The notes under the pieces are model-generated. The model was given only the letters and a program-made list of their open reading frames with translations, searched no databases and was not told the DNA's origin. This document shows, in pieces, positions 1-64,000 of a DNA stretch of 64,000 nucleotides. This DNA comes from Radicibacter daui. Its GTDB lineage: Bacteria; Pseudomonadota; Alphaproteobacteria; Radicibacterales; Radicibacteraceae. A program made the translations under genes and the position numbers. The DNA lies in contig CP131056.1 of NCBI GenBank assembly GCA_030657355.1, positions 4,180,001 through 4,244,000 on the forward strand, given 5' to 3'. Each line of letters starts with the position of its first letter. Within the stretch, counting starts at the first letter, position 1.

Positions 1-2
1 GT

Positions 3-86
3 GGCGACCACCGCCTGTCCCGCCCGCAGGACCTTGCCCTGCTGACCGGCACCATCAGCGAGCTCATGCAAAAGGCGGCGGGTTGA
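3..86 (+). CDS. C-terminal end of a probable alpha/beta hydrolase (partial)
   Basis: Only the last 27 residues are inside the window. They read GDHRLSRPQDLALLTGTISE and a short tail, ending in TGA. A Gly-Asp-His-Arg-Leu segment near the end is typical of the catalytic-histidine region of alpha/beta hydrolases (carboxylesterase or thioesterase type), where the His completes the Ser-Asp-His triad. The nucleophile and the rest of the fold lie upstream of the window, so the assignment rests on this short tail. The stop codon overlaps the hairpin that separates it from the convergent leuD. Confidence 0.5.
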   Translation, partial: GDHRLSRPQDLALLTGTISELMQKAAG

Positions 87-98
87 GCCCGCCGCCTT
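72..98. terminator. Bidirectional hairpin terminator between the hydrolase and leuD
   Basis: A perfect 11-bp stem (AAGGCGGCGGG paired with CCCGCCGCCTT, loop TTGAG) lies between two convergent genes. On the minus strand it is followed by TTTT, so it best fits termination of leuD transcripts. It also overlaps the stop codon of the plus-strand gene. Confidence 0.75.
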
Positions 99-128
99 CC
101 GGATACTCTTAAAAACCCCTGTCCCGGG

Positions 129-758
129 TCAGGCAGCGGCGGAGGTGCCGGCCTTGAGCCACGGGGCGTTCTGGCCGCGGGCGGTCTCAAAACCATCGAT
201 ATCGCCGGCATGCTGCAGGGTAAGGCCCACCTGGTCGAGGCCGTTCAGCAGGCGGTGCTTGAGGAACGGATCGATCTCGAAAGCGAGTGTGCCGCCATCC
301 GGGCCCTGGATGGTCTGCTTCTCAAGGTCGACGGTCAGCGTGGCATTGGCGCCGCGGCCGGCATCGTCCAGCAGCTTCTCCACATCGGCCTGCGACACAC
401 GGATCGGCAGGATGCCGTTGTTGAAGCAGTTATTATAGAAGATGTCGGCAAAGCTCGGCGCGATGACGCAGCGGATGCCGAAATCCATCAGCGCCCACGG
501 GGCATGCTCACGGCTGGAGCCGCAGCCGAAATTGTCGCCGGCCACCAGAATGCTGGCCTTGCGGTAGGCCGGGCGGTTCAGCACGAAATCCTCGATCTCG
601 GTGCCGTCGGCGGTGTAGCGCATCTCGTCGAACAGATGCTTGCCGAGACCGGTGCGCTTGATGGTCTTCAGGAACTGCTTGGGGATGATCATGTCGGTGT
701 CGATGTTGATCATCGGCAGCGGCGCGGCAACGCCGGTAAGGATCGTAAACTTTTCCAT
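129..758 (-). CDS. leuD: 3-isopropylmalate dehydratase small subunit
   Basis: Small subunit of isopropylmalate isomerase, which pairs with LeuC to convert 2-isopropylmalate to 3-isopropylmalate in cytoplasmic leucine synthesis. The protein has 209 residues, the full length of the family. The swivel-domain signature [17 protein letters not shown] sits at about residues 74-90, with the [10 protein letters not shown] segment near residues 21-30. leuC is not in the window. leuB lies about 3.6 kb away on the other strand, so the leucine genes are split rather than forming one operon. A hairpin follows the stop codon. The identification is secure. Confidence 0.97.
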
Positions 759-878
759 CTGCCCTTATGGCTCCTTGAACTCGTGCACCGGCGCCTGCGG
801 CACCTTTATTTCAAAAAGGCCGGGATTGCGGCCCGCAATTCATATGGAGAGTGGGTCTAGACCGAGCGGACGGCAAGG

Positions 879-1370
879 TCAATCGGCGCTGACGGCCTCT
901 ACCCGGCCCCGCAGCACCCGCGTGCCGGCAGCGCTGTCGTAGAGCGCGCGTTTTTCACGCGACAACAGCACGGTGACGAATCCGACGATGAGGAACTGGC
1001 CAAGCGTGATCTTGGCGACATAACGCGCCGTCGCGCGGGCAAAGCTGATGCGCTGGCCATTATTGTCCGTCACCAGCAAGCGCAGCATCACCTTGCCGGC
1101 GGTTGCCTGCAGCACCGAACTTTCCAGAAGCGCGGCATAAAGCCAGCCCATCACGAAGACGAGCGCGAAGCCACCCGGCGTGAGCACCGGAAAAAACACC
1201 GGCTCCCCGCCATCCATGCCCACCGGTACCCCGTCCATCAGCGCAATGCCGGTGAACTGGGAGACGATTCCCACCAGCGCACTGATCGCCAGATTGTCGA
1301 TGATGAAGGCGGCGGCCCGAAGCAGGAACCCGGCCGGCGCCCCGCTTCCACTATAAGAACTTACCTGCAT
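879..1370 (-). CDS. RDD-family membrane protein
   Basis: A 163-residue integral membrane protein of the RDD family. The first hydrophobic segment carries the family signature (Arg in GFLLRAAAF, then Asp in FIIDNLA), and two more hydrophobic stretches follow (around PGGFALVFVMGWLYAALL and KITLGQFLIVGFVTVLL). RDD proteins are small three-helix proteins of mostly unknown role, some linked to ion or solute exchange. The ATG at 1370 was chosen because upstream extensions run into the divergent YbaK-type gene and are low-complexity. No neighbour points to a specific substrate. Confidence 0.8.
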   Translation of the reverse strand: MQVSSYSGSGAPAGFLLRAAAFIIDNLAISALVGIVSQFTGIALMDGVPVGMDGGEPVFFPVLTPGGFALVFVMGWLYAALLESSVLQATAGKVMLRLLVTDNNGQRISFARATARYVAKITLGQFLIVGFVTVLLSREKRALYDSAAGTRVLRGRVEAVSAD

Positions 1371-1457
1371 GGGGCGGTGCCCAACTCCCGGTTTACGGCT
1401 TTTGCGCGCGAGATTAAGCATGTGGGGACTGATGACCGCAAGGAGAAGAGCCACACC

Positions 1458-1982
1458 ATGCCGGCCTCGCCCTCTTCCGCGCCCGACACTGCCAGTATGC
1501 CCTCTCCGGCCGCTCCCGCCCGCAGCATCGACCGGGTGACAGGGGCCCTCACTGCCGCCGGCATCGAACCCCGGCTCAAGGAATATCCGGCCTCCACCCG
1601 CACGGCCGAAGATGCGGCAAGCGCTATCGGCTGCACCGTCGGCCAGATCATCAAATCGCTGATCTTCAAGGCTTCGGATACCGCTCGGCCCGTGCTGGCG
1701 CTGGTGAGCGGCGATAACCGGGTGGATGTGGAGAAGCTGGCCGCTGCGCTTGGCGAGACCATTGAGCGCGCCGATGCCCGCTGGGTGCGCGATGTCAGCG
1801 GCTTTGCCATCGGCGGCGTCTCCCCCGTCGGCCACCTCACCCCGCCCGTTACCTTCATCGACGCCGATCTGGAGAGGAAGGGTGAGCTGTGGGCTGCCGC
1901 CGGCAATCCCAACAGTGTCTTCGCCATCAGCTTTGACGATCTGCGCCGCGTAACCGGCGGCCGTGTGGTTGCCCTCGCCTGA
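1458..1982 (+). CDS. YbaK/EbsC-type aminoacyl-tRNA deacylase
   Basis: A 174-residue protein of the YbaK/EbsC/ProX fold, whose members remove mischarged amino acids from tRNA. Family features include the lysine in the TVGQIIKSLIFKA segment, the ALVSGDNRVDVEKLA strand-helix and the glycine-rich FAIGGVSPVGH loop near residues 116-126. The start at 1458 follows a strong AAGGAGAAGAG ribosome site; an in-frame upstream ATG at 1377 has no such site. It is divergent from the RDD gene. Which tRNA is edited (Cys-tRNA-Pro or another) cannot be told from sequence alone. Confidence 0.85.
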   Translation: MPASPSSAPDTASMPSPAAPARSIDRVTGALTAAGIEPRLKEYPASTRTAEDAASAIGCTVGQIIKSLIFKASDTARPVLALVSGDNRVDVEKLAAALGETIERADARWVRDVSGFAIGGVSPVGHLTPPVTFIDADLERKGELWAAAGNPNSVFAISFDDLRRVTGGRVVALA

Positions 1983-2035
1983 CCCTTCTCGTCCTGCCTT
2001 TCTTCAGCCCCTTCGCCCGAAAGACACCCCGCCCG

Positions 2036-2374
2036 ATGCCGACGCTCACCTATCTGTGGCTCTTCCTTGCCATCTGCTCGGAGGTTGTGGCGACCACCTG
2101 CCTGCGCCTGTCGGAGGGATTCACCCGGCCGCTGCCGTCAGTCATCACCGTCATAGGCTACGGGGTTTCCTTCTATCTGCTGTCGCTGACGCTGCGCTTC
2201 ATCCCGGTGGGCGTGGTCTACGCCATCTGGTCAGGCACCGGCATCGTGCTCATCGCCCTTATCGGCTGGGTGTTCCTGAAGCAGGCGCTGGACCTGCCGG
2301 CGCTTGCCGGCATGGGGCTCATCCTGGCGGGCGTGCTGGTCATCAATCTCTTCTCCCGCACGGTCGGGCACTGA
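2036..2374 (+). CDS. Small multidrug resistance (SMR/EmrE) family transporter
   Basis: A 112-residue protein with four hydrophobic helices, the size of the SMR family. The essential membrane glutamate of helix 1 is present in LAICSEVVATT (about residue 16). The loop and helix 3-4 region YAIWSGTGIVLIALIGW closely matches EmrE/SugE-type exporters. Members act as dual-topology dimers that exchange protons for cationic compounds or guanidinium. The ATG at 2036 starts 53 bp after the YbaK-type gene, so the two may be co-transcribed. Drug exporter versus guanidinium exporter is undecided. Confidence 0.9.
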   Translation: MPTLTYLWLFLAICSEVVATTCLRLSEGFTRPLPSVITVIGYGVSFYLLSLTLRFIPVGVVYAIWSGTGIVLIALIGWVFLKQALDLPALAGMGLILAGVLVINLFSRTVGH

Positions 2375-2554
2375 CGGCGGCCAGCCAGGCCAACCCCGCC
2401 TCCTTTATTATGAATACTCCCGCAGGCTGCCGGTGCTATTTTGCTGCGGCCTGAGCAGCGGGAGATCGCCCGCTTCTTCCGGCCGTCGACAACAAACCGG
2501 CCTTGCGCGAGCTGTCCGCGACCGGGCCGCACACCATAGCGTTGGGGGCTCGAT

Positions 2555-2962
2555 ATGAAGGCATCTTCGACCGCATTTCCGCTCGCCGTTCTTTGCGGCA
2601 TCGCCGGCATGGCATGGGGCATCGCCATGTCGATGTCGCAGGATCATTCCACCCTGCCGGCGCACGCCCATCTCAACCTGCTCGGCTGGGTGTCGCTGTT
2701 CCTTATGGGGGTGTTCTACCGGCTTCATCCGGTGGCCGATCGCAGCCGGCTGGCACTGGTTCAGGTGATCGTCTGGTTCGTCGCCTCTGTCCTGCTCGCC
2801 ATCGGCGTCGGCCTTATTTATTCCGGCAACATGGCCGGAGAACCGATTGCCGCCATCACCTCGCTTTTCCTGATCGCTGACATGCTGCTGTTCGGCTGGA
2901 TTGTGTTGAAAAACGGGCGCGCCGGTGCCGGTAGCGCCGCAATGCCTCACCCGGCCGAATAG
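2555..2962 (+). CDS. Small membrane protein resembling a fragment of heme-copper oxidase subunit I
   Basis: A 135-residue protein with four hydrophobic segments. The motif HAHLNLLGWVSLFLMGVFYR near residues 37-56 resembles the heme-ligand helix of CcoN/NorB-like subunits. Stand-alone proteins of this kind are often labelled cytochrome-c oxidase, but they are far too short to hold the full heme-copper site, and no other oxidase subunit is nearby. It may bind heme or act in assembly; that is inference. GTG or upstream starts are possible but the ATG at 2555 gives a clean hydrophobic N-terminus. Confidence 0.6.
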   Translation: MKASSTAFPLAVLCGIAGMAWGIAMSMSQDHSTLPAHAHLNLLGWVSLFLMGVFYRLHPVADRSRLALVQVIVWFVASVLLAIGVGLIYSGNMAGEPIAAITSLFLIADMLLFGWIVLKNGRAGAGSAAMPHPAE

Positions 2963-3001
2963 GAGACAGAGGAGGGGCGATACCGCCCCCTCCTTCGCAC
3001 T

Positions 3002-3337
3002 TCAGCTCCTTGCGCCCAGCGGAAAGAGCATCAGCACCATGGCTATAACGCCAAGGCCGACACCGGCCAGCTGCGGATTGCTGAGCTTTTCGCCGAAGAG
3101 CAGGAACGCGATGATGTTGATGATGACGAGCTGGGCGATGGCCGAGACGGAGATGGCAAGGCCAAGCCCGCCTTCGCGCATCAGCCGCACCATCATCAGA
3201 TTGCCGCCGCAATAAAGAACAAGCGACAAGGCCAGCAGCAGCATGTTGCTGCTGGCGATGTAGGCGCGCGATGCCGTCGCCGCACTGAGGAACACCACCA
3301 TCGCGCCGGCGAGCCAGAGAAGGAAAGCGGAGCTCAT
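3002..3337 (-). CDS. Four-helix DMT/EamA-like membrane protein
   Basis: A 111-residue protein with four transmembrane segments, similar in size to SMR proteins but without the SMR helix-1 glutamate. The C-terminal helix pair (AFLLFGEKLSNPQLAGVGLG then a last hydrophobic helix) has the LLFGE...GxGLI pattern of drug/metabolite transporters. The ATG at 3337 follows an AAAAGG ribosome site; the longer reading frame upstream looks non-coding. The substrate is unknown. It ends convergent with the oxidase-like gene on the other strand. Confidence 0.7.
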   Translation of the reverse strand: MSSAFLLWLAGAMVVFLSAATASRAYIASSNMLLLALSLVLYCGGNLMMVRLMREGGLGLAISVSAIAQLVIINIIAFLLFGEKLSNPQLAGVGLGVIAMVLMLFPLGARS

Positions 3338-3502
3338 ATCGTCGGCCTTTTCATCGCATTGCGTTTCCACAGCATATGCGCCGGCCGATCGTCGCCGTGA
3401 AGCGGGCAAAATTGCTGCCGGGATCGCCCGAAGCAGAAGATCGTTGCCGTATCCCGCAAAGCACACCTCACCGGCAGAGGCGGGGGGCGACAGCGGGCCG
3501 GA

Positions 3503-3808
3503 TCAGCCCTTCTTCACAAACTCGGCCCGCAGCACCAGACCCTTGATGGTGTCGTGCCGGCAGTCGATCTCCTGCTCATCGCCGGTAAGGCGGATGGAGC
3601 GGATGACCGTGCCACGTTTCAGCACCTGGTTGGCGCCCTTGACCTTCAGATCCTTGATCAGGGTCACGCTGTCGCCATCGGCCAGCAGGTTCCCCACGCT
3701 GTCGCGCACCTCGACCGCTCCGGCCGTTGCAGCACCCGCGGCAACCTCGCTCGCCGGTTTCCATTCGCCGGTGGCTTCGTCGTAGATAAAGTCTTCGTCG
3801 TTTGACAT
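3503..3808 (-). CDS. phnA: PhnA/YjdM-family protein
   Basis: A 101-residue protein matching the C-terminal domain of PhnA (YjdM): [20 protein letters not shown], then [18 protein letters not shown] and [13 protein letters not shown]. The N-terminal zinc-ribbon of longer PhnA proteins is absent, so this is the short form. Despite the name, the family is not shown to hydrolyse phosphonates generally and its role is unclear. The ATG at 3808 was preferred; an in-frame GTG at 3832 would add eight residues. Confidence 0.85.
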
Positions 3809-3904
3809 GGTCAAAAGGCCCTTTGTTGCCACGCACCGGCAGCCGGCACAGGCAACCGGCGCTTGGGGGGCCGCTCCATCGGAAAGCCGAGGGGCAGATA
3901 CGAC

Positions 3905-3930
3905 AAAGCCGCCCTGAAGGGCGGCTTTTT
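3905..3930. terminator. Hairpin terminator downstream of tRNA-Ser
   Basis: A 10-bp perfect stem (AAAGCCGCCC with GGGCGGCTTT, loop TGAA) is followed by a T run on the plus strand and TTT on the minus strand. It lies 37 bp beyond the 3' end of the minus-strand tRNA gene and is its likely terminator. Confidence 0.8.
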
Positions 3931-3966
3931 CAGTCCCCTTACCCGGCGAGAAGCCCAGGGTAAGGA

Positions 3967-4056
3967 TGGCGGAGAGAGCGGGATTCGAACCCGCGATACG
4001 TTTTCACGTATACACACTTTCCAGGCGTGCGCCTTCAACCACTCGGCCACCTCTCC
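3967..4056 (-). tRNA. tRNA-Ser (anticodon GGA)
   Basis: A 90-nt minus-strand gene that folds as a class II tRNA. The acceptor stem is GGAGAGG paired with TCTCTCC, with a G discriminator and an encoded CCA at 3969-3967. The anticodon stem is CACGC/GTGTG with loop CTGGAAA, giving anticodon GGA for serine UCC codons. A long variable arm (TACGTGAAAACGTA) and the T arm GCGGGTTCGAATCCCGC are clear. Confidence 0.97.
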
Positions 4057-4400
4057 GCGGCGGCAATCCATATCCCTGCGGGGCAGGGGCAGGACGGCTT
4101 CGGGCGCACAACCTAGTCATAGAACCGCGCCTGTCAAGCGGGAGTTTGGCGGAACGTCGCAGCGCCTTGCGCCCGCATCGCCAAAGTTGCGCATCCGGGA
4201 ATGCTTCTTGCCACAAACGGGCGATCCACGCACTTTCCGGAAAGTTTTCTGGACGCAAATGGCAAGAGGGCCTAAAGCCCAAAGCCACGGATCACCGGGT
4301 GGCCGGAGTGGTGCGCGGGCGCTTGCCGCATGCAAATGGCGGGCGGACGTGCTAAAGCCCATCCACCCTTTTCATGTTGCTGGTTATTTGAGGATAGCGG
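4057..4400. other. Gene-free stretch between tRNA-Ser and leuB
   Basis: This holds the tRNA promoter on the minus strand and the leuB leader on the plus strand. A perfect 14-bp palindrome, ACTTTCCGGAAAGT, lies at 4232-4245 and could be an operator. I see no leader peptide rich in leucine codons and no clear attenuator. Short open frames here look like chance. Confidence 0.5.
4110..4137 (-). promoter_or_regulatory. Candidate sigma-70 promoter for tRNA-Ser
   Basis: On the minus strand TTGACA (4137-4132) is followed after 16 bp by TAGGTT (4115-4110). The -35 box is perfect and the -10 box weak. Transcription would start about 45-50 bp before the tRNA. Confidence 0.55.
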
Positions 4401-5510
4401 ATGACCGCGAAGACGCTTTTGGTCCTGCCGGGCGACGGCATCGGCCCCGAGGTTATGGCGCAGGTGCGTCGCGTTGTGGAATGGCTGGCCCGCCGCCGTA
4501 ATGTGACTTTCGACTGGCGTGAAGGCCTTGCCGGTGGCGCCGCCATCGATGCGCATGGCGTGCCGGTGAGCGACGAGACGATGGCCGATGCCCTTGCCGC
4601 CGATGCGGTGATGCTGGGCGCGGTCGGTGGCCCCAAGTGGGACGGCGTTGCCTATGAAAAGCGCCCGGAAGCCGGCCTGCTGCGTTTGCGCAAGGAACTA
4701 GGCCTGTTTGCCAACCTGCGTCCGGCCGTGGTGTTCGACGCGCTGGTCGATGCTTCCACGCTCAAGCCCGAGGTCGTGAAGGGCCTCGATATCATGATCG
4801 TGCGCGAGCTGACCGGCGGCGTCTATTTCGGCGAGCCGCGCGGCATCCATGAGCTGCCGGAAGGCGGCTTCAAGGCCGTGAACACCCAGGCCTACAGCTC
4901 CTACGAGATCGAGCGCGTCGGCCGCGTGGCCTTTGAACTTGCGCGCAAGCGCAAGGGCAAGGTGCATTCCTGCGAAAAGGCCAATGTCATGGAAACCGGC
5001 GTGCTGTGGCGCCGGGAGATGACGGCCCTGCACAAGGCCAGCTACTCCGACGTGACGCTCGAGCATATGTATGCCGACAACTGCGCCATGCAGCTGCTGC
5101 GTAACCCGCACCAGTTCGACGTGATCGTCACCGATAACCTCTTCGGCGACATCCTCTCCGACGAGGCGGCGATGCTCACCGGCTCGCTCGGCATGCTGCC
5201 CTCCGCCTCGCTCGGGGCGGCGGATGCCGACGGCAAGCGCAAGGCCATGTATGAGCCGGTGCACGGCTCCGCGCCGGACATCGCCGGCAAGGACATTGCC
5301 AACCCCTGCGCCACGCTGCTGAGCTTTGCCATGTGCCTGCGCTACAGCTTCGACATGATGGCGGAAGCCGACCTGATCGAAACCGCCGTGCAGAACGTGC
5401 TGGCCGGTGGCCTGCGCACTGCCGACATCATGTCCAAGGGCATGGCCAAGGTTTCCACCACGGTCATGGGCGACAGCATCGTGCGCGAGCTCGACAAGCT
5501 TACCGGCTGA
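4401..5510 (+). CDS. leuB: 3-isopropylmalate dehydrogenase
   Basis: Oxidatively decarboxylates 3-isopropylmalate to 2-oxoisocaproate with NAD in leucine synthesis. The 369 residues are the family length. [10 protein letters not shown] near residues 8-17 is the family N-terminus, and the metal-binding aspartates lie in [16 protein letters not shown] around residues 241-256. The NAD-binding [18 protein letters not shown] segment follows near residue 280. A GAGGATAGC ribosome site precedes the ATG. It is monocistronic, with a strong terminator directly after it. Confidence 0.98.
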
Positions 5511-5537
5511 TCGCTTCGCCCTTGCCGGACAGACACG

Positions 5538-5570
5538 AACGGGCCCGCCATCAGGCGGGCCCGTTTCGTT
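5538..5570 (+). terminator. leuB terminator
   Basis: A 12-bp perfect stem (AACGGGCCCGCC with GGCGGGCCCGTT, loop ATCA) is followed by TCGTTTT. It begins 27 bp after the leuB stop. Confidence 0.9.
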
Positions 5571-5696
5571 TTCGCCGGTATGCAAACCAATCTTAACCTT
5601 ACTTGACGCGGGGCGCCGGGGGCGCAGGACTACACTCAAAGGTGTTGCGATGATTGTGTTGGCCGGCACCGGCGCCGGCCTGCCCGGAGGACGCAA

Positions 5697-6428
5697 GTGC
5701 TGCCTCTTCGCCTGCCCCTTGTCCTTGTCCTTGCCCTTTCCCTGGCCGCCACGGCGCTTCTGGCCGCTTCCGCCGCCACGGCGGCCCCGTGCTACATCCT
5801 CGCCCGCTGGCAGGAGCTGGTCGAAAATGACTGGCGCGCCCGGGGCATAGAAAAGGTCATGGTGCAGTCAGGCCTCTGCATCAAGGAGGTCAAGGTGCCG
5901 GCCGCCCGGGCGCGGGTGATGGTGCAGCAGGGCCTTGTCGATATCGACATGTGGCGGCCAGAGCCCGAGCTCAATGAAATGACGAATGTGCTGGCCGTGC
6001 CGACCGGGCTTCCCGGATTCGGCGTCGCCCTCGTGGTGCGCAAGGATCTGCCAATCGAGGTGCGCGGCCTCAACGACATGCTGCCCTATACGCTGATCAC
6101 GGCCCTTGCCTACAAGATGGCCGACACGATTCCCTATATCCAGCGCTACCATCTCGAGCACTTCTCCACGATGGAGCAGGGCTTCAGCATGCTGCTGATG
6201 CGCCGGGCGGACGGATTGCTGATGGATCGCGGGCTCTATCGCTCGATGGTGCGTAACCACGAGATCGACCCGGCGGAATTTCGCCCCCCGCTGATGGTCA
6301 TGCCCACCCCGACGCATGTCGTGGTGCATGCCTCGCGGCCGGAACTGGTCCCCGTTCTGGATCTCGCCGTGAGAAAGGCCCTGGCAGAAGGCGCCTTTGC
6401 CACCGACGACAGCGATCCTCCAAGTTGA
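5697..6428 (+). CDS. Exported solute-binding-like protein, first of three tandem paralogues
   Basis: A 243-residue protein starting at GTG with a GGAGG ribosome site six bases upstream. It has a clear signal peptide (hydrophobic run LPLVLVLALSLAATALLAAS, cleavage near ATAA-PCY). The mature part looks like a small type 2 periplasmic binding fold: PGFGVALVV strand near the middle and RRADGLLMDRGLYRSM later. A Cys at the mature N-terminus and a second in a SGLCIKEV motif about 28 residues on are shared with the next two genes and could form a disulfide. No permease or ATPase gene is adjacent, so import is not implied; a sensory or scavenging role is possible. Function unknown. Confidence 0.75.
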   Translation: MLPLRLPLVLVLALSLAATALLAASAATAAPCYILARWQELVENDWRARGIEKVMVQSGLCIKEVKVPAARARVMVQQGLVDIDMWRPEPELNEMTNVLAVPTGLPGFGVALVVRKDLPIEVRGLNDMLPYTLITALAYKMADTIPYIQRYHLEHFSTMEQGFSMLLMRRADGLLMDRGLYRSMVRNHEIDPAEFRPPLMVMPTPTHVVVHASRPELVPVLDLAVRKALAEGAFATDDSDPPS

Positions 6429-6546
6429 ACAAGCCGGTACCAACACTGCTTGCCCCTGGGCGGAAGAGGGATCATACGCATATGTGAGTAGGCAGCAGAA
6501 CGACCCTGACCGGGTATGGCCTGCCAGGCGGCTGGAGTAACGGGCG

Positions 6547-7305
6547 ATGCGGCGTACCGGCGAGAGGCGGGCTTCCGGCAAAAGATCGGCAGTGCGTGCC
6601 GCAACCTTCACAATCCTCGCCCTGCTTTGCCTGCCCGCGCGGGCGGGCTGCCTCAAGGTTGCGCACTGGATCGGCACCACCGGCCTGGACTGGATGCTGC
6701 CGCCCATTGCCGAAGCCTACAAACGGGCCGGCCTGTGCGTGGAATGGGTGCCACTGCCGCTGGCGCGAGCCTACGAAGCCGTCCAGAGCGGCCAGATCGA
6801 CGCCGACATGCTGCGCACCGACCCGGTCATCGCCGACATGCATGACGTCGTGGTGGTCCCGGCCCCGTTACCGGGTTTCGACATCGTGCTGATGCTGGGA
6901 CCCGGTTTTACCGGCACCGTCACCTCCCTCGCTGACCTGCGCAGCCTCAAGCTCGTGGCATTACTCGGTCACCGGTCAGTGGACGAGCTGCCCGGCAGGA
7001 GCGGGTTTTCCATCCAGCGCGTTCCCGACATTTCGCAGGCGATCCAGATGGTGCAGCAGGGCCATGCCGACGGCATGCTGACCGATGCCAACACCTACTG
7101 GCGGCTGGATAGAACGGCCGGCCTCGACATCGAAAACCGCCCTGTGCCGGCGACCTTGATGAGAATGGAGGCCCATATCGTGCTGAACGCCCGCCATCGC
7201 GATCTGGTGAAGAGCATCGACGCCGCCATGCGCAGTGTCATCGCCGATGGCTGGCTTGATCTGCCGCACGGTAACCGTGTCGGCGATCCCCTGCCCGGCG
7301 AATAG
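6547..7305 (+). CDS. Exported solute-binding-like protein, second tandem paralogue
   Basis: A 252-residue protein with an arginine-rich n-region and a hydrophobic signal core (TFTILALLCLPARA) before Gly-Cys. It aligns by eye with its neighbours: GCLKVAHW at the mature start, AGLCVEWVPLPLARAYEAV, SGQIDADMLRTDP, PGFDIVLML, and GHADGMLTDANTYWRL. These are the hallmarks of a family-3-like binding protein core of about 220 residues. It lies 118 bp after the first copy. The ligand is unknown and no transporter is adjacent. Confidence 0.75.
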   Translation: MRRTGERRASGKRSAVRAATFTILALLCLPARAGCLKVAHWIGTTGLDWMLPPIAEAYKRAGLCVEWVPLPLARAYEAVQSGQIDADMLRTDPVIADMHDVVVVPAPLPGFDIVLMLGPGFTGTVTSLADLRSLKLVALLGHRSVDELPGRSGFSIQRVPDISQAIQMVQQGHADGMLTDANTYWRLDRTAGLDIENRPVPATLMRMEAHIVLNARHRDLVKSIDAAMRSVIADGWLDLPHGNRVGDPLPGE

Positions 7306-7449
7306 GGGGCCCTCATGCCGGTGAGGCGGGAAAGGCGAGCGCCTTCCATACCAAGCTTAACAATATCGGCAGAGCGAAGCGCCGGCGTCCCGGCCAAGAT
7401 AGTTCCGTGGCCGGTCGCAGAATCCGGCCCGCAGCCGGGAGGCTTGCCG

Positions 7450-8259
7450 TTGCCCCATCCCCTCACCCGCAAGCTACGCCAGCCGGCAGCAGCGCTTCTT
7501 CTGCTTGGCGCTCTTGTCGCGAGTTTTCCGGCCTCCGCAATGGCTGACGCAGCGGCGGAAACCGTACCCGGCTGCGTCAAGGCTGCCCACTGGACGGACT
7601 TTCCCGCTGCCAGCGCCATCCGCCGGGCAGCTGACGACATCATGGCGCGCGCAGGCCTGTGCGTGGACTGGCGGGAGGTCCCGGCCCCCCGCGCCCTGCA
7701 AATGGTCGAGAACGGTGAAATCGATGTCGATTTTTTCCGCCAGCCCACAGCCTATGCCGGCTTCAGCCATATCATCGCCATTCACCTGCCGACACCGGGG
7801 CTCAACCTGGTCCTGCTAGCAGCGCCCCACATCACCGCACCCTTCAGTTCTCTGGCGAACTTTCCCGGCAAACGTTTCGCCGTACAGCGCACCTACAGCG
7901 CCCTTTCCAGCCAGGTTTCCCTGAGCGGCCTCACCGTTACCGGGGTGGACACGCTCGCCCAGGGCGAAGCCATGCTGCGCCATGGCCGGGCCGACGGCTT
8001 TTTTGTCGCCAGCGCTGCCTATGTCGAAATGAAACGCCTTGGCATGCTGGACGGGGCCGATTATCGCTCACCCATCGTGATCGCCGAGATGAACGAGAAC
8101 ATTCTTGTGCATGACAGCCGGCCCGATCTGGTCGAGCCGCTGCGCAAGGCGGGCATTGCCTTTATCGAAGCCGGCGCACTCGGCCTGTTACCCGGCTTGA
8201 AACCAGCGACAAAAGAAGGCACGGCAATCGCCACCCCCGGGGAACAGCCCGGAGGTTAA
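7450..8259 (+). CDS. Exported solute-binding-like protein, third tandem paralogue
   Basis: A protein of about 269 residues if the TTG at 7450 is used; this start has GGAGG seven bases upstream and gives a normal signal peptide (PAAALLLLGALVASFPASA). An in-frame ATG at 7315 has no ribosome site and would add an unlikely tail. The mature part repeats the family plan: GCVKAAHWTDFP, AGLCVDWREVPAPRALQMV, NGEIDVDFFRQP, PGLNLVLLA and GRADGFFVASAAYVEM. The C-terminal tail is low complexity. Function unknown; likely a diverged duplicate of the two genes before it. Confidence 0.75.
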   Translation: MPHPLTRKLRQPAAALLLLGALVASFPASAMADAAAETVPGCVKAAHWTDFPAASAIRRAADDIMARAGLCVDWREVPAPRALQMVENGEIDVDFFRQPTAYAGFSHIIAIHLPTPGLNLVLLAAPHITAPFSSLANFPGKRFAVQRTYSALSSQVSLSGLTVTGVDTLAQGEAMLRHGRADGFFVASAAYVEMKRLGMLDGADYRSPIVIAEMNENILVHDSRPDLVEPLRKAGIAFIEAGALGLLPGLKPATKEGTAIATPGEQPGG

Positions 8260-8355
8260 CTCCCTCACGGACGGATGCCGGGCAGGGCGGTTACTCTCTG
8301 TTGCGGTCATGCTGACGGGCTTGCCGCCTTCCTGCCGATAAACAACGAGAAACAA

Positions 8356-9180
8356 ATGGCCGAAGCCTCCCGCAAGCTGAACATTGCCCGTATCCCCGAC
8401 CAGGCGCAGCCCGGTTCGCTGTGGGAGACGGCGCGCCGTGAAGCGGAAAACCTCGCCGCGCGCGAGCCGGTGCTGCGCTCTGTTCTGGACGCGCAGGTAA
8501 TCCGCCCCACGGACGGCAAGGCCATCCTGGCGCACGTACTGGCGGCCCGTCTTGCGGTGGCTGGCGCGGATGCGCAGGCGCTTTTTGAACTGATCGAAGG
8601 TGTGCTGGCCGAAGAGAAGGCCATTCTGCCCGCAGTCGAAGCCGATCTCGGCGCAGTCCGGGCCCGCGATCCCGCCTGCGCCACCCTTCTGCACGCCTTG
8701 CTCAACCTCAAGGGTTTCCAGGGGCTCCAGACGTATCGCATCGCCCACGCGCTCTGGCACCAGGGCCGCAGCGAACTGGCGCTCTGGCTCTCCAACCTCG
8801 CTTCACTGGTATTCGGGCCCGATATCCATCCGGCCGCCCGCATCGGCCGGGCCATCATGCTCGACCACGGCTCCGGCATCGTCATCGGTGAAACGGCCGT
8901 GGTGGAAGATGACGTCTCCATCCTGCAAAACGTCACCCTCGGCGGTACCGGCAAGGAGTGCGGCGACCGGCACCCCAAGATCCGCCGCGGCGTGATGATC
9001 GGCGCCGGTGCCAAGGTCCTCGGCAACATCGAGGTTGGCGCCTTCAGCAAAATTGCCGCCGGCAGCGTGGTGCTGAAGCCGGTGCCTGCCCATTGCACGG
9101 CGGCCGGCGTTCCGGCCACCGTAGTGCGCATTCACCGGGCGGATGAAATCCCGGCGCAGAGCATGGAGCAGCAGATCTGA
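8356..9180 (+). CDS. cysE: Serine O-acetyltransferase
   Basis: Transfers acetyl from acetyl-CoA to serine, giving O-acetylserine for cysteine synthesis in the cytoplasm. The 274 residues comprise the N-terminal alpha-helical domain (residues about 15-140) and the left-handed beta-helix of hexapeptide repeats. The catalytic histidines lie in LDHGSGIVIGET and in DRHPKIRRGVMIG. The ATG at 8356 was chosen because it gives the usual MAEASRKLN-type start; the frame is open to 8275. No cysK is adjacent. Confidence 0.95.
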   Translation: MAEASRKLNIARIPDQAQPGSLWETARREAENLAAREPVLRSVLDAQVIRPTDGKAILAHVLAARLAVAGADAQALFELIEGVLAEEKAILPAVEADLGAVRARDPACATLLHALLNLKGFQGLQTYRIAHALWHQGRSELALWLSNLASLVFGPDIHPAARIGRAIMLDHGSGIVIGETAVVEDDVSILQNVTLGGTGKECGDRHPKIRRGVMIGAGAKVLGNIEVGAFSKIAAGSVVLKPVPAHCTAAGVPATVVRIHRADEIPAQSMEQQI

Positions 9181-9202
9181 GGAAACGGGTGGGCCGCAGG
9201 CA

Positions 9203-9517
9203 CTAATAGCGCAGCGATTTGGCGATCATCAGCTTGTAGACCTGACGCACGTAATCAGCCGGATTGAGCCGGCCGTAGGGCATGTCCTCGACCGCCTTTT
9301 CCACCGCCCGGTCAGAGAGTTTCTGCGGCACGAGGTGAAAACCCTTGCGCCGGAGCACCTGCATAACCTTGGTGGCCTGCTCGGTATAATCCTCGCGAAA
9401 CCAGGAATTGTCGGCCGAGCGGATGGCATCGGCCACCAGGTTTTCGATATGCGCATCATAGGCAGAGCGCATTGCGCCCGGCACCGACGTCCCGCCTGGA
9501 GCGTCGAAACCACTCAT
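9203..9517 (-). CDS. Conserved hypothetical protein
   Basis: A 104-residue soluble, probably helical protein that I do not recognise with confidence. It has a good GGGAGAGG ribosome site, and its codon use matches its neighbours. Charged segments such as SWFREDYTEQATKVMQVLRR and LNPADYVRQVYKLMIAKSLR suggest an all-alpha fold. It lies just upstream of apaG in the opposite gene order, 22 bp before the apaG stop, on the same strand. No function is proposed. Confidence 0.6.
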   Translation of the reverse strand: MSGFDAPGGTSVPGAMRSAYDAHIENLVADAIRSADNSWFREDYTEQATKVMQVLRRKGFHLVPQKLSDRAVEKAVEDMPYGRLNPADYVRQVYKLMIAKSLRY

Positions 9518-9539
9518 CTGGCCTCTCCCGCCCGCGGCT

Positions 9540-9932
9540 TCAGTTCAGCACCCGCCGCCCGTAGGGGCTATCGAGCGAGAAGGCCGGGATATCAACATCG
9601 AAGCGGTCGCCCTCGCCGGTCACCATCTGATAGGTGCCGACCATGATGCCGGAGGGGGTGTCGAGCGGCGTGCCGGAGGCATATTCGAAGCTCTCGCCCG
9701 GCCCCAGCACCGGCTGCTCGCCGACCACACCTTCCCCGCGCACTTCACGGGTCATGCCGTGGGCATCGGTAATGCGCCAATGGCGGGTTTCCAGCTGCAC
9801 CGTTTCGGCACCCTGGTTTTCGATGCGCACCTTGTAGGCCCAGACATAACGCTCTTCATCCGGGGCCGACTGATCGGCCAGGAACATGGGTTCGACATCG
9901 ACACGAATGGCGCGGGTAACGGCGGAATACAT
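9540..9932 (-). CDS. apaG: ApaG-family protein
   Basis: A 130-residue protein of the ApaG (DUF525) family, a fibronectin-III-like beta sandwich. Its signature is visible: [20 protein letters not shown], then [19 protein letters not shown] and GIMVGTYQM. In enterobacteria ApaG is linked to cobalt and magnesium efflux phenotypes; the fold is shared with F-box-associated domains. The exact role is unknown. It reads in the same direction as the small hypothetical gene that follows it. Confidence 0.95.
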
Positions 9933-10075
9933 GGAAATCCGGTAGCCAATGGGATAATGCCGCCAGCATGGACCTGCCTTTTGCAGCAGGCAAGCGGGCA
10001 GAGCCCGTCGCAGCAGGAGGGTTATTGGCCGAGGTGGATGGATCTGCCCGTTTCATTGACGAAACGGCCGTTCCG

Positions 10076-10092
10076 GTGCCTTTAAAAGGCAC
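10076..10092. promoter_or_regulatory. Palindrome upstream of the LysR gene
   Basis: GTGCCTTT-A-AAAGGCAC is a 17-bp perfect dyad 60 bp before the LysR start codon. It may be an operator for the regulator or part of the promoter. No T run follows, so it is unlikely to be a terminator. Confidence 0.35.
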
Positions 10093-10152
10093 GGACATCA
10101 GAAGGCGCCCGGCTGTGGCTGAACGGCGCCCCTCTCGGGAGATCGCACCGGC

Positions 10153-11058
10153 ATGCCTATCGAGCTGAGGCACTGGCACGCTTTCGTCGCTGCAGCAGAA
10201 ACACAGCATTTCGGCCGTGCCGCCGAGCAGCTTGGCATCAGCCAGCCAGCCCTCAGCCAACTGGTGCAGGCGCTGGAAGGTCATCTGGGCTCAGCCCTGT
10301 TCGACCGGTCGCGCCGGCGCGTCGAGCTGAGCGAAACCGGAACCGTGGTCCTGCCCGAAGCGCAGGCGATCCTGGCCCAGGCACGGCGCGCAGAGCAGAT
10401 GGGTTCGGCCATTGGCCGGCAGAGCAGCCGGACGCTGACGGCAGGGTACGTCGGCTCGGCGGCGCTTCACCCGGCCTTCAGCCATCTGGTGCAGGCGATG
10501 GCAAAGGTGCGGCCGGCCATTTCCCTGCATCTCGACCAGCGCCCCGCCGTCGATCAGGTGCGCCAGCTCAGCGAACATGTGCTTGATTTTGGTCTCGCGC
10601 GTTCGCCACTCCCCGGCCTCGGGCCGGAGATCGCCAGCCTCGTGCTGGCGCGGGAGCGCATGGTGCTGGCGGTTGCCAGCCCCCGCCGGGGCGCGGAGAT
10701 GGCCCCGTGCAGCCTTGCCGACTTTGCCGACAGGCCCTTCATCCAGTATCTGCGGCAGGCAAGCGGCGGTCTGCGCGCGCTTACCCACAATGCCTGCCTC
10801 ACGGCAGGCTTCGAACCGAAGGTCGGCCAGACCGTTCCCCAGATCGCCACCATGCTGTTCCTGGTCGAAGCCGGCATGGGCGTTGCGCTGGTACCCGAGA
10901 CAGCAAACCGGCTTGGCGTGCCGGGCGTCGCCTTCTGCCCCCTTGCCGAGGACATCACCACCGAGCTGGTACTGCTCTATCGCCGCAGCGATACAGCCCC
11001 GGCCCTGCGGGCGCTGCTGCAGGAGTGCCGCAAACTCTCTGATAAGTATGGCTTATGA
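10153..11058 (+). CDS. LysR-family transcriptional regulator
   Basis: A 301-residue regulator with an N-terminal winged helix-turn-helix (residues about 3-60: HFGRAAEQLGISQPALSQLV) and a C-terminal effector-binding domain. It is read in the same direction as the ABC transporter, lyase and hydrolase genes downstream, 99 bp before the binding-protein gene. Two dyads in that gap suit LysR binding. The likely role is control of the downstream operon in response to its transported substrate; this is inference from position. Confidence 0.92.
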   Translation: MPIELRHWHAFVAAAETQHFGRAAEQLGISQPALSQLVQALEGHLGSALFDRSRRRVELSETGTVVLPEAQAILAQARRAEQMGSAIGRQSSRTLTAGYVGSAALHPAFSHLVQAMAKVRPAISLHLDQRPAVDQVRQLSEHVLDFGLARSPLPGLGPEIASLVLARERMVLAVASPRRGAEMAPCSLADFADRPFIQYLRQASGGLRALTHNACLTAGFEPKVGQTVPQIATMLFLVEAGMGVALVPETANRLGVPGVAFCPLAEDITTELVLLYRRSDTAPALRALLQECRKLSDKYGL

Positions 11059-11094
11059 TAATTGGTTGAAATTTGAATTGGTCATCAAGACCAA
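11042..11094. promoter_or_regulatory. Two dyad symmetries, candidate LysR operators
   Basis: ATAAG-TATGG-CTTAT (11042-11056) has the T-N11-A layout of LysR sites and overlaps the end of the regulator gene. TTGGTC-ATCAA-GACCAA (11078-11094) is a second dyad 22 bp further. Both lie upstream of the binding-protein start at 11158. Assignment to the upstream LysR protein is inference. Confidence 0.5.
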
Positions 11095-11157
11095 CGGGCT
11101 ATGACGAAAGGAGCACGCGGCTTCACCGCAGCAGAAAAGAAATTACGGGAGAGAGAC

Positions 11158-11994
11158 ATGCCGAGCATTCTGAAAGGCCGCAGCCGCGGCCTCGCCATCC
11201 TGTCCTGCCTTGTGGCCGGCGCCCTCAGCGCTCCGCAGGTCGCCCGGGCCGACAGCGCCCTGCAGACCGTGGTGCCCAAGACGCTGACCGTCGCCTATCG
11301 CACCGATGACAAGCCGGTCTCCTTCATCGAGGACGGCAAGCCGGCCGGCTACATCGTCGAATTCATGCAGGATATCGGCAAGGAGCTGGGCCTTGAGGTC
11401 AGCTTCGTTTCCACCAACTTCGAAAGCATGGTTCCGGCGGTCAAGAACCAGCAGTACGACACCGCCGCTTTCGGCGTTCTGGTGACCGACGAACGCAAGG
11501 CGATGGTCGATTTCACCAAGCCTGTCGGATACGGCGAAGCCCGCCTCGTCAGCCGCAAGGACGCTGCGATCGAGAAGGTTCAGCAGGCCGGCGGCAAGAC
11601 TGTCGCCATCACCCGTGGCAGCGCACTGATCCCGCTTATCAACGGCCTTGCCCCGGATGTCAGTGTCCGCGAATTCCCGAACGTTACCGCCAGCCTCAAT
11701 GCCCTGATGGCCGGTCAGGTTGATGGCCTTTTCACCGGCCTTGCCACGGCGGACAAGCTGATCCACCAGCACGAAGAACTTGCCGGCTCCCAGATGGTGA
11801 CCAGCGGCATCGCCGCCTTCCCGGTTTCCAAGGATAACCCGCAGCTTCTTGCCGCCGTCGACGGCGCCATCACCAAGCTGATGAAGGATGGCACCTATAC
11901 GAAGCTGTGGACCAAGTGGAACCCGCCGTCGGTCGAAATTCCCGACGACATGTACACCGAATATCCCGGCATGCCGCACCCCGAGAAGAAGTAA
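11158..11994 (+). CDS. Amino-acid ABC transporter substrate-binding protein (family 3)
   Basis: A 278-residue periplasmic protein with a signal peptide (LAILSCLVAGALSAPQVARA, cleaved before DSAL). It shows the SBP_bac_3 pattern: KPVSFIEDGKPAGYIVEFMQ, GVLVTDERKAMVDFTKPV with the ligand-carboxylate Arg, and KLMKDGTYTKLWTKW at the C-terminus. The ATG at 11158 follows GGGAGAGA. It is the first gene of a transporter set with the permease six bases on and the ATPase after that. The substrate is probably a polar or acidic amino-acid-like compound; the lyase downstream suggests an N-substituted or dicarboxylic amino acid. Confidence 0.92.
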   Translation: MPSILKGRSRGLAILSCLVAGALSAPQVARADSALQTVVPKTLTVAYRTDDKPVSFIEDGKPAGYIVEFMQDIGKELGLEVSFVSTNFESMVPAVKNQQYDTAAFGVLVTDERKAMVDFTKPVGYGEARLVSRKDAAIEKVQQAGGKTVAITRGSALIPLINGLAPDVSVREFPNVTASLNALMAGQVDGLFTGLATADKLIHQHEELAGSQMVTSGIAAFPVSKDNPQLLAAVDGAITKLMKDGTYTKLWTKWNPPSVEIPDDMYTEYPGMPHPEKK

Positions 11995-12000
11995 GCATCA

Positions 12001-12720
12001 ATGTCCATCGGCCTTGAGCGGATCCAGGAAACCTTCTTCGATCCCGTTATCCTCTGGCATTCGCTCGAGACGCTTGTTGTCATCGGCCTGCCGAACACCA
12101 TCCTCCTGTCGGTGCTTGCCTCCCTCATCGGGATGGCATTCGGCCTCCTGATCGCAACCGGGCTGATGGCCTCTACCGTGTTCGTGCGGTTTCCTTGCCG
12201 TGTCTATGTCGACATCCTGCGCGGGCTGCCGCACATCCTTACCATCTACCTGATCGGCCAGGGTTTGCCGCTTGCCGGTCTCTCCATCTTCGGCCGCGAC
12301 ACCTACTCCTATGCCGCGCTCGCCATCGGCCTGATCGAGGGCGCCTACATGGCCGAGATCTTTCGTGCCGGCCTGCAAAGCGTCGAGCGGGGCCAGATCG
12401 AGGCGGCGCGCACCCTCGGCATGAGCAGCGCCCAGGCCTTCTTCTACATCATGCTGCCCCAGGGCGTGCGCCGGGTGCTGCCACCGCTGACCGGCCAGTT
12501 CATCCTGGTCATCAAGGGTACCTCGCTGGTGTTCCTGCTCGGCCTCACGGTCAGCCAGCGCGAAATCTTCTCGATTGCACAAGATACCGCGATCAACAGC
12601 GCCAACCTGTCGCCACTGACCGCCGCCGGCCTTCTTTATCTCGCCCTGACGGTCCCCATGACCTATGGCGTGAATGCCTGGGAACGGCGGATGCGCATGG
12701 GATCGAGGAGCGCCCGATGA
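12001..12720 (+). CDS. Amino-acid ABC transporter permease (HisM/GlnP type)
   Basis: A 239-residue inner-membrane permease of the HisM/GlnP family with about five hydrophobic helices. The EAA loop that docks with the ATPase is visible as QIEAARTLGMSSAQAFFYIM around residues 130-150. It starts seven bases after the binding-protein stop. Only one permease gene is present, so it probably works as a homodimer. Its stop overlaps the ATPase start (ATGA), a sign of translational coupling. Confidence 0.93.
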   Translation: MSIGLERIQETFFDPVILWHSLETLVVIGLPNTILLSVLASLIGMAFGLLIATGLMASTVFVRFPCRVYVDILRGLPHILTIYLIGQGLPLAGLSIFGRDTYSYAALAIGLIEGAYMAEIFRAGLQSVERGQIEAARTLGMSSAQAFFYIMLPQGVRRVLPPLTGQFILVIKGTSLVFLLGLTVSQREIFSIAQDTAINSANLSPLTAAGLLYLALTVPMTYGVNAWERRMRMGSRSAR

Positions 12721-13478
12721 TGACTGCACAGGCAATGACACCTCGGAAGGACGCCGGCATCCGCTTCGACGCCGTCGGCAAGTTCTTCGGCACGCACAAG
12801 GTGCTCGACGGCATCACGCTTGACGTGCCGAAGGCGATGACTACCTGCCTGATCGGCCCGTCCGGATCGGGAAAATCAACCCTGCTGCGCTGTGCCAACC
12901 TGCTGGAGCGCCCGCAGGAAGGCGCCATCTTCGTCGATGGAACCGAGATCACCGACAGCAAGGTCGATCTCGACAAGCTGCGCACCAGAATCGGCATGGT
13001 GTTCCAGCACTTCAATCTCTTCAGCCATCTGAGCGTGATGGACAATGTCACGCTGGCGCTGCGCAAGGTGCATGGCATGAAGCGGGACGAGGCCGAGGCT
13101 GTTGCGTTCAGGGAGCTTGAGGCCGTCGGGCTCAAGGGTTTCGAGCGCCGGCGCCCCTCTGCCCTCTCCGGCGGGCAGCAGCAACGTGTCGCCATTGCCC
13201 GGGCGCTCGCCATGAAGCCGGAAGTCATGCTGTTCGACGAGGCAACCTCCGCGCTCGATCCGGAACTGGTAAAAGGCATTCTCGAGGTGATGCGCGACCT
13301 TGCCCGCTCCGGCATCACCATGCTGGTCGTCACCCACGAAATGCGTTTTGCCCGCGAGGTCGCCGGCCAGGTCGTGTTCATGGATCAGGGCAAGATTGTC
13401 GAGCAGGGCTCGCCGGACCGCATGTTCGATGCCCCCGAAAGCCCGCGCCTGCGCTATTTCCTCGATCAGGTGCTTTGA
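12717..13478 (+). CDS. Amino-acid ABC transporter ATP-binding protein
   Basis: A 253-residue cytoplasmic ATPase of the GlnQ/HisP type. Walker A (GPSGSGKST) is near residue 45, the Q loop (GMVFQHFNLFSHL) near residue 95, the signature LSGGQQQRVAIARAL near residue 150, and Walker B with VMLFDEATSALDPE near residue 170. The start overlaps the permease stop and follows GAGGAG. It supplies energy to the binding protein and permease upstream. Confidence 0.95.
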   Translation: MMTAQAMTPRKDAGIRFDAVGKFFGTHKVLDGITLDVPKAMTTCLIGPSGSGKSTLLRCANLLERPQEGAIFVDGTEITDSKVDLDKLRTRIGMVFQHFNLFSHLSVMDNVTLALRKVHGMKRDEAEAVAFRELEAVGLKGFERRRPSALSGGQQQRVAIARALAMKPEVMLFDEATSALDPELVKGILEVMRDLARSGITMLVVTHEMRFAREVAGQVVFMDQGKIVEQGSPDRMFDAPESPRLRYFLDQVL

Positions 13479-13481
13479 CCC

Positions 13482-14825
13482 ATGTCCGCAACCGACATCA
13501 CCCGAACCGCCGCGGACGTGGCGGCCCTGTTTTCGCGGCGATCGATCTGGGAAGCCTGGCTGGAGGTTGAGGCGACCCTGGCGGAAACCCAGGCCGAACT
13601 CGGCATGATCCCGGCAGATGCCGCGACGGAGATCCGGCGCAAGGCGAGCTTCCAGGTCCTGGATGAAACTGCCCTTGCGGAAGACATCGCCCGCACCCGC
13701 GCTCCGGTCGTCTCGCTCGTGCGTGCCCTTTCCGCCGCGTGCGGGGGCGATGCCGGCGGTTACGTTCACTGGGGCGCAACGACCCAGAATGTAATGCAGA
13801 CAGCACTTGCCCTGCTGATGCAACGCGCGCATGCGGCGATCATGGCACGGTTTGACGACGTCCTTCTGACCTGCGCCAGCCTTGCCGAAGCGCACGCGGC
13901 AACCGTTACCGTTGCCCGCACCAACATGCGGCAGGCACTGCCCATTACCTTCGGCTTCAAGATTGCCGGCTGGATCGAGGAATGGCTGCGCCACCGCGAC
14001 CGATTGGCTGCGGCAGCGCCGCGTGTGTTCTGCGCACAATGGGGCGGCGCCGTTGGCGCAATGCACACGGCCGGCGCGCTGGGGCCGGAGCTCAACCGCC
14101 GCCTCGCCGCCCGGCTCGGCCTTGGTCATTTCACCGTCCCCTCCCGCGCCGCGCTGGATGGCACGGCGGAGTATGTCCTGCTGCTCGGTCTTGTCAGCGC
14201 GACCTGCACCAGGATTGCCCGCGATCTCTACATGATGATGGCGGACGAGTTCTCCGAGGCTGCCGAAACCCTTGGTGAGGAGGTGGTGGGCTCAAGCACC
14301 ATGCCGCACAAGGTCAATCCGAAGAATGTCGTGCGGGTGCTCTCCCTGGCCGCCCGGCTGCGCGCTCAGGTGCCGCTGGCGCTGGAAGCGATGCAGCCGA
14401 CCTTTGAAGGCGACGGAGCCAACAACCAGATGATCTCCGCGCTCGCCGAACAGGCCTGCCCGCTCGCCCATGATCTGCTGGCCGAACTTGCCGCCTTCCT
14501 GGACGGGTTGAAGCTGGACCCGGCACGGATGGAACGCAATCTGGGTCCGGCCGGGGAGTTTCTGGCGTCCGAAAATGTGATGATGGCGCTCGCCCCCTTC
14601 ATCGGCCGTACCCGGGCGCATGATGTCGTTCATCATGCCATCGCGCACCGGCAGCCGGATGGCGGCGGCCTTGCTGATATGCTGCTCGCCTCGGGCGCCT
14701 TGCCGCCGGAGATGTCGGAAGAAGCCCTGCGTACCGCGTCCGATCCCCGGCACTATCTCGGGCTCAGCGAGACGCTGGCGATGGATATGGTTGCCCGGGC
14801 CCGCAGCGTCGCCGGTGCGCCCTGA
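13482..14825 (+). CDS. Lyase of the fumarase/aspartase superfamily
   Basis: A 447-residue enzyme with the three conserved regions of the superfamily: YVHWGATTQNVMQTALALL (region 1), an internal helix bundle, and the signature loop GSSTMPHKVNPKN (region 3) around residues 270-282, which carries the catalytic serine. Length and the HWGATTQNV motif place it near adenylosuccinate lyase and carboxymuconate cycloisomerase (PcaB) rather than the longer argininosuccinate lyases. No purine or protocatechuate genes are nearby. Placed four bases after an amino-acid ABC ATPase, it probably cleaves the imported compound to fumarate or a related acid plus an amine; the substrate is unknown. Confidence 0.85.
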   Translation: MSATDITRTAADVAALFSRRSIWEAWLEVEATLAETQAELGMIPADAATEIRRKASFQVLDETALAEDIARTRAPVVSLVRALSAACGGDAGGYVHWGATTQNVMQTALALLMQRAHAAIMARFDDVLLTCASLAEAHAATVTVARTNMRQALPITFGFKIAGWIEEWLRHRDRLAAAAPRVFCAQWGGAVGAMHTAGALGPELNRRLAARLGLGHFTVPSRAALDGTAEYVLLLGLVSATCTRIARDLYMMMADEFSEAAETLGEEVVGSSTMPHKVNPKNVVRVLSLAARLRAQVPLALEAMQPTFEGDGANNQMISALAEQACPLAHDLLAELAAFLDGLKLDPARMERNLGPAGEFLASENVMMALAPFIGRTRAHDVVHHAIAHRQPDGGGLADMLLASGALPPEMSEEALRTASDPRHYLGLSETLAMDMVARARSVAGAP

Positions 14826-14846
14826 CTGCCGCAGCAGGTAGATGAC

Positions 14847-15551
14847 ATGACCGCCTCCGGCCCGCGTGCACCTCTGGCAGGCACGGCGAAGTCCGTCGCG
14901 CTCTATGGCAATTCCTATACCCACTACAATAACAGCATCAGCACCCGTCTGCGCGACCTCGCCGCCGGCCTGTTGCCGGACGGGGCAGCCGGATACCGGT
15001 ATCGCAGCCTGACCATCTCGGGCGGCCTGCTGGGCTGGCACGAGGCCAATCTGGCGCTTCAAAGCCGGCTGGTCCCCTGGGACGTTGCCGTTTTTCAGGG
15101 CAACTCCACCGAGCCGGTCGATGAAAAGCCGGAAAGCCGGGAGTATTTCACAGAGTCTGCCGGGCGAATGGCCGCAGCAGCGCAGCAAGCCGGCACGCAG
15201 GTTCTCTACTTCATGACCTGGGCACCGAAGGACGCTCCCGACCAGACCGTCCGGCTTGCCGAAGCCTATCTGGAAATTGCCGGCAAAACCGGTGGCACGG
15301 TCGCACCGGTCGGCCTTGCCTTTGCGCGGGCACAGCAAGCAGCTGTCGCTCCCGATCTCTATTTTGTCGATGGCAAGCACCCTTCCCTTGCGGGTACCTA
15401 CCTTGCCGCCTGCGTCTTCTTTGCCGTGCTTTATAATCGCTCGCCGCTTGGCGGCGCGCCGGCGACCGGCAGCGACATGACCCCGGCGGATGCCGCAACC
15501 CTGCAGCAGATCGCCTGGCAAACGGTATGCGATTTCAGGACCGGATCCTGA
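14847..15551 (+). CDS. SGNH/GDSL-like hydrolase
   Basis: A 234-residue protein with the block I motif ALYGNSYTHYNN (GNSxT, nucleophile Ser near residue 25) and a C-terminal DGKHPSLAGTYLAACVFF block that holds the catalytic Asp and His. GNSYT resembles the DUF4886 branch of SGNH hydrolases. There is no signal peptide, so it should be cytoplasmic. It follows the lyase by 21 bp and a strong terminator closes the unit. It may deacylate or de-esterify the same imported substrate; this is inference. Confidence 0.7.
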   Translation: MTASGPRAPLAGTAKSVALYGNSYTHYNNSISTRLRDLAAGLLPDGAAGYRYRSLTISGGLLGWHEANLALQSRLVPWDVAVFQGNSTEPVDEKPESREYFTESAGRMAAAAQQAGTQVLYFMTWAPKDAPDQTVRLAEAYLEIAGKTGGTVAPVGLAFARAQQAAVAPDLYFVDGKHPSLAGTYLAACVFFAVLYNRSPLGGAPATGSDMTPADAATLQQIAWQTVCDFRTGS

Positions 15552-15586
15552 CCTCTCGTCCCGGTGAAGAGCTTATGACCAGAAAG

Positions 15587-15620
15587 AAAAAGGCCCGTGG
15601 CAGATGCCACGGGCCTTTTT
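15587..15620. terminator. Strong bidirectional terminator
   Basis: A 15-bp perfect stem (AAAAAGGCCCGTGGC with GCCACGGGCCTTTTT, loop AGAT) follows the SGNH gene on the plus strand and the OmpA-like gene on the minus strand. Confidence 0.93.
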
Positions 15621-15694
15621 CCTGTCTTGATCTTCCTGCCGGGGCGGACGGCGTTACCGCCGAGCGCCCTCAGGCAGGATTACCGTTGCCGAAA

Positions 15695-16546
15695 TCAGGG
15701 GATAACGATTTCGACACGACGGTTGGACATGTTGCGCTCGCCGTCGGGGGTCTGAACCAGCGGCTCGCTTTCACCCTTCCAGCTCTCGTTGATGGTGCTG
15801 GCCGGCACACCGCGCTTCTGCAGGGCGGCGGACACAGTATCGGCACGCTTCTCGGACAGCTTCATGTTGTAGGCGTCGGTACCGGAACGGTCGGCGTGAC
15901 CGGTCACGTCAACGGTGGACGGGTGACGCTGGCCATAGGCTTCCATCGCACGATCAAGGAACTGTGACGCGCCTTCCGGCAGGTTGTACTTGTCGAATTC
16001 AAAGAAAATCAGGACGCGGGCCGGAGCCGGCGGCTCGGCGGCGACGGGCTTCGGAGCCTCGACCTTCAGGTCCTTCATGGCGAGATCGAACTTGCCCTTA
16101 CAGGCAGCGATATCGTCCTTCTGGAAGTTCTCTTCCTGCTGCTCGATCCAGCAGTCATACATTGCCTGGGCACGGGCGGCCTTGGCCGGCATGGAAGCGC
16201 GGGCGCCGCCATCCAGGGCCTTGGTCAGCGTGTCATGGGCGGTGGTCAGCTCACCGACATGATCGGCAGTCAGGTTACGCTCGGAAACCGGCTGCGGCAG
16301 CGGAGTCTTGCCGGCAGCGGCAGAGAGGCCCTTCTGCGCGAAGTAGATCGAATCGGTGTAGTCCATCATCTTGTAGCCTTCGAACTCGGCGAGGCCCTGA
16401 TATTCATCGGCCAGGGCGTTGTCGAAGGCAGAACCGGAACGCGGCGCCTGCTGCAGATCCTTGATCGTGCTGTCATAGGTGGCACCGGCGCAGCCCGCCA
16501 GCGCAAACGCGCCCACGAGGCCGAGGGACAGGAAGCGAAGCGTCAT
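15695..16546 (-). CDS. OmpA-family outer-membrane lipoprotein
   Basis: A 283-residue protein with a lipoprotein signal (hydrophobic run then LAGC near residue 18) and a C-terminal OmpA/MotB peptidoglycan-binding domain (residues about 170-283). The domain shows IFFEFDKYNLPEGA, VDVTGHADRSGTDAYNMKLS with the conserved Asp and Arg region, and NRRVEIVI at the end. The middle carries helical repeats of unknown role. It anchors the outer membrane to the cell wall. AAGGAG precedes the ATG at 16546. It is monocistronic and well terminated. Confidence 0.9.
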   Translation of the reverse strand: MTLRFLSLGLVGAFALAGCAGATYDSTIKDLQQAPRSGSAFDNALADEYQGLAEFEGYKMMDYTDSIYFAQKGLSAAAGKTPLPQPVSERNLTADHVGELTTAHDTLTKALDGGARASMPAKAARAQAMYDCWIEQQEENFQKDDIAACKGKFDLAMKDLKVEAPKPVAAEPPAPARVLIFFEFDKYNLPEGASQFLDRAMEAYGQRHPSTVDVTGHADRSGTDAYNMKLSEKRADTVSAALQKRGVPASTINESWKGESEPLVQTPDGERNMSNRRVEIVIP

Positions 16547-17496
16547 GAACCTTACTCCTTGGCTTTTCTGTGTTTTTTGAAAGCCCCGACCCTTTTTGGG
16601 GGTCAGAGGCCAGGCTGGCACCCGGCATAACTTGGGAAACGGAAGAAATCGCAGAACTGCGACGGAAGGTGTTTAGAAATCTCGAACTCAATCGTGGCGG
16701 GCTTATGTCCCTGATGGGACATACAGGCGGCTGCCACGGCCTGTTTTCGAAACTGTCCAGGCCACATTCTTCATGGCCGCTCCCCTAAGTTGCCCGTTTA
16801 ACGTGCCTGGACTGCCTCTTCTGGCGGCAGGCTCCGATGAAAAATGGGAAATGTCCAGCGACACCCATTCATCTCCGGTTAAGTAGTGTAAAGGTGTGGC
16901 ACGGCGACGACGCCACCTGAGCCACCCGTTAAACTGCACATCAGCAGCACAACCTGACTCAACATCAAAAGGTTCCCGGTCTTTTGAATGCACCGGCATG
17001 TCTTTTTGACGCCCGGCTCCCCTTTGGCTTTTTAAAAGCCGGGCGGAAAGCGCAAGGGGCGGCCATTTGCCATCTTATCCAGGAGCCCGCGCACAAAGCG
17101 GCAGCCGTGCCGGCAATCCCTCTGCACGCCGCGGATCGCCTGTTGCACGCTTCTTGCTAAGATCGCGCCCTGGCCGCCAGACGGGCCGCTCTGCCGCACC
17201 GCAAAACCGGCATTGACAGGCCGGGGTAAAGCCAGCGAGCATTATGTATAGGCAAATCGGCTTTGCGCTCCGGCTGACATAAAATGTTAGGAGCGCAATC
17301 TGGCGGGCCTCAAAACACCGGGATCGGGCAAACTGCCCGCCGGAAGCAAAAAGGCGGCAGGGTCAACCTGCCGCTGACAGAACAGAGGTTTCTTGGGTCT
17401 AACCCGCCGGCACCCACCTCCGCCGCACCCGTTACGCATCGGGTCCGCCAGGGCAAGGGAACAGGCCGGCACCGGATGCTAACTTGGGAGACGGCA
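16547..17496. other. Long gene-free stretch before the second amino-acid transporter
   Basis: No convincing gene is present: open frames here lack ribosome sites and family features. It holds the OmpA leader, a GCCCGGCT/AGCCGGGC dyad (17011-17018 and 17037-17044), a HutC-like operator (17241-17256) and, in the transporter leader, a GCGGCAGG/CCTGCCGC hairpin (17354-17374). A TTGACA lies at 17213-17218, but no -10 box sits at good spacing. A small RNA cannot be excluded. Confidence 0.5.
17241..17256. promoter_or_regulatory. Candidate HutC operator upstream of the amino-acid transporter
   Basis: ATTATGTATAGGCAAA; its reverse complement TTTGCCTATACATAAT matches the site between hutH and hutC (TTTGTCTATACATAAA) at 14 of 16 positions. 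It lies about 240 bp before the binding-protein start. Confidence 0.55.
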
Positions 17497-18321
17497 ATGC
17501 GTTCTATCAGGATTCTCGGTGGCATGGTTGGCGCTGCCCTCGCGATGGCGACGGCCTTCAGCGCTCATGCCGATGATGTGCTAGCCAAGGTCAAGGCCGC
17601 GGGCGTGCTTTCTGTCGGCACGGAAACGGCCTTCGCGCCGTTCGACTTTATCGATGCCGGCGAGCATGTCGGCCTCAATGTCGATCTCTTCGCCGAGATC
17701 GGCAAGGAACTGGGCGTCAAGATCGAGTGGGTCACCCTGCCGTGGGACGGCGTGCTGCCCGGCCTTGAATCCGGCAAGTTCGACATGGTTGCCGGCCCGG
17801 CCACCATCACCAAGGCACGTATGGAGCGTTATCGCTTCACCTCGCCGATTGCCGAAGCGACCGTGGCCCTGCTGGCCCGCAAGGACGCCGGCCTGACCAA
17901 GCCGGAAGATATCGCCGGCAAGGCCGTCGGCTCAGGCAAGGCCACCGCCCAGCTCGCCCAGCTGCAGGACTATGCCAAGACGCTGCCGACCGCGCCGACC
18001 GTGCGTGAGTATGTGAGCTTCAACGACGGTTATGCCGACATGGCCGCCGGCCGTATCGTCGCCGTCGCCAACTCGCTGCCCAACATCGCCTATGTCGCCA
18101 GCCAGCGCAGCGACATGTTCGAGGTTATCAAGCCGCCGTTCGGCAAACCCTCCTACTTCGGCTTCATCGGCCGCCCCGACGCGGACAGCACCAGCCTGAT
18201 GGATGCCATCGACGCCGCCCTTCTCAAGATGAAGGCCGATGGTCGCATGGCCACCCTGCAGAAGAAGTGGTTCGGTGACACCTTCAACACCCCGGACAAG
18301 GTGACCGACCCGTCCTTCTGA
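17497..18321 (+). CDS. Amino-acid ABC transporter substrate-binding protein (family 3)
   Basis: A 274-residue periplasmic binding protein with a signal peptide (GGMVGAALAMATAFSAHA, cleaved before DDVL). SBP_bac_3 landmarks include LSVGTETAFAPFDFIDAGEH, VTLPWDGVLPGLESGKFDMV and ARMERYRFTSPI. The ATG at 17497 follows GGGAG; the longer frame to 17284 has no signal peptide at its start and is rejected. Two permeases and an ATPase follow. The HutC-like site upstream hints at histidine or a related imidazole as substrate, but the family also carries other polar amino acids. Confidence 0.9.
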   Translation: MRSIRILGGMVGAALAMATAFSAHADDVLAKVKAAGVLSVGTETAFAPFDFIDAGEHVGLNVDLFAEIGKELGVKIEWVTLPWDGVLPGLESGKFDMVAGPATITKARMERYRFTSPIAEATVALLARKDAGLTKPEDIAGKAVGSGKATAQLAQLQDYAKTLPTAPTVREYVSFNDGYADMAAGRIVAVANSLPNIAYVASQRSDMFEVIKPPFGKPSYFGFIGRPDADSTSLMDAIDAALLKMKADGRMATLQKKWFGDTFNTPDKVTDPSF

Positions 18322-18368
18322 TCATCAGCTGCCCGTTCGGGCAACGCTGAGCAGAAAAAACAAAATGG

Positions 18369-18398
18369 CCCGGAGGCGGCAGCCCTGCCGCTTCCGGG
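18369..18398 (+). terminator. Intra-operon hairpin between binding protein and permease
   Basis: CCCGGAGGCGGCA pairs with TGCCGCTTCCGGG (13 bp, one G-T pair, loop GCCC). No long T run follows. Such hairpins often stabilise the binding-protein message or reduce transcription of the permeases. Confidence 0.6.
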
Positions 18399-18481
18399 TT
18401 CTTCCCGCCCAACTCCCCGCGCCGCCTTGCCTTCCCGGAGAAGGATAAGGTGGACCGCCCCCAGGATATGAAAAGCCGGAG

Positions 18482-19123
18482 ATGAGCTGGAAACTCTTCA
18501 TGCTTCTGGTCAAGGCGTCGGGTCTGACGCTGGTGATCAGCGGCGTCTCCATCCTGATCGGCCTTGCCCTCGGTTTTGTCATCTGCGCCGGCCTGCTGTC
18601 AGGTACGCGCGGGCTCAACCGGGCCGCCGAACTGTTTGTCAGCTTCTTTCGCGGCGTACCGCTGCTGGTCCAGCTGCTGCTGATCTATCACCTGATGCCG
18701 GCGCTTGGCATCAATGTCTCCAGCACCACGGCGGCCATTGTCGGCCTCTCGCTCTGCACGGCAGCCTATCAGGCGGAAAATCTGCGCGCTGGCTTCGGCG
18801 CTGTACCGCGTGGCCTGCTGGAAGCAGCCGACATGTGCGGCTTCAGCCATTTCCAGACCTTCCGCCGTATCCGCGCACCCATCGCCCTGCGCCTGACGCT
18901 GCCCGCCATCATCAATGAAGCGGTGCTGCTGTTGAAGGCGTCCTCGCTGGTCTCCGTGGTCGGCATCGTCGAGCTGACGCGCATGGCGCAGGATCTGGCC
19001 TCCAGCACCTACCGGCCGATTCCCATCTTCGCCTCGGCGGGTCTTCTCTACTTCATCATCTGCGCCATCGTCGCCGGTATCGGCGCGCTTTACGAGCGCC
19101 GCCAGAAATGGGCACGGAGGTAA
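18482..19123 (+). CDS. Amino-acid ABC transporter permease
   Basis: A 213-residue inner-membrane permease of the HisM/GlnP family. Hydrophobic helices alternate with the ATPase-docking EAA loop GLLEAADMCGFSHFQTFRRI near residues 115-134. FFRGVPLLVQLLLIYHL is the typical FxRGxPLLVQ family motif. It starts 160 bp after the binding-protein gene, past the hairpin, and is closely followed by a second permease, so the channel should be a heterodimer. Confidence 0.92.
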   Translation: MSWKLFMLLVKASGLTLVISGVSILIGLALGFVICAGLLSGTRGLNRAAELFVSFFRGVPLLVQLLLIYHLMPALGINVSSTTAAIVGLSLCTAAYQAENLRAGFGAVPRGLLEAADMCGFSHFQTFRRIRAPIALRLTLPAIINEAVLLLKASSLVSVVGIVELTRMAQDLASSTYRPIPIFASAGLLYFIICAIVAGIGALYERRQKWARR

Positions 19124-19131
19124 CGGCACCC

Positions 19132-19797
19132 ATGAGTTTCGACCTCAGCATCATCTGGCAGAATCTCCCCGACATCCTTGCCGGTTTCTGGACCACCTGC
19201 TGGCTGTGGGCGGTCAGCACCGCCGGCGGCATCGTGCTCGGCTTTCTTGTCGCCGTCGCCCGACGTTATGGCGGCCGGCTCATCGCCAGCGTGCTTGGCG
19301 TCTATGTCGCCATCATGCGCGGCACGCCGTTTCTGGTGCAGATCTTCCTGCTCTATTATGGCGGCCCCTTCATCGGCATCTCGCTGACGGAAACGCCGAC
19401 CGGTCTCATCGGCCTCGTCATCTATGGCGCCGCCTATTTCAGCGAGGTCTTCCGCGCCGGCTTCGAAGCCGTGCCTGTTGGCCATATCGAGGCGGCGGAA
19501 TGTGTGGGCCTGACCCGCTGGCAGACGGTGCGCCGTATCCTGCTGCCGGAAATGGCGCTGCTGGTGCTGCCGCCCAGCGTCAACATCGCCGTCATCCTCA
19601 TCAAGGAAACGGCCGTACTCTCCACCATCACGGTGCCTGAGCTCACCATGGTCACCAGCGTCATCGGCTCGCAGTACTATGCCTTTGTCGAGGCGCTGAC
19701 CCTGCTCGCCCTCTTCTACTGGTTCCTTGTCGAGGTGACCGGCCGTGCCGGGCGCTGGGCCGAGGCCAAGCTTTCCAGATACAGGTTCGCCAACTGA
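19132..19797 (+). CDS. Amino-acid ABC transporter permease, second subunit
   Basis: A 221-residue permease with the family motif IMRGTPFLVQIFLLYYG and the EAA loop HIEAAECVGLTRWQTVRRIL near residues 117-136. The ATG at 19132 was chosen; an in-frame ATG at 19108 overlaps the previous gene and is also possible. Its stop overlaps the ATPase start codon (TGATG), so the two are probably translationally coupled. Confidence 0.92.
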   Translation: MSFDLSIIWQNLPDILAGFWTTCWLWAVSTAGGIVLGFLVAVARRYGGRLIASVLGVYVAIMRGTPFLVQIFLLYYGGPFIGISLTETPTGLIGLVIYGAAYFSEVFRAGFEAVPVGHIEAAECVGLTRWQTVRRILLPEMALLVLPPSVNIAVILIKETAVLSTITVPELTMVTSVIGSQYYAFVEALTLLALFYWFLVEVTGRAGRWAEAKLSRYRFAN

Positions 19798-20594
19798 TGA
19801 ACAGCACCGTCCCTGCCATCCGTATTTCGGGCCTCACCAAGAGCTACGGCGAGACAGAGGTGCTGCACGGCATCGATCTGGAGTTCGCCAGCGGCGAGGT
19901 TACCTGCCTCATCGGCCCTTCCGGTTCGGGCAAGAGCACGCTTCTGCGCTGCATCGCCTTTCTGGAAGAAGCGACCAACGGCCTGATTTCCATCGAGGGC
20001 GAGGCGCTTGGTTTTGCCATGGGCCCCGGCGGCAACCGCATCCGCCTGCCGCAGGCCGAGGTGCGCGCCGTGCGCTCTCGCATCGGCATGGTGTTCCAGC
20101 AGTTCAATCTCTGGCCGCACATGACGGCCCTTGGCAACGTGGCCGAGGCGCTGGTGACGGTGCGCGGGATGAGCCGCAGCGATGCCGAGGCCCGCGCCAC
20201 CCGCGAGCTGGAGCGTGTCGGCCTTGGCCATCGTGCCGGGCATTATCCGGCGCAGCTTTCTGGCGGGCAGCAGCAGCGCGTCGCCATCGCCCGGGCGCTG
20301 GCGCTCGATCCGCGCATCATGCTGTTTGACGAACCCACCTCCTCCCTCGACCCGGAGCTGACCGGCGAGGTGCTGAACGTCATGCGCCAGTTGGCAGATG
20401 ACGGCATGACCATGCTTGTCGTCTCGCACGAGATCGGTTTTGCCGCCTCCGTCGGCAGCAAGATCGTGTTTCTCGATCAGGGCAAGGTGCTGCTGGAGGG
20501 CTCGCCGACGGAAGTGTTCGGCAAACCCCGCCATCCGCGCATCGACCAGTTCCTCGATACCTATCTGGACCGCGGCGCCGCCACGCTCATCTAG
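19797..20594 (+). CDS. Amino-acid ABC transporter ATP-binding protein
   Basis: A 265-residue ATPase with Walker A GPSGSGKST near residue 40, Q loop GMVFQQFNLWPHM near residue 100, signature LSGGQQQRVAIARALAL near residue 155 and Walker B MLFDEPTSSLDPE. A short insertion (AMGPGGNRIRLPQAEVR) before the Q loop is common in this subgroup. It ends the transporter operon; the LysR gene on the other strand overlaps its last eight bases. Confidence 0.95.
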   Translation: MNSTVPAIRISGLTKSYGETEVLHGIDLEFASGEVTCLIGPSGSGKSTLLRCIAFLEEATNGLISIEGEALGFAMGPGGNRIRLPQAEVRAVRSRIGMVFQQFNLWPHMTALGNVAEALVTVRGMSRSDAEARATRELERVGLGHRAGHYPAQLSGGQQQRVAIARALALDPRIMLFDEPTSSLDPELTGEVLNVMRQLADDGMTMLVVSHEIGFAASVGSKIVFLDQGKVLLEGSPTEVFGKPRHPRIDQFLDTYLDRGAATLI

Positions 20595-21531
20595 GCGCGG
20601 CAAGCTCTGTTATCGGCATGGCGGCCGTCAGCCCCTGCTGGCGGCCGAGAGCCAGCAGCCAGCTATGCAGTGCCCGCCCCAGCGGACGGTCGAGCGCGGC
20701 CATGTCCCAGGCAAGAAAATAAGGCTCCGGCACCGGCAGCCGGTGATCGAACGGCACCATGAGCCGCCCGGCGGCCAGATCTTCCGCCACCATGGAAAGC
20801 TGGCCCAGCACGAAGCCGCGGCCTGCCACTGCGGCATCGATGGCGACGCTGGAGAGTGAAAACGACATGCCGGGCGCCACCCGCCCCACCGGCAGCCCCA
20901 GCGCCGCAAACCATTGCGCCCAGCCCGGCGGCGGCAGGAACTCTCCCATCCAGTCGATGCCGATCAGCGGATACTCCAGTATCTCGCGCGGGGCGGCGAG
21001 AGTGCGTCCGGCAAGCAGGCCGGGGGCACAAACAGGCACGACCTGATCGGTAAAAAGAACCGCCGCATGCTGATACTGGCGGATGCGGTGCCCGTAGGAG
21101 ACGCGAAAATCCACCGGGTCGCTACCAAGCCTGGGCTCGGCTTCGCTACCGATAAGATGGATGGCGATTTCCCCCTGCTGCTGGCGCCAGTCGAAGAGCG
21201 CCGGCCCCAGCCATTTGGTCGCCAGTGACGAAAGGGTGGAGATGGTGAGGCCCGCCTCCGAACGCAGCCGCTCCAGTTCCTCCCCGGCCTTGGTCAGGCG
21301 ATGGAGCGCGGCCACCACCCCGTCATGATAGGCGGCTCCCCAGAGCGTCAGCACCACGCCCTTGCCGCGCCGCTCCAGCAGGCGAACACCCAGCGCCCCT
21401 TCCAGCAGCTTGATCTGCTGAGATACCGCGCCCGCGGAAATACCAAGTTCGCGCGCGGCGCCAGTAATACTGCCGGTCTGGCCGACCGCCGCGAACACCT
21501 GAACGGCCCGGAGAGGGGGAAGCTGCGCCAT
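20587..21531 (-). CDS. LysR-family regulator, GcvA-like
   Basis: A 314-residue regulator starting MAQLPPLRAVQVFAAVGQTG, the typical GcvA-subfamily opening, with the helix-turn-helix SITGAARELGISAGAVSQQI near residues 20-40. The ATG at 21531 gives the normal family length; a TTG at 21603 would add 24 residues. It is divergent from the Rieske oxygenase gene and a perfect palindrome lies between them, so it probably controls that pair. The effector is unknown. Confidence 0.88.
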   Translation of the reverse strand: MAQLPPLRAVQVFAAVGQTGSITGAARELGISAGAVSQQIKLLEGALGVRLLERRGKGVVLTLWGAAYHDGVVAALHRLTKAGEELERLRSEAGLTISTLSSLATKWLGPALFDWRQQQGEIAIHLIGSEAEPRLGSDPVDFRVSYGHRIRQYQHAAVLFTDQVVPVCAPGLLAGRTLAAPREILEYPLIGIDWMGEFLPPPGWAQWFAALGLPVGRVAPGMSFSLSSVAIDAAVAGRGFVLGQLSMVAEDLAAGRLMVPFDHRLPVPEPYFLAWDMAALDRPLGRALHSWLLALGRQQGLTAAMPITELAAPR

Positions 21532-21606
21532 TTCCTGAAAGGTTTCCGCTATCGCTATCGCCGGTATCGCAAAACCATCAGCGGCCTGCTTAATCGTTAT
21601 CAACGT

Positions 21607-21621
21607 TTTAGATTATCTAAA
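21607..21621. promoter_or_regulatory. LysR-type palindrome between the regulator and the Rieske oxygenase
   Basis: TTTAGAT-T-ATCTAAA is a perfect 15-bp dyad with the T-N11-A plan, in the AT-rich gap between divergent genes, 115 bp before the oxygenase start. Confidence 0.6.
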
Positions 21622-21735
21622 TCAGAATTCAACGCACATCCCCTATCGGGATCCGCGCCAAACGCGCACAGTTTTTGCCAATAATCATAAGGACGCTGCC
21701 GCTACCCATTGCCCGCCCGCCGGAGAGCCTGATCC

Positions 21736-22773
21736 ATGTTCCTGAAAAATGTCTGGTACGTCGCCGCCATCTCCGGCGACATAGACCGTTCGCTGAAAGC
21801 GACGACCATTCTGGACGAGGCGGTGGTGCTTTACCGCCGCGAGGACGGCAAGGCCGTGGCGCTGGAGGATGCCTGTCCCCATCGCAAACTGCCGCTCTCC
21901 ATGGGCCGCCTGAAGGGCAACGAGGTCGAATGCGGCTATCATGGCCTCACCTTCAACTGCTCGGGCAGCTGCACCCGCGCCCCGGGCAGCGACCGCATTC
22001 CGCCGGGCGCAAAGGTTCGCAGCTATCCCGTGGAGGACCGTTATGGCCTGCTGTGGATCTGGATGGGCGCGCCGGAGCTTGCCAACCCCGACCTCATCTT
22101 CAAGGTCGAGCAGTGGGACAATCCCGACTGGGGCACCACGAAGCCCGACAGCATGACGGTCGAGTGCAGCTATTTCTTCGTGACCGACAATCTGCTCGAT
22201 CCCTCCCACGTCGCCTGGGTTCACCAGTCTTCCTTCGCGAGCGCGGGCTGCGAGCAGACGGCGCTGTCAACCAGGGTCAATGACGACGGTGTCGTGGTCT
22301 CCCGCTGGATGCTGGGCGACGAGGTTGCCCCCTTCTATGCTCCGTTCGTGAAGTTCAAGGGGCTGACGGACCGCCAGCAGCATTATGAAGTGCGCTTCCC
22401 CAGCCATGCCATCATCAAGGCCATCTTTACCCCTGCGGGTACCGGCGGGCCGGAGGGCGTTCTGCACCCCGATACCTTCCTGATGGACAGCTATAATTTC
22501 ATGACCCCGGTGAGCGAGGGCGTGACGCGCTATTTCTGGTTCCAGATGCGCAACTTCGCCCCCGGCGACGAGGCCGTCTCCGCCGCCTTTGCCGTGGCCG
22601 TGAAGGCCGCGTTCGAGGAAGACCGGCTGGTGCTGAATGCCGTACAGAAGGGCATGAATGACAAGCGCAGCCCCAATATCGACCTTGCCATTGATGCCGG
22701 CCCGCTGCGCTTCCGCCGCCGCGTACAGCAGATGATCGAGACCGAAGCCGGCCAGAAGGCCGCTGCCGAGTGA
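21736..22773 (+). CDS. Rieske non-heme iron oxygenase, alpha subunit
   Basis: A 345-residue oxygenase of the VanA-like group. The Rieske cluster ligands are Cys47 and His49 (CPHRKLPLS) and Cys66 and His69 (CGYHGLTF). The mononuclear iron site is in DNLLDPSHVAWVHQ, with His158 and His163 and an upstream Asp that bridges to the neighbouring Rieske domain. Such enzymes demethylate or hydroxylate aromatic or quaternary-amine substrates with electrons from a reductase, here encoded next with a 4-bp overlap. The substrate is not evident from sequence. Confidence 0.92.
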   Translation: MFLKNVWYVAAISGDIDRSLKATTILDEAVVLYRREDGKAVALEDACPHRKLPLSMGRLKGNEVECGYHGLTFNCSGSCTRAPGSDRIPPGAKVRSYPVEDRYGLLWIWMGAPELANPDLIFKVEQWDNPDWGTTKPDSMTVECSYFFVTDNLLDPSHVAWVHQSSFASAGCEQTALSTRVNDDGVVVSRWMLGDEVAPFYAPFVKFKGLTDRQQHYEVRFPSHAIIKAIFTPAGTGGPEGVLHPDTFLMDSYNFMTPVSEGVTRYFWFQMRNFAPGDEAVSAAFAVAVKAAFEEDRLVLNAVQKGMNDKRSPNIDLAIDAGPLRFRRRVQQMIETEAGQKAAAE

Positions 22774-23879
22774 ACAGCCTGCCGTTCCGGCGCTACCGGG
22801 TCAGCGCCATCCATGAGGAAAGCAGCACCATCCGCTCCTTCGAGCTGGTTCCGGCAGAAGGCGGGTCCCTGCCCGCCTTCGCGCCCGGCCAGTTTCTGGT
22901 ACTGCGCCTGCCCGCCGGCCAAAATGGCGAATTTGTTATGCGCAATTACAGCCTGTGCTGCCCGCAGGGTTCAGACAGCCTGCGCATTGCCGTAAAGCAC
23001 GAAGGCCCGCCCTCCGATGCGCCGCACCTGCCGCCCGGCTGCGGCTCCTCCTGGCTGCATGAGCGCGTGACCATTGGCAGCACTCTTGAGGCAACGGGAC
23101 CACGCGGCGACTTCATCCTCCAAAGTGATAACCGACGCCCGGTAGTGCTGATTGCCGGCGGTGTCGGCGCCACGCCGCTTCTGGCCATGTTCCACGCCCT
23201 TGCCAGCGAACCGGAAGCCACGGCACGCAAGGCATGGTTCATCCATGCGGCCGAAACCGGCAGCGTGCATGCCTTTGGCGGGGAAGTTCGCCGCCTTGCC
23301 GCCAGCCGATCCGGCCTTTCCTGCCATATCCGCTATCGCTCGCCGGCACCGGAGGATCTGGAAGCCGGACGCTGCGACAGCACCGGCACCGTCGATCGCG
23401 CCCTGCTGCAGTCCTTGCTGCCGCTCGATGATTACGAGGTCTATCTCTGCGGCCCACCCGCCTTCATGAAGGCTGTGCACGCCGCCCTGCGCGGCCTCGG
23501 CATCGAGCGCGCGCGCATCCATACCGAATTCTTCGGCCCGACCACCTTGCTGGAAGAGGCGGAAGAAAAGGCCCCCGCTCCGGTGGATGCCGCCCTTGCC
23601 AGCGCCCCGGAAACCGAGCCGGAAAGCTGCCAGGTGCGCTTTACCCGGTCAGGCAAAACCGCCCTCTGGCAGGAGGGCACGCACTCCCTGCTCGACCTTG
23701 CCGAGCAGGTTGGCATCAACGCCAATTTCAGCTGCCGGGCGGGCGTATGCGGCATGTGCCTTACCCGCCTTGTCAAAGGCGAGGTGCGCTACTTCGAAGA
23801 ACCGCTGGAGCCGCCGGAAGCGGGCACACTGCTGGTGTGCTGCTCCCGCCCCGCCGGCCCTGTGGAAATCGAACTTTAG
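22770..23879 (+). CDS. Oxygenase reductase: FAD/NAD(P)H domain fused to a 2Fe-2S ferredoxin
   Basis: A 369-residue flavoprotein starting at a GTG that overlaps the oxygenase stop (GTGA). The flavin-binding [19 protein letters not shown] and the NAD-binding [15 protein letters not shown] segments belong to the ferredoxin-NADP reductase fold; [10 protein letters not shown] follows. The C-terminal domain has the plant-type iron-sulfur pattern CRAGVCGMC, with a final Cys in LLVCC around residue 360. It passes electrons from NAD(P)H to the Rieske oxygenase. The layout matches reductases for VanA-like and flavohemoglobin-like partners. Confidence 0.92.
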
Positions 23880-25426
23880 GCGCTGATCGCCGGCAGCATT
23901 CCGGCGCCGGCCGCCTCGACGAACGCACCCGAACGTACCAGCGCGATGGCGGCTTCCATATCCGGGTGGAAATGGCGGTCGTCATCCAGATGCGGCACCG
24001 CCTTGCGCAGCGTGGCACGTACCCGCTCCAGCGCCGGGCTCGAGGCAAGGCCGGAGTGGAAATCGCAGCCCTGCGCCGCGGCCAGCATCTCGATGCCGAT
24101 CACCGCCGTGGCATTGGCGGTCATGGTCAGCAGGCGGCGCGCACCGTGGGCGGCCATCGACACATGATCTTCCTGGTTGGCCGAAGTCGGGATCGAATCG
24201 ACACTGGCCGGGAAGGCACGGCCCTTGTTTTCCGACACCAGCGCCGCTGCCGTCACCTGCGGGATCATGAAGCCGCTGTTGAGGCCGGGCTTGGGGGTTA
24301 GGAAGGCCGGCAGGCCGGAAAGCGCCGGATCCACCAGCATGGCAATACGCCGCTCGGAAAGGGAGCCGATCTCGCATACCGCCATGGCAATCATGTCAGC
24401 AGCAAAAGCCACCGGCTCGGCGTGGAAGTTACCGCCGGAAAGGGCTTCACCCTCGGCCGAGAAGATCAGCGGATTGTCGGAGACGCCATTGGCTTCCGTC
24501 TCCAGCAGGCTTGCCGCATGGCGCAGCACGTCGAGCGCGGCGCCCATCACCTGCGGCTGGCAGCGCAGGCAATAGGGGTCCTGCACCCGTTCGTCTCCCA
24601 CCAGATGCGAGGCGCGGATGGCGCTGCCGACCATCAACTCGCGCAGCGAGGCCGCCGTCTCGCGCTGGCCGCGGTGGCGGCGCAGCTCATGAATGCGCGG
24701 GTCAAACGGCGCGTCGGAACCGCGGGCGGCGTCGGTGGAAAGTGCACCGGCCACGAGGGCGGACTGCATCAGCCGCTCGGCTTCAAACAGGCCGGCCAGC
24801 GCATAGGCGGTCGAGAACTGCGTACCGTTGAGAAGGGCAAGGCCCTCCTTCGGACCCAGCACCAGCGGGGAGAGCCCCGCTTCCTTGAGCGCCTCTGCAG
24901 CCGGCTTGCGCGCGCCGCCGATGAAAATGTCGCCAACCCCCAGCAGCGCCGCCGTCATGTGCGAGAGCGGGGCGAGATCGCCCGAGGCGCCGACGGAGCC
25001 CTGCGCCGGGACCACCGGCGTCAGCCCTTTGGCGAGCACCGCTTCCAGCATGGCGATGGTGGAAGGCTTTACGCCCGAAGCGCCCTGGCCGAGGCTCGCC
25101 AGCTTCAGGGCAATCATCAGCCGCACGATGTTTTCCGGCATCGGCTCACCGGTGCCGGCAGCGTGGGAGAGCACGATATTGCGCTGGAGCCTTTCCAGAT
25201 CGACGGCCGGGATGCGCACGCTCGCCAGCTTGCCGAAGCCGGTATTGATACCATAGACCGGCTCGCCCTTGGCGACGATGGCCGCCACGGTGGCCGCGCT
25301 GCGCTCGATGGCCGGCAGGGCCGCCGCATCCAGCTTCGCGCCCGCACCCTCATAGATTGCCCGCCACTGGGCCAGCGGGACTGAACCGGGGGTCAGGGTA
25401 ATCAGGGACGGGGCACTGGCGGACAT
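23876..25426 (-). CDS. hutH: Histidine ammonia-lyase
   Basis: Deaminates histidine to urocanate. The 516 residues carry the self-formed MIO cofactor triad Ala147-Ser148-Gly149 in [14 protein letters not shown], the [11 protein letters not shown] loop near residue 58, SHAAGTGEP with His88, and [15 protein letters not shown]. These fit histidine rather than phenylalanine lyases. The ATG at 25426 was chosen over an upstream ATG that lacks a ribosome site. It is divergent from hutC and convergent with the reductase, overlapping its stop by four bases. Urocanase, imidazolonepropionase and formiminoglutamase genes are not in the window. Confidence 0.95.
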
Positions 25427-25520
25427 CGGGCTCTCCTCGAAAGACAGGTGGACTTGCAGGGCGGCGGCAGGCACGGAACACTTTGGCACCGCAGCATTGC
25501 CGCTTGGCAGTCGCCGTTTA

Positions 25521-25536
25521 TTTGTCTATACATAAA
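25521..25536. promoter_or_regulatory. Candidate HutC operator between hutH and hutC
   Basis: TTTGTCTATACATAAA, an AT-rich near-palindrome in the 162-bp divergent gap. It resembles the TGTATATACA-type sites of GntR/HutC regulators and shares GTCTATACA with the site before the FAD oxidoreductase. Confidence 0.65.
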
Positions 25537-25588
25537 TTCAGAACGGGCCGCCTGTCCAGTGGGCGTCTTGCGGCCGGAAAGGAGAGGC

Positions 25589-26353
25589 ATGACGATGTCA
25601 CAGGGCGCTGCCGCCGAGGGCACCGCATCGGGCCGTGACCGCCTCTCGCTGCCGCTGCACCAGCGCATCCGCGCCGATATCGAGGCGCGCATCCTCTCCG
25701 GCACCTGGCCGCCCGGATACCGCATCCCCTTCGAGCATGAACTGATGGCCGAATATGGCTGCGCGCGCATGACGGTGAACAAGGCCCTGTCGGCCCTTGC
25801 CGAAGCCGGGCTCATCGAGCGACGCCGCCGGGCCGGCAGCTTTGTCAGCCGCCCGCGCGTACAGTCCGCAGTACTCGAAATCCATGACATCCAGGCCGAG
25901 ATCCAGCAACGCGGGCAGGATTACCGCTTCGAGCTGACACAGCGCCTGAGCCATCCGGCCGGGCCTGCGGAAGCAACGTTGCTGGGCATTGCGCCCGGCA
26001 CGGCGCTGCTGACGCTCACCTGCCGTCACTTCGCCAATGGCCGCCCCTTCGCCATCGAGGACCGGCACATCAACCTGACCCAGGTGCCCGAAGCCGAGAC
26101 CATCGATTTTGCTGTCGAGCCGCCCGGCACATGGCTTCTGCATCACGTGCCGTGGAACGAGGCGGAGCACCGTATCAGCGCCATCAACGCCGATGCCGCC
26201 CTTGCCGGCGATCTCGACATCGACAGCGGCACGGCCTGCCTCGTCGTTACCCGCCAGACCTGGCGCGGCGGAGAGACCATCACCCGCGTCGTCACCCGCT
26301 TCCCAGGCGACCTTTATGATCTTGTCGCCCGGTTTGTGCCATCTTCCAACTAG
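25589..26353 (+). CDS. hutC: GntR-family histidine-utilisation repressor
   Basis: A 254-residue regulator with an N-terminal GntR winged helix (residues about 15-80; ELMAEYGCARMTVNKALSAL) and a C-terminal UTRA effector domain. QSAVLEIHDIQAEIQQRGQD after the DNA-binding domain is close to known HutC proteins, which repress hut genes and release DNA on binding urocanate. The ATG at 25589 follows AAAGGAGAGG. It is divergent from hutH with a shared candidate operator. The identification is strong by family and context. Confidence 0.9.
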   Translation: MTMSQGAAAEGTASGRDRLSLPLHQRIRADIEARILSGTWPPGYRIPFEHELMAEYGCARMTVNKALSALAEAGLIERRRRAGSFVSRPRVQSAVLEIHDIQAEIQQRGQDYRFELTQRLSHPAGPAEATLLGIAPGTALLTLTCRHFANGRPFAIEDRHINLTQVPEAETIDFAVEPPGTWLLHHVPWNEAEHRISAINADAALAGDLDIDSGTACLVVTRQTWRGGETITRVVTRFPGDLYDLVARFVPSSN

Positions 26354-26371
26354 GCTGTCAAAAGTTGGAAA

Positions 26372-27133
26372 TCACAACCGCAGACCACCCAGGGTAAAGC
26401 CGCCATCCACTGTAATTTCCTGCCCTGTTACAAAAGCGGCATCTTCCGAAAGCAGCCAGGCGACCGTTCCAGAAACATCTTCGGGCCTCCCGTTGCGCTT
26501 CAATGCCGTATGTGCTGCCAATTTAGCCGCCACATCCGGCGGCAAGGCATCTGCCATGGGCGTGAGGATGATGCCCGGGTTGAGGGCGTTGACCCGGACG
26601 CCTCGCGGCCCCTGCTCAACAGCAAGCGTCCGCATCATGGCCAGCAAAGCGCCCTTCGTGCTCGCGTAAGCGCCTACACCGGGCATTACGCCACCACTCG
26701 CCGTCCATGAGGCGTTGATAACGATGGCGCCTCCTTCAAGTGCCGGCAGACAGTATCTTAGCGTTAGGAAGGTGCCGCGCAGATTGGTCGCGATCAACGC
26801 ATCAAGATCGCTCTCATCAGTCTCGGCGAGTGCATTGAAGGTGCCCAGCACGCCAGCGTTCGCAAAGAGCCCATCCAGACGCCCACTCCATGCAACAGCC
26901 TCAGTCGCCATCGCACGAACAGCATTGGAATCTGCAATGTCACAGCCCTGAACCAAGGCAGCGCTGCCGAGCGCCGTAACATCTTCCGCCAGCTTCTCCA
27001 ACGGCTCCCGACGGCGACCAACCAGAACGAGCTTTGCCCCCTCCCGCGCCAGACGAAGAGACACTTCGCGCCCCATACCCGTCCCAGCGCCGGTGACAAG
27101 AATAGTCTTCTGCGAAAATCGTAACTGCGCCAT
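26372..27133 (-). CDS. SDR-family oxidoreductase
   Basis: A 253-residue classical short-chain dehydrogenase. The NAD(P) loop TGAGTGMGREVS is near residues 14-25, NAG (ANAGVLG) near residue 90, the catalytic Ser in INASWTASGG, Tyr-Lys as YASTKGALL near residue 155, and the C-terminal GQEITVDGGF. The Arg pair after the third strand (VGRRREP) suggests NADP. It is divergent from a LysR gene with clear operator half-sites. Sampled lines run 50-57% GC against about 68% next door, so the pair may be acquired. The substrate is unknown. Confidence 0.88.
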   Translation of the reverse strand: MAQLRFSQKTILVTGAGTGMGREVSLRLAREGAKLVLVGRRREPLEKLAEDVTALGSAALVQGCDIADSNAVRAMATEAVAWSGRLDGLFANAGVLGTFNALAETDESDLDALIATNLRGTFLTLRYCLPALEGGAIVINASWTASGGVMPGVGAYASTKGALLAMMRTLAVEQGPRGVRVNALNPGIILTPMADALPPDVAAKLAAHTALKRNGRPEDVSGTVAWLLSEDAAFVTGQEITVDGGFTLGGLRL

Positions 27134-27194
27134 GCCCTGTCCCTTCAGATGTGTGTGCGCAATGTTATAATTCCCCACTAAAATCATCATAATA

Positions 27195-27220
27195 ATGAAA
27201 ACTCTTTCATAATATGAAAG
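27195..27220. promoter_or_regulatory. Overlapping palindromes between the SDR and LysR genes
   Basis: Three half-sites alternate: ATGAAA (27195-27200), TTTCAT (27205-27210) and ATGAAA (27214-27219). CTTTCAT-AAT-ATGAAAG at 27204-27220 is a perfect 17-bp dyad just before the LysR start. It is a likely LysR operator that serves both divergent genes. Confidence 0.6.
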
Positions 27221-27232
27221 CAGGGCTTTTGA

Positions 27233-28171
27233 ATGGATCTCTTTCGCTCCATGCACGCCTTTGTGGCAGCGGTACAGGCAGGCTCGATGAGCGCTGCAGC
27301 CGGGCAGCTTGGCATGTCCGCTGCGATGGTAGGGCAGCACGTCGCCGCACTGGAGGCACAACTCGGGACACGACTTCTCAACCGGACGACACGTCGGCAA
27401 AGCCTCACCGATTTCGGCTCAAGTTATTTCGAGCAATGTCGGGACATTCTTGAACGCGTGACCGCCTCTCAGAAGGAAGCCGAAATACAGCAAAGCGTAC
27501 CGCGCGGATTGTTGAGGATTACTGCACCGGTCAGCTTTGGAACAGAATCCCTGATTCCGGTTGTGGGACGGTATAGTGATACCGCCCCTAACGTTACTCT
27601 GGATCTCGTCCTCACTGACCGGACTGTCGATCTGGTGGAGGAGGGCTTCGATCTTGCATTTCGGATTGGCGTCTTGCCCGACAATCGACTGATCGCGCGC
27701 CGACTAATGCCTTACAGAATGATGATCTGCGCGTCCCCTGAATATCTCGCACGAGCAGCGGTGCCCGCACACCCCGCCGATCTGGCAAAGCTTGATATGG
27801 TGGGCTTTACAGCCTCGAAGCTTTCGCCTTGGCGACTATCAAAAGGCGGGGAAACCGTAACGGTAAGGCCACGCTACAAAATCAGCGTCAACAGCGGTCC
27901 AGCACTGCGTAATGCCGCTTGTGCTGGCCTTGGTGTTGTCATGCAACCCGAGAGCCTGCTTGCAAGGGACGTGAATGCCGGCCGCCTGATTCAGCTTTTT
28001 CCGGATTGGAAACTAAGGGAACGGCCCATGTCACTGCTGTATTACCGCGACCAGCGTATGACGCCGCGTTTGCGCAGCTTCATTACATTTGCCGTAAAGG
28101 AGTTCGGTGCCACATCTGACCAAGATGCCATCCAGCCCCCCCTTAAAGCGCTACCACCTTGCCAGGATTGA
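27233..28171 (+). CDS. LysR-family regulator, divergent from the SDR gene
   Basis: A 312-residue regulator with the helix-turn-helix SMSAAAGQLGMSAAMVGQHV near residues 18-37 and the LLNRTTRRQSLTDFG wing, features of the DhcR/AaeR-like subgroup. Its effector domain contains RIGVLPDNRLIARRL. It probably controls the adjacent SDR gene through the shared palindromes. GC is lower than in flanking genes. The last residues overlap, in convergent direction, the FAD oxidoreductase gene. Confidence 0.9.
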   Translation: MDLFRSMHAFVAAVQAGSMSAAAGQLGMSAAMVGQHVAALEAQLGTRLLNRTTRRQSLTDFGSSYFEQCRDILERVTASQKEAEIQQSVPRGLLRITAPVSFGTESLIPVVGRYSDTAPNVTLDLVLTDRTVDLVEEGFDLAFRIGVLPDNRLIARRLMPYRMMICASPEYLARAAVPAHPADLAKLDMVGFTASKLSPWRLSKGGETVTVRPRYKISVNSGPALRNAACAGLGVVMQPESLLARDVNAGRLIQLFPDWKLRERPMSLLYYRDQRMTPRLRSFITFAVKEFGATSDQDAIQPPLKALPPCQD

Positions 28172-29528
28172 ACAGGTTTTTCGGATCGAGCGTCTGCTTG
28201 ATCGAGCGTGCGACGGCCCGTTTTACCGGGTCGGCATAAAGCTCGTAGGCCCGGCGCTTTTTGATGCCCACGCCATGTTCGGCAGAGAAGCTGCCGCCCT
28301 GCCCGGCAAGGCCGGTGTAGAGCACCTCATCCACTCTGGCTGACAACTCATCATCCAGCGTACCCGGCCGGTTGAAGATGATGTGCAGATTGCCGTCGGC
28401 GATATGGCCGAAGACATAAGGCTTCAGCGCCGGATCGATGGCGGCAAAACCCTCCCGGATGCGCGCCACATAGGCATCGCAGAGCGATGCCGGCACGGAG
28501 ACGTCATAGGACGCCGCCCCCGGATAATGCCGATAGATGGTCTCGGTATCCTCGCGCAGATGCCACAGCCGGTCGCGCTGGTCGAGCGACTGCGCCACGA
28601 CAGCATCGAGGATGCCGGCCTCGCCCCAAAGGGCACCCAGCCCCTCCTCCAGCATTTCCCGCGCACTGTCACCATCGCCGGAAGCCAGCTCCAGCAGCAG
28701 CACGGCCGGAGCATCGAGCGGCATCTGCCCGGCGGCAACGCCATGCGCCGTCGCGTTGAAACGCGCAAAATCCTGCCACATCAGCTCCGCCCCGCAGAGC
28801 TGCACCCCGCTGAGGCCGAGGAAGTGGCGGATGATCCGGAGCGCGGATGCGGCATCCTTGACACCGACCATGGCGGAAGCCCGACCGGCAATAAGCGCAT
28901 CCAGCTTGAGCACGGCGCGGGTGATAAAACCCAGCGTACCTTCCGCCCCGACGAAGAGATGCTTGAGGTCATAACCCGCGCTGGTCTTCACCACCCGCGT
29001 CAGGTCCGTCATCACGCTGCCATCGGGAAGCACCACCTCGATACCCAGCAGCCGGTGCCGCATCACGCCGTTGCGAAAGGCCAGAATGCCGCCGGCATTG
29101 GTGGAGAGCATGCCGCCGATGGTGGCGGAGCCGCGGGCGGCAAGGTCGATACCGGGCTCCAGCCCATGGGGCGCGCACGCTTCCTGCAGGGCTTGCAATG
29201 TCACGCCCGCCCCGACCACGGCCACCCGTTCCAGCGGATCGATCTCATGGATGGCCGCCAGTTTGGCAGTGGAGAGGATGACCTGCCCTTTAGCTGACCG
29301 TCCAGCGCCGGTAAGGCCGGTACGCCCGCCCTGCGAGACCATCTGCACATTGTTTTCCGCGCACCAGCGCACTAGGCGGGCGGCCGCTTCGGTGCTTGCC
29401 GGCATGGCAAGGGCAGAGGCGCCGAGATTGGCACCGTCCCAGCCCGGATCGCGAGACGCCAGATCGTCCGGCCCCAGAACGGTGATATCCGCGCCCAGCC
29501 CGGCGACGATCTGATGCAGCTCCGCCAT
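28143..29528 (-). CDS. FAD-linked oxidoreductase (D-2-hydroxyacid dehydrogenase-like)
   Basis: A 461-residue flavoprotein of the PCMH-type family that includes D-lactate, glycolate and D-2-hydroxyglutarate dehydrogenases. FAD-binding features are QGGRTGLTGAG near residues 60-70 and DLAARGSATIGGMLSTNAGG near residues 115-135. The C-terminal domain has FGHIADGNLHI and ends in the family signature LDPKNLFNPGKVV. The ATG at 29528 has GGAGAGG upstream. A GTCTATACA site 25 bp before it links it to the hutH-hutC control region. Candidate substrates include imidazole-lactate or another 2-hydroxyacid; this is inference. Confidence 0.88.
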   Translation of the reverse strand: MAELHQIVAGLGADITVLGPDDLASRDPGWDGANLGASALAMPASTEAAARLVRWCAENNVQMVSQGGRTGLTGAGRSAKGQVILSTAKLAAIHEIDPLERVAVVGAGVTLQALQEACAPHGLEPGIDLAARGSATIGGMLSTNAGGILAFRNGVMRHRLLGIEVVLPDGSVMTDLTRVVKTSAGYDLKHLFVGAEGTLGFITRAVLKLDALIAGRASAMVGVKDAASALRIIRHFLGLSGVQLCGAELMWQDFARFNATAHGVAAGQMPLDAPAVLLLELASGDGDSAREMLEEGLGALWGEAGILDAVVAQSLDQRDRLWHLREDTETIYRHYPGAASYDVSVPASLCDAYVARIREGFAAIDPALKPYVFGHIADGNLHIIFNRPGTLDDELSARVDEVLYTGLAGQGGSFSAEHGVGIKKRRAYELYADPVKRAVARSIKQTLDPKNLFNPGKVVAL

Positions 29529-29549
29529 TTCCCTCTCCGCCCACCTTAT

Positions 29550-29565
29550 TAAGTCTATACAAATC
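29550..29565. promoter_or_regulatory. Candidate HutC operator before the FAD oxidoreductase
   Basis: TAAGTCTATACAAATC contains the 9-mer GTCTATACA (29553-29561) found in the hutH-hutC gap. It lies about 22 bp upstream of the FAD oxidoreductase start codon and about 140 bp upstream of the divergent chorismate mutase gene. Confidence 0.6.
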
Positions 29566-29703
29566 ACCCGCAGCTTAGGATGGCCGCGCCGCCCTCGTCC
29601 AGCCGGCAAAAACGGCGCGTGGCAAATCCCCTCGCAGCCTTGCAGGAGCCATAAGGCTCGTGCAGGAAGGGCACCAGAAACCGTCAATGCCGGACCCAAG
29701 CCG

Positions 29704-30030
29704 ATGAGCGAAACAGCCCTGCCGCCCGAAGACTGCACCACCATGGCCGAGGTGCGGCGCGGCGTCGATGCTCTCGACCGCCAGCTGGTTGAGCTGCTGG
29801 CGGTACGCCAGCGCTATATGGATGCGGCAGCCCGCATCAAGCCCAGCCGGGACCAGGTTTATGACGCCGCGCGCATCGAGGATGTCGTGGCCAAGGTCAA
29901 GGCGCATGGCACTATTGCGGGGCTCTCTGACCAAATTGCCGAACCGGTCTGGCGCCTGCTCATCGACCGCTCCATCGCCCATGAACTGGCGCGCTGGGAT
30001 GTGATCCGCTCCGCCGGAACAAAACCCTGA
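29704..30030 (+). CDS. Chorismate mutase, AroQ/PchB-like
   Basis: A 108-residue all-helical protein of the AroQ class. TMAEVRRGVDALDRQLVELL (residues about 14-33) and RQRYMDAAARIKPSRDQVYD (about 38-57) match chorismate mutases of the PchB (isochorismate pyruvate lyase) branch, including the RIKP segment. PchB itself makes salicylate for siderophores, but no siderophore genes are near, so a chorismate mutase activity for phenylalanine or tyrosine synthesis is more likely. It is divergent from the FAD oxidoreductase. Confidence 0.85.
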   Translation: MSETALPPEDCTTMAEVRRGVDALDRQLVELLAVRQRYMDAAARIKPSRDQVYDAARIEDVVAKVKAHGTIAGLSDQIAEPVWRLLIDRSIAHELARWDVIRSAGTKP

Positions 30031-30038
30031 AAAAGGAA

Positions 30039-30066
30039 AGCCCGGGCGATAATTATCGCCCGGGCT
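30039..30066. terminator. Convergent terminator (28-bp perfect palindrome)
   Basis: AGCCCGGGCGATAA followed by its exact reverse complement TTATCGCCCGGGCT lies between the chorismate mutase gene and patD, which converge. The AT centre would form the loop. Confidence 0.8.
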
Positions 30067-30097
30067 CCCGCCTTCGGCCTCCCCCGTCGCTGATGCC

Positions 30098-31543
30098 TCA
30101 GGCGAACTTGACCATCACATGGCGCACCACGGTGTAGTCCTCCAGCGCGTACTGGCTGAGGTCCTTGCCGTAACCGGACTGCTTGAAGCCGCCATGCGGC
30201 ATCTCATTGGCCAGCATGAAGTGGGTGTTAACCCAGGTGCAGCCATACTGAAGCCGCGCCGCCACCGCCATGGCGCGGGAGACATCCTGCGTCCACACCG
30301 ATGAGGCAAGGCCGTAGTCGCTGTCATTGGCCCAGGAGATGGCCTCTTCGGTGTCAGAAAAGCGGGTGACGGAGACAACAGGGCCAAACACCTCACGCCG
30401 CACGATCTCATCGCTCTGCAGCGCGCCCGCCACCACGGTCGGCTTGTAGAAAAAGCCATTGCCGTCGGCGACACCGCCGCCGGTGGTGATCTCGATATGG
30501 TTCAGCTCGCTTGCCCGTTCGACAAAGCTCGCCACCCGGTCGCGCTGGCGGCGGGAGATGAGCGGACCCATCTCGTTTTCCGCGTCATCCTCGCGGCCAT
30601 AGGCAATGCCGGAGACGGCGGAAGAAAGATCAGCCACCAGCTTTTCATAGAGCTTGTCGCCGACATAAAGCCGGCAGGCCGCCGTGCAGTCCTGCCCGGC
30701 ATTGTAATAACCGAAGGTGCGCACCCCCTCGACCACGGCATCAAGATCGGCGTCATCAAACACGATGACCGGCGCCTTGCCGCCCAGTTCCAGATGTGTG
30801 CGCTTGACCGACTGGGCCGCTGCAGCCAGCACTTTCTTGCCCGTCGCCACATCGCCCGTCAGCGACACCATGGAGACACCGCGATGGTTGATGAGCGTGT
30901 TACCGACACTGCCGCCGCGCCCGACGATGACGTTGAACACACCTTCCGGCAGGATATCGGCCGCGACTTTGGCGAGTTTCAGCGTGGTCAGCGGCGTCTG
31001 TTCGGACGGTTTCAGCACCACGCAGTTGCCCGCTGCAATCGCCGGCGCCACCTTCCAGGCCGCCATCATCAGCGGATAGTTCCACGGTGCGATAGAAGCG
31101 ACGACACCGATGGGATCGCGCCGGATCATCGAGGTATGGCCCGGCAGATATTCGCCCGCCGCCTGCCCCGGCAGCGTGCGCACGGCGCCGGCAAAGAAGC
31201 GGAACACATCCACTACCGCCGGGATCTCATCGCGCAGCACCGCCGGATAGGGCTTGCCGCAATTGAGCGCTTCCAGCCGGGCAAAATCCTCGGCCGCATC
31301 CTCGATGGCCTGGGCGAGGCGCAGCAGATAACCCGAGCGCTCCACCGGCGTGGTGCGCGACCAGGTAAGAAAGGCCTTGCCGGCGGCGGCCACGGCCTTG
31401 TCGATCTGCGCGGCGGAAGCCTCCGGCATATCCATGATCACGGCGCCGGTGCGCGGGGCGTAGAGGGTCTCCGCCTCTTCGCTGCCGGTTTCAAAGGCGC
31501 CACCGATCAGCATGCTGATGTCGCTTACGGCTGCTTTGCTCAT
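30098..31543 (-). CDS. patD: Gamma-aminobutyraldehyde dehydrogenase
   Basis: Oxidises 4-aminobutanal to 4-aminobutyrate with NAD, a step in putrescine breakdown. The 481-residue protein shows the aldehyde dehydrogenase fold: [19 protein letters not shown], catalytic Glu in LELGGKAP near residue 250, and catalytic Cys in [13 protein letters not shown] near residue 285. The latter and the [17 protein letters not shown] segment are very close to E. coli PatD (YdcW). It is last in a transporter operon with the E. coli ydcSTUV-patD order. Confidence 0.95.
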
Positions 31544-31580
31544 GATGGAAGGGCTCCCTGTTCTTATCGCGTCTGTCGGG

Positions 31581-32387
31581 TCATTTGCCGCTGCCGGCCG
31601 TTTCGGCCGTATCGCGGGTCAGGTAATAGGCGGCGAGGATGGGCAGCAGCGTCACCAAGATGACGAACACCGCCACCACATTGGTGACCGGCCGCTGACG
31701 CGGGCGGATCAGTTCCGTCAGCATCCAGATCGGCAGGGTTTCCTGCTGACCGGCGGTGAAGGTGGTGACGATCACCTCGTCAAAGGAAAGGGCGAAGGCC
31801 AGCATGCCGCCGGCCAGAAGCGCGGTGCCGAGCGTAGGCAGCAGCACATAGCGGAAGGTCTGGAACGCATCGGCGCCCAGATCCATCGACGCCTCGATGA
31901 GTGAGGGCGAGGTGCGGCGCAGGCGTGCCACGGCATTGTTGTAGACCACCACGATGCAGAAGGTGGCGTGGCCGAGCACGATGGTCAGCACCGAAAACGG
32001 AATGTCGGCAGCGCCAAAGGCCGTGCGCAGACTGATGCCGGTGACGATGCCAGGCAAGGCAATGGGCAGGATGATGAGCAGCGACAGCGTCTCCCGCCCG
32101 AAGAATTTCGCCCGCGCAAGGCCGCCCGCCGCCAGCGTGCCGAGCACCAGCGCAATGGCAGTGGAAATGGCGGCGATCTCGACGGAGAGCGTCAGCGCAT
32201 CCCAGATATCCTGACGCCCCCAGGCAACACCGAACCATTTGGTCGTGAGGCCCGGCAGCGGCCACTGGTAGCTCTTCTCCTCCGTAGAGAAGGCATAGGC
32301 GAGGATGAAGAGCAGCGGCAGATGCAGGAAGGCGATGCCTGCCCCTGCGGCAAGCTTGAGCGGCCAGCCGGCCTTGTCAGTGCGCAT
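31581..32387 (-). CDS. ydcV: Polyamine-type ABC transporter permease, second subunit
   Basis: A 268-residue inner-membrane permease of the PotC/YdcV family with six predicted helices. The EAA loop reads [20 protein letters not shown] near residues 165-184. It begins with an 11-bp overlap of the preceding permease gene, so translation is coupled. The gene ends 38 bp before patD. Together with the upstream genes it forms a putrescine/GABA-like uptake system; the exact substrate is not proven. Confidence 0.9.
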
Positions 32388-33336
32388 CGAAGGCCCCCAT
32401 GCGGCGGACGATGGCGAGATAGACCGCCATGATGACGATGGGCACCACCGAGAAGGCGGCTGCCAGCGGAATGTTGCCGGCCGTACCCTGCTGGATATAG
32501 ACGACCTGCCCGATAAAGAGCGTGGAAGGCCCCACGATCTGCGGCGCGATATAGTCGCCCAGCGTCAGCGAGAAAGTGAAGATCGACCCGGCGGCCACGC
32601 CCGGCATGGCGAGCGGCAGGATGACGGAACGCAGCGTGCGCCCCGGTGCAGCGCCGAGATCGGCGGAAGCTTCCAGCAGCGAGGCCGGCACCCGCTCCAG
32701 CGCCGCCTGCACCGGCAGGATCATGTAGGGCACCCAGAGATAGACGAAGACGATGAAGGTGCCGATATAGCTGACCGACAGCGACGGCCCGCCGATGCCA
32801 GGGATCGAGAGCAGCCAATTGATAAGGCCAGTGGTATGCGTGGCCTCGGCCGCCCAGGTGATGACGCCTTCCTTGGCGAGGATCAGCTTCCATGCATAGA
32901 CGCGCACCAGATAGCTGGACCATAGCGGCAGCATCACCAGCAGATAGAAGGCCGCCTTCATGCGCCCGTGGGCATACCGCGCAGCGTAATAGGCGATGGG
33001 AAAGGCGATGACGGCACTTGCCACCGTTACGCTCGCCGCCATGACCACGGTGCGCACGACCACATCGAGATTGGCCGGCCTCAACAGCTGGGCATAGGTG
33101 GAGAGCGTGAACTCGTGGACGACGAGGCCGGAGAACTCGTCGAGCGAGAAGAAGGACTGCGCCAGAAGCGTTGCCAATGCGCCCAGATAGACGGCACCGA
33201 GCCAGAACATCGGCGGCGCCAGCAGCACCGCCAGCACCAGCCAGCGCCGCCGCAGCACAAAGTCCGACAGACGCCGCAGCGGCCCGTCCGGCAAAGGCGG
33301 CAGATCGGCAGTGAGGGAGGAGAGCGGCCTTGCCAT
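32377..33336 (-). CDS. ydcU: Polyamine-type ABC transporter permease, first subunit
   Basis: A 319-residue permease of the PotB/YdcU family. Long N-terminal extension, six helices, and the EAA loop [20 protein letters not shown] near residues 225-244. The [20 protein letters not shown] segment near the end is typical of PotB-like proteins. Its start overlaps the ATPase stop by one base (TGATG). It pairs with the next permease to form the channel. Confidence 0.92.
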
Positions 33337-34358
33337 CAGGCCTGCTCCAGCCAGTGCAGCGCCGCCGGCTCAAAGGCAAGGATCGCCTGCGCGCCGGGAG
33401 CAACGCTGACAGCGCCGTGCGCCGCATCGCTCACGGCAATACGCCCGCCACCGGCAAGCTGGGTAACCACCCGGCGCACGGCACCTTGATAGAGCACATC
33501 CGCCACGGTAGCGCTGAGGCTGAGCCAGCCTTCCGGTACCTCGACCACCGACGCACAGATCCTGATGCGCTCGGGCCGGAGGCTTGCCGCGCCCCTGGCG
33601 CTTACGCCGAGGGTGGAGAGCAGGGCAGCCTCGATCACGTTGGAAGAGCCGACAAAATCGGCAACGAAGCGCGTGCGCGGCTGCTCGTAGATTTCCGTCG
33701 GCGTTCCCACCTGCACGATGCGCCCGTCATTGAAGACGGCGACGCGGTCGGCCATGGAAAGCGCCTCGCCCTGGTCATGCGTCACAAAGACGAAGGTCAG
33801 GCCCAGCTGCCGGTGCAGCGTGCGCAGCTCGACCTGCATTTCCTCGCGCAGCTTGAGATCGAGCGCACCCAGCGGTTCATCCAGCAGCACCACCTTCGGC
33901 GCGTTGATCAGCGCACGGGCAAGGGCAACGCGCTGGCGCTGGCCGCCGGAAAGCTGCGCCGGCTTGCGGTCGCCGAATCCGGAAAGCTTGACGAGGGAGA
34001 GCATCTCCTCGGCCTTCTCCCGCCGGGCGCGTTTGCCAACGCCCCGCACCATAAGGCCGTAGGCCACATTGTCGGCGACGCTCATGTGCGGAAAAAGCGC
34101 ATAGTCCTGAAAGACGGTGTTCACCGCCCGCCGATAGGGCGGCACGCCCTCCACCGCCTCGCCAAAGATGCGGATCGACCCGTCGGTCGGCTGGTCGAAA
34201 CCGGCGATAAGACGCAGACAGGTGGTCTTGCCCGAACCCGACGGGCCCAGCATGGCGAAAAACTCGCCCGGTGCGATTTCCAGATCGACGCCATCGACAG
34301 CACGGATGGTTCCGAAATGGCGTGACACGCCCGCAAAGCTGACGGCCGGTTCGGTCAT
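33336..34358 (-). CDS. ydcT: Polyamine-type ABC transporter ATP-binding protein
   Basis: A 340-residue ATPase with Walker A GPSGSGKTT near residue 40, Q loop NTVFQDYALFPHM near residue 85, signature LSGGQRQRVALARAL near residue 136 and Walker B VVLLDEPLGALD. A C-terminal TOBE-like regulatory domain follows (residues about 240-340), as in PotA. It lies downstream of the binding-protein gene past a 16-bp hairpin. Confidence 0.95.
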   Translation of the reverse strand: MTEPAVSFAGVSRHFGTIRAVDGVDLEIAPGEFFAMLGPSGSGKTTCLRLIAGFDQPTDGSIRIFGEAVEGVPPYRRAVNTVFQDYALFPHMSVADNVAYGLMVRGVGKRARREKAEEMLSLVKLSGFGDRKPAQLSGGQRQRVALARALINAPKVVLLDEPLGALDLKLREEMQVELRTLHRQLGLTFVFVTHDQGEALSMADRVAVFNDGRIVQVGTPTEIYEQPRTRFVADFVGSSNVIEAALLSTLGVSARGAASLRPERIRICASVVEVPEGWLSLSATVADVLYQGAVRRVVTQLAGGGRIAVSDAAHGAVSVAPGAQAILAFEPAALHWLEQA

Positions 34359-34396
34359 GCTTGTTCCTGTTACTTTGTCATGTAAGGCAAAGAGAG

Positions 34397-34439
34397 GGAT
34401 GAGGGCCGGCTGCCGGGAAGGGACAGCCGGCCCTCATCC
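34397..34439 (-). terminator. Intra-operon hairpin after the ydcS-like gene
   Basis: A perfect 16-bp stem (GGATGAGGGCCGGCTG with CAGCCGGCCCTCATCC, 11-nt loop) lies between the binding-protein gene and the ATPase gene. The minus strand continues CTCTCTTT. It probably limits read-through so that binding protein is made in excess. Confidence 0.75.
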
Positions 34440-34454
34440 TTTGGGGCGCTGGCG

Positions 34455-35627
34455 TCAGCGCCCGCCGAGGATGGCGATGTAATCGCTCACCCAGCGGCTA
34501 TATCCGACGCAGGTGCCCTGGCTTGCGCAGGAGGCAACCGGTGTGCGCCAGAAATGGATGCGGTCGAAATCGCCGGCACCATTGGTGGCGCAGCCCTCGT
34601 CGCCCAGCAGTTCGTTGCCCTTGCAGGCCGCCGGCACCGCCGGCACGGAGCCGAACCAGGCGGCAAGGTCACCCTGCAGCTTGGGCTCAAGCGAATGCTC
34701 CATCCACAGATAGGCGCAATTCGGATGCGGCGCGCTCACATGCATCATCGTGGTATCGGCCCAGCCCGTTGCCCCTTCGGAGGGGATGGTGCTGGCAACC
34801 GGCTTGCTTTCGCTCTTCAGCAGGTTGACCTGGAACGGCCAGGAGGAAGAGGCCACGACGCCTTCATTGGTGAAGTCATCCACCTGCACCATGGCGTCGT
34901 GCCAGTAGCGCTGGAGAATGTCGTGCTGGCCGCGCAGCAGGTCGAGCGCGGCAGCATATTGCTGCTCGTTCAGCTCATAGGGGTCCTTGATGCCGAGCTC
35001 GGGATTATGCGCCATCAGATAGAGCGCGGCGTCGGCAATGTAGATCGGGCCGTCAAAGGCCTGCACCCGTCCCTTGTTGGGCTTGCCATCGGGCAAATCC
35101 ATCGCCTTGAACACCACATCCCAGCTCGTGGGCGCGGTCTTGAAGATGTCGGTATTGTACATGAGGACGTTGGAGCCCCACTGGTAGGGCACGCCGTAAT
35201 GAACGCCATCCACCGTGTGCCAGGGCGCATTCTTGAGGCGCTCGTCCACCGTGGACCAGGACGGGATGAGAGCCGTGTTGATCGGCTGGACACGCTTGCC
35301 GGCGATGATGCGCAATGAAGCATCGCCCGACGCCGTCACCAGATCGAAACCGCCCTGGTTCATCAGCGTGACCATCTCATCGGAGGTGCCGGCGGTTTTC
35401 ACCTGCACCTTGCAGCCGGTTTCCTTTTCAAAACCGGTGACCCAGTCATAGGCCGCATCGGTTTCGCCGCGCTCGATATAGCCGGCCCAGGCCACGATAT
35501 CGACTTCGCCCTCACCGGGTCCGATCGAGGTCATCATGCCGGCGGCATGGGCGGCGGTAGTGGAAGATAGAGCCAGCGCAAGGCCAGCGAGCGCGGCGGT
35601 TGCCGCGATCCGGGTAGTCGTCCGCAT
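34455..35627 (-). CDS. ydcS: Polyamine-type ABC transporter substrate-binding protein
   Basis: A 390-residue periplasmic protein of the PotD/YdcS family with a signal peptide (ALAGLALALSSTTAAHA). Landmarks are VDIVAWAGYIERGETDAAYD, ELTGC-like FEKETGCKVQVKTAGTSDEM and the C-terminal FWRTPVASCASQGTCVGYSRW, which has a Cys pair also seen in YdcS proteins. It opens the operon, and a hairpin follows. Substrate most likely putrescine or a related amine given patD at the operon end. Confidence 0.92.
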   Translation of the reverse strand: MRTTTRIAATAALAGLALALSSTTAAHAAGMMTSIGPGEGEVDIVAWAGYIERGETDAAYDWVTGFEKETGCKVQVKTAGTSDEMVTLMNQGGFDLVTASGDASLRIIAGKRVQPINTALIPSWSTVDERLKNAPWHTVDGVHYGVPYQWGSNVLMYNTDIFKTAPTSWDVVFKAMDLPDGKPNKGRVQAFDGPIYIADAALYLMAHNPELGIKDPYELNEQQYAAALDLLRGQHDILQRYWHDAMVQVDDFTNEGVVASSSWPFQVNLLKSESKPVASTIPSEGATGWADTTMMHVSAPHPNCAYLWMEHSLEPKLQGDLAAWFGSVPAVPAACKGNELLGDEGCATNGAGDFDRIHFWRTPVASCASQGTCVGYSRWVSDYIAILGGR

Positions 35628-35796
35628 GAATCTCTCCCTGTTATGAGATTTCCGGTCGGAACCATATGAAGGAAGGACACGCGCGGGGATCAGCCGTGCC
35701 GGGTCATTGCCTGGCGCTTGTTTTCAAGCCGTAACCTTGCGGGCCGCTTCTGATCCTAGAATGAAGGGCTTCTGCCATCATTCGCCAGACGGAAAT

Positions 35797-36732
35797 TCAG
35801 AATGAAGATATCGGTTTTTCCGATACCTTTCCGCGCTCGCCCCGCTGCGGCTTGCCGATCTCGACAAAATCCTGGGCGATAGCGGAGAGCTTCGCCCCCT
35901 TGCGCCACACGATCCCCACCTTGACGCGCGGTAGCGGCTCCGAGGCCGGGCGCGCGTCGATACGATCACCTTCCAGCGACCAGGGGCGGTAGACGAGGGT
36001 GGGCAGGATGGTAATGCCGGCGCCCGTCGCCACCAGGCTGCGGACCGCCTCCACCGAGCGGGTGCGAAAGGCCGTACGGGGGCGAAAGCCGTGTTCGGTC
36101 CAGAAGGCCCGCGTCGTCTCCTCGATCTCGTCGAGATAGAGCACGATGTGCGGCTCGCGCGCCGCCTCCGCCAGCGCCACTTCCGGCAGGCGGGCAAGGC
36201 GGTGGCCGTGCGGCAGCCACACCTGATAGGCCTCCTCGCCGATCAGCTCGACCTGAAGCGCCGAGTCCACCTCGCCATCCGGCACCACCATCACGGCAAC
36301 ATCGAGCTCGCCGTTGATGAGCAGGTGCTGCAAATAGTCCCGGCTGTCTTCTACTGCCGAAACAGTAACGAGGGGGTTGGCGCGGCGATAGCGCGCCAGC
36401 AGGTCGGAGAAGACATACCCCGCGACCAGCGAGGTGACGCCGACATGAAGCTCCCCGCTTTGCGAGGGGCCTTCCTCCGCCAGCGCCTGCCTTGCGTCCG
36501 CCACGGTCTCCAGAATGCGGTTGGCGTGGCGCAGGAAGAGGCGCCCCTTGTGGCTGAGGCTCATGCCCCGGCCATGCCGCTCCACCAGCGCAAAGCCAAG
36601 ATCCGCCTCCAGTTCCTTTACGGCCTCGGTCACGGTGGACTGGGAGATGGAAAGCGCCTGCGCCGCCCCGGAAATGGAGCCGGCATCGGCAACGGCGATG
36701 AAGTACTGGAGCTGTCTGAGTTTGAATGCCAT
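35797..36732 (-). CDS. LysR-family regulator upstream of the ydc-like operon
   Basis: A 311-residue regulator with helix-turn-helix SISGAAQALSISQSTVTEAV near residues 18-37 and GMSLSHKGRLFL after it. It lies in the same direction as the ydcS-like gene, 169 bp upstream, and may control it, although E. coli uses a different regulator (YdcR, GntR/MocR type). The ATG at 36732 has a weak ribosome site; an upstream TTG at 36780 is possible. The effector is unknown. Confidence 0.88.
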   Translation of the reverse strand: MAFKLRQLQYFIAVADAGSISGAAQALSISQSTVTEAVKELEADLGFALVERHGRGMSLSHKGRLFLRHANRILETVADARQALAEEGPSQSGELHVGVTSLVAGYVFSDLLARYRRANPLVTVSAVEDSRDYLQHLLINGELDVAVMVVPDGEVDSALQVELIGEEAYQVWLPHGHRLARLPEVALAEAAREPHIVLYLDEIEETTRAFWTEHGFRPRTAFRTRSVEAVRSLVATGAGITILPTLVYRPWSLEGDRIDARPASEPLPRVKVGIVWRKGAKLSAIAQDFVEIGKPQRGERGKVSEKPISSF

Positions 36733-36820
36733 GAGGCGGCAAAATAGCAGTTTGCGTCGGGCTTGGAAGCGTCGCGACAACCAATACGCTAAAAGATGTA
36801 ATTATCAGCCGACGAAGTAT

Positions 36821-36838
36821 TTACCGCAAATTTTATTA
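36821..36838 (+). promoter_or_regulatory. Element shared upstream of both chemoreceptor genes (copy 1)
   Basis: TTACCGCAAATTTTATTA, 154 bp before the first chemoreceptor start, differs by one base from the copy at 39165-39182, which is 166 bp before the second. It sits in an AT-rich stretch and may be a promoter or operator kept in both copies. It does not match the flagellar sigma-28 consensus. Confidence 0.5.
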
Positions 36839-36991
36839 GAAAATGCGTAAATCTCTAAAATCGATCTGCATAGCAAACGGTAAATAAATGCATAACAATT
36901 TGTTCCTGTTATAAACTATGTCCGGCACGCACTTGCCTGGCACCCGCTGACCGGAAGTCCCCGGATCACTGGATGCCCTTTGCTCTCCATC

Positions 36992-39085
36992 ATGAAAGCA
37001 GTGATCCAGATGTTCCGCTCTTCCGTTCTCCGCCTCCTTGTAACGTTACAGGGGGTCATGCTCGCCGGCCTTATCGTTGCAGTCGGCTTCATTGCGCTTT
37101 CCTCGTGGAACCGCATGCTGCTCGCCTCCGACACGCTGACCGCCGCCAAGGCAGACCAGGCCCTTTTCCAGCTGGCCGTGGGGCTGCGCAATCATTCCGG
37201 CCCGATGCAGACTCATGCGATTTCGGATGACGATCCGCATAGCTTCATCGATCCCGAGATGGAGAAGGTGAAGACGGAGTACGAAACCGCCCTCAAGATC
37301 ATGGCCGGTACCAAGGCCATGCCCGCGCGGGAAAAAATGGTCGAGGTAACCCAGGCCAAATGGGCCGACATGCAGTCCAAGCAGAAGCTGCTCGACGACC
37401 AGCTGGCCCTGCCCAAGGCCCAGCGCAGCGCGGCCGCCTTTGCCCCGTGGCAGAACGCCCTGCGCGCCATTTCCAGCCAGATCAGCGACAGCACCGTCGG
37501 TCTCAGCAACACGCTGCGCATGATGGACCCCTACGCCGCCGAGTTCGTGCAGATCCGCCGCCTCGCCTGGCAGGTGCGTGATCGCTTCGGCGCCCAGTGC
37601 TCGACGCTGCGTCCCTACATTGCCGCCAGCAAGCCGCTGGGAGAGGGCGCCGCCGAATGGAACGGTCAGGTCGCCGTCTACAAGGCCGCGCTTGCCAGCA
37701 TGGATGAGTTCCTGAAGCGCGACGGCGTCGATCCGGAAATCGCGTCAGGCTTCCAGGCCGCCCGTACGGCTACGGCCGACGCACAGAAGCAGATGGATGC
37801 CTGGGTTGCCGGCTTCGACAACAGCGGCAAGCCGGCAGTCGAGGCCACCCAGTTCACCGCCGTCTGCAACAGCCCCTTCGACAGCATCGTCAACATTGCC
37901 TACATGGCGCTCGACAAGGCCATCGCAGTTGCAGCGAATGCCCGCCACAAGGCGCTGGTCATCGCCATCAGCAGCTCGGTTGCCCTCGTCGCCGCCATCG
38001 CCCTCGGCATCGTCATGCTGGTATCGCTGCGTCGCCGCTTCTCGATCCCGATCTCGAAGCTGATGCAGGCTGTCTCCCTCCTCTCCAAGCATCAGTACGA
38101 CACGCCGCTGGAGCAGGCAGCCAATCCGGACGAACTCGGCCATCTGAGCGAAGCGCTGGAAGCAATGCGTGTCAGCGCTCTCGACGCCCAGCGCCTGTCG
38201 CGCGAATCGGCCGACCGCCAGGCCCGTGAAGCCGAGCGGGGCCGCCGCCTGCAGGAGATGTGCGGCAAGTTCGAAAGCTCGGTTCGCAGTGTGCTCGGCG
38301 CTTTCGGCGCCACCACGGAAGGCCTGCGGGGCACCGCTTCGCAGATGGGCTCGCTCGCCAGCGGCTCCAGCGCCCAGGCCGATGCCGCCTCGCGCAGCGC
38401 AGATCGTGTCGGCAGCAACGTGCAGACGGTTGCCGCGGCAACGGAGGAGCTTTCTGCCTCCATTGGCGAGATCAGCCGCCGTGTTACCACCAGCGCCACC
38501 GGCGCGAAGAATGCAGTGGACGAGGTTGAGCGCACCACCCGCACCTTCGACGGCCTTGTCGCCTCGGCCCAGAAGATCGGCGATGTGGTGGAGCTTATCC
38601 GTGGCATTGCCGAGCAGACCAACCTGCTGGCGCTGAACGCCACCATCGAGGCCGCCCGTGCCGGCGAAGCCGGCAAGGGCTTTGCCGTGGTGGCGCAGGA
38701 GGTCAAGAACCTCGCCGGCCACACTGCCCGCGCCACGCAGGAAATCTCCGATCAGGTCTCGGAGATCCAGTCCAGCACCAGCTCGGCCCTCAGTGCCATC
38801 CAGACCGTCTCCCGCTCGATCACCAAGATCAGTGAGGACAGCTCGGCCATCGCCGCGGCGGTGGAAGAGCAGGGTGCGGCGACCGGCGAAATCTCCAACG
38901 GTATCCAGCAGACCGCCCAGGGCACCAGCGAAGTGACGACCGCCATCGCTTCCGTCGCCGATGCCAGCCGCCAGACCGGCGAGGCGGCAACCGCCGTCAA
39001 CAGCGCGGTCGAGGAGATGGTGCGCGAGCAGCAGAACCTGGAGCAGGCCGTCGGCGGTTTCCTGGCCGATATCCAGGCGGCCTGA
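36992..39085 (+). CDS. Methyl-accepting chemotaxis protein, first tandem copy
   Basis: A receptor of about 697 residues. One membrane helix near residues 15-40 ([18 protein letters not shown]) and a second near residues 325-350 ([19 protein letters not shown]) flank a periplasmic helical sensor domain of nearly 300 residues. A HAMP domain follows and then the signalling domain with the conserved hairpin tip [20 protein letters not shown] around residues 535-555. The C-terminus lacks a CheR-binding pentapeptide. The ATG at 36992 has no strong ribosome site; a TTG lies four codons upstream. The next gene is a paralogue. Confidence 0.93.
38191..38371 (+). repeat. Near-identical segment shared by the two chemoreceptor genes
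   Basis: Positions 38191-38371 and 40529-40709 match at all but one position by eye (C at 38245 against A at 40583). They encode the end of HAMP and the start of the signalling domain. High similarity continues to the gene ends, while the sensor domains differ more. This suggests recent duplication or gene conversion. Confidence 0.85.
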
Positions 39086-39105
39086 CCCGCCCTTCCCGTC
39101 AGTTA

Positions 39106-39140
39106 AAAAAGCGCGGCCTGAGCTTCAGGCCGCGCTTTTT
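39106..39140 (+). terminator. Terminator after the first chemoreceptor
   Basis: GCGCGGCCTGA pairs with TCAGGCCGCGC (11 bp, loop GCT), extended by A and T runs; TTTTT follows. The two receptors are therefore probably separate transcripts. Confidence 0.93.
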
Positions 39141-39164
39141 CTTTGGCCGACAGGGTTCCGCGAC

Positions 39165-39182
39165 TTACTGCAAATTTTATTA
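39165..39182 (+). promoter_or_regulatory. Element shared upstream of both chemoreceptor genes (copy 2)
   Basis: TTACTGCAAATTTTATTA, one base different from the copy at 36821-36838. It lies directly after the first receptor's terminator, 166 bp before the second receptor start. Confidence 0.5.
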
Positions 39183-39347
39183 CCCAGCCCGGAAACCTAT
39201 AACCTTGGTTGCGGCAATTAACTCGCACAATCGCCCAAAGATTGGGCCTTCCCATTGAAATAACTGGATATTCACCGCCGGTAGCTGCTGGCCGACAAGC
39301 CGGGCCGTCGGATGCTCCGCCTCTCCGGCAGAAAGCGCAAATCCCCG

Positions 39348-41423
39348 ATGTTTCACTCTTCCGTGCTTCGCCTGCTTGCGACCTTGCAGGGCATCATGCT
39401 CGCCGGTCTCATCATCGCCGTCGGCTTCATCGCAGCCTCCTCCTGGGACAGCATGCTGCGCGCCTCCGATACGCTGGAAGCCGCCAACGCCGACCGTGCG
39501 CTGTTCGAGCTGGCAGTCAATCTGCGCGCCCATTCCGGCCCGATGCTGACCCATGTGATTTCGGATGACGATCCCAAGGCCTTCACCGATCCCGAAATGG
39601 CGAAGATGACGGGGGAGTATCAGACGGCTCTCAAGATCATGGCCGAGACCGACGCCATGCCCGAGAACAAGAAGATGGCCGCCGCGACCAAGGGCAAATG
39701 GGATGAAATGCTGGCCAGCCAGACGCTGCTCGATCAGCAGATGGCCCTGCCCCGCGGTGAGCGCCGTCCGGCGGCCATTGCGCCCTGGCAGGATGCACTG
39801 CGCGCCGTCTCAACCCAGATCAGCGAAAGCACCATCGGTCTCAGCAACGCCCTGCGCATGATGAATCCATCGGCCGCCGAGTTCGTGCAGGTCCGCCGCC
39901 TGGCCTGGCAGGTCCGCGACCGGCTGGGGGCCCAGTGCTCGGCCCTGCGACCCTTCATCGCCACCAGCAGGCCGATGGGCGATGCCGCGGCGGCCTGGAC
40001 AGGTATCGTCGCCGTATACAAGGCCGCCTTCGTCAATCTGGACGAGTTTTTACAGCGCCCCGGCGTCGATCCCGAACTGCTCGCCACCGCCAGGGCCGCC
40101 CGCACGGCCACTTTCGATGCCCAGAAGCAGATGGATGCGTGGGTTGCCGGCTTCGACAACAGCGGCAAACCGGCCGCCGATACTGCCACCTTCACCGCTG
40201 TGTGCAACGGCCCCTTCGACAGTGTTGTCGCGGTGGCCTACATGGCGCTCGACAAGGCGATCGATGTGGCGGCGCACGCCCGCAACAAGGCACTGACCAT
40301 TGCCCTCATCAGCTCCGCCGCCCTGGTGGTTACCCTCGGCCTTGGCCTTGTCGCGATGCTGGCGCTACGCCGGCGCTTCTCCCGGCCGATCTCCAGCCTC
40401 ATGCAGGCCGTCGCCCGACTGTCAAAGCAGCAATACGACCAGCCGCTCGACAAGGCGACCAACCCCGATGAGCTGGGCCAGTTGAACAAGGCGCTTGAGA
40501 GCATGCGTGTCAGTGCTCTTGAAGCCCGGCGCCTGTCGCGCGAATCGGCCGACCGCCAGGCCCGTGAAGCCGAGCGGGGCCGACGCCTGCAGGAGATGTG
40601 CGGCAAGTTCGAAAGCTCGGTTCGCAGTGTGCTCGGCGCTTTCGGCGCCACCACGGAAGGCCTGCGGGGCACCGCTTCGCAGATGGGCTCGCTCGCCAGC
40701 GGCTCCAGCACCCAGGCCGAGGCGGCGACCCGCAGCGCGGCCCGTGTCGGCAACAATGTGCAGACGGTTGCCGCGGCAACGGAGGAGCTTTCCACCTCTA
40801 TCGGCGAGATCAGCAGTCGCGTCGCAACAAGCGCTACTGGCGCGAAGAATGCGGTGGACGAGGTTGAGCGCACCACCCGCACCTTCGACGGTCTGGTTAC
40901 CTCCGCCCAGAAGATCGGCGACGTGGTGGAGCTCATCCGCGGCATTGCCGAGCAGACCAACCTGCTGGCGCTGAATGCCACCATCGAGGCCGCCCGTGCC
41001 GGTGAGGCCGGCAAGGGCTTTGCCGTGGTGGCGCAGGAGGTCAAGAACCTTGCCGGCCACACTGCCCGCGCCACGCAGGAAATCTCCGATCAGGTCTCGG
41101 AGATCCAGTCCAGCACCAACTCCGCCCTCAGCGCCATCCAGACCGTCTCCCGCTCGATCGCCAAGATCAGCGAGGACAGCTCGGCCATTGCCGCGGCGGT
41201 GGAAGAGCAGGGTGCGGCGACTGGCGAAATCTCCAATGGCATCCAGCAGACCGCCCAGGGTGCCAGCGAAGTGACGACCGCCATCAGCTCGGTCGCCGAT
41301 GCCAGCCGCCAGACCGGCGAGGCGGCAACCGCCGTCAACAGCGCGGTCGAGGAGATGGTGCGCGAGCAGCAGAACCTGGAGCAGGCCGTCGGCGGTTTTC
41401 TTGCTGACATTCAGGCCGCCTGA
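39348..41423 (+). CDS. Methyl-accepting chemotaxis protein, second tandem copy
   Basis: A receptor of about 691 residues with the same plan as the first: membrane helix near residues 10-35, a large helical periplasmic domain, a second helix near residues 318-343 ([20 protein letters not shown]), HAMP and signalling domain with the [20 protein letters not shown] tip. The sensor domains keep blocks such as [17 protein letters not shown] but differ widely elsewhere, which suggests different or tuned ligands. The start at 39348 was chosen because [10 protein letters not shown] aligns with the first copy. Confidence 0.93.
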
Positions 41424-41444
41424 TCCGCCCGGAATTCACCGGTT

Positions 41445-41479
41445 AAAAAGCACGCTCCGGCTTCCGGAGCGTGCTTTTT
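41445..41479 (+). terminator. Terminator after the second chemoreceptor
   Basis: GCACGCTCCGG pairs with CCGGAGCGTGC (11 bp, loop CTT), preceded by AAAAA and followed by TTTTT. Confidence 0.93.
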
Positions 41480-41579
41480 GTTCTGCGCTTGATAAAAAGC
41501 TCGCCCAGCGTGCAGGCGCGTAATCATAATGGGGCAAGATTGATTTGTTGCCGCGCCCGAAAGCCCGCCTGCCCCGCCG

Positions 41580-43397
41580 ATGGCCAAAAAAACCAGTTTC
41601 GAACTTTATGTGCTCGACGGGCGCCAGTGGCGCTTCGAGAAAGCTGCCGATGGCAGCGGCCGGGCTCAGCTGACAGAGCTTGCGCGCTCGCTTGACGGCG
41701 GCGGCAAGACCGTTGTGCTGCTCAAGGAAGTGCTCGACGCCAGTGGCGTGAGCCAGGAATCCGTTGTCTTCAAGAGCAAGGCGGCAACCGGACAGCTCCC
41801 GGGCTTTGGCCAGCGCAGTGGCGCGGCCGTCAGTTCCCCCCGCCCCGGCCCCGCCGAACGCGGCTTCACCCCGCCACTCTCGCCCGCTGCGCAGGCAGAA
41901 GCCGAAGCGCAGATGGAAGCAGCGCAGGAGGCCGCCCAGGCCGAACGCCGTTCCGCCAAGGCAGCGGAAGTGGAAGAGGGGCTGGTGCGCGTTGCCCTGA
42001 TGGGTGTGCTTGCCGCCGTCATTGCGCTTGCCATTGCCGCCCCGGTGGGCGCCGGCGTCTATTTCGCCCTCGGCTGGTCAGCCTCGCACCTGCACTATCT
42101 GCCACCGGGTGGCCCTACCCCCTGGGTCTATGGCACCTTCATCGTCGTAGCGCTCGCCGTCTTCATCCGCGTGGCACGGCGGCTGACGGAGCGTAATGTC
42201 AAGCTCACCACCGCCGCTGAAGCCGTTCCCGCCACAGCGATGCCAACGGAGCAGACCCCGCCGGAAAAACCACGCTCCCGCCGCCGCAAGAAGGCCGAAC
42301 CGGTACCCGAGGCCTTCGACGCCGACCTGCTGGCCGAGCTTAGCGCGCCGACGCGCGAGCGGGTGCCCGAGATGGCGGCCGAAGCACCGCCCCCTGCCAC
42401 GGCAAGAAGCCGCCCCATGCCGGCGCCAATGGCCTCCGCACAAGTCGAGCCGACAGCGCCGCCGGTGCCGGCCCAGGCTGCCCCGCCAGCACTGAGCCCG
42501 GCGGCGCTGCGCGCCGAACATGACCTCATCCAGTTCATCGGCACCTCACTGCGCCAGGCCCGCAATCAGGTCCGCAAGATCGACCGCATGACGCGCTTTG
42601 GCCTCATGCTTTATTTCGGCGCCGGCGGCGCGGCGGCCTGCGAACATCACGATGCCCGGCCGACAGAGCGGGCTGACATCCTTGGCCGACATCTCGCCAA
42701 GTTCGGCTTCAGCCCGGAAAAGGCCCAGCACTTTGCCGGCAACATGGAAGAGTACATGCGCGACGAGCGCAATGCGGAGATGGGCAGGGCGGGCACGGAT
42801 GCCATGAATGCCTATCTCGCCGGCAGCACTGCCGCCGCCGCCGCCGCCATCCTGCCGGCGCTCTCCTTCTGGGGAGAGCCGGCCACCAAACGCCAGGCGA
42901 GCGCACCGGTCACCATCCTTTTCACCGATATCGTCGGCTCGACGGAACTGACGCAGCGGCTTGGCGACCAGTCGGCCCAGTCACTCATCCATCTGCACAA
43001 CGCCATCGCGCGCGGCGCCCTGCAGCTCTATGCCGGCAATGAGGTTAAACACACCGGCGACGGGTTGATGGCCACGTTCGACAAACCGGAAACCGCCGTG
43101 CGCGCCGCGCTTGCCATGCAGGCGCAGTTTGCCGGTGAGCGCCAGCGGTCGACCGGAGCCACCTTGCATGTGCGTATCGGCATCCATACCGGTATCGCCA
43201 TCCGCGAGGAGAACGACCTTTTCGGCAGCCCGGTTCAGCTGACCCGCCGCCTCGTCGATGCCGCCCCGGCAGACGGCATCATGGTTTCCGCCGCCGTGAG
43301 GCGGGAAGCGAGCGGTATGGACGCCCGTTTCGCCCCGGCCGGCACCAAGCAGCTCAAGGGCTTCGTCGAGCCGGTCGAGACCTTTACCGTTTCGTGA
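41580..43397 (+). CDS. Membrane-bound class III adenylate/guanylate cyclase
   Basis: A 605-residue protein. Residues 1-70 are a small soluble N-terminal domain I do not recognise; a charged Ala/Glu-rich stretch follows; two membrane helices lie near residues 142-165 and 185-200; then a Pro/Ala-rich linker, a helical region (about 310-430) and a C-terminal catalytic domain from about residue 440. The cyclase core shows the first metal Asp in LFTDIVGSTELTQRL, the second in KHTGDGLMATF, and IGIHTGIAIREENDLFGSPV. This should make cAMP or cGMP at the inner membrane. The input signal is unknown. Confidence 0.88.
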   Translation: MAKKTSFELYVLDGRQWRFEKAADGSGRAQLTELARSLDGGGKTVVLLKEVLDASGVSQESVVFKSKAATGQLPGFGQRSGAAVSSPRPGPAERGFTPPLSPAAQAEAEAQMEAAQEAAQAERRSAKAAEVEEGLVRVALMGVLAAVIALAIAAPVGAGVYFALGWSASHLHYLPPGGPTPWVYGTFIVVALAVFIRVARRLTERNVKLTTAAEAVPATAMPTEQTPPEKPRSRRRKKAEPVPEAFDADLLAELSAPTRERVPEMAAEAPPPATARSRPMPAPMASAQVEPTAPPVPAQAAPPALSPAALRAEHDLIQFIGTSLRQARNQVRKIDRMTRFGLMLYFGAGGAAACEHHDARPTERADILGRHLAKFGFSPEKAQHFAGNMEEYMRDERNAEMGRAGTDAMNAYLAGSTAAAAAAILPALSFWGEPATKRQASAPVTILFTDIVGSTELTQRLGDQSAQSLIHLHNAIARGALQLYAGNEVKHTGDGLMATFDKPETAVRAALAMQAQFAGERQRSTGATLHVRIGIHTGIAIREENDLFGSPVQLTRRLVDAAPADGIMVSAAVRREASGMDARFAPAGTKQLKGFVEPVETFTVS

Positions 43398-43423
43398 GAC
43401 CTGTCGGGGCTTGTTGCCCGACC

Positions 43424-44314
43424 TTATTGCAGGGTCGCCCGGCTGCGTTCCAGCCCGCCCCGAACCATCGCCTCGCAATCGGCGGCAAGGCGCTTGCGCC
43501 CGCCTTCATAGCCATTGGCCTCGAGCGAGGGGTGGAAGATGATCCGCACCGTCGCGCCCGGCAGGCGGAAGGCCCGCAGCAGATGCGGAAAGAAATCCAT
43601 GTCCGCATACCAGCCATAGAGCCCGGTCAACTGCTCCACGATCGGCCGGCCATCGGCAAGGCGCTCATAGACGACGCTGACGGGCTGCACCAGAAGACTG
43701 CCGTCGCGCCCTACCGCTTCGGCAAGGGCAAACAGGCTGGATTTGAAGGGCAGCACGCCGGTACCGTCGCTGGAAGTTCCCTCAGGGAAAACCACCAGCC
43801 GTTCGCCAGCCTTGATGTGGCTGCCAAGCAGCTCGGTCTGCTCCCGTGCCGCCGCCGGCCGCCGGTCGATGAAGACGGTACGGGCAATCCTGGCCATCCA
43901 GCCGAAGACGGGCCAGCCTTCCACTTCCGATTTCGCAACGAAGACCAGCGGTGTCACCGTCTCCATCGCCAGAATATCGAAATAGGAAATATGGTTGGAG
44001 ACGATGAGCGTCGGCCGCCTTGCCTCCGGCACCCCTTCGGTCACCACGTGCACGCCGAGCAGCCACAGCACGATGCGGCAATAACGCTGGGTCCACAGAT
44101 CGATGCCGCGCTTGCGTCGCTTTTCGGCAAGGAGCCCGCAGACGATCAGCACCGGTGACATCAGGAGAAAGAAGGCAAGACGCGGCACACCGCGCCACAG
44201 GCTGCCATTGGGCAGCCCGCTTTGTTCAGCCGGCGAGGCCTCCCTGCTGCCCGCAACTGGGGCAGGATCGGAAAGCGTGCTTTGCTGCGGGTTGCTATCG
44301 GTAGAGATGGTCAA
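43424..44314 (-). CDS. olsA: Lyso-ornithine lipid / lysophospholipid O-acyltransferase (PlsC type)
   Basis: A 296-residue membrane acyltransferase with the catalytic NHxxxxD motif as SNHISYFDILAM (His108, Asp113) and the FPEGTSSDGT block at 177-186. One hydrophobic segment lies near residues 45-62. PlsC proteins acylate lysophosphatidate; OlsA members add the second acyl chain to lyso-ornithine lipid. The gene directly follows olsB with 20 bp between them, which favours the OlsA role. Whether it also acts on lysophosphatidate is open. Confidence 0.8.
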   Translation of the reverse strand: MTISTDSNPQQSTLSDPAPVAGSREASPAEQSGLPNGSLWRGVPRLAFFLLMSPVLIVCGLLAEKRRKRGIDLWTQRYCRIVLWLLGVHVVTEGVPEARRPTLIVSNHISYFDILAMETVTPLVFVAKSEVEGWPVFGWMARIARTVFIDRRPAAAREQTELLGSHIKAGERLVVFPEGTSSDGTGVLPFKSSLFALAEAVGRDGSLLVQPVSVVYERLADGRPIVEQLTGLYGWYADMDFFPHLLRAFRLPGATVRIIFHPSLEANGYEGGRKRLAADCEAMVRGGLERSRATLQ

Positions 44315-44334
44315 GGTCCGGGAGGCTTCGGGGC

Positions 44335-45156
44335 TCAGGACACCAGGGCCGGCTCACCGGCAACCTGGGCGTTGAAGCGGGGAGCCTCGCCGCGATAGTG
44401 ACGATAATATTTGTCGGTCACCTGCATGGTCTCCACCAGGATGCAGACATCCGTGGTGTTGAACTGCGGGTCGATGACGGCACCGTCACCCACATATCCG
44501 CTGAGGCGCAGATATCCCTTGAGAAGCGGCGGCAGTTGGCGCAGCGCGAGCGCCTCGTCCACCTTCTCGGCCGGCAGCAAAGCCATGTCCACATAGCGCT
44601 CCTTGAGGGCGCGCGGACGCCAGCTGGCCGGAGCCATGTGACGATGGTGAAGGTAGGAGAGCCCCTGCATCATCTGCATCGGGTCAGTGCCGGCGAAGCT
44701 GGCGCAACCGAACATCAGCTCCACCTGATGGCAGGCGACATATTCGGCAATGCCGCGCCACAAAAGCTGCATCACGAAGCGGGTGCGGTAATCGATATCC
44801 ACGCAGGAGCGGCCGAGCTCCATGATCTCGCCGGGGAAGCTGGAGAGCGCCCGAAGGTCATACTCATCGGCACTGTAGAAGCCGAAGTTTCGCTGGGCTA
44901 CCGAGCGACGCAGGAAGCGGTAGGTGCCAACCACGCACGGGGCGCCGTGGCTGCTGCGGTCACGGTCAACCACCAGCAGGTGGTCGCACACCGGGTCGAA
45001 CTTGTCGAAATCGCGCTCAAGCGAGCGGGTTTCCGCGCTCGCATTGGCCTGCATCTCTTCGTAGAAAACCTTGTAACGCAGGGCCTGCGCGGCATCGAGG
45101 TCCGCACGGGTTTCGGCCAGACGCACTTCCAGCGAGTTTACGACAATCGGCTGCAC
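44335..45156 (-). CDS. olsB: Ornithine N-acyltransferase
   Basis: A 273-residue protein of the OlsB family (GNAT fold), which links a 3-hydroxyacyl chain from acyl carrier protein to ornithine to give lyso-ornithine lipid. Characteristic segments are LRYKVFYEEMQANAS, DHLLVVDRD, GEIMELGRSCVDIDYRTR and FGCASFAGTDP. Ornithine lipid is a phosphorus-free membrane lipid made under phosphate stress in many alphaproteobacteria. olsA follows in an operon; a Pho-box-like site lies 144 bp upstream. Confidence 0.9.
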   Translation of the reverse strand: MQPIVVNSLEVRLAETRADLDAAQALRYKVFYEEMQANASAETRSLERDFDKFDPVCDHLLVVDRDRSSHGAPCVVGTYRFLRRSVAQRNFGFYSADEYDLRALSSFPGEIMELGRSCVDIDYRTRFVMQLLWRGIAEYVACHQVELMFGCASFAGTDPMQMMQGLSYLHHRHMAPASWRPRALKERYVDMALLPAEKVDEALALRQLPPLLKGYLRLSGYVGDGAVIDPQFNTTDVCILVETMQVTDKYYRHYRGEAPRFNAQVAGEPALVS

Positions 45157-45560
45157 GATGGCTTACCTCCGGCAAATGGTCACCCGGCACCGGGAAGTCC
45201 GGCTATCTAACCAGCTGATCCTCAGGCCACCGCAAGGCAACCTTTGGATGATCCGGCAAGATCTGCGGCATTTGTTACAGCGAATCAAACGAAAATCGGA
45301 TGACATGTTTATGGCAATTTGATTTCAGATCGCACCTGCGCATAGTTAATGCGCATGTGGTGCGCCGCGTATCGTCTGCAAATCAATTCTTTATCTAATA
45401 TTTTCGACACTTGTCTTTTTTGACAGCCGGCCACGCCGACATAAAGTGGATATATCGTCGCTCCAGTTCGCGCATACTCTGGAGAGCCTGATAAACGGGT
45501 CTCACGGACTCGCAAAAGCATGGCCGCGCATACAAGAACCACGCACCCGGGTCCCGGATC
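45157..45560. other. Gene-free stretch between olsB and the M48 protease gene
   Basis: No convincing gene: a 77-codon minus-strand frame at 45309-45542 lacks a ribosome site and family features. It holds a Pho-box-like element (45300-45317) and a perfect dyad TGCGCAT-AGTTA-ATGCGCA (45337-45355) that could be an operator. The stretch is AT-richer than its surroundings. Confidence 0.5.
45300..45317 (-). promoter_or_regulatory. Candidate Pho box upstream of olsB
   Basis: On the minus strand the sequence is TTGCCAT-AAAC-ATGTCAT, against the PhoB consensus CTGTCAT-N4-CTGTCAT; 11 of the 14 half-site bases agree. It points toward olsB, 144 bp upstream of its start. Confidence 0.5.
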
Positions 45561-46619
45561 TCAGGATTTACAAAGCGCTCTGAGCAATTGCCAGCTCACG
45601 TTCCCTATTCCGGGCGGATAGCTGGTCTCGCCATCCCGTTTCGTGGCCTGCAACCGCTCTTCGAGATCGGGATGTGTAGACAGGAAAGCAAGGCCGGGCG
45701 GCAGCGACATCCGGGATGCAGCGGCAAGATGGGCTAAGGCAGGATTGAGAGCCCCGGGATCGTAACCGGCTCTCTCAAGCCGCTCCAGCGCCCCGGCATC
45801 GGCCTCTCGCTCATGCTGGCGGGAGTAGTTAAGCGCGCCGAGCTGTGCGGCGAAGCTGCCGGCATTGCCGAAAACCGCGGAAAGAAGGGCCCCGTCGCCC
45901 GAGGCCTGGATCATGCTGGTGAGGCCGTGCCGCTTTTCGACATGCGTTACTTCATGCGCCAGCACCGCCACCAGCTCCGGCGCGCTGCCCAGCGCCGCAA
46001 TCAGACCGGTCGTCAGCACGATATGCCCGCCCGGCAGGGCAAAGGCGTTGGCTATGGGCGAGTCATAGACATCAATCTGGTAATGATAGCGGGTACCAAG
46101 CACCAGCCGGTTCACCACCGCCGTCAGATTGGCCGTGAGGCGCCCCTCCATCGGGCAGGCCCGCCCGTGGCCACCGATGCCCAGCACGATGACGAGTTGC
46201 GGCAGCAGCTGTTCGCCCAGCGCGGCCTCGGTATCTACAGGAACCGTTCTGCGGATGAGAGCGGGCAGCGCGGAGTGCACAAGTGCCAGCAGGCCGGCCA
46301 GTGCCAGCGCGCTTGCAACCCCAAGCCGGATCAGCCGGCGGCTGTCCGCGAAGCTGGCCCGGGCAAAAAGACGACGGGTACGGCCCGCCCTGGGCGGACG
46401 CCGGTCGAACAGGGCGTAGGCGGCATCGTCATGATGCTCCAGCACATGACCGGAGCCGGCGATGGTGCGCCACCGGCACTCCGTGCGGGGCCACAGCAAC
46501 GGCTCCGCCTCCTGCCCCTCCAGCTCCAGCCTCCAGCAGATACCGTCCTCCGCCAAGCGAACCGCCCGTCCCTGGGCGGTTCGCCCATCGAAATAACGGC
46601 CGGTGAGCAGCTGTTCCAT
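45561..46619 (-). CDS. M48-family membrane metalloprotease
   Basis: A 352-residue protein. Residues 1-95 form a soluble N-terminal domain, a membrane helix lies near 100-122, and the zinc-protease domain follows with HEVTHVEKRHG (HExxH at 222-226) and the third ligand Glu in QHEREADAGALERLERAG. FALPGGHIVLTTGLI before the motif is typical of M48 (BepA/HtpX-like) proteases. The catalytic part should face the periplasm. It follows the DUF898 gene by five bases, a pairing seen in other proteobacteria. The substrate is unknown. Confidence 0.9.
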   Translation of the reverse strand: MEQLLTGRYFDGRTAQGRAVRLAEDGICWRLELEGQEAEPLLWPRTECRWRTIAGSGHVLEHHDDAAYALFDRRPPRAGRTRRLFARASFADSRRLIRLGVASALALAGLLALVHSALPALIRRTVPVDTEAALGEQLLPQLVIVLGIGGHGRACPMEGRLTANLTAVVNRLVLGTRYHYQIDVYDSPIANAFALPGGHIVLTTGLIAALGSAPELVAVLAHEVTHVEKRHGLTSMIQASGDGALLSAVFGNAGSFAAQLGALNYSRQHEREADAGALERLERAGYDPGALNPALAHLAAASRMSLPPGLAFLSTHPDLEERLQATKRDGETSYPPGIGNVSWQLLRALCKS

Positions 46620-46624
46620 CAGGC

Positions 46625-47767
46625 TCAGAACGCCCCGACATCAAGCGCCGACGCAACACCTTCGCCCACATAGCCGGTCGAGAACTGGCTCTGGCCGATG
46701 GAGGAAAGATCCAGCATTCCTTCAAGGGTGCCCTTGCGGACAGTCTCGATGAGCACTGGAACGACCATGAACCGGAACAGGCAAAACCTGAGGAACGACA
46801 GATAAAAAACCACCGGGAGGGTAACGAGAATGACGTTTAGGATGATGTTGGCCATGCCGGTAGGAACCACTGTCGAATTCAGCCCTAGCAGGACCCCGAT
46901 CATCGCGATCACAAGCACGCCGCTGAATATCGCGACCAAGGCAAAAAAGAAGGCGGCCTTGAACAGCATCCACTTGCTGAAGGCGGACGGAAACCGCATG
47001 TCGCCCAGCCGGATTTCATCGAGCAGGTACCGAAGCCGGACGCCGCTGTAATAGAACAGCGACAGCCCCAGGCTGGGGATGGCCAGCAGCAGGCAAGCAA
47101 GCCAAGGGCCGATCAGGGCCTTGCCTTGGCCCTGGAAGGTGAAACGCTCGTCACCGAACCAAGTATCGTTCCACACAAAGCGCTGATAGGCCATGTCCAG
47201 GTAAGGGGCAGCAATCCCAAGGCTCAGCACAGACAGGAAGCCATAGGTCACGACCAGGAAGCCGCTCTGGACCCGGCTGCCACGCTGGGAAAACCGGATC
47301 CCGCGCCAGCGGGTGCGCGATGCCAGATACCGGCGATGGGACAGCAGCGCAAAACCATAGAGCCAGCCCAGCACGAGAGCGGCTACGACCGAGCGAATAG
47401 TCTGGACCAGGGAATCGGAAATGAAGACGGCTACATACTGGTTGAGCGCCGCCAGCGGAACCAGGATCACCATGGCGACCATAAAGCCGATCAGCAGCTC
47501 CATGGGCCGCCCGGTATATTCGAACGCATCGCCATCCAGTTCGACTGATGACCAGATCAGGCTTCGCAGCCGCGTCTTCTGCCAGAACTGATAAAAACCC
47601 AGTGTCGGGAAAAGCAGGAACGAGCCCCAGAAGGCCGTCCGGTAGATCTGGCCCGAGTGGTCGCGGGTCAGCACACGCTTGAGCGGACCGTCTACCCGGG
47701 GCCCTTCCGGCTGCACGGCGAGGACACTACCGGGATGAATCGGTGACAGATGGTCGTTATCGCTCAT
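46625..47767 (-). CDS. DUF898 (YjgN-family) membrane protein
   Basis: A 380-residue integral membrane protein with repeated helix pairs. The FWGSFLLFPTLGFYQFWQKT and the later WNDTWFGDERFTFQGQGKAL segments are typical of DUF898/YjgN, where similar blocks recur twice. The ATG at 47767 has an excellent GAGGAGGGC ribosome site; an in-frame ATG at 47800 does not. It is upstream of the M48 protease in one unit, so the two proteins probably work together in the envelope. No biochemical function is established. Confidence 0.88.
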   Translation of the reverse strand: MSDNDHLSPIHPGSVLAVQPEGPRVDGPLKRVLTRDHSGQIYRTAFWGSFLLFPTLGFYQFWQKTRLRSLIWSSVELDGDAFEYTGRPMELLIGFMVAMVILVPLAALNQYVAVFISDSLVQTIRSVVAALVLGWLYGFALLSHRRYLASRTRWRGIRFSQRGSRVQSGFLVVTYGFLSVLSLGIAAPYLDMAYQRFVWNDTWFGDERFTFQGQGKALIGPWLACLLLAIPSLGLSLFYYSGVRLRYLLDEIRLGDMRFPSAFSKWMLFKAAFFFALVAIFSGVLVIAMIGVLLGLNSTVVPTGMANIILNVILVTLPVVFYLSFLRFCLFRFMVVPVLIETVRKGTLEGMLDLSSIGQSQFSTGYVGEGVASALDVGAF

Positions 47768-47970
47768 CGTGCCCTCCTCGGCATATTGACTATCTTTCAT
47801 TGTTTAAAATGAAGCCAAATCAACTCAATAGAATTAATTTTACTTAAATTGCCTCGGTGCGGATTGTCCCTATCGCGCCGCCGGCAGGCACTGGCAAGCA
47901 GGCACCCGCTCGCCCCGGACAGCGGTTTACACTATAAAAACCCTAAACTTGCGCCGTCGGCAGGGAGAGC

Positions 47971-49479
47971 ATGCGCCAGCCAGACCGGAAACAGACCGCC
48001 GCCGACGGGCACGCTACGGGAGAGGCCAACAGCCTCAACAGCCACGCCACCATCGATCAGGCGATCGATGCGTTTGCCTTGCTACGCGACTATTTTCAGG
48101 GCGCCATCATCGTCGATGCGGCCACCCGCATTACCTGGATCGACAAGCGCTACCGCGAGCTCTTGAAGCTGGCGGAGGATTTCGACCCCATCGGCCTGCC
48201 CGTTGAAGAGGTGATCCCGCACTCGCTGATGCGCCGGGTAGTGGAAAGCGGCAAACCGATCCTCATCGATGTGATGAAGTTCGATGACCGGCAGTTCGTC
48301 GTCTGCCGCATTCCGCTGAAGGATGGCGACGGCCGGGTCGATGGCGCCATCGGCTTCGTCTTTTACGACAGCGTCGATTATCTCCAGCCCATCCTCGACA
48401 AGTTCGAGAATTTGCAGCGCCAGCTCTCCCGCGCGCAGGCCGCCCTGACACGGGAACGGCAGACTAAATACTCTCTCTCCAGCTTCATCGGCACCAGCAC
48501 GGTGGTAAAGGAGCTGAAGGCGCAGGTGCGCCGCTTTGCCCTGCGTGACGGCGCGGCCCTCATCCAGGGGGAGACCGGCACCGGCAAGGAGCTGCTGGCC
48601 CACGCCATCCATCAGCAATCCGACCGTGCCGACGGACCGTTTGTTGCCGTCAACATGGCAGCGGTGCCCGAGGCGCTGCTGGAGGCCGAATTCTTCGGCG
48701 TTGCCCCCGGCGCCTATACCGGCGCCGACCGCAAGGCCCGCAAGGGCAAGTTCGAACTGGCCCATGGCGGCACGCTCTTTCTCGACGAGATCGGCGACAT
48801 GCCGCTCGGCATCCAGGCCAAGCTGCTGCGCGCCCTGCAGGAAGGCGAGATCGAGGCGCTCGGCTCCAACGCCGTGCGGGCGGTCAATGTGCGCATCATT
48901 GCCGCCACGGCGCAGAATCTCGAGGAACTGATCGCTGCCGGCCGTTTCCGGGCAGACCTTTATTATCGCATCGCCGTGCTGACGGTCTTCATCCCGCCGC
49001 TGCGCGAACGGCCGGAAGATCTGCCGCTCATCTGCGAAACCCTGCTGGAAGAAACCCCGCACCCGGGCGATCAGGGCGACTGGGTCCTGACCCCGGAGGC
49101 CATTGACCTGCTCTCCATCTATGGCTGGCCCGGCAATGTGCGTGAACTGCGCAACGTGCTGGAGCGGGCCTCTGCCATGGCGCCGGACGAACGGCTCGAC
49201 GCCGCCCTCATCCGTCGCGCCTTGCCACCGGGAGCGCTGGATGGCCGGCCCCCGCGCCCGGCAGCGCCACTCCCCCTTCCAGCCTCATCCGCGGCCCGCC
49301 CGGCATCAGCAGCCCCCGCCGGCATCAACCTTGCCAGCGCCCGGGCCGAAGCCGAGCGTCAGGCCATTCTCGATGCCCTGGCCGCCAGCGCCGGCCAGAA
49401 GGCCGCCGCGGCCCGGCGTCTTGGTGTCTCCCGCTCGCAGTTCTACGAAAAACTGAAGCGTCACCATATCGACGTGTAA
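47971..49479 (+). CDS. Sigma-54-dependent transcriptional activator (PAS-AAA-Fis)
   Basis: A 502-residue activator. A PAS-like sensor domain spans about residues 30-135; the AAA+ domain has Walker A GETGTGKE (200-207), the sigma-54 contact loop GAYTGA (247-252, a variant of GAFTGA) and Walker B GGTLFLDEIG (266-275). After a Pro/Ala-rich linker, a Fis-type helix-turn-helix ends the protein (QKAAAARRLGVSRSQFYEKL). There is no receiver domain, so it should sense a ligand directly. A repeat array and a -24/-12 promoter start just after its stop codon and point to bdhA as target. Confidence 0.95.
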   Translation: MRQPDRKQTAADGHATGEANSLNSHATIDQAIDAFALLRDYFQGAIIVDAATRITWIDKRYRELLKLAEDFDPIGLPVEEVIPHSLMRRVVESGKPILIDVMKFDDRQFVVCRIPLKDGDGRVDGAIGFVFYDSVDYLQPILDKFENLQRQLSRAQAALTRERQTKYSLSSFIGTSTVVKELKAQVRRFALRDGAALIQGETGTGKELLAHAIHQQSDRADGPFVAVNMAAVPEALLEAEFFGVAPGAYTGADRKARKGKFELAHGGTLFLDEIGDMPLGIQAKLLRALQEGEIEALGSNAVRAVNVRIIAATAQNLEELIAAGRFRADLYYRIAVLTVFIPPLRERPEDLPLICETLLEETPHPGDQGDWVLTPEAIDLLSIYGWPGNVRELRNVLERASAMAPDERLDAALIRRALPPGALDGRPPRPAAPLPLPASSAARPASAAPAGINLASARAEAERQAILDALAASAGQKAAAARRLGVSRSQFYEKLKRHHIDV

Positions 49480-49490
49480 TGTACAATTTT

Positions 49491-49542
49491 CCGGACATAT
49501 GTATTAATTTCAGGACATACCCGGACACTTTCTCACCGGACA
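49491..49542 (+). promoter_or_regulatory. Repeat array, candidate upstream activator sites
   Basis: Four direct copies of CMGGACA occur: CCGGACA at 49491, CAGGACA at 49511, CCGGACA at 49521 and CCGGACA at 49536. Spacings of 20, 10 and 15 bp approximate full or half helical turns. They lie 40-90 bp before the -24/-12 promoter, the usual place for enhancer-binding-protein sites. Confidence 0.6.
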
Positions 49543-49580
49543 AATAGCCGTAACCGCCGGTTTTCCGCGCCTTCAGGCGC

Positions 49581-49595
49581 TGGCACGGTTCTTGA
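49581..49595 (+). promoter_or_regulatory. Sigma-54 (-24/-12) promoter of the bdhA operon
   Basis: TGGCACGGTTCTTGA matches the consensus TGGCACG-N4-TTGC except for GA in place of the -12 GC. GG and GA are 10 bp apart, the required spacing. Transcription would start near 49607, before the TTG start codon of bdhA. Confidence 0.75.
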
Positions 49596-49658
49596 GACGA
49601 AATGTCCCAAAACGAACGGGGCGACCAACGTGTCCCCCGCGTCTCGGGAGGAAATGAA

Positions 49659-50444
49659 TTGCACAGCGCACCCCGCGCCGCGCTCGTCACAGGCTCGACG
49701 AGCGGCATCGGCCTTGCCATAGCAAAAAAGCTCGCTTCGATTGGCTACAAGGTCGCCGTCAACAGCTTTGAGCCGGAGAAGGATGCGGTCGCGGCCCTCA
49801 GCGAAATCACCGCCGGCAGCTCGGCTGAGGTGCGTTATTTCCAGGCCGATCTTTCCGATCCCGACAGCGCCTTCAACCTCGTCGGCGCAGTGAACGAGGC
49901 CTTCGGGCACCTTGATGTGCTGGTCAACAATGCCGGCGTGCAGAAGGTCGCCCCCATCGAGAATTTCCCACCAGCGGACTGGGACCGCATCATCGCGATC
50001 AGCCTCGACAGCGCTTTCCATACCATCCGCCACGCCGTGCCGGGCATGGCGGAACGAGGTTGGGGCCGCATTATCAACATTGCCTCCGCCCATGGCCTGC
50101 GCGCTTCGCCCTTCAAGTCCGCCTATGTGGCGACCAAGCACGGCGTCGTCGGCCTGACCAAGACCGTGGCGCTGGAAACCGCGGAAAAGGGCATTACCGT
50201 CAACGCCATCTGCCCCGGTTATGTATGGACGCCGCTGGTCGCCAAACAGGTGGCGGATCAGGCCAAGGTGCATGGCCTTTCCGAAGAGCAGGTGGTCCGC
50301 GACGTAATGCTGGCTCCGCAGCCTACGCGCCAGTTCGTCCAGCCGGAAGAAATCGCCGAACTGGTGGCTTATCTGTGCGGAGACCTTGCCCGATCCATCA
50401 CCGGCTCCACCATTTCCATTGATGGCGGGTGGACAGCGAAATGA
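49659..50444 (+). CDS. bdhA: D-3-hydroxybutyrate dehydrogenase
   Basis: Oxidises D-3-hydroxybutyrate to acetoacetate with NAD. It is a classical SDR of 261 residues: NAD loop TGSTSGIGLAI near residues 11-21, NNAGVQ near 90, catalytic Ser and Tyr-Lys in IASAHGLRASPFKSAYVATK, and ICPGYVWTPLV, the last two being hallmarks of bacterial BdhA. The start is TTG at 49659 with GGGAGGA seven bases upstream; an ATG at 49602 in frame would lie at or before the predicted transcription start. It opens the operon. Confidence 0.93.
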   Translation: MHSAPRAALVTGSTSGIGLAIAKKLASIGYKVAVNSFEPEKDAVAALSEITAGSSAEVRYFQADLSDPDSAFNLVGAVNEAFGHLDVLVNNAGVQKVAPIENFPPADWDRIIAISLDSAFHTIRHAVPGMAERGWGRIINIASAHGLRASPFKSAYVATKHGVVGLTKTVALETAEKGITVNAICPGYVWTPLVAKQVADQAKVHGLSEEQVVRDVMLAPQPTRQFVQPEEIAELVAYLCGDLARSITGSTISIDGGWTAK

Positions 50445-51205
50445 CGGCGACAAGCGAAACCATTCTGGAGGCACGGGGCCTCACCAAGAGCTTCGGCGGG
50501 TTTTCCGCCGTCAACGACGTGGATTTGCAGATCCGCCGCGGCCATATCCACGCGCTGATCGGCCCCAACGGTGCCGGCAAGACCACCTGCTTCAACCTCC
50601 TGACCAAATTCATGCCGCCGACCGCCGGCAGCATCCATTTCAACGGCCGCGACATCACCCGGGTGGCACCGGCCGACGTCACCCGCCTCGGCCTCGTGCG
50701 CTCGTTCCAGATTTCCGCCGTCTTCCCGCGAATGACGGCGCTGGAGAATGTGCGCATCGCCCTGCAGCGCCGCCATCGCGGCGACAGCTTCGACTTCTGG
50801 CGCCCCGAGCGCGTTCTGCGCGCCCATGATGACGAGGCCCTGTCGCGCCTTGAGGAAGTCGGCCTTGCCGATTTTGCCGGGGAGACGGCGGGCGAGCTTT
50901 CCTATGGCCGCAAGCGCGCGCTGGAAATCGCCACCACGCTCGCGCTGGAGCCGGAGATGCTGCTGCTGGATGAGCCGATGGCCGGCCTTGCGCAGGAAGA
51001 CGTCTCGCGCATCTCGGCCCTCATCCGCCGCATCTCGGCCGGTCGCACCGTGCTGATGGTGGAGCACAACCTCTCTGTCGTCTCCGAGCTTTCGGACCGT
51101 ATTACCGTGCTGGCACGCGGACAGATCCTGGCGGAAGGCACCTACGACATCGTCTCCAAGGACCCGCGCGTGGTCGAAGCCTATATCGGGGTGGGGCATG
51201 GCTGA
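50441..51205 (+). CDS. HAAT-type ABC transporter ATPase (LivG-like)
   Basis: A 254-residue ATPase: Walker A GPNGAGKTT near residue 38, a long LivG-type insertion after RSFQISAVFPRMTALENVRI, signature LSYGRKRALEIATTLAL near residue 152 and Walker B MLLLDEPMAGL. The ATG overlaps the bdhA stop (ATGA). Such transporters carry branched amino acids, but also carboxylates, amides and urea. Joined to bdhA and aacS, it probably serves 3-hydroxybutyrate or acetoacetate import; this is inference. Confidence 0.93.
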   Translation: MTATSETILEARGLTKSFGGFSAVNDVDLQIRRGHIHALIGPNGAGKTTCFNLLTKFMPPTAGSIHFNGRDITRVAPADVTRLGLVRSFQISAVFPRMTALENVRIALQRRHRGDSFDFWRPERVLRAHDDEALSRLEEVGLADFAGETAGELSYGRKRALEIATTLALEPEMLLLDEPMAGLAQEDVSRISALIRRISAGRTVLMVEHNLSVVSELSDRITVLARGQILAEGTYDIVSKDPRVVEAYIGVGHG

Positions 51206-51938
51206 AGTAATCGAACTGAAGCGTCCCGCCGAAACGGCGGCCCCCAGCCTTGCCGTGCGTGATCTCCATGGCTGGTACGATGAAAGCCATGTGCTGCACG
51301 GCATGAACTTCGACGTCCGCCCCGGCGAGGTGGTCACGCTGCTCGGCCGCAACGGCGCCGGCAAGACCACCACGCTCAAGGCCGTCATGGGGCTGCTGGC
51401 CAAACGCACCGGCTCGGTGATGTTCGAAGGGCAGGAACTGGTCGGCCTGCCGGCCCGCGCGATCGCCCGCGCGGGCATTGCCTTTTGCCCGGAAGAGCGG
51501 GGCATCTTTTCCAGCCTGTCGGTGGACGAGAATCTGATGCTGCCGCCGGTACTGAAGCCGGGCGGCCTCAGCCGGGAAGCCATCCTCGACATGTTCCCGA
51601 ACCTGCGCGAGCGGATCCATAGCGTCGGCACCCGCCTTTCCGGCGGCGAGCAGCAGATGCTCGCCATTGGCCGCATCCTGCGCACCGGATCGAAATTCCT
51701 GCTGCTCGACGAGCCGACCGAGGGGCTTGCCCCGGTCATCGTGCAGCAGATCGGCCGCACGCTGATTCAGCTGAAACAGCAGGGTTTCACCATCGTGCTG
51801 GTCGAACAGAATTTCCACTTCGCGGCCTCGGTCACCGACCGGCACTACGTGGTGGAACAGGGCCGGGTGATCGACGAAATCCCCAATGAGGAGTTGAACG
51901 CCAATCTAGCCAAGCTGCACGCCTATCTGGGGGTGTAG
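51198..51938 (+). CDS. HAAT-type ABC transporter ATPase (LivF-like)
   Basis: A 246-residue second ATPase with Walker A GRNGAGKTT near residue 50, FCPEERGIFSSLSVDENL, the signature LSGGEQQMLAIGRIL near residue 148 and Walker B FLLLDEPTEGLAP. It overlaps the first ATPase gene by eight bases. The two ATPases form the heterodimer usual for this family. Confidence 0.93.
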   Translation: MAEVIELKRPAETAAPSLAVRDLHGWYDESHVLHGMNFDVRPGEVVTLLGRNGAGKTTTLKAVMGLLAKRTGSVMFEGQELVGLPARAIARAGIAFCPEERGIFSSLSVDENLMLPPVLKPGGLSREAILDMFPNLRERIHSVGTRLSGGEQQMLAIGRILRTGSKFLLLDEPTEGLAPVIVQQIGRTLIQLKQQGFTIVLVEQNFHFAASVTDRHYVVEQGRVIDEIPNEELNANLAKLHAYLGV

Positions 51939-52021
51939 CCACGGGCCAGCCCGCCCCGGCCGGACAGGAGACATGGCCGGGACCAACCATAAAAACGACC
52001 CATCATAAACGGGAGGAAACA

Positions 52022-53215
52022 ATGAAACTGACGAATACCCTGCTGCTCTCCGCAGCCGTTGCCGCCATCTCGGTGCCGGCATTCGCCACCGATGTGAAGA
52101 TCGGCGTGCTGAACGACCGCTCCGGCGTCTATGCCGACCTTTCCGGTGAAGGTTCCGTGATCGCCGCCCAGATGGCGGTTGATGATTTCGGCGCCGCCGC
52201 CAAGGGCATCAATGTCACCATCGTCTCGGCTGACCACCAGAACAAGCCGGACATCGCCTCCAACATCGCCCGCCAGTGGTACGACCAGGACGGCGTCGAC
52301 ATGATCGCCGACGTGCCGACCTCCTCGGCCGCGCTCGCCGTAGCGCAGGTGACCAAGGAAAAGAACAAGGTCTTCATCGATTCAGGCGCCGGTTCGACCG
52401 ACCTCACCGGCAAGTCCTGCTCGCCCAATACCATCCACTGGACCTACGACACCTATTCGCTTGGCAAGGGCACGGCCACGGCCCTTATCAACGAAGGCAA
52501 GAAGTCCTGGTTCTTCATCACTGCCGACTATGCCTTCGGCCAGGCGCTGGAGCGTGACACCAGCGAGATCGTGAAGGCCGAGGGCGGCACCGTGGTGGGC
52601 GGCGTGCGCCATCCGTTCCCGGGCACCGACTTCTCCTCCTATCTCCTGCAGGCGCAAGGCTCCGGCGCCCAGGTCATCGCCATGGCCAATGCCGGCGGCG
52701 ATACCGTCAACACCATCAAGCAGGCGGCCGAGTTCGGCATCACCCAGAGCGGCCAGAGCCTCGCCAGCCTGCTGATGTTCGTGACCGACGTGCATGCCCT
52801 CGGCTTGCAGACGGCCAAGGGCCTGATGCTGACCGAAGCCTTCTACTGGGACCAGAATGACGGCACCCGTGCCTGGTCCAAGCGCTTTGCCGCCAAGCAT
52901 GATGGCAAGATGCCGACCATGGTTCATGCCGGTGTCTATGCCGGCGTGCTCGACTATCTGAAGGGCGTTGAAGCCACCAAGGGCAAGGACCCGAAGGCCG
53001 TCATCGACTGGATGAAGGGCAATCCGACCGACGATCCGCTGTTCGGCAAGGGCTCCATCCGCAAGGACGGCCGCGTGCTGCACGACATGTACCTGTTCCA
53101 GGTCAAGTCGCCCGAAGAATCGAAGGGTCCGTGGGATTATTACAAGACCGTCGCCACCATCCCGGCGGATCAGGCCTTCAAGCCGATGAGCAAGGACTGC
53201 TCGCTGGTCCAGTAA
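52022..53215 (+). CDS. HAAT-type ABC transporter substrate-binding protein (LivK-like)
   Basis: A 397-residue periplasmic protein with a signal peptide (TLLLSAAVAAISVPAFA, then TDVK). It has the type 1 periplasmic binding fold: KIGVLNDRSGVYADLSGEGS at the start, ADVPTSSAALAVAQVTKEKN, and FFITADYAFGQALERDT. GGGAGG precedes the ATG. The binding pocket cannot be read for substrate, but the operon holds the two enzymes of ketone-body breakdown. Confidence 0.93.
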   Translation: MKLTNTLLLSAAVAAISVPAFATDVKIGVLNDRSGVYADLSGEGSVIAAQMAVDDFGAAAKGINVTIVSADHQNKPDIASNIARQWYDQDGVDMIADVPTSSAALAVAQVTKEKNKVFIDSGAGSTDLTGKSCSPNTIHWTYDTYSLGKGTATALINEGKKSWFFITADYAFGQALERDTSEIVKAEGGTVVGGVRHPFPGTDFSSYLLQAQGSGAQVIAMANAGGDTVNTIKQAAEFGITQSGQSLASLLMFVTDVHALGLQTAKGLMLTEAFYWDQNDGTRAWSKRFAAKHDGKMPTMVHAGVYAGVLDYLKGVEATKGKDPKAVIDWMKGNPTDDPLFGKGSIRKDGRVLHDMYLFQVKSPEESKGPWDYYKTVATIPADQAFKPMSKDCSLVQ

Positions 53216-53234
53216 GACCCGGCCCTGACACTGG

Positions 53235-53269
53235 CGGCATGCGGCAGGCTCCGGCACTTCCGCATGCCG
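53235..53269 (+). terminator. Intra-operon hairpin after the binding-protein gene
   Basis: CGGCATGCGG pairs with CCGCATGCCG (10 bp, 15-nt loop) and is followed by TCCCCTTCTCTTTCT. It lies between the binding protein and the first permease and may act as a partial terminator or message stabiliser. Confidence 0.55.
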
Positions 53270-53301
53270 TCCCCTTCTCTTTCTAGTTCCGGTCTATCGC
53301 C

Positions 53302-54189
53302 ATGGTGCAAATTCTCGGCATTCCGGTGCAGGTGCTGTTCGGCCAGCTGCTGCTCGGCCTTATCAACGGCTCCTTTTACGCCCTGCTCTCGCTCGGCCTT
53401 GCCGTCATCTTCGGCATGCTGAACGTCATTAATTTTGCCCATGGCGCGCTCTACATGATGGGTGCCTTCGTTGCCTGGCTGCTGCTGACGCATCTCGGTA
53501 TCGGTTACTGGTGGGCGCTTCTCATCGTGCCCCTTGTGGTCGGCGCCTTCGGCATCGTCATCGAGCGGCTGATGATCTCGCGGCTCTACCATCTCGACCA
53601 TCTCTACGGCCTGTTGCTGACCTTCGGCCTCGCCCTCGTCATCCAGGGCCTGTTCCGCAACGAGTTTGGCGTCTCCGGCCTGCCCTACACCATTCCGGCC
53701 TCCCTGCAGGGCGGGCGCAATCTCGGCTTCATGTTCCTGCCCAACTATCGCGCCTGGGTCATCGTGGCTTCGGTCCTCGTCTGCGCCGCTACCTGGTTTG
53801 CCATCGAGAAAACGCGCCTTGGCGCCTATCTGCGCGCCGCGACCGAAAACCCGGCCCTTGTCGGTGCCTTCGGCATCAATGTGCCGCGCATGATCACCCT
53901 CACCTACGGGTTCGGCGTGGCACTCGCCGCACTGGCCGGTGTGCTGGCGGCCCCGATATACTCCGTGAATCCCAACATGGGCTCCGACCTCATCATCGTC
54001 GTGTTCGCCGTGGTGGTGATCGGCGGCATGGGCTCGATCCTCGGCGCCATCGTGACGGGCTTCGGCCTCGGTATCGTCGAGGGCCTGACCAAGGCCATCT
54101 ATCCGGAAGCTTCCTCCGTCGTCATCTTCGTCATCATGGCCATCGTGCTTCTGGTGAAGCCGGCCGGCCTCTTCGGGAGGACGGCATGA
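53302..54189 (+). CDS. HAAT-type ABC transporter permease (LivH-like)
   Basis: A 295-residue inner-membrane permease with about eight helices. LINGSFYALLSLGLAVIFGM near the start and GALYMMGAFVAWLL are family hallmarks, as is the VVIGGMGSILGAIVTG segment near residue 240. It overlaps the second permease gene by four bases, and the two form the membrane channel. Confidence 0.93.
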   Translation: MVQILGIPVQVLFGQLLLGLINGSFYALLSLGLAVIFGMLNVINFAHGALYMMGAFVAWLLLTHLGIGYWWALLIVPLVVGAFGIVIERLMISRLYHLDHLYGLLLTFGLALVIQGLFRNEFGVSGLPYTIPASLQGGRNLGFMFLPNYRAWVIVASVLVCAATWFAIEKTRLGAYLRAATENPALVGAFGINVPRMITLTYGFGVALAALAGVLAAPIYSVNPNMGSDLIIVVFAVVVIGGMGSILGAIVTGFGLGIVEGLTKAIYPEASSVVIFVIMAIVLLVKPAGLFGRTA

Positions 54190-55202
54190 GCTCCGATCCC
54201 GTCCGGCGTCCCGCCAGCAGCCAAGACAAGGCGCAGCCTGCCATGACCCATTCCACCGTCTCCCCCGTCCTGGCCAATCCGCAGCGCCATCACACGGCAA
54301 TCTTCCTGCTGCTGCTTGCCCTGCTCGCGGTCGCCCCGTTCGCGATCTATCCTGTCTTCCTGATGAATGTGCTTTGTTTTGCGCTGTTCGCCGCCGCGCT
54401 CAACCTGCTGCTGGGATATGGCGGATTGCTCTCCTTCGGCCACGCCGCCTTCTTCGGCTCGGCCAGCTATATCTCCGCCCACGCCGCCAAGGTGTGGGGG
54501 CTGACCCCGGAACTGGCGATCCTGCTCGGCACGGCCGCCGCGGCATTTCTCGGGCTCATCATCGGCGCGCTCGCCATCCGCCGGCAGGGCATCTATTTCG
54601 CCATGGTCACGCTGGCCTTTGCACAGATGGTCTATTTCATCGCCTTGCAGGCACCCTTCACCGGTGGCGAGGATGGCATCCAGGCCGTACCGCGTGGCCA
54701 TCTGCTGGGCTTCATCGACCTCAGCTCCGACCTCACGCTTTATTTCACCGTGCTCGCCATCACCTTTGCCGGGCTGCTGCTTATTCACCGCATCATCCAC
54801 TCGCCCTTCGGCCAGGTGCTGAAGGCAATCCGCGATAATGAGGCCCGCGCCATTTCGGTGGGCTACCGGGTGACGCGCTACAAGCTCGCCGTCTTCGTGA
54901 TGTCGGCCAGCCTTGCCGGGCTTGCCGGCGCCACCAAGGCCATCGTCTTCCAGCTGGCCTCGCTCACCGACGTGCACTGGACCATGTCCGGCGAAGTGGT
55001 ACTGATGACGCTGCTGGGCGGCATGGGCACCGTGTTCGGACCGCTTGCCGGCGCTGCCGTCATCGTGGCGATGCAGAACTATTTCGCCAGCTTCGGGGCC
55101 TGGGTCACCGTGCTGCAGGGTCTCATTTTCACCGTGAGCGTTCTGGTCTTTCGCGAAGGCATCGTCGGTGTCCTCGCTCGCTGGCTCAAGAAGCCACTCT
55201 GA
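54186..55202 (+). CDS. HAAT-type ABC transporter permease (LivM-like)
   Basis: A 338-residue permease with a soluble N-terminal extension of about 35 residues and then eight to ten helices. LLGYGGLLSFGHAAFFGSAS, AIRRQGIYFAMVTLAFAQM and IRDNEARAISVGYRVTRYK mark the LivM family. Its ATG overlaps the LivH-like stop (ATGA). It lies 27 bp before aacS in the same direction. Confidence 0.93.
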   Translation: MSSDPVRRPASSQDKAQPAMTHSTVSPVLANPQRHHTAIFLLLLALLAVAPFAIYPVFLMNVLCFALFAAALNLLLGYGGLLSFGHAAFFGSASYISAHAAKVWGLTPELAILLGTAAAAFLGLIIGALAIRRQGIYFAMVTLAFAQMVYFIALQAPFTGGEDGIQAVPRGHLLGFIDLSSDLTLYFTVLAITFAGLLLIHRIIHSPFGQVLKAIRDNEARAISVGYRVTRYKLAVFVMSASLAGLAGATKAIVFQLASLTDVHWTMSGEVVLMTLLGGMGTVFGPLAGAAVIVAMQNYFASFGAWVTVLQGLIFTVSVLVFREGIVGVLARWLKKPL

Positions 55203-55229
55203 CACGCCGATCCGGGAGCCTTCCAAGAA

Positions 55230-57191
<1,962 letters not shown>

Positions 57192-57215
57192 TCCGTTTCG
57201 GGGGGCGGAGAACCT

Positions 57216-57244
57216 GGGGGAAGGCCTGTCAGCGGCCTTCCCCC
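57216..57244. terminator. Hairpin between aacS and argB
   Basis: GGGGGAAGGCC pairs with GGCCTTCCCCC (11 bp, 7-nt loop) between two convergent genes. No T run is present, so termination strength is uncertain. Confidence 0.65.
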
Positions 57245-57262
57245 GGGGCTCTTCAAACGAAC

Positions 57263-58222
57263 TCAGTAATCGTCTTCATCATCCTCGGCATGCGGATCGG
57301 TGGCTTCGCCGATCAGCGTGCCGACACCATGCTCGGTGAAAATCTCGAGCAGCAGGCCGTGCGGCACGCGCCCGTCCATGATGACGGCAGCATCTACGCC
57401 CTGCTCGACGGCGTTAAGGCAGGTTTCCACCTTCGGGATCATGCCGCCCGAAATGGTGCCGTCGGCAATGAGGGCGCGAACCTGTTCCGGCTTCAGTTCC
57501 GGCTGCAGGCGCTTTTCCTTGTCGAGCACACCCGCAACATCGGTCAGCAGATAGAGGCGCGAGGCCTTGAGGGCAGCAGCTACCGCACCTGCTGCCGTGT
57601 CGGCATTGATGTTGAAGGTCTCGCCATGACGTCCGACGCCAATCGGCGCGATGACCGGAATGATGTCCGATTCCTCCAGCACATCCAGCACGTGGGTGTT
57701 GATGGCCGTCGGCTCGCCCACGAAACCCAGATCGAGGATTTTCTCGATATTGCTGTCAGGGTCGCGCTGGGAGCGGCGCAGCTTGCGCGCGCTGATGAGA
57801 TTGCCGTCCTTGCCGGACAGGCCGACCGCCTTGCCACCGGCATTGTAGATGAACTGCACGATCTGCTTGTTGATGGAGCCAGCCAGGACCATCTCCACCA
57901 CGTCCACCGTGGCCTTGTCGGTCACGCGCAATCCGTCGATGAATTCGGACTTCACGGCCAGCCGCTCCAGCATCTTGCCGATCTGCGGGCCGCCGCCATG
58001 GACGACCACCGGGTTGATACCGACCTGCTTCAGCAGCACTACGTCGCGGGCAAAGCTCTCTGCCAGCGCCTCGTCCCCCATGGCATGGCCACCATATTTG
58101 ATGACCATGGTGCGACCGGAATACCGGCGCATATAGGGGAGCGCTTCAGCCAGCGTGCGGGCCTTGCCCAGCACAGCATCGGTGGGACGCAGCGGGATGA
58201 CGTTGTCGCTCTTGTCGGACAT
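57263..58222 (-). CDS. argB: Acetylglutamate kinase
   Basis: Phosphorylates N-acetylglutamate in arginine synthesis. The 319 residues show the amino-acid-kinase fold: [11 protein letters not shown] near residues 40-50, [10 protein letters not shown] near 71-80, [36 protein letters not shown], and [15 protein letters not shown]. The FIDGLRVTD region and N-terminal extension fit arginine-regulated enzymes. An acidic tail (EDDEDDY) ends the protein. It lies downstream of engB on the same strand. Confidence 0.97.
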
Positions 58223-58375
58223 CGGCGGGCCCTTGAAGCCTTGAGGAAGGGTTAGGGGTCTTTACGCCCCGTTGGAAAGCCGGGCCTCGCGCGGTTTTGA
58301 AAAAAGGCCCGGCGGAACTCATAAATCCAAACCGCCCCCATCGCAAACGGCGATATGGGGGCAGCGGATCGCCGG

Positions 58376-59023
58376 TCAGGCCGGCGCGGCCAGCATGCCC
58401 AGTTCGCCGCGCAGATGGGCAATACCCTCGCCGGTTTCGCTCGAGGTCACCACCGGATCGGGCGAGGCCGCCGGGTGCTTGACCAGCAAGGCGCGGGTAT
58501 CGGCCGCAATCTTGCTCATCGCCGCCGGCTTCATCTTGTCGGCCTTGGTCAGCACGACCTGATACTGGACGGCGGATTCGTCCAGCATCTTCATCATGTC
58601 GATATCGTTCTTCTTGCAGCCATGGCGCCCGTCCACCAGAAGGCAGACCCGGCGCAGCGGCACGCGCCCGCGCAGGAAGGTGCGCATCATCTTGGTCCAG
58701 GCCTCGACCATCCCCTTGGGGGCCTCGGCAAAGCCGTAGCCCGGCAGGTCGACAAGATGGAGCCTGCCGCCGAGATCGAAATAGTTGATCTGCTGGGTGC
58801 GGCCCGGCGTGTTGGACACACGCGCCAGTGTCTTGCGGCCGGTCAGCGCATTGACCAGCGAGGATTTGCCGACATTGGAGCGGCCGACAAAGGCCACTTC
58901 CGGCAGTTTTTCCGGCGGCAGCTGGAACAGCTCCGCCACGCCCAGCATGAAGGTGCATTCACGCGCAAAGAGGAGGCGACCTGCCTCCTCCCGCGCTGCC
59001 TTCTCGGCGGCATCCAGTTCCAT
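58376..59023 (-). CDS. engB: Ribosome-biogenesis GTPase EngB (YihA/YsxC)
   Basis: A 215-residue GTPase with all motifs: G1 GRSNVGKSS near residue 42, G2 TPGRTQQINYF, G3 DLPGYGFAEAP and G4 TKADK. EngB assists assembly of the large ribosomal subunit and is essential in many bacteria. The ATG at 59023 has GGGGAG upstream; the longer open frame overlaps yidC and is low complexity. It is 34 bp after yidC. Confidence 0.96.
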   Translation of the reverse strand: MELDAAEKAAREEAGRLLFARECTFMLGVAELFQLPPEKLPEVAFVGRSNVGKSSLVNALTGRKTLARVSNTPGRTQQINYFDLGGRLHLVDLPGYGFAEAPKGMVEAWTKMMRTFLRGRVPLRRVCLLVDGRHGCKKNDIDMMKMLDESAVQYQVVLTKADKMKPAAMSKIAADTRALLVKHPAASPDPVVTSSETGEGIAHLRGELGMLAAPA

Positions 59024-59057
59024 CACCGGCTGGCTCCCCTTGCCGTCAGGCGCGCGC

Positions 59058-60878
59058 TTACTTGGCGCGCCCGCGGCGGGTGGTGGTCTCGGCCTTGGCG
59101 GCCGTCTTGCGCGCCGGCTTTTCCGGCTTGGCCGGGGTTGCCGGCTGGTCCTCGGCATCCACCGCAACGCCGAGGCGGCGCATCATCAGATACTGCTGGG
59201 ACGCCGACAGGGTGTTGTTGACCGAGTAGTAGAGCACGAGGCCGGCCGGGAAGCTCGACAGCATGAAGGTGAAGACGAACGGCAGCGCCAGGAACATCTT
59301 GGCCTGCACCGGATCGGCGGGCGGCGGGTTGAGACGCTGCTGCACGAACATGGTGAAGCCCATGATCAGCGGCCAGACACCGATCATCAGCGCATGAGGC
59401 GGCGTCCACGGGATCAGGCCAAACAGGTTGAAGATCGAGGTCGGATCGGGCGCAGACAGGTCATGAATCCAGCCGAAGAACGGCGCGTGCCGCATTTCGA
59501 TGGAAACGAAGAACACCTTGTAGAGCGAGAAGAAGACCGGGATCTGCACCAGCACCGGCAAGCAGCCGGCGACCGGGTTCACCTTCTCCTTCTGGTAGAC
59601 CTTCATCAGCTCGGCATTCATCGCCGCCTTGTCGTCGGCATACTTCTCGCGCATCGCCTTCATCTGCGGACCAAGCTTCTTCATCTTGGTCATGGTGCGG
59701 AAGGAGGTCTGCGCCAGCGGGAACATCAGCAGGCGAACGAGGATGGTGAGGCAGATGATGGCGATGCCGAAATTGCCAACAAGGCCGTAGATCCACAGGA
59801 TGACGAGGAAGAGCGGCTTGGTCAGGAACTTGAACCAGCCGAAATCGACCGTCAGCTCGAACTTGTCGATGCCCAGCTTGTCCTCATAGGACTGGATGAG
59901 CTTGACCTCCTTGGCGCCGGCAAACAGGTGGCTCTGGATATCCAGCGACGCGCCCGGCGCAACCTCGTGGGCAGAACCCAGATATTGCACCTGGTAGCGA
60001 TCGTCGCCATCCACGCTGGCGTGACGCATGGTGGTCTGCACGGCTTCCTTCTGGTCCGGAACCAGCGTCGCCATCCAGTACTTGTCGGTCAGGCCAACCC
60101 AGCCGCCGGTGCTCTCGAAGCTCTCGCTCCCGGCGTCATCCATCTTCTTGTAGGTGTAGTCCTTGAGCGTGCCATCGACGAGGGCGTAGGGGCCCTCATG
60201 CACGATGTAGAAGGACTGGCCCTCCGGCTTGCCCTTGCGGGAGACGAGCCCGTAGGGGAACAGCTTGAGAGCCTTGCCGGAATTGTTGATCACCTTGCGA
60301 TCAACCGAGAACATGAAGTTCTTGTCGACGGAGACGGTCTGCTCGAAGGTCACGCCTTCGCCATTGTCCCAGCTGAGCGTCACCGGGCTATCCGGAGAGA
60401 GCTTGTCGCTGGAAGCCGTCCACTGGGTGGTGGAGGTCGGAACGGCGGTCGGGGTGTCCTTGTCGGCAACCCAGCCCCACTCGGCATAGTACGGCTTGAT
60501 GGTGCCGGCCGGGGAGAACAGGCTGATCTCCGGGCTCTTCGGATCCACCGTCTCGCGGTAATCGACCAGAGACAGATCGTCGAGGCGGGCGCCAACGGTG
60601 TTCAGCGTACCGTCGAGACGACCGTTATGGATGGCAACGCGCGCCGGATTGTCGGCCAGCACCGCTTCGCGGCTGCGCACCTTGAGGTCAGCCTCGGCGC
60701 CCGGCAGGGCGGGGCGGGCCTGGTCGCCCGTTGCGGTGGAAGAGGCCGTCGTCGCATCGGTCGGAGCCGGCGCCGGGGTCTCATGCCGCGGAAGAAGGAA
60801 CTGCGACGCCACCAGGATCACAAGAGAGATACCGATGGCGATAAAGAGGTTTCGCTGCTCAGGCTGCAGGTTCTTCAC
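59058..60878 (-). CDS. yidC: Membrane protein insertase YidC
   Basis: Inserts and folds inner-membrane proteins, alone or with SecYEG. The 606 residues are the Gram-negative form: an N-terminal helix (residues about 10-28), a periplasmic beta domain (about 70-350) and the conserved insertase core with ILVRLLMFPLAQTSFRTMTK, the coiled-coil cytosolic hairpin MKKLGPQMKAMREKYADD, and the last helices near residues 505-560. The C-terminus is basic. It follows yidD by 14 bp. Confidence 0.97.
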   Translation of the reverse strand: MKNLQPEQRNLFIAIGISLVILVASQFLLPRHETPAPAPTDATTASSTATGDQARPALPGAEADLKVRSREAVLADNPARVAIHNGRLDGTLNTVGARLDDLSLVDYRETVDPKSPEISLFSPAGTIKPYYAEWGWVADKDTPTAVPTSTTQWTASSDKLSPDSPVTLSWDNGEGVTFEQTVSVDKNFMFSVDRKVINNSGKALKLFPYGLVSRKGKPEGQSFYIVHEGPYALVDGTLKDYTYKKMDDAGSESFESTGGWVGLTDKYWMATLVPDQKEAVQTTMRHASVDGDDRYQVQYLGSAHEVAPGASLDIQSHLFAGAKEVKLIQSYEDKLGIDKFELTVDFGWFKFLTKPLFLVILWIYGLVGNFGIAIICLTILVRLLMFPLAQTSFRTMTKMKKLGPQMKAMREKYADDKAAMNAELMKVYQKEKVNPVAGCLPVLVQIPVFFSLYKVFFVSIEMRHAPFFGWIHDLSAPDPTSIFNLFGLIPWTPPHALMIGVWPLIMGFTMFVQQRLNPPPADPVQAKMFLALPFVFTFMLSSFPAGLVLYYSVNNTLSASQQYLMMRRLGVAVDAEDQPATPAKPEKPARKTAAKAETTTRRGRAK

Positions 60879-60892
60879 GGGCGGACCTTACT

Positions 60893-61174
60893 TCAATGCT
60901 TATGGCCGGCGCAGGCTGAGCCGGACTTTTCGGAACGTGACTCTGGCTCGGGTACGGGGTCGAACCCCATCCCTCCCCACGGATGACAGCGCATCAGGCG
61001 GCGCAGGGTAAGCCAGCTGCCCTTGATAGCCCCGTGTTTGGCAAGCGCCTCTATCGCGTAAGCCGAACAGGTCGGAGTAAAGCGGCAGGACGGGCCGAGC
61101 ACGGGGGATATCACGAGCTGGTAGGCGCGCACAAGCAAACGCAGGAGAAAGGCCAGCGGCTCGAGGCGCGGCAT
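60893..61174 (-). CDS. yidD: Membrane protein insertion efficiency factor YidD
   Basis: A 93-residue protein with the YidD core [20 protein letters not shown] near residues 12-31, then [19 protein letters not shown] and [18 protein letters not shown]. The conserved cysteines are present. The ATG at 61174 follows GGAGG closely; a GTG two codons upstream is possible. It helps YidC-dependent insertion. It starts three bases after rnpA. Confidence 0.93.
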
Positions 61175-61176
61175 CT

Positions 61177-61617
61177 TCACGCCTCCCCCTCCGGGGCATC
61201 CCCGGCAACAACCGGAGGCGGCGCAATGCGGGGCGCCCGGACGGAAAGCCGGCGCAGGCAATAGGCCAGATCCCGCCTGAGCGCCTCGAACGGGCGCGTC
61301 ACCGTAGCGGTGCGGGCAATCAGCACATAGTGGTGGCCGCGCAGCGCCGTTGGCATCATTTCGCCGGCAAGGGCCCGCAGCCGCCGCTTGGCGCGATTGC
61401 GCGCCACGGCATTGCCCACCTTCTTGCTGGCGGTATAGCCGATGGCCGGCGTTTCGGCAGGGTCGGAAAGCCGCCTTACCTGCAGCACAAGGCCGGAGGC
61501 TGCGCAGGATACGCGCGTGGCAGCAACCGCCAGGAACTGGCGCCGCTGGCGTAAACGCAAAAGCACGCCGGGATCAACTCCCGGCGCGCCTGCTTTAATC
61601 TTGACCGACCCGGCCAT
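61177..61617 (-). CDS. rnpA: Ribonuclease P protein component
   Basis: A 146-residue basic protein that binds RNase P RNA and helps mature tRNA 5' ends. The family signature [17 protein letters not shown] lies near residues 67-83, with [12 protein letters not shown] before it. The N- and C-terminal extensions are longer than in E. coli, as in other alphaproteobacteria. It is between rpmH and yidD in the conserved order. Confidence 0.95.
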
Positions 61618-61673
61618 CCGTCAGGCCTCCCCGCGGAAAGCGGACCGTCTCCGGCTATAGGCCAGAAAACCGA

Positions 61674-61808
61674 TCAGGCGCTCAGGCGCTTGCGGCCCTG
61701 GGCGCGGCGGCGGGCGATGACCTTCTGGCCATTCTTGGTGGCCATACGCGAACGGAAACCGTGGCGGCGCTTGCGAACCAGGTTGCTGGGCTGAAAGGTG
61801 CGCTTCAT
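61674..61808 (-). CDS. rpmH: Ribosomal protein L34
   Basis: A 44-residue very basic protein, [20 protein letters not shown] and on to [12 protein letters not shown], the full L34 sequence type. The ATG at 61808 gives the universal MKRT start. It is the first gene of the rpmH-rnpA-yidD-yidC-engB-argB block. A near-consensus promoter lies about 80 bp upstream. Confidence 0.98.
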
Positions 61809-61890
61809 GGGACTACCCAATTCTCTCGAAATTTGCGCCCGTCGGGCGCCGCCGGCATCGGGAGCACCACATGAGCAAAATTGAGCGGCG

Positions 61891-61919
61891 TGTATAAAAG
61901 CCGTTCGCCGGAGAGTCAA
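61891..61919 (-). promoter_or_regulatory. Sigma-70 promoter of rpmH
   Basis: On the minus strand TTGACT (61919-61914) and TATACA (61896-61891) are separated by exactly 17 bp. Transcription would start near 61884, giving a leader of about 75 bases before rpmH. Confidence 0.85.
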
Positions 61920-62175
61920 TCTCTGCTTTGGGCTCAGGCGCCACTGTTTGTCTGGCCGACCAATGCCACGCGCGCACTCTTTTATGCAAGTACAACCGCC
62001 TCATGACTGGCGCAGGCCGCTTCTTGCCGGTATCAATGGTTAACATAAAAGCTCCGGCGAAAGCTCTCCGTCGCCGGAAATCCTGCCTGGTGCCCCCGCG
62101 CCCGGCGCCGGGCGCCTGAAAACGGTGACCGACAAGGAGAGCCGATAGGCCTGATTGCAGGGGGCTTGGAGCCAG
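61920..62175. other. Gap between the rpmH promoter and the PAS sensor gene
   Basis: No gene is seen. It contains a TCCGGCGA/TCGCCGGA hairpin (62053-62078) and an 18-bp perfect GC-rich palindrome GCGCCCGGCGCCGGGCGC (62098-62115) shortly before the sensor start. DnaA boxes or an origin-like AT cluster are not evident, although rpmH lies near oriC in some other bacteria. Confidence 0.45.
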
Positions 62176-64000
62176 ATGTCTTCGGCGACCGACGCGGATA
62201 TCCGCGCTGTGCGCGGTACTTCTCTTTCGCTGGCAGATGCCCTGCCCCAGGCGCTGTGCCTTGTGGGCCGGCACCTGGAATGGCACGAGCATAACGCCGC
62301 TTTTGCCACACTGTGGCAGCTCGATTCTCTCCCCGCTCCCGGCAGTTCGCTGGTCGCATTACTGCGCCCCCATGTGGCAGCGCCGGAGGGGCTGACGGCC
62401 CAGCTCTCCCGCCTCGTCTCCGGCCCGCTGCCGGCCGAGGATCTGCTGCGCCATGCCGACGGGCGGCTGATCGCGCTGACGGCCCACGCTTCCGTGGGAG
62501 GCCCGATTCTCCTCTCCTTCCAGCCGGCCCCTGCCTTCGCCGACACCGATACTCCTGCCGCTGGTGCCGACCTTGCCCAGCTGATGCGCCTGACCGGCGC
62601 CGGCCTTTTCGAATTCGACGGTATCACCGAGAGCTTCCAGTGGTCGGCCGGCTTCCTGGCCCTGGTCGGCTATGAGGAAGATGACTTCCCCATCACCCCG
62701 GAAGGGTATGAGGCGCTGCTGCATCCGGAAGACCGGGGGCTCTATCAGCGTGAATGCGGCCGTTTTGCCGCCTCGCGCGGCCTGCACCGCCTGCTGCTCT
62801 ACCGGCTGCGCACCAGCAGCGGCAGCTGGATCTGGCTGGAGGAAAGCGCGCTTGCCGAGCGCGATAGCGACGGGGCCATCGTCAGCCTCACCGGCGCGGT
62901 GATCGATGTCAGCAAACGTGTCGAGGCCGAGCAGGCGCTTGCCGCAACGGGCCAGCGCCTGCGTGACCTGATGGAGAGTTCGCTGCAGGCGGTGCTCATC
63001 CACCGCACGCTGAAGCCGCTCTTTGCCAACCGCGCCTGCGCGGAACTGCTGGGCTTCAACGAGGTTGGCGAATTACTCGCCCTCGGCACCCTTGAAGACA
63101 TGATCCCGCGCGAGCCCCCTTCTGCCTTGCCCGGTGGGAGCTCTGCCGGGCGGCGACGGATTATCCGTGCCGACGGCCGTATCGCCGAAGTGCGCTTTAC
63201 AGAACGCGATGTGGTGTGGGACGGCCAGCCCGTGCGCCAGCTGGTGATGGTGGATGAAAGCGACAGCGCCAACCTCGCCATCGAGCGCGACCGCCTTGCG
63301 GCCAGCCTCGACATGATGGATGAGGCCGTTGCCCTCTTTGACGGCGACGACATCCTGCTTGCCAGCAACAGCGCCTTCCGCTCGCTCTATCGCCATCTGG
63401 CCACCGCGACCCTCACTGGCCTTTCCTATGCGGACCTGCTGCGCCAGGGCATTGCGGCCGGCCTCTATGACAACGCCCTCATCCGGCGCGATCGCGAAGC
63501 CTGGATTCGCGCCCGCCTGCGCGAACACCGCCAGCCGCCGACAGGCGCATACGAGGAAAAGCTGGCCGATGGCCGCGTGCTGGCAGCCCGCGACCGGCTG
63601 CTGCCGGATGGCAGCCGCCTGTTTCTGCGCAGCGACATCACCAGTCGCCGCCTGGCGGAGGACCAGTTGCAGCGCTCGGTCACCCAGTTGCACGGCCTGC
63701 TGGGCTCCAGCCCCGTCGGCGTACTGATCGAAGATCTGGGCGGCACGGTGCTGTTTGCCAATGAACGCATGGCCGAGATGTTCCGCCTGCCGCACGCCGA
63801 CCTTGTCAGCGGCCATATCCAGCGCCTGCTGGCCGAACCGCTCGATGCCGAAATGCTGGCCGAACTTATCGCCGCGCGCGGCAGCTACCGCGATGTCGAG
63901 CTGGAATATCGCCTCGATGGCGGAGAAAGCCTCATTGTCCTGCGCTCGGCCGTCCGCACGGACTATGCCGGCAAGGCCGCCATTGTTTCCTGGCTTTATG
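62176..64000 (+). CDS. Multi-PAS sensor protein (partial, probable histidine kinase)
   Basis: An open frame of at least 608 codons that runs off the window. Several PAS-like units follow each other: an N-terminal one (about residues 18-110), a second with the PAC ending SGSWIWLEESALAERDSDGA and VSLTGAVIDVSKRVEAEQAL near residues 210-260, a third after RLRDLMESSLQAVLIHRTLK, one near residues 375-490 (DMMDEAVALFDGDDILLASN), and one beginning LHGLLGSSPVGVLIEDLGG near residue 512. No membrane helix is seen. The output domain is outside the window; a histidine kinase is most likely but a diguanylate cyclase is possible. Confidence 0.8.
   Translation, partial: MSSATDADIRAVRGTSLSLADALPQALCLVGRHLEWHEHNAAFATLWQLDSLPAPGSSLVALLRPHVAAPEGLTAQLSRLVSGPLPAEDLLRHADGRLIALTAHASVGGPILLSFQPAPAFADTDTPAAGADLAQLMRLTGAGLFEFDGITESFQWSAGFLALVGYEEDDFPITPEGYEALLHPEDRGLYQRECGRFAASRGLHRLLLYRLRTSSGSWIWLEESALAERDSDGAIVSLTGAVIDVSKRVEAEQALAATGQRLRDLMESSLQAVLIHRTLKPLFANRACAELLGFNEVGELLALGTLEDMIPREPPSALPGGSSAGRRRIIRADGRIAEVRFTERDVVWDGQPVRQLVMVDESDSANLAIERDRLAASLDMMDEAVALFDGDDILLASNSAFRSLYRHLATATLTGLSYADLLRQGIAAGLYDNALIRRDREAWIRARLREHRQPPTGAYEEKLADGRVLAARDRLLPDGSRLFLRSDITSRRLAEDQLQRSVTQLHGLLGSSPVGVLIEDLGGTVLFANERMAEMFRLPHADLVSGHIQRLLAEPLDAEMLAELIAARGSYRDVELEYRLDGGESLIVLRSAVRTDYAGKAAIVSWLY

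Follow-up and report, generated by a model that had tools for sequence, protein, structure and literature searches.

The two tandem chemoreceptor genes of Radicibacter daui described here, which lie in a window of 64,000 nucleotides (contig CP131056.1, positions 4,180,001 to 4,244,000), very probably owe the likeness of their signalling halves to patchy gene conversion between old tandem copies, limited to the half that follows the HAMP domain. Synonymous divergence between the copies drops in patches and behind a sharp border, and from this pattern we infer recombination as the mechanism as well as the direction and time of the transfers and any benefit they may bring. The genes and their parts are located as follows (window coordinates):

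37010 to 39085, forward strand: chemoreceptor copy 1 (ATG start, 691 aa)
39348 to 41423, forward strand: chemoreceptor copy 2 (ATG start, 691 aa)
37010 to 38029, forward strand: sensor part of copy 1, presumably with both membrane helices; NasR/NIT-like fold predicted for residues 30-317
39348 to 40367, forward strand: sensor part of copy 2
38030 to 38173, forward strand: HAMP domain of copy 1 (Pfam match); about 18 bp separate its end from the near-identical block
39103 to 39141, forward strand: strong hairpin and U-run 3' of copy 1 (z -4.8), a putative intrinsic terminator
41443 to 41480, forward strand: strong hairpin and U-run 3' of copy 2 (z -7.7), with a different stem sequence

Matches to HAMP (PF00672) and MCPsignal (PF00015) were above the curated cut-off in both proteins, which by this domain criterion are predicted to be transmembrane methyl-accepting chemotaxis proteins; the MCPsignal match of copy 1 starts at about 38486, and the genome (5.06 Mb, two contigs) has 43 such matches. 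The copies are arranged head-to-tail and align without gaps at an offset of 2338. The listed open reading frame of copy 1 starts at 36980, 10 codons 5' of the ATG, and homology begins at about the ATG, no alignment at this offset being detected 5' of both ATGs. The hairpins share place and plan and differ in stem sequence, and neither was in the list of a consensus terminator scan. Since a strong hairpin with a U-run is found at the equal place after each copy, the terminator was apparently part of the unit that was duplicated.

For the sensor, a sensor-only AlphaFold model (pLDDT 80) was used and the full-length model (pLDDT 60) was set aside. The sensor model matched NasR (PDB 4akk) over its whole length with Z 20.4 (3.5 A over 260 residues, 10% identity), the next near-whole-domain match being 3iee (Z 12.5), and Foldseek returned E 0.16 at probability 1.00. 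The Pfam NIT profile matched neither sensor at E<=10, a search in which HMMER filters drop weak matches. The model thus predicts the two-bundle helical fold of the NasR domain in 4akk, which we take to be the domain named NIT. NasR senses nitrate and nitrite via its NIT domain; to name nitrate or nitrite as ligand of the present sensors would be a guess from the predicted fold only.

Synonymous and non-synonymous changes were counted codon by codon between copy 1 and copy 2. The sensor halves share 77-78% of bases and 69% of residues, and with HAMP included their dS was 0.69-0.70 (132/291 synonymous changes), rising to 1.27 over the HAMP region (38030-38190). From there on, the following stretches could be distinguished:

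38191 to 38371, forward strand: near-identical block of copy 1, with one synonymous difference in 48 sites; probably the most recent conversion tract
40529 to 40709, forward strand: near-identical block of copy 2
38372 to 38600, forward strand: stretch of copy 1 either unconverted or converted long ago, dS 0.54 (copy 2 equivalent 40710-40938)
38601 to 39060, forward strand: hub to near the C-terminus of copy 1, probably with older or repeated conversion (copy 2 equivalent 40939-41398)

Accordingly, dS amounts to 0.02 in the block (1/48 synonymous changes), 0.54 in the middle stretch (23/60) and 0.20 in the hub-to-end stretch (21/120), where the final 107 bases (38954-39060) are identical between the copies. 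A change point was located at 38183 with a log-likelihood ratio (LLR) of 20.1, as compared to a maximum of 10.1 in 500 codon permutations (0/500 as high). Fisher tests separated the sensor from the block (p 1.6e-10), the block from the middle (3e-6) and the middle from the hub-to-end stretch (3e-3), and gave 0.39 for the sensor against the middle. Because the three blocks of the signalling half are distinct from one another, neither a single selective regime nor a single event is sufficient to account for them. The signalling half is a mosaic of tracts differing in age, with a middle as old as the sensors, and it displays the local drop in synonymous divergence with a sharp border by which gene conversion is recognized. 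A preliminary description of this DNA had proposed recent conversion of the signalling half: gene conversion agrees with the uneven dS, whereas conversion of the whole half as one unit does not agree with the mosaic. Its statement that the sensor halves are far more diverged holds, and the sliding check of synonymous divergence that it suggested came out uneven along the gene, so that the even profile named there as speaking against conversion was not found. Similarity does not, however, stay evenly high right to the gene ends as it had been described, dS returning to the sensor level over 38372-38600 before it falls again.

The near-identical block comprises 54 and 126 identical bases on the two sides of a single mismatch at 38245, which bears out the earlier observation of a 181-bp segment with one differing position. 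It corresponds to residues 394-454, which follow the Pfam match to HAMP and precede that to MCPsignal, and has a GC content of 0.72. Alignments of the genome's other receptors to copy 1 begin no earlier than about 38390, and the near-identity in the block is therefore peculiar to this pair. The longest run of identical silent codons (42) was reached in 1/5000 shuffles of the whole gene and in 161/5000 shuffles inside the signalling half alone, where it is only moderately rare. The block spans about 146 to 86 residues N-terminal of the hub motif, and the contact with CheA and CheW is located at the hub; the block is thus the helix following HAMP and lies outside this contact. Moreover, receptors of this genome that are unrelated to the pair already resemble it at the hub (for example, 88% over 149 bp), so that a uniform interface needs no conversion. 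The proposal that conversion keeps the CheA/CheW interface uniform is consequently unsupported.

Following this, we propose that one membrane chemoreceptor gene was duplicated in tandem long ago and that homologous recombination between the copies subsequently wrote short tracts of one gene over the other. Such conversion would have occurred more than once and would have been confined to the half after HAMP, with one recent tract (about 181 bp) directly after HAMP, at least one older tract from the hub to the C-terminus and an unconverted gap between them. Tracts extending into the sensor or HAMP are absent; either divergence between the copies may be too great there for recombination, or such changes may be selected against. 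As an outcome, the sensors would stay distinct between the copies, and the signalling half would evolve partly in concert. A third donor copy elsewhere in the genome was considered and ruled out: no third near copy was detected among the strongest matches listed, where the other matches were short (at most about 415 bases) and reached 71-88%, and the exchange would therefore have taken place between copies 1 and 2.

Relatives of the pair were searched for in several sets. No close orthologue was detected among 58 genomes (its own included) or among 386 genomes of the class, where the nearest sensor relatives showed 33-38% identity; two plasmid records matched at 39% and 31%, which is not close enough for orthologues, and two scans of genome contigs for relatives of the pair returned no match. 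In the set examined, this genome is the sole member of its order. A survey was made of 36 same-strand neighbouring receptor pairs with a gap of at most 3 kb (24, the window pair included, plus 12), chosen, except for the window pair, by adjacency before dS was known. In this sample, the loci L080, L127 and L128 came from searches for homologues of such receptors, the listings of the genomes G014 and G028 were repeated once their pairs had been identified, and the pairs of G050 are those among the matches listed. A further pair (L104), with a gap above 3 kb, falls outside the survey and gave a saturated dS. A significant change point, i.e., one above all 200 permutations, was present in 9/36 pairs, and in each of these nine the signalling side was the less diverged one. 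Five pairs, the window pair among them, are strongly homogenised: their signalling dS does not exceed 0.4 times the sensor value. The remaining 27/36 pairs were without significant change, most of them being saturated and hence unable to show conversion. As a yardstick, tar and tap of Escherichia coli were likewise saturated and uninformative, and dispersed paralogues (L078/L079 of G324) showed even dS near saturation and no homogenisation.

Other pairs gave the following values. The independent tandem pair of G014 (L080), a genome of the same class, has dS values of 0.76 in the sensor, 0.07 in the block, 0.02 in the next stretch and 0.48 from the hub to the end. In its congener G143, the corresponding site holds a single copy flanked by the same neighbours, one of which looks by eye like groEL. 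Comparison of the G014 receptor with this orthologue gave an even profile (0.60, 0.61, 0.76 and 0.56, respectively). The pair of G168 (L122), with a 4HB sensor (PF12729), has dS 2.13 in the sensor and 0.15 in HAMP plus signalling half; that of G028 (L102), with a match to the HBM sensor (PF16591), has sensors 35% identical and a signalling dS of 0.06; and that of G156 (L151_846/2822) has sensors 38% identical with dS 0.72 as compared to 0.17 in the signalling half. Long identical stretches start 146 residues before the hub in the window pair and 143 in that of G014, just after HAMP, and 190 residues before the hub in G028 and G168, near the HAMP start. These two positions, found twice each in receptors with differing sensor types, hint at module junctions, in a small sample of four cases.

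The dS profiles of the G168 and G014 pairs resemble that of the window pair, the G168 sensor belonging to another family; unlike the window pair, these two have a congener orthologue, with which the tree topology was tested. The clearest case is G168, in which approximately unbiased (AU) tests rejected a by-genome topology of the sensors (1.3e-8) and a by-copy topology of HAMP plus signalling half (1.2e-3). Copy 1 differs from its orthologue in G435 (L141) by dS 0.20 in the sensor and 0.42 in the signalling half (Fisher 0.0013), which suggests a transfer from copy 2 to copy 1. For G014, the nucleotide AU tests (0.028 and 0.023) place sensors by copy and signalling halves by genome, and the protein trees were not significant (0.061 and 0.39), so that this pair accords weakly with the topology. 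In G156, sensor grouping by genome was rejected (3e-5) and the signalling half leans towards grouping by genome without significance (0.167). The signalling half of G028 groups by genome (AU 0.021 for nucleotides, 0.046 for amino acids), and with HAMP excluded neither topology was rejected for its sensor (AU 0.56 and 0.44, nucleotides); this pair was not counted among the sensor-by-copy cases. A first sensor tree of G028, which joined both copies (AU 0.017 against grouping by copy), was discarded, its partition having contained the converted HAMP. Contrary to the pattern, a four-gene set from one genus (L119/L152, G247 and G156) has signalling halves arranged by copy, the AU test rejecting the by-genome topology (7e-5), and a 70-codon patch leans the opposite way without significance (0.26).

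Among alternative explanations, replacement of a sensor, although unlikely, has the most to be said for it. Here, the copies would have been near-identical until the sensor and HAMP of one were swapped for a diverged allele from a sister lineage, which entered by recombination inside the conserved signalling half, and the signalling half would be young. An equally sharp border is predicted, and exchange between lineages seems to occur in the family, since the between-species orthologues L086/L090 have dS 0.37 in the sensor and 0.08 in the signalling half. However, one import leaves the three levels (0.02, 0.54 and 0.20) and the sensor-like stretch 38372-38600 unexplained, GC3 of both sensors is alike (0.83 and 0.82), and in the analogous G168 pair it is the sensor of copy 1 that is native and the signalling half that departs. 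Regarding such contrasts in general, a lower divergence of the signalling half is on its own no proof of exchange within a genome, as some other between-species orthologues also show it (L118_1423/L151_6668, dS 0.94 in the sensor and 0.23 in the signalling half); exchange may have occurred between lineages as well.

A plain duplication without exchange, in which the signalling half is held by strong purifying selection and the sensor changes fast, would explain the low amino-acid divergence of that half (dN 0.021 as compared to 0.20 in the sensor), and PctA, PctB and PctC of Pseudomonas aeruginosa are accounted for likewise in the available passages of PMC6974571. Nevertheless, this explanation is very improbable for the present pair: selection on the protein does not cut dS about 30-fold in one block of 60 codons and spare the next 76, and the orthologues L080_1/L097 show dS of 0.61 and 0.76 at those places. 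The even dS between orthologues of the analogous receptor (0.60 sensor, 0.62 signalling) furthermore indicates that the region is not intrinsically frozen. We give equally little credence to an overlapping signal (an RNA, an antisense gene or a codon-pair effect) freezing the third positions of 38191-38371: the block is GC-rich and crossed by mechanical antisense open reading frames, but it matched no RNA family in Rfam, its codon adaptation is ordinary (0.79 and 0.76) and, like GC3, alike in both copies, the equivalent place varies freely between those orthologues, and tracts in other homogenised pairs differ in extent.

Paralogous receptors of this kind have been reported before. In Campylobacter jejuni, the available passages describe Tlp2, Tlp3 and Tlp4, whose signalling domains are identical or near-identical and whose sensory regions have diverged (~30%) (PMC9769880), shared C-terminal DNA proposed as the site of a homologous recombination inverting about 92 kb (PMC6433261) and a recent domain swap proposed for CcrG (Tlp11) (PMC5080441). 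These paralogues resemble the window pair in their near-identical signalling domains and diverged sensors. As far as these passages go, they have dCache sensors and bound a large chromosomal segment, whereas the window pair is tandem, and the same passages contain no analysis of synonymous sites or conversion tracts, 'gene conversion' in those of PMC9769880 being used for pseudogene formation. PctA, PctB and PctC are, in the passages of PMC6974571, neighbouring paralogues with signalling domains more than 96% and sensors less than 56% identical, and in this respect like the window pair; they differ in having dCache sensors, and the text of that paper uses neither 'gene conversion' nor 'recombination' (0 occurrences). 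In the open PMC literature, to which the search was confined (subscription papers lay outside its scope), no paper showing synonymous-site evidence for gene conversion of chemoreceptor signalling halves was found. The phenomenon is thus of a kind already known, and the synonymous-site evidence together with its recurrence in other tandem pairs is the useful part.

Taken all together, we tentatively suggest that neighbouring chemoreceptors repeatedly keep their signalling halves alike, or even exchange them, through conversion confined to one side of a module junction (the HAMP start or a point shortly behind it), while their sensors diverge. Chemoreceptor signalling halves must fit one common array, and their near-identity among paralogues is usually read as the result of purifying selection alone. 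Synonymous sites indicate that in some tandem pairs DNA exchange contributes to this sameness. This affects the dating of duplications, as whole-gene identity makes receptor duplications seem too young, and also trees of signalling domains, in which paralogues can group by genome. Such pairs may in addition break draft assemblies; both copies of G440, for example, stop at contig ends within a common stretch of 126 bases. If the suggested route is indeed recurrent, near-identity of signalling domains among paralogues would partly reflect concerted evolution, with the junction indicating where a gene tolerates conversion.

Orthologous receptors from three genomes of one genus (loci L085, L086 and L090; genomes G156, G247 and G033) were compared and are mosaics: synonymous divergence (dS) between L086 and L090 is 0.08 in the signalling half versus 0.37 in the sensor half, and L085 and L090 differ by 0.28 and 0.25, respectively. 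This dS pattern suggests that signalling halves may have been swapped between lineages.

In the window, the tandem receptor genes are flanked by the following features:

30098-36780 (-): genes for an aldehyde dehydrogenase, a pair of ABC permeases, a TOBE-domain ATPase, a solute-binding protein and a LysR regulator
41580-43397 (+): 605-aa protein whose C-terminus carries a catalytic domain of the class III adenylate/guanylate cyclase type (PF00211)
43424-45156 (-): PlsC-type acyltransferase (PF01553) and adjoining GNAT protein (PF13444), by family matches

The first set, just upstream of the receptor genes, is probably an uptake operon whose substrate is presumably of the polyamine type, and the cyclase gene immediately follows receptor copy 2. 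The acyltransferase and its neighbour resemble an ornithine-lipid synthesis pair, presumably OlsA/OlsB. Elsewhere in this genome (G000:C1:2432722-2433072), a chemoreceptor signalling fragment with an in-frame TGA is likely a receptor pseudogene.

In the draft genome G440, both receptor copies (L142 on contig C108, L143 on C85) are cut off at contig ends falling inside a 126-base stretch after HAMP that is identical in the two. Since this assembly break is consistent with a homogenised receptor pair, such pairs are probably under-counted in draft genomes.
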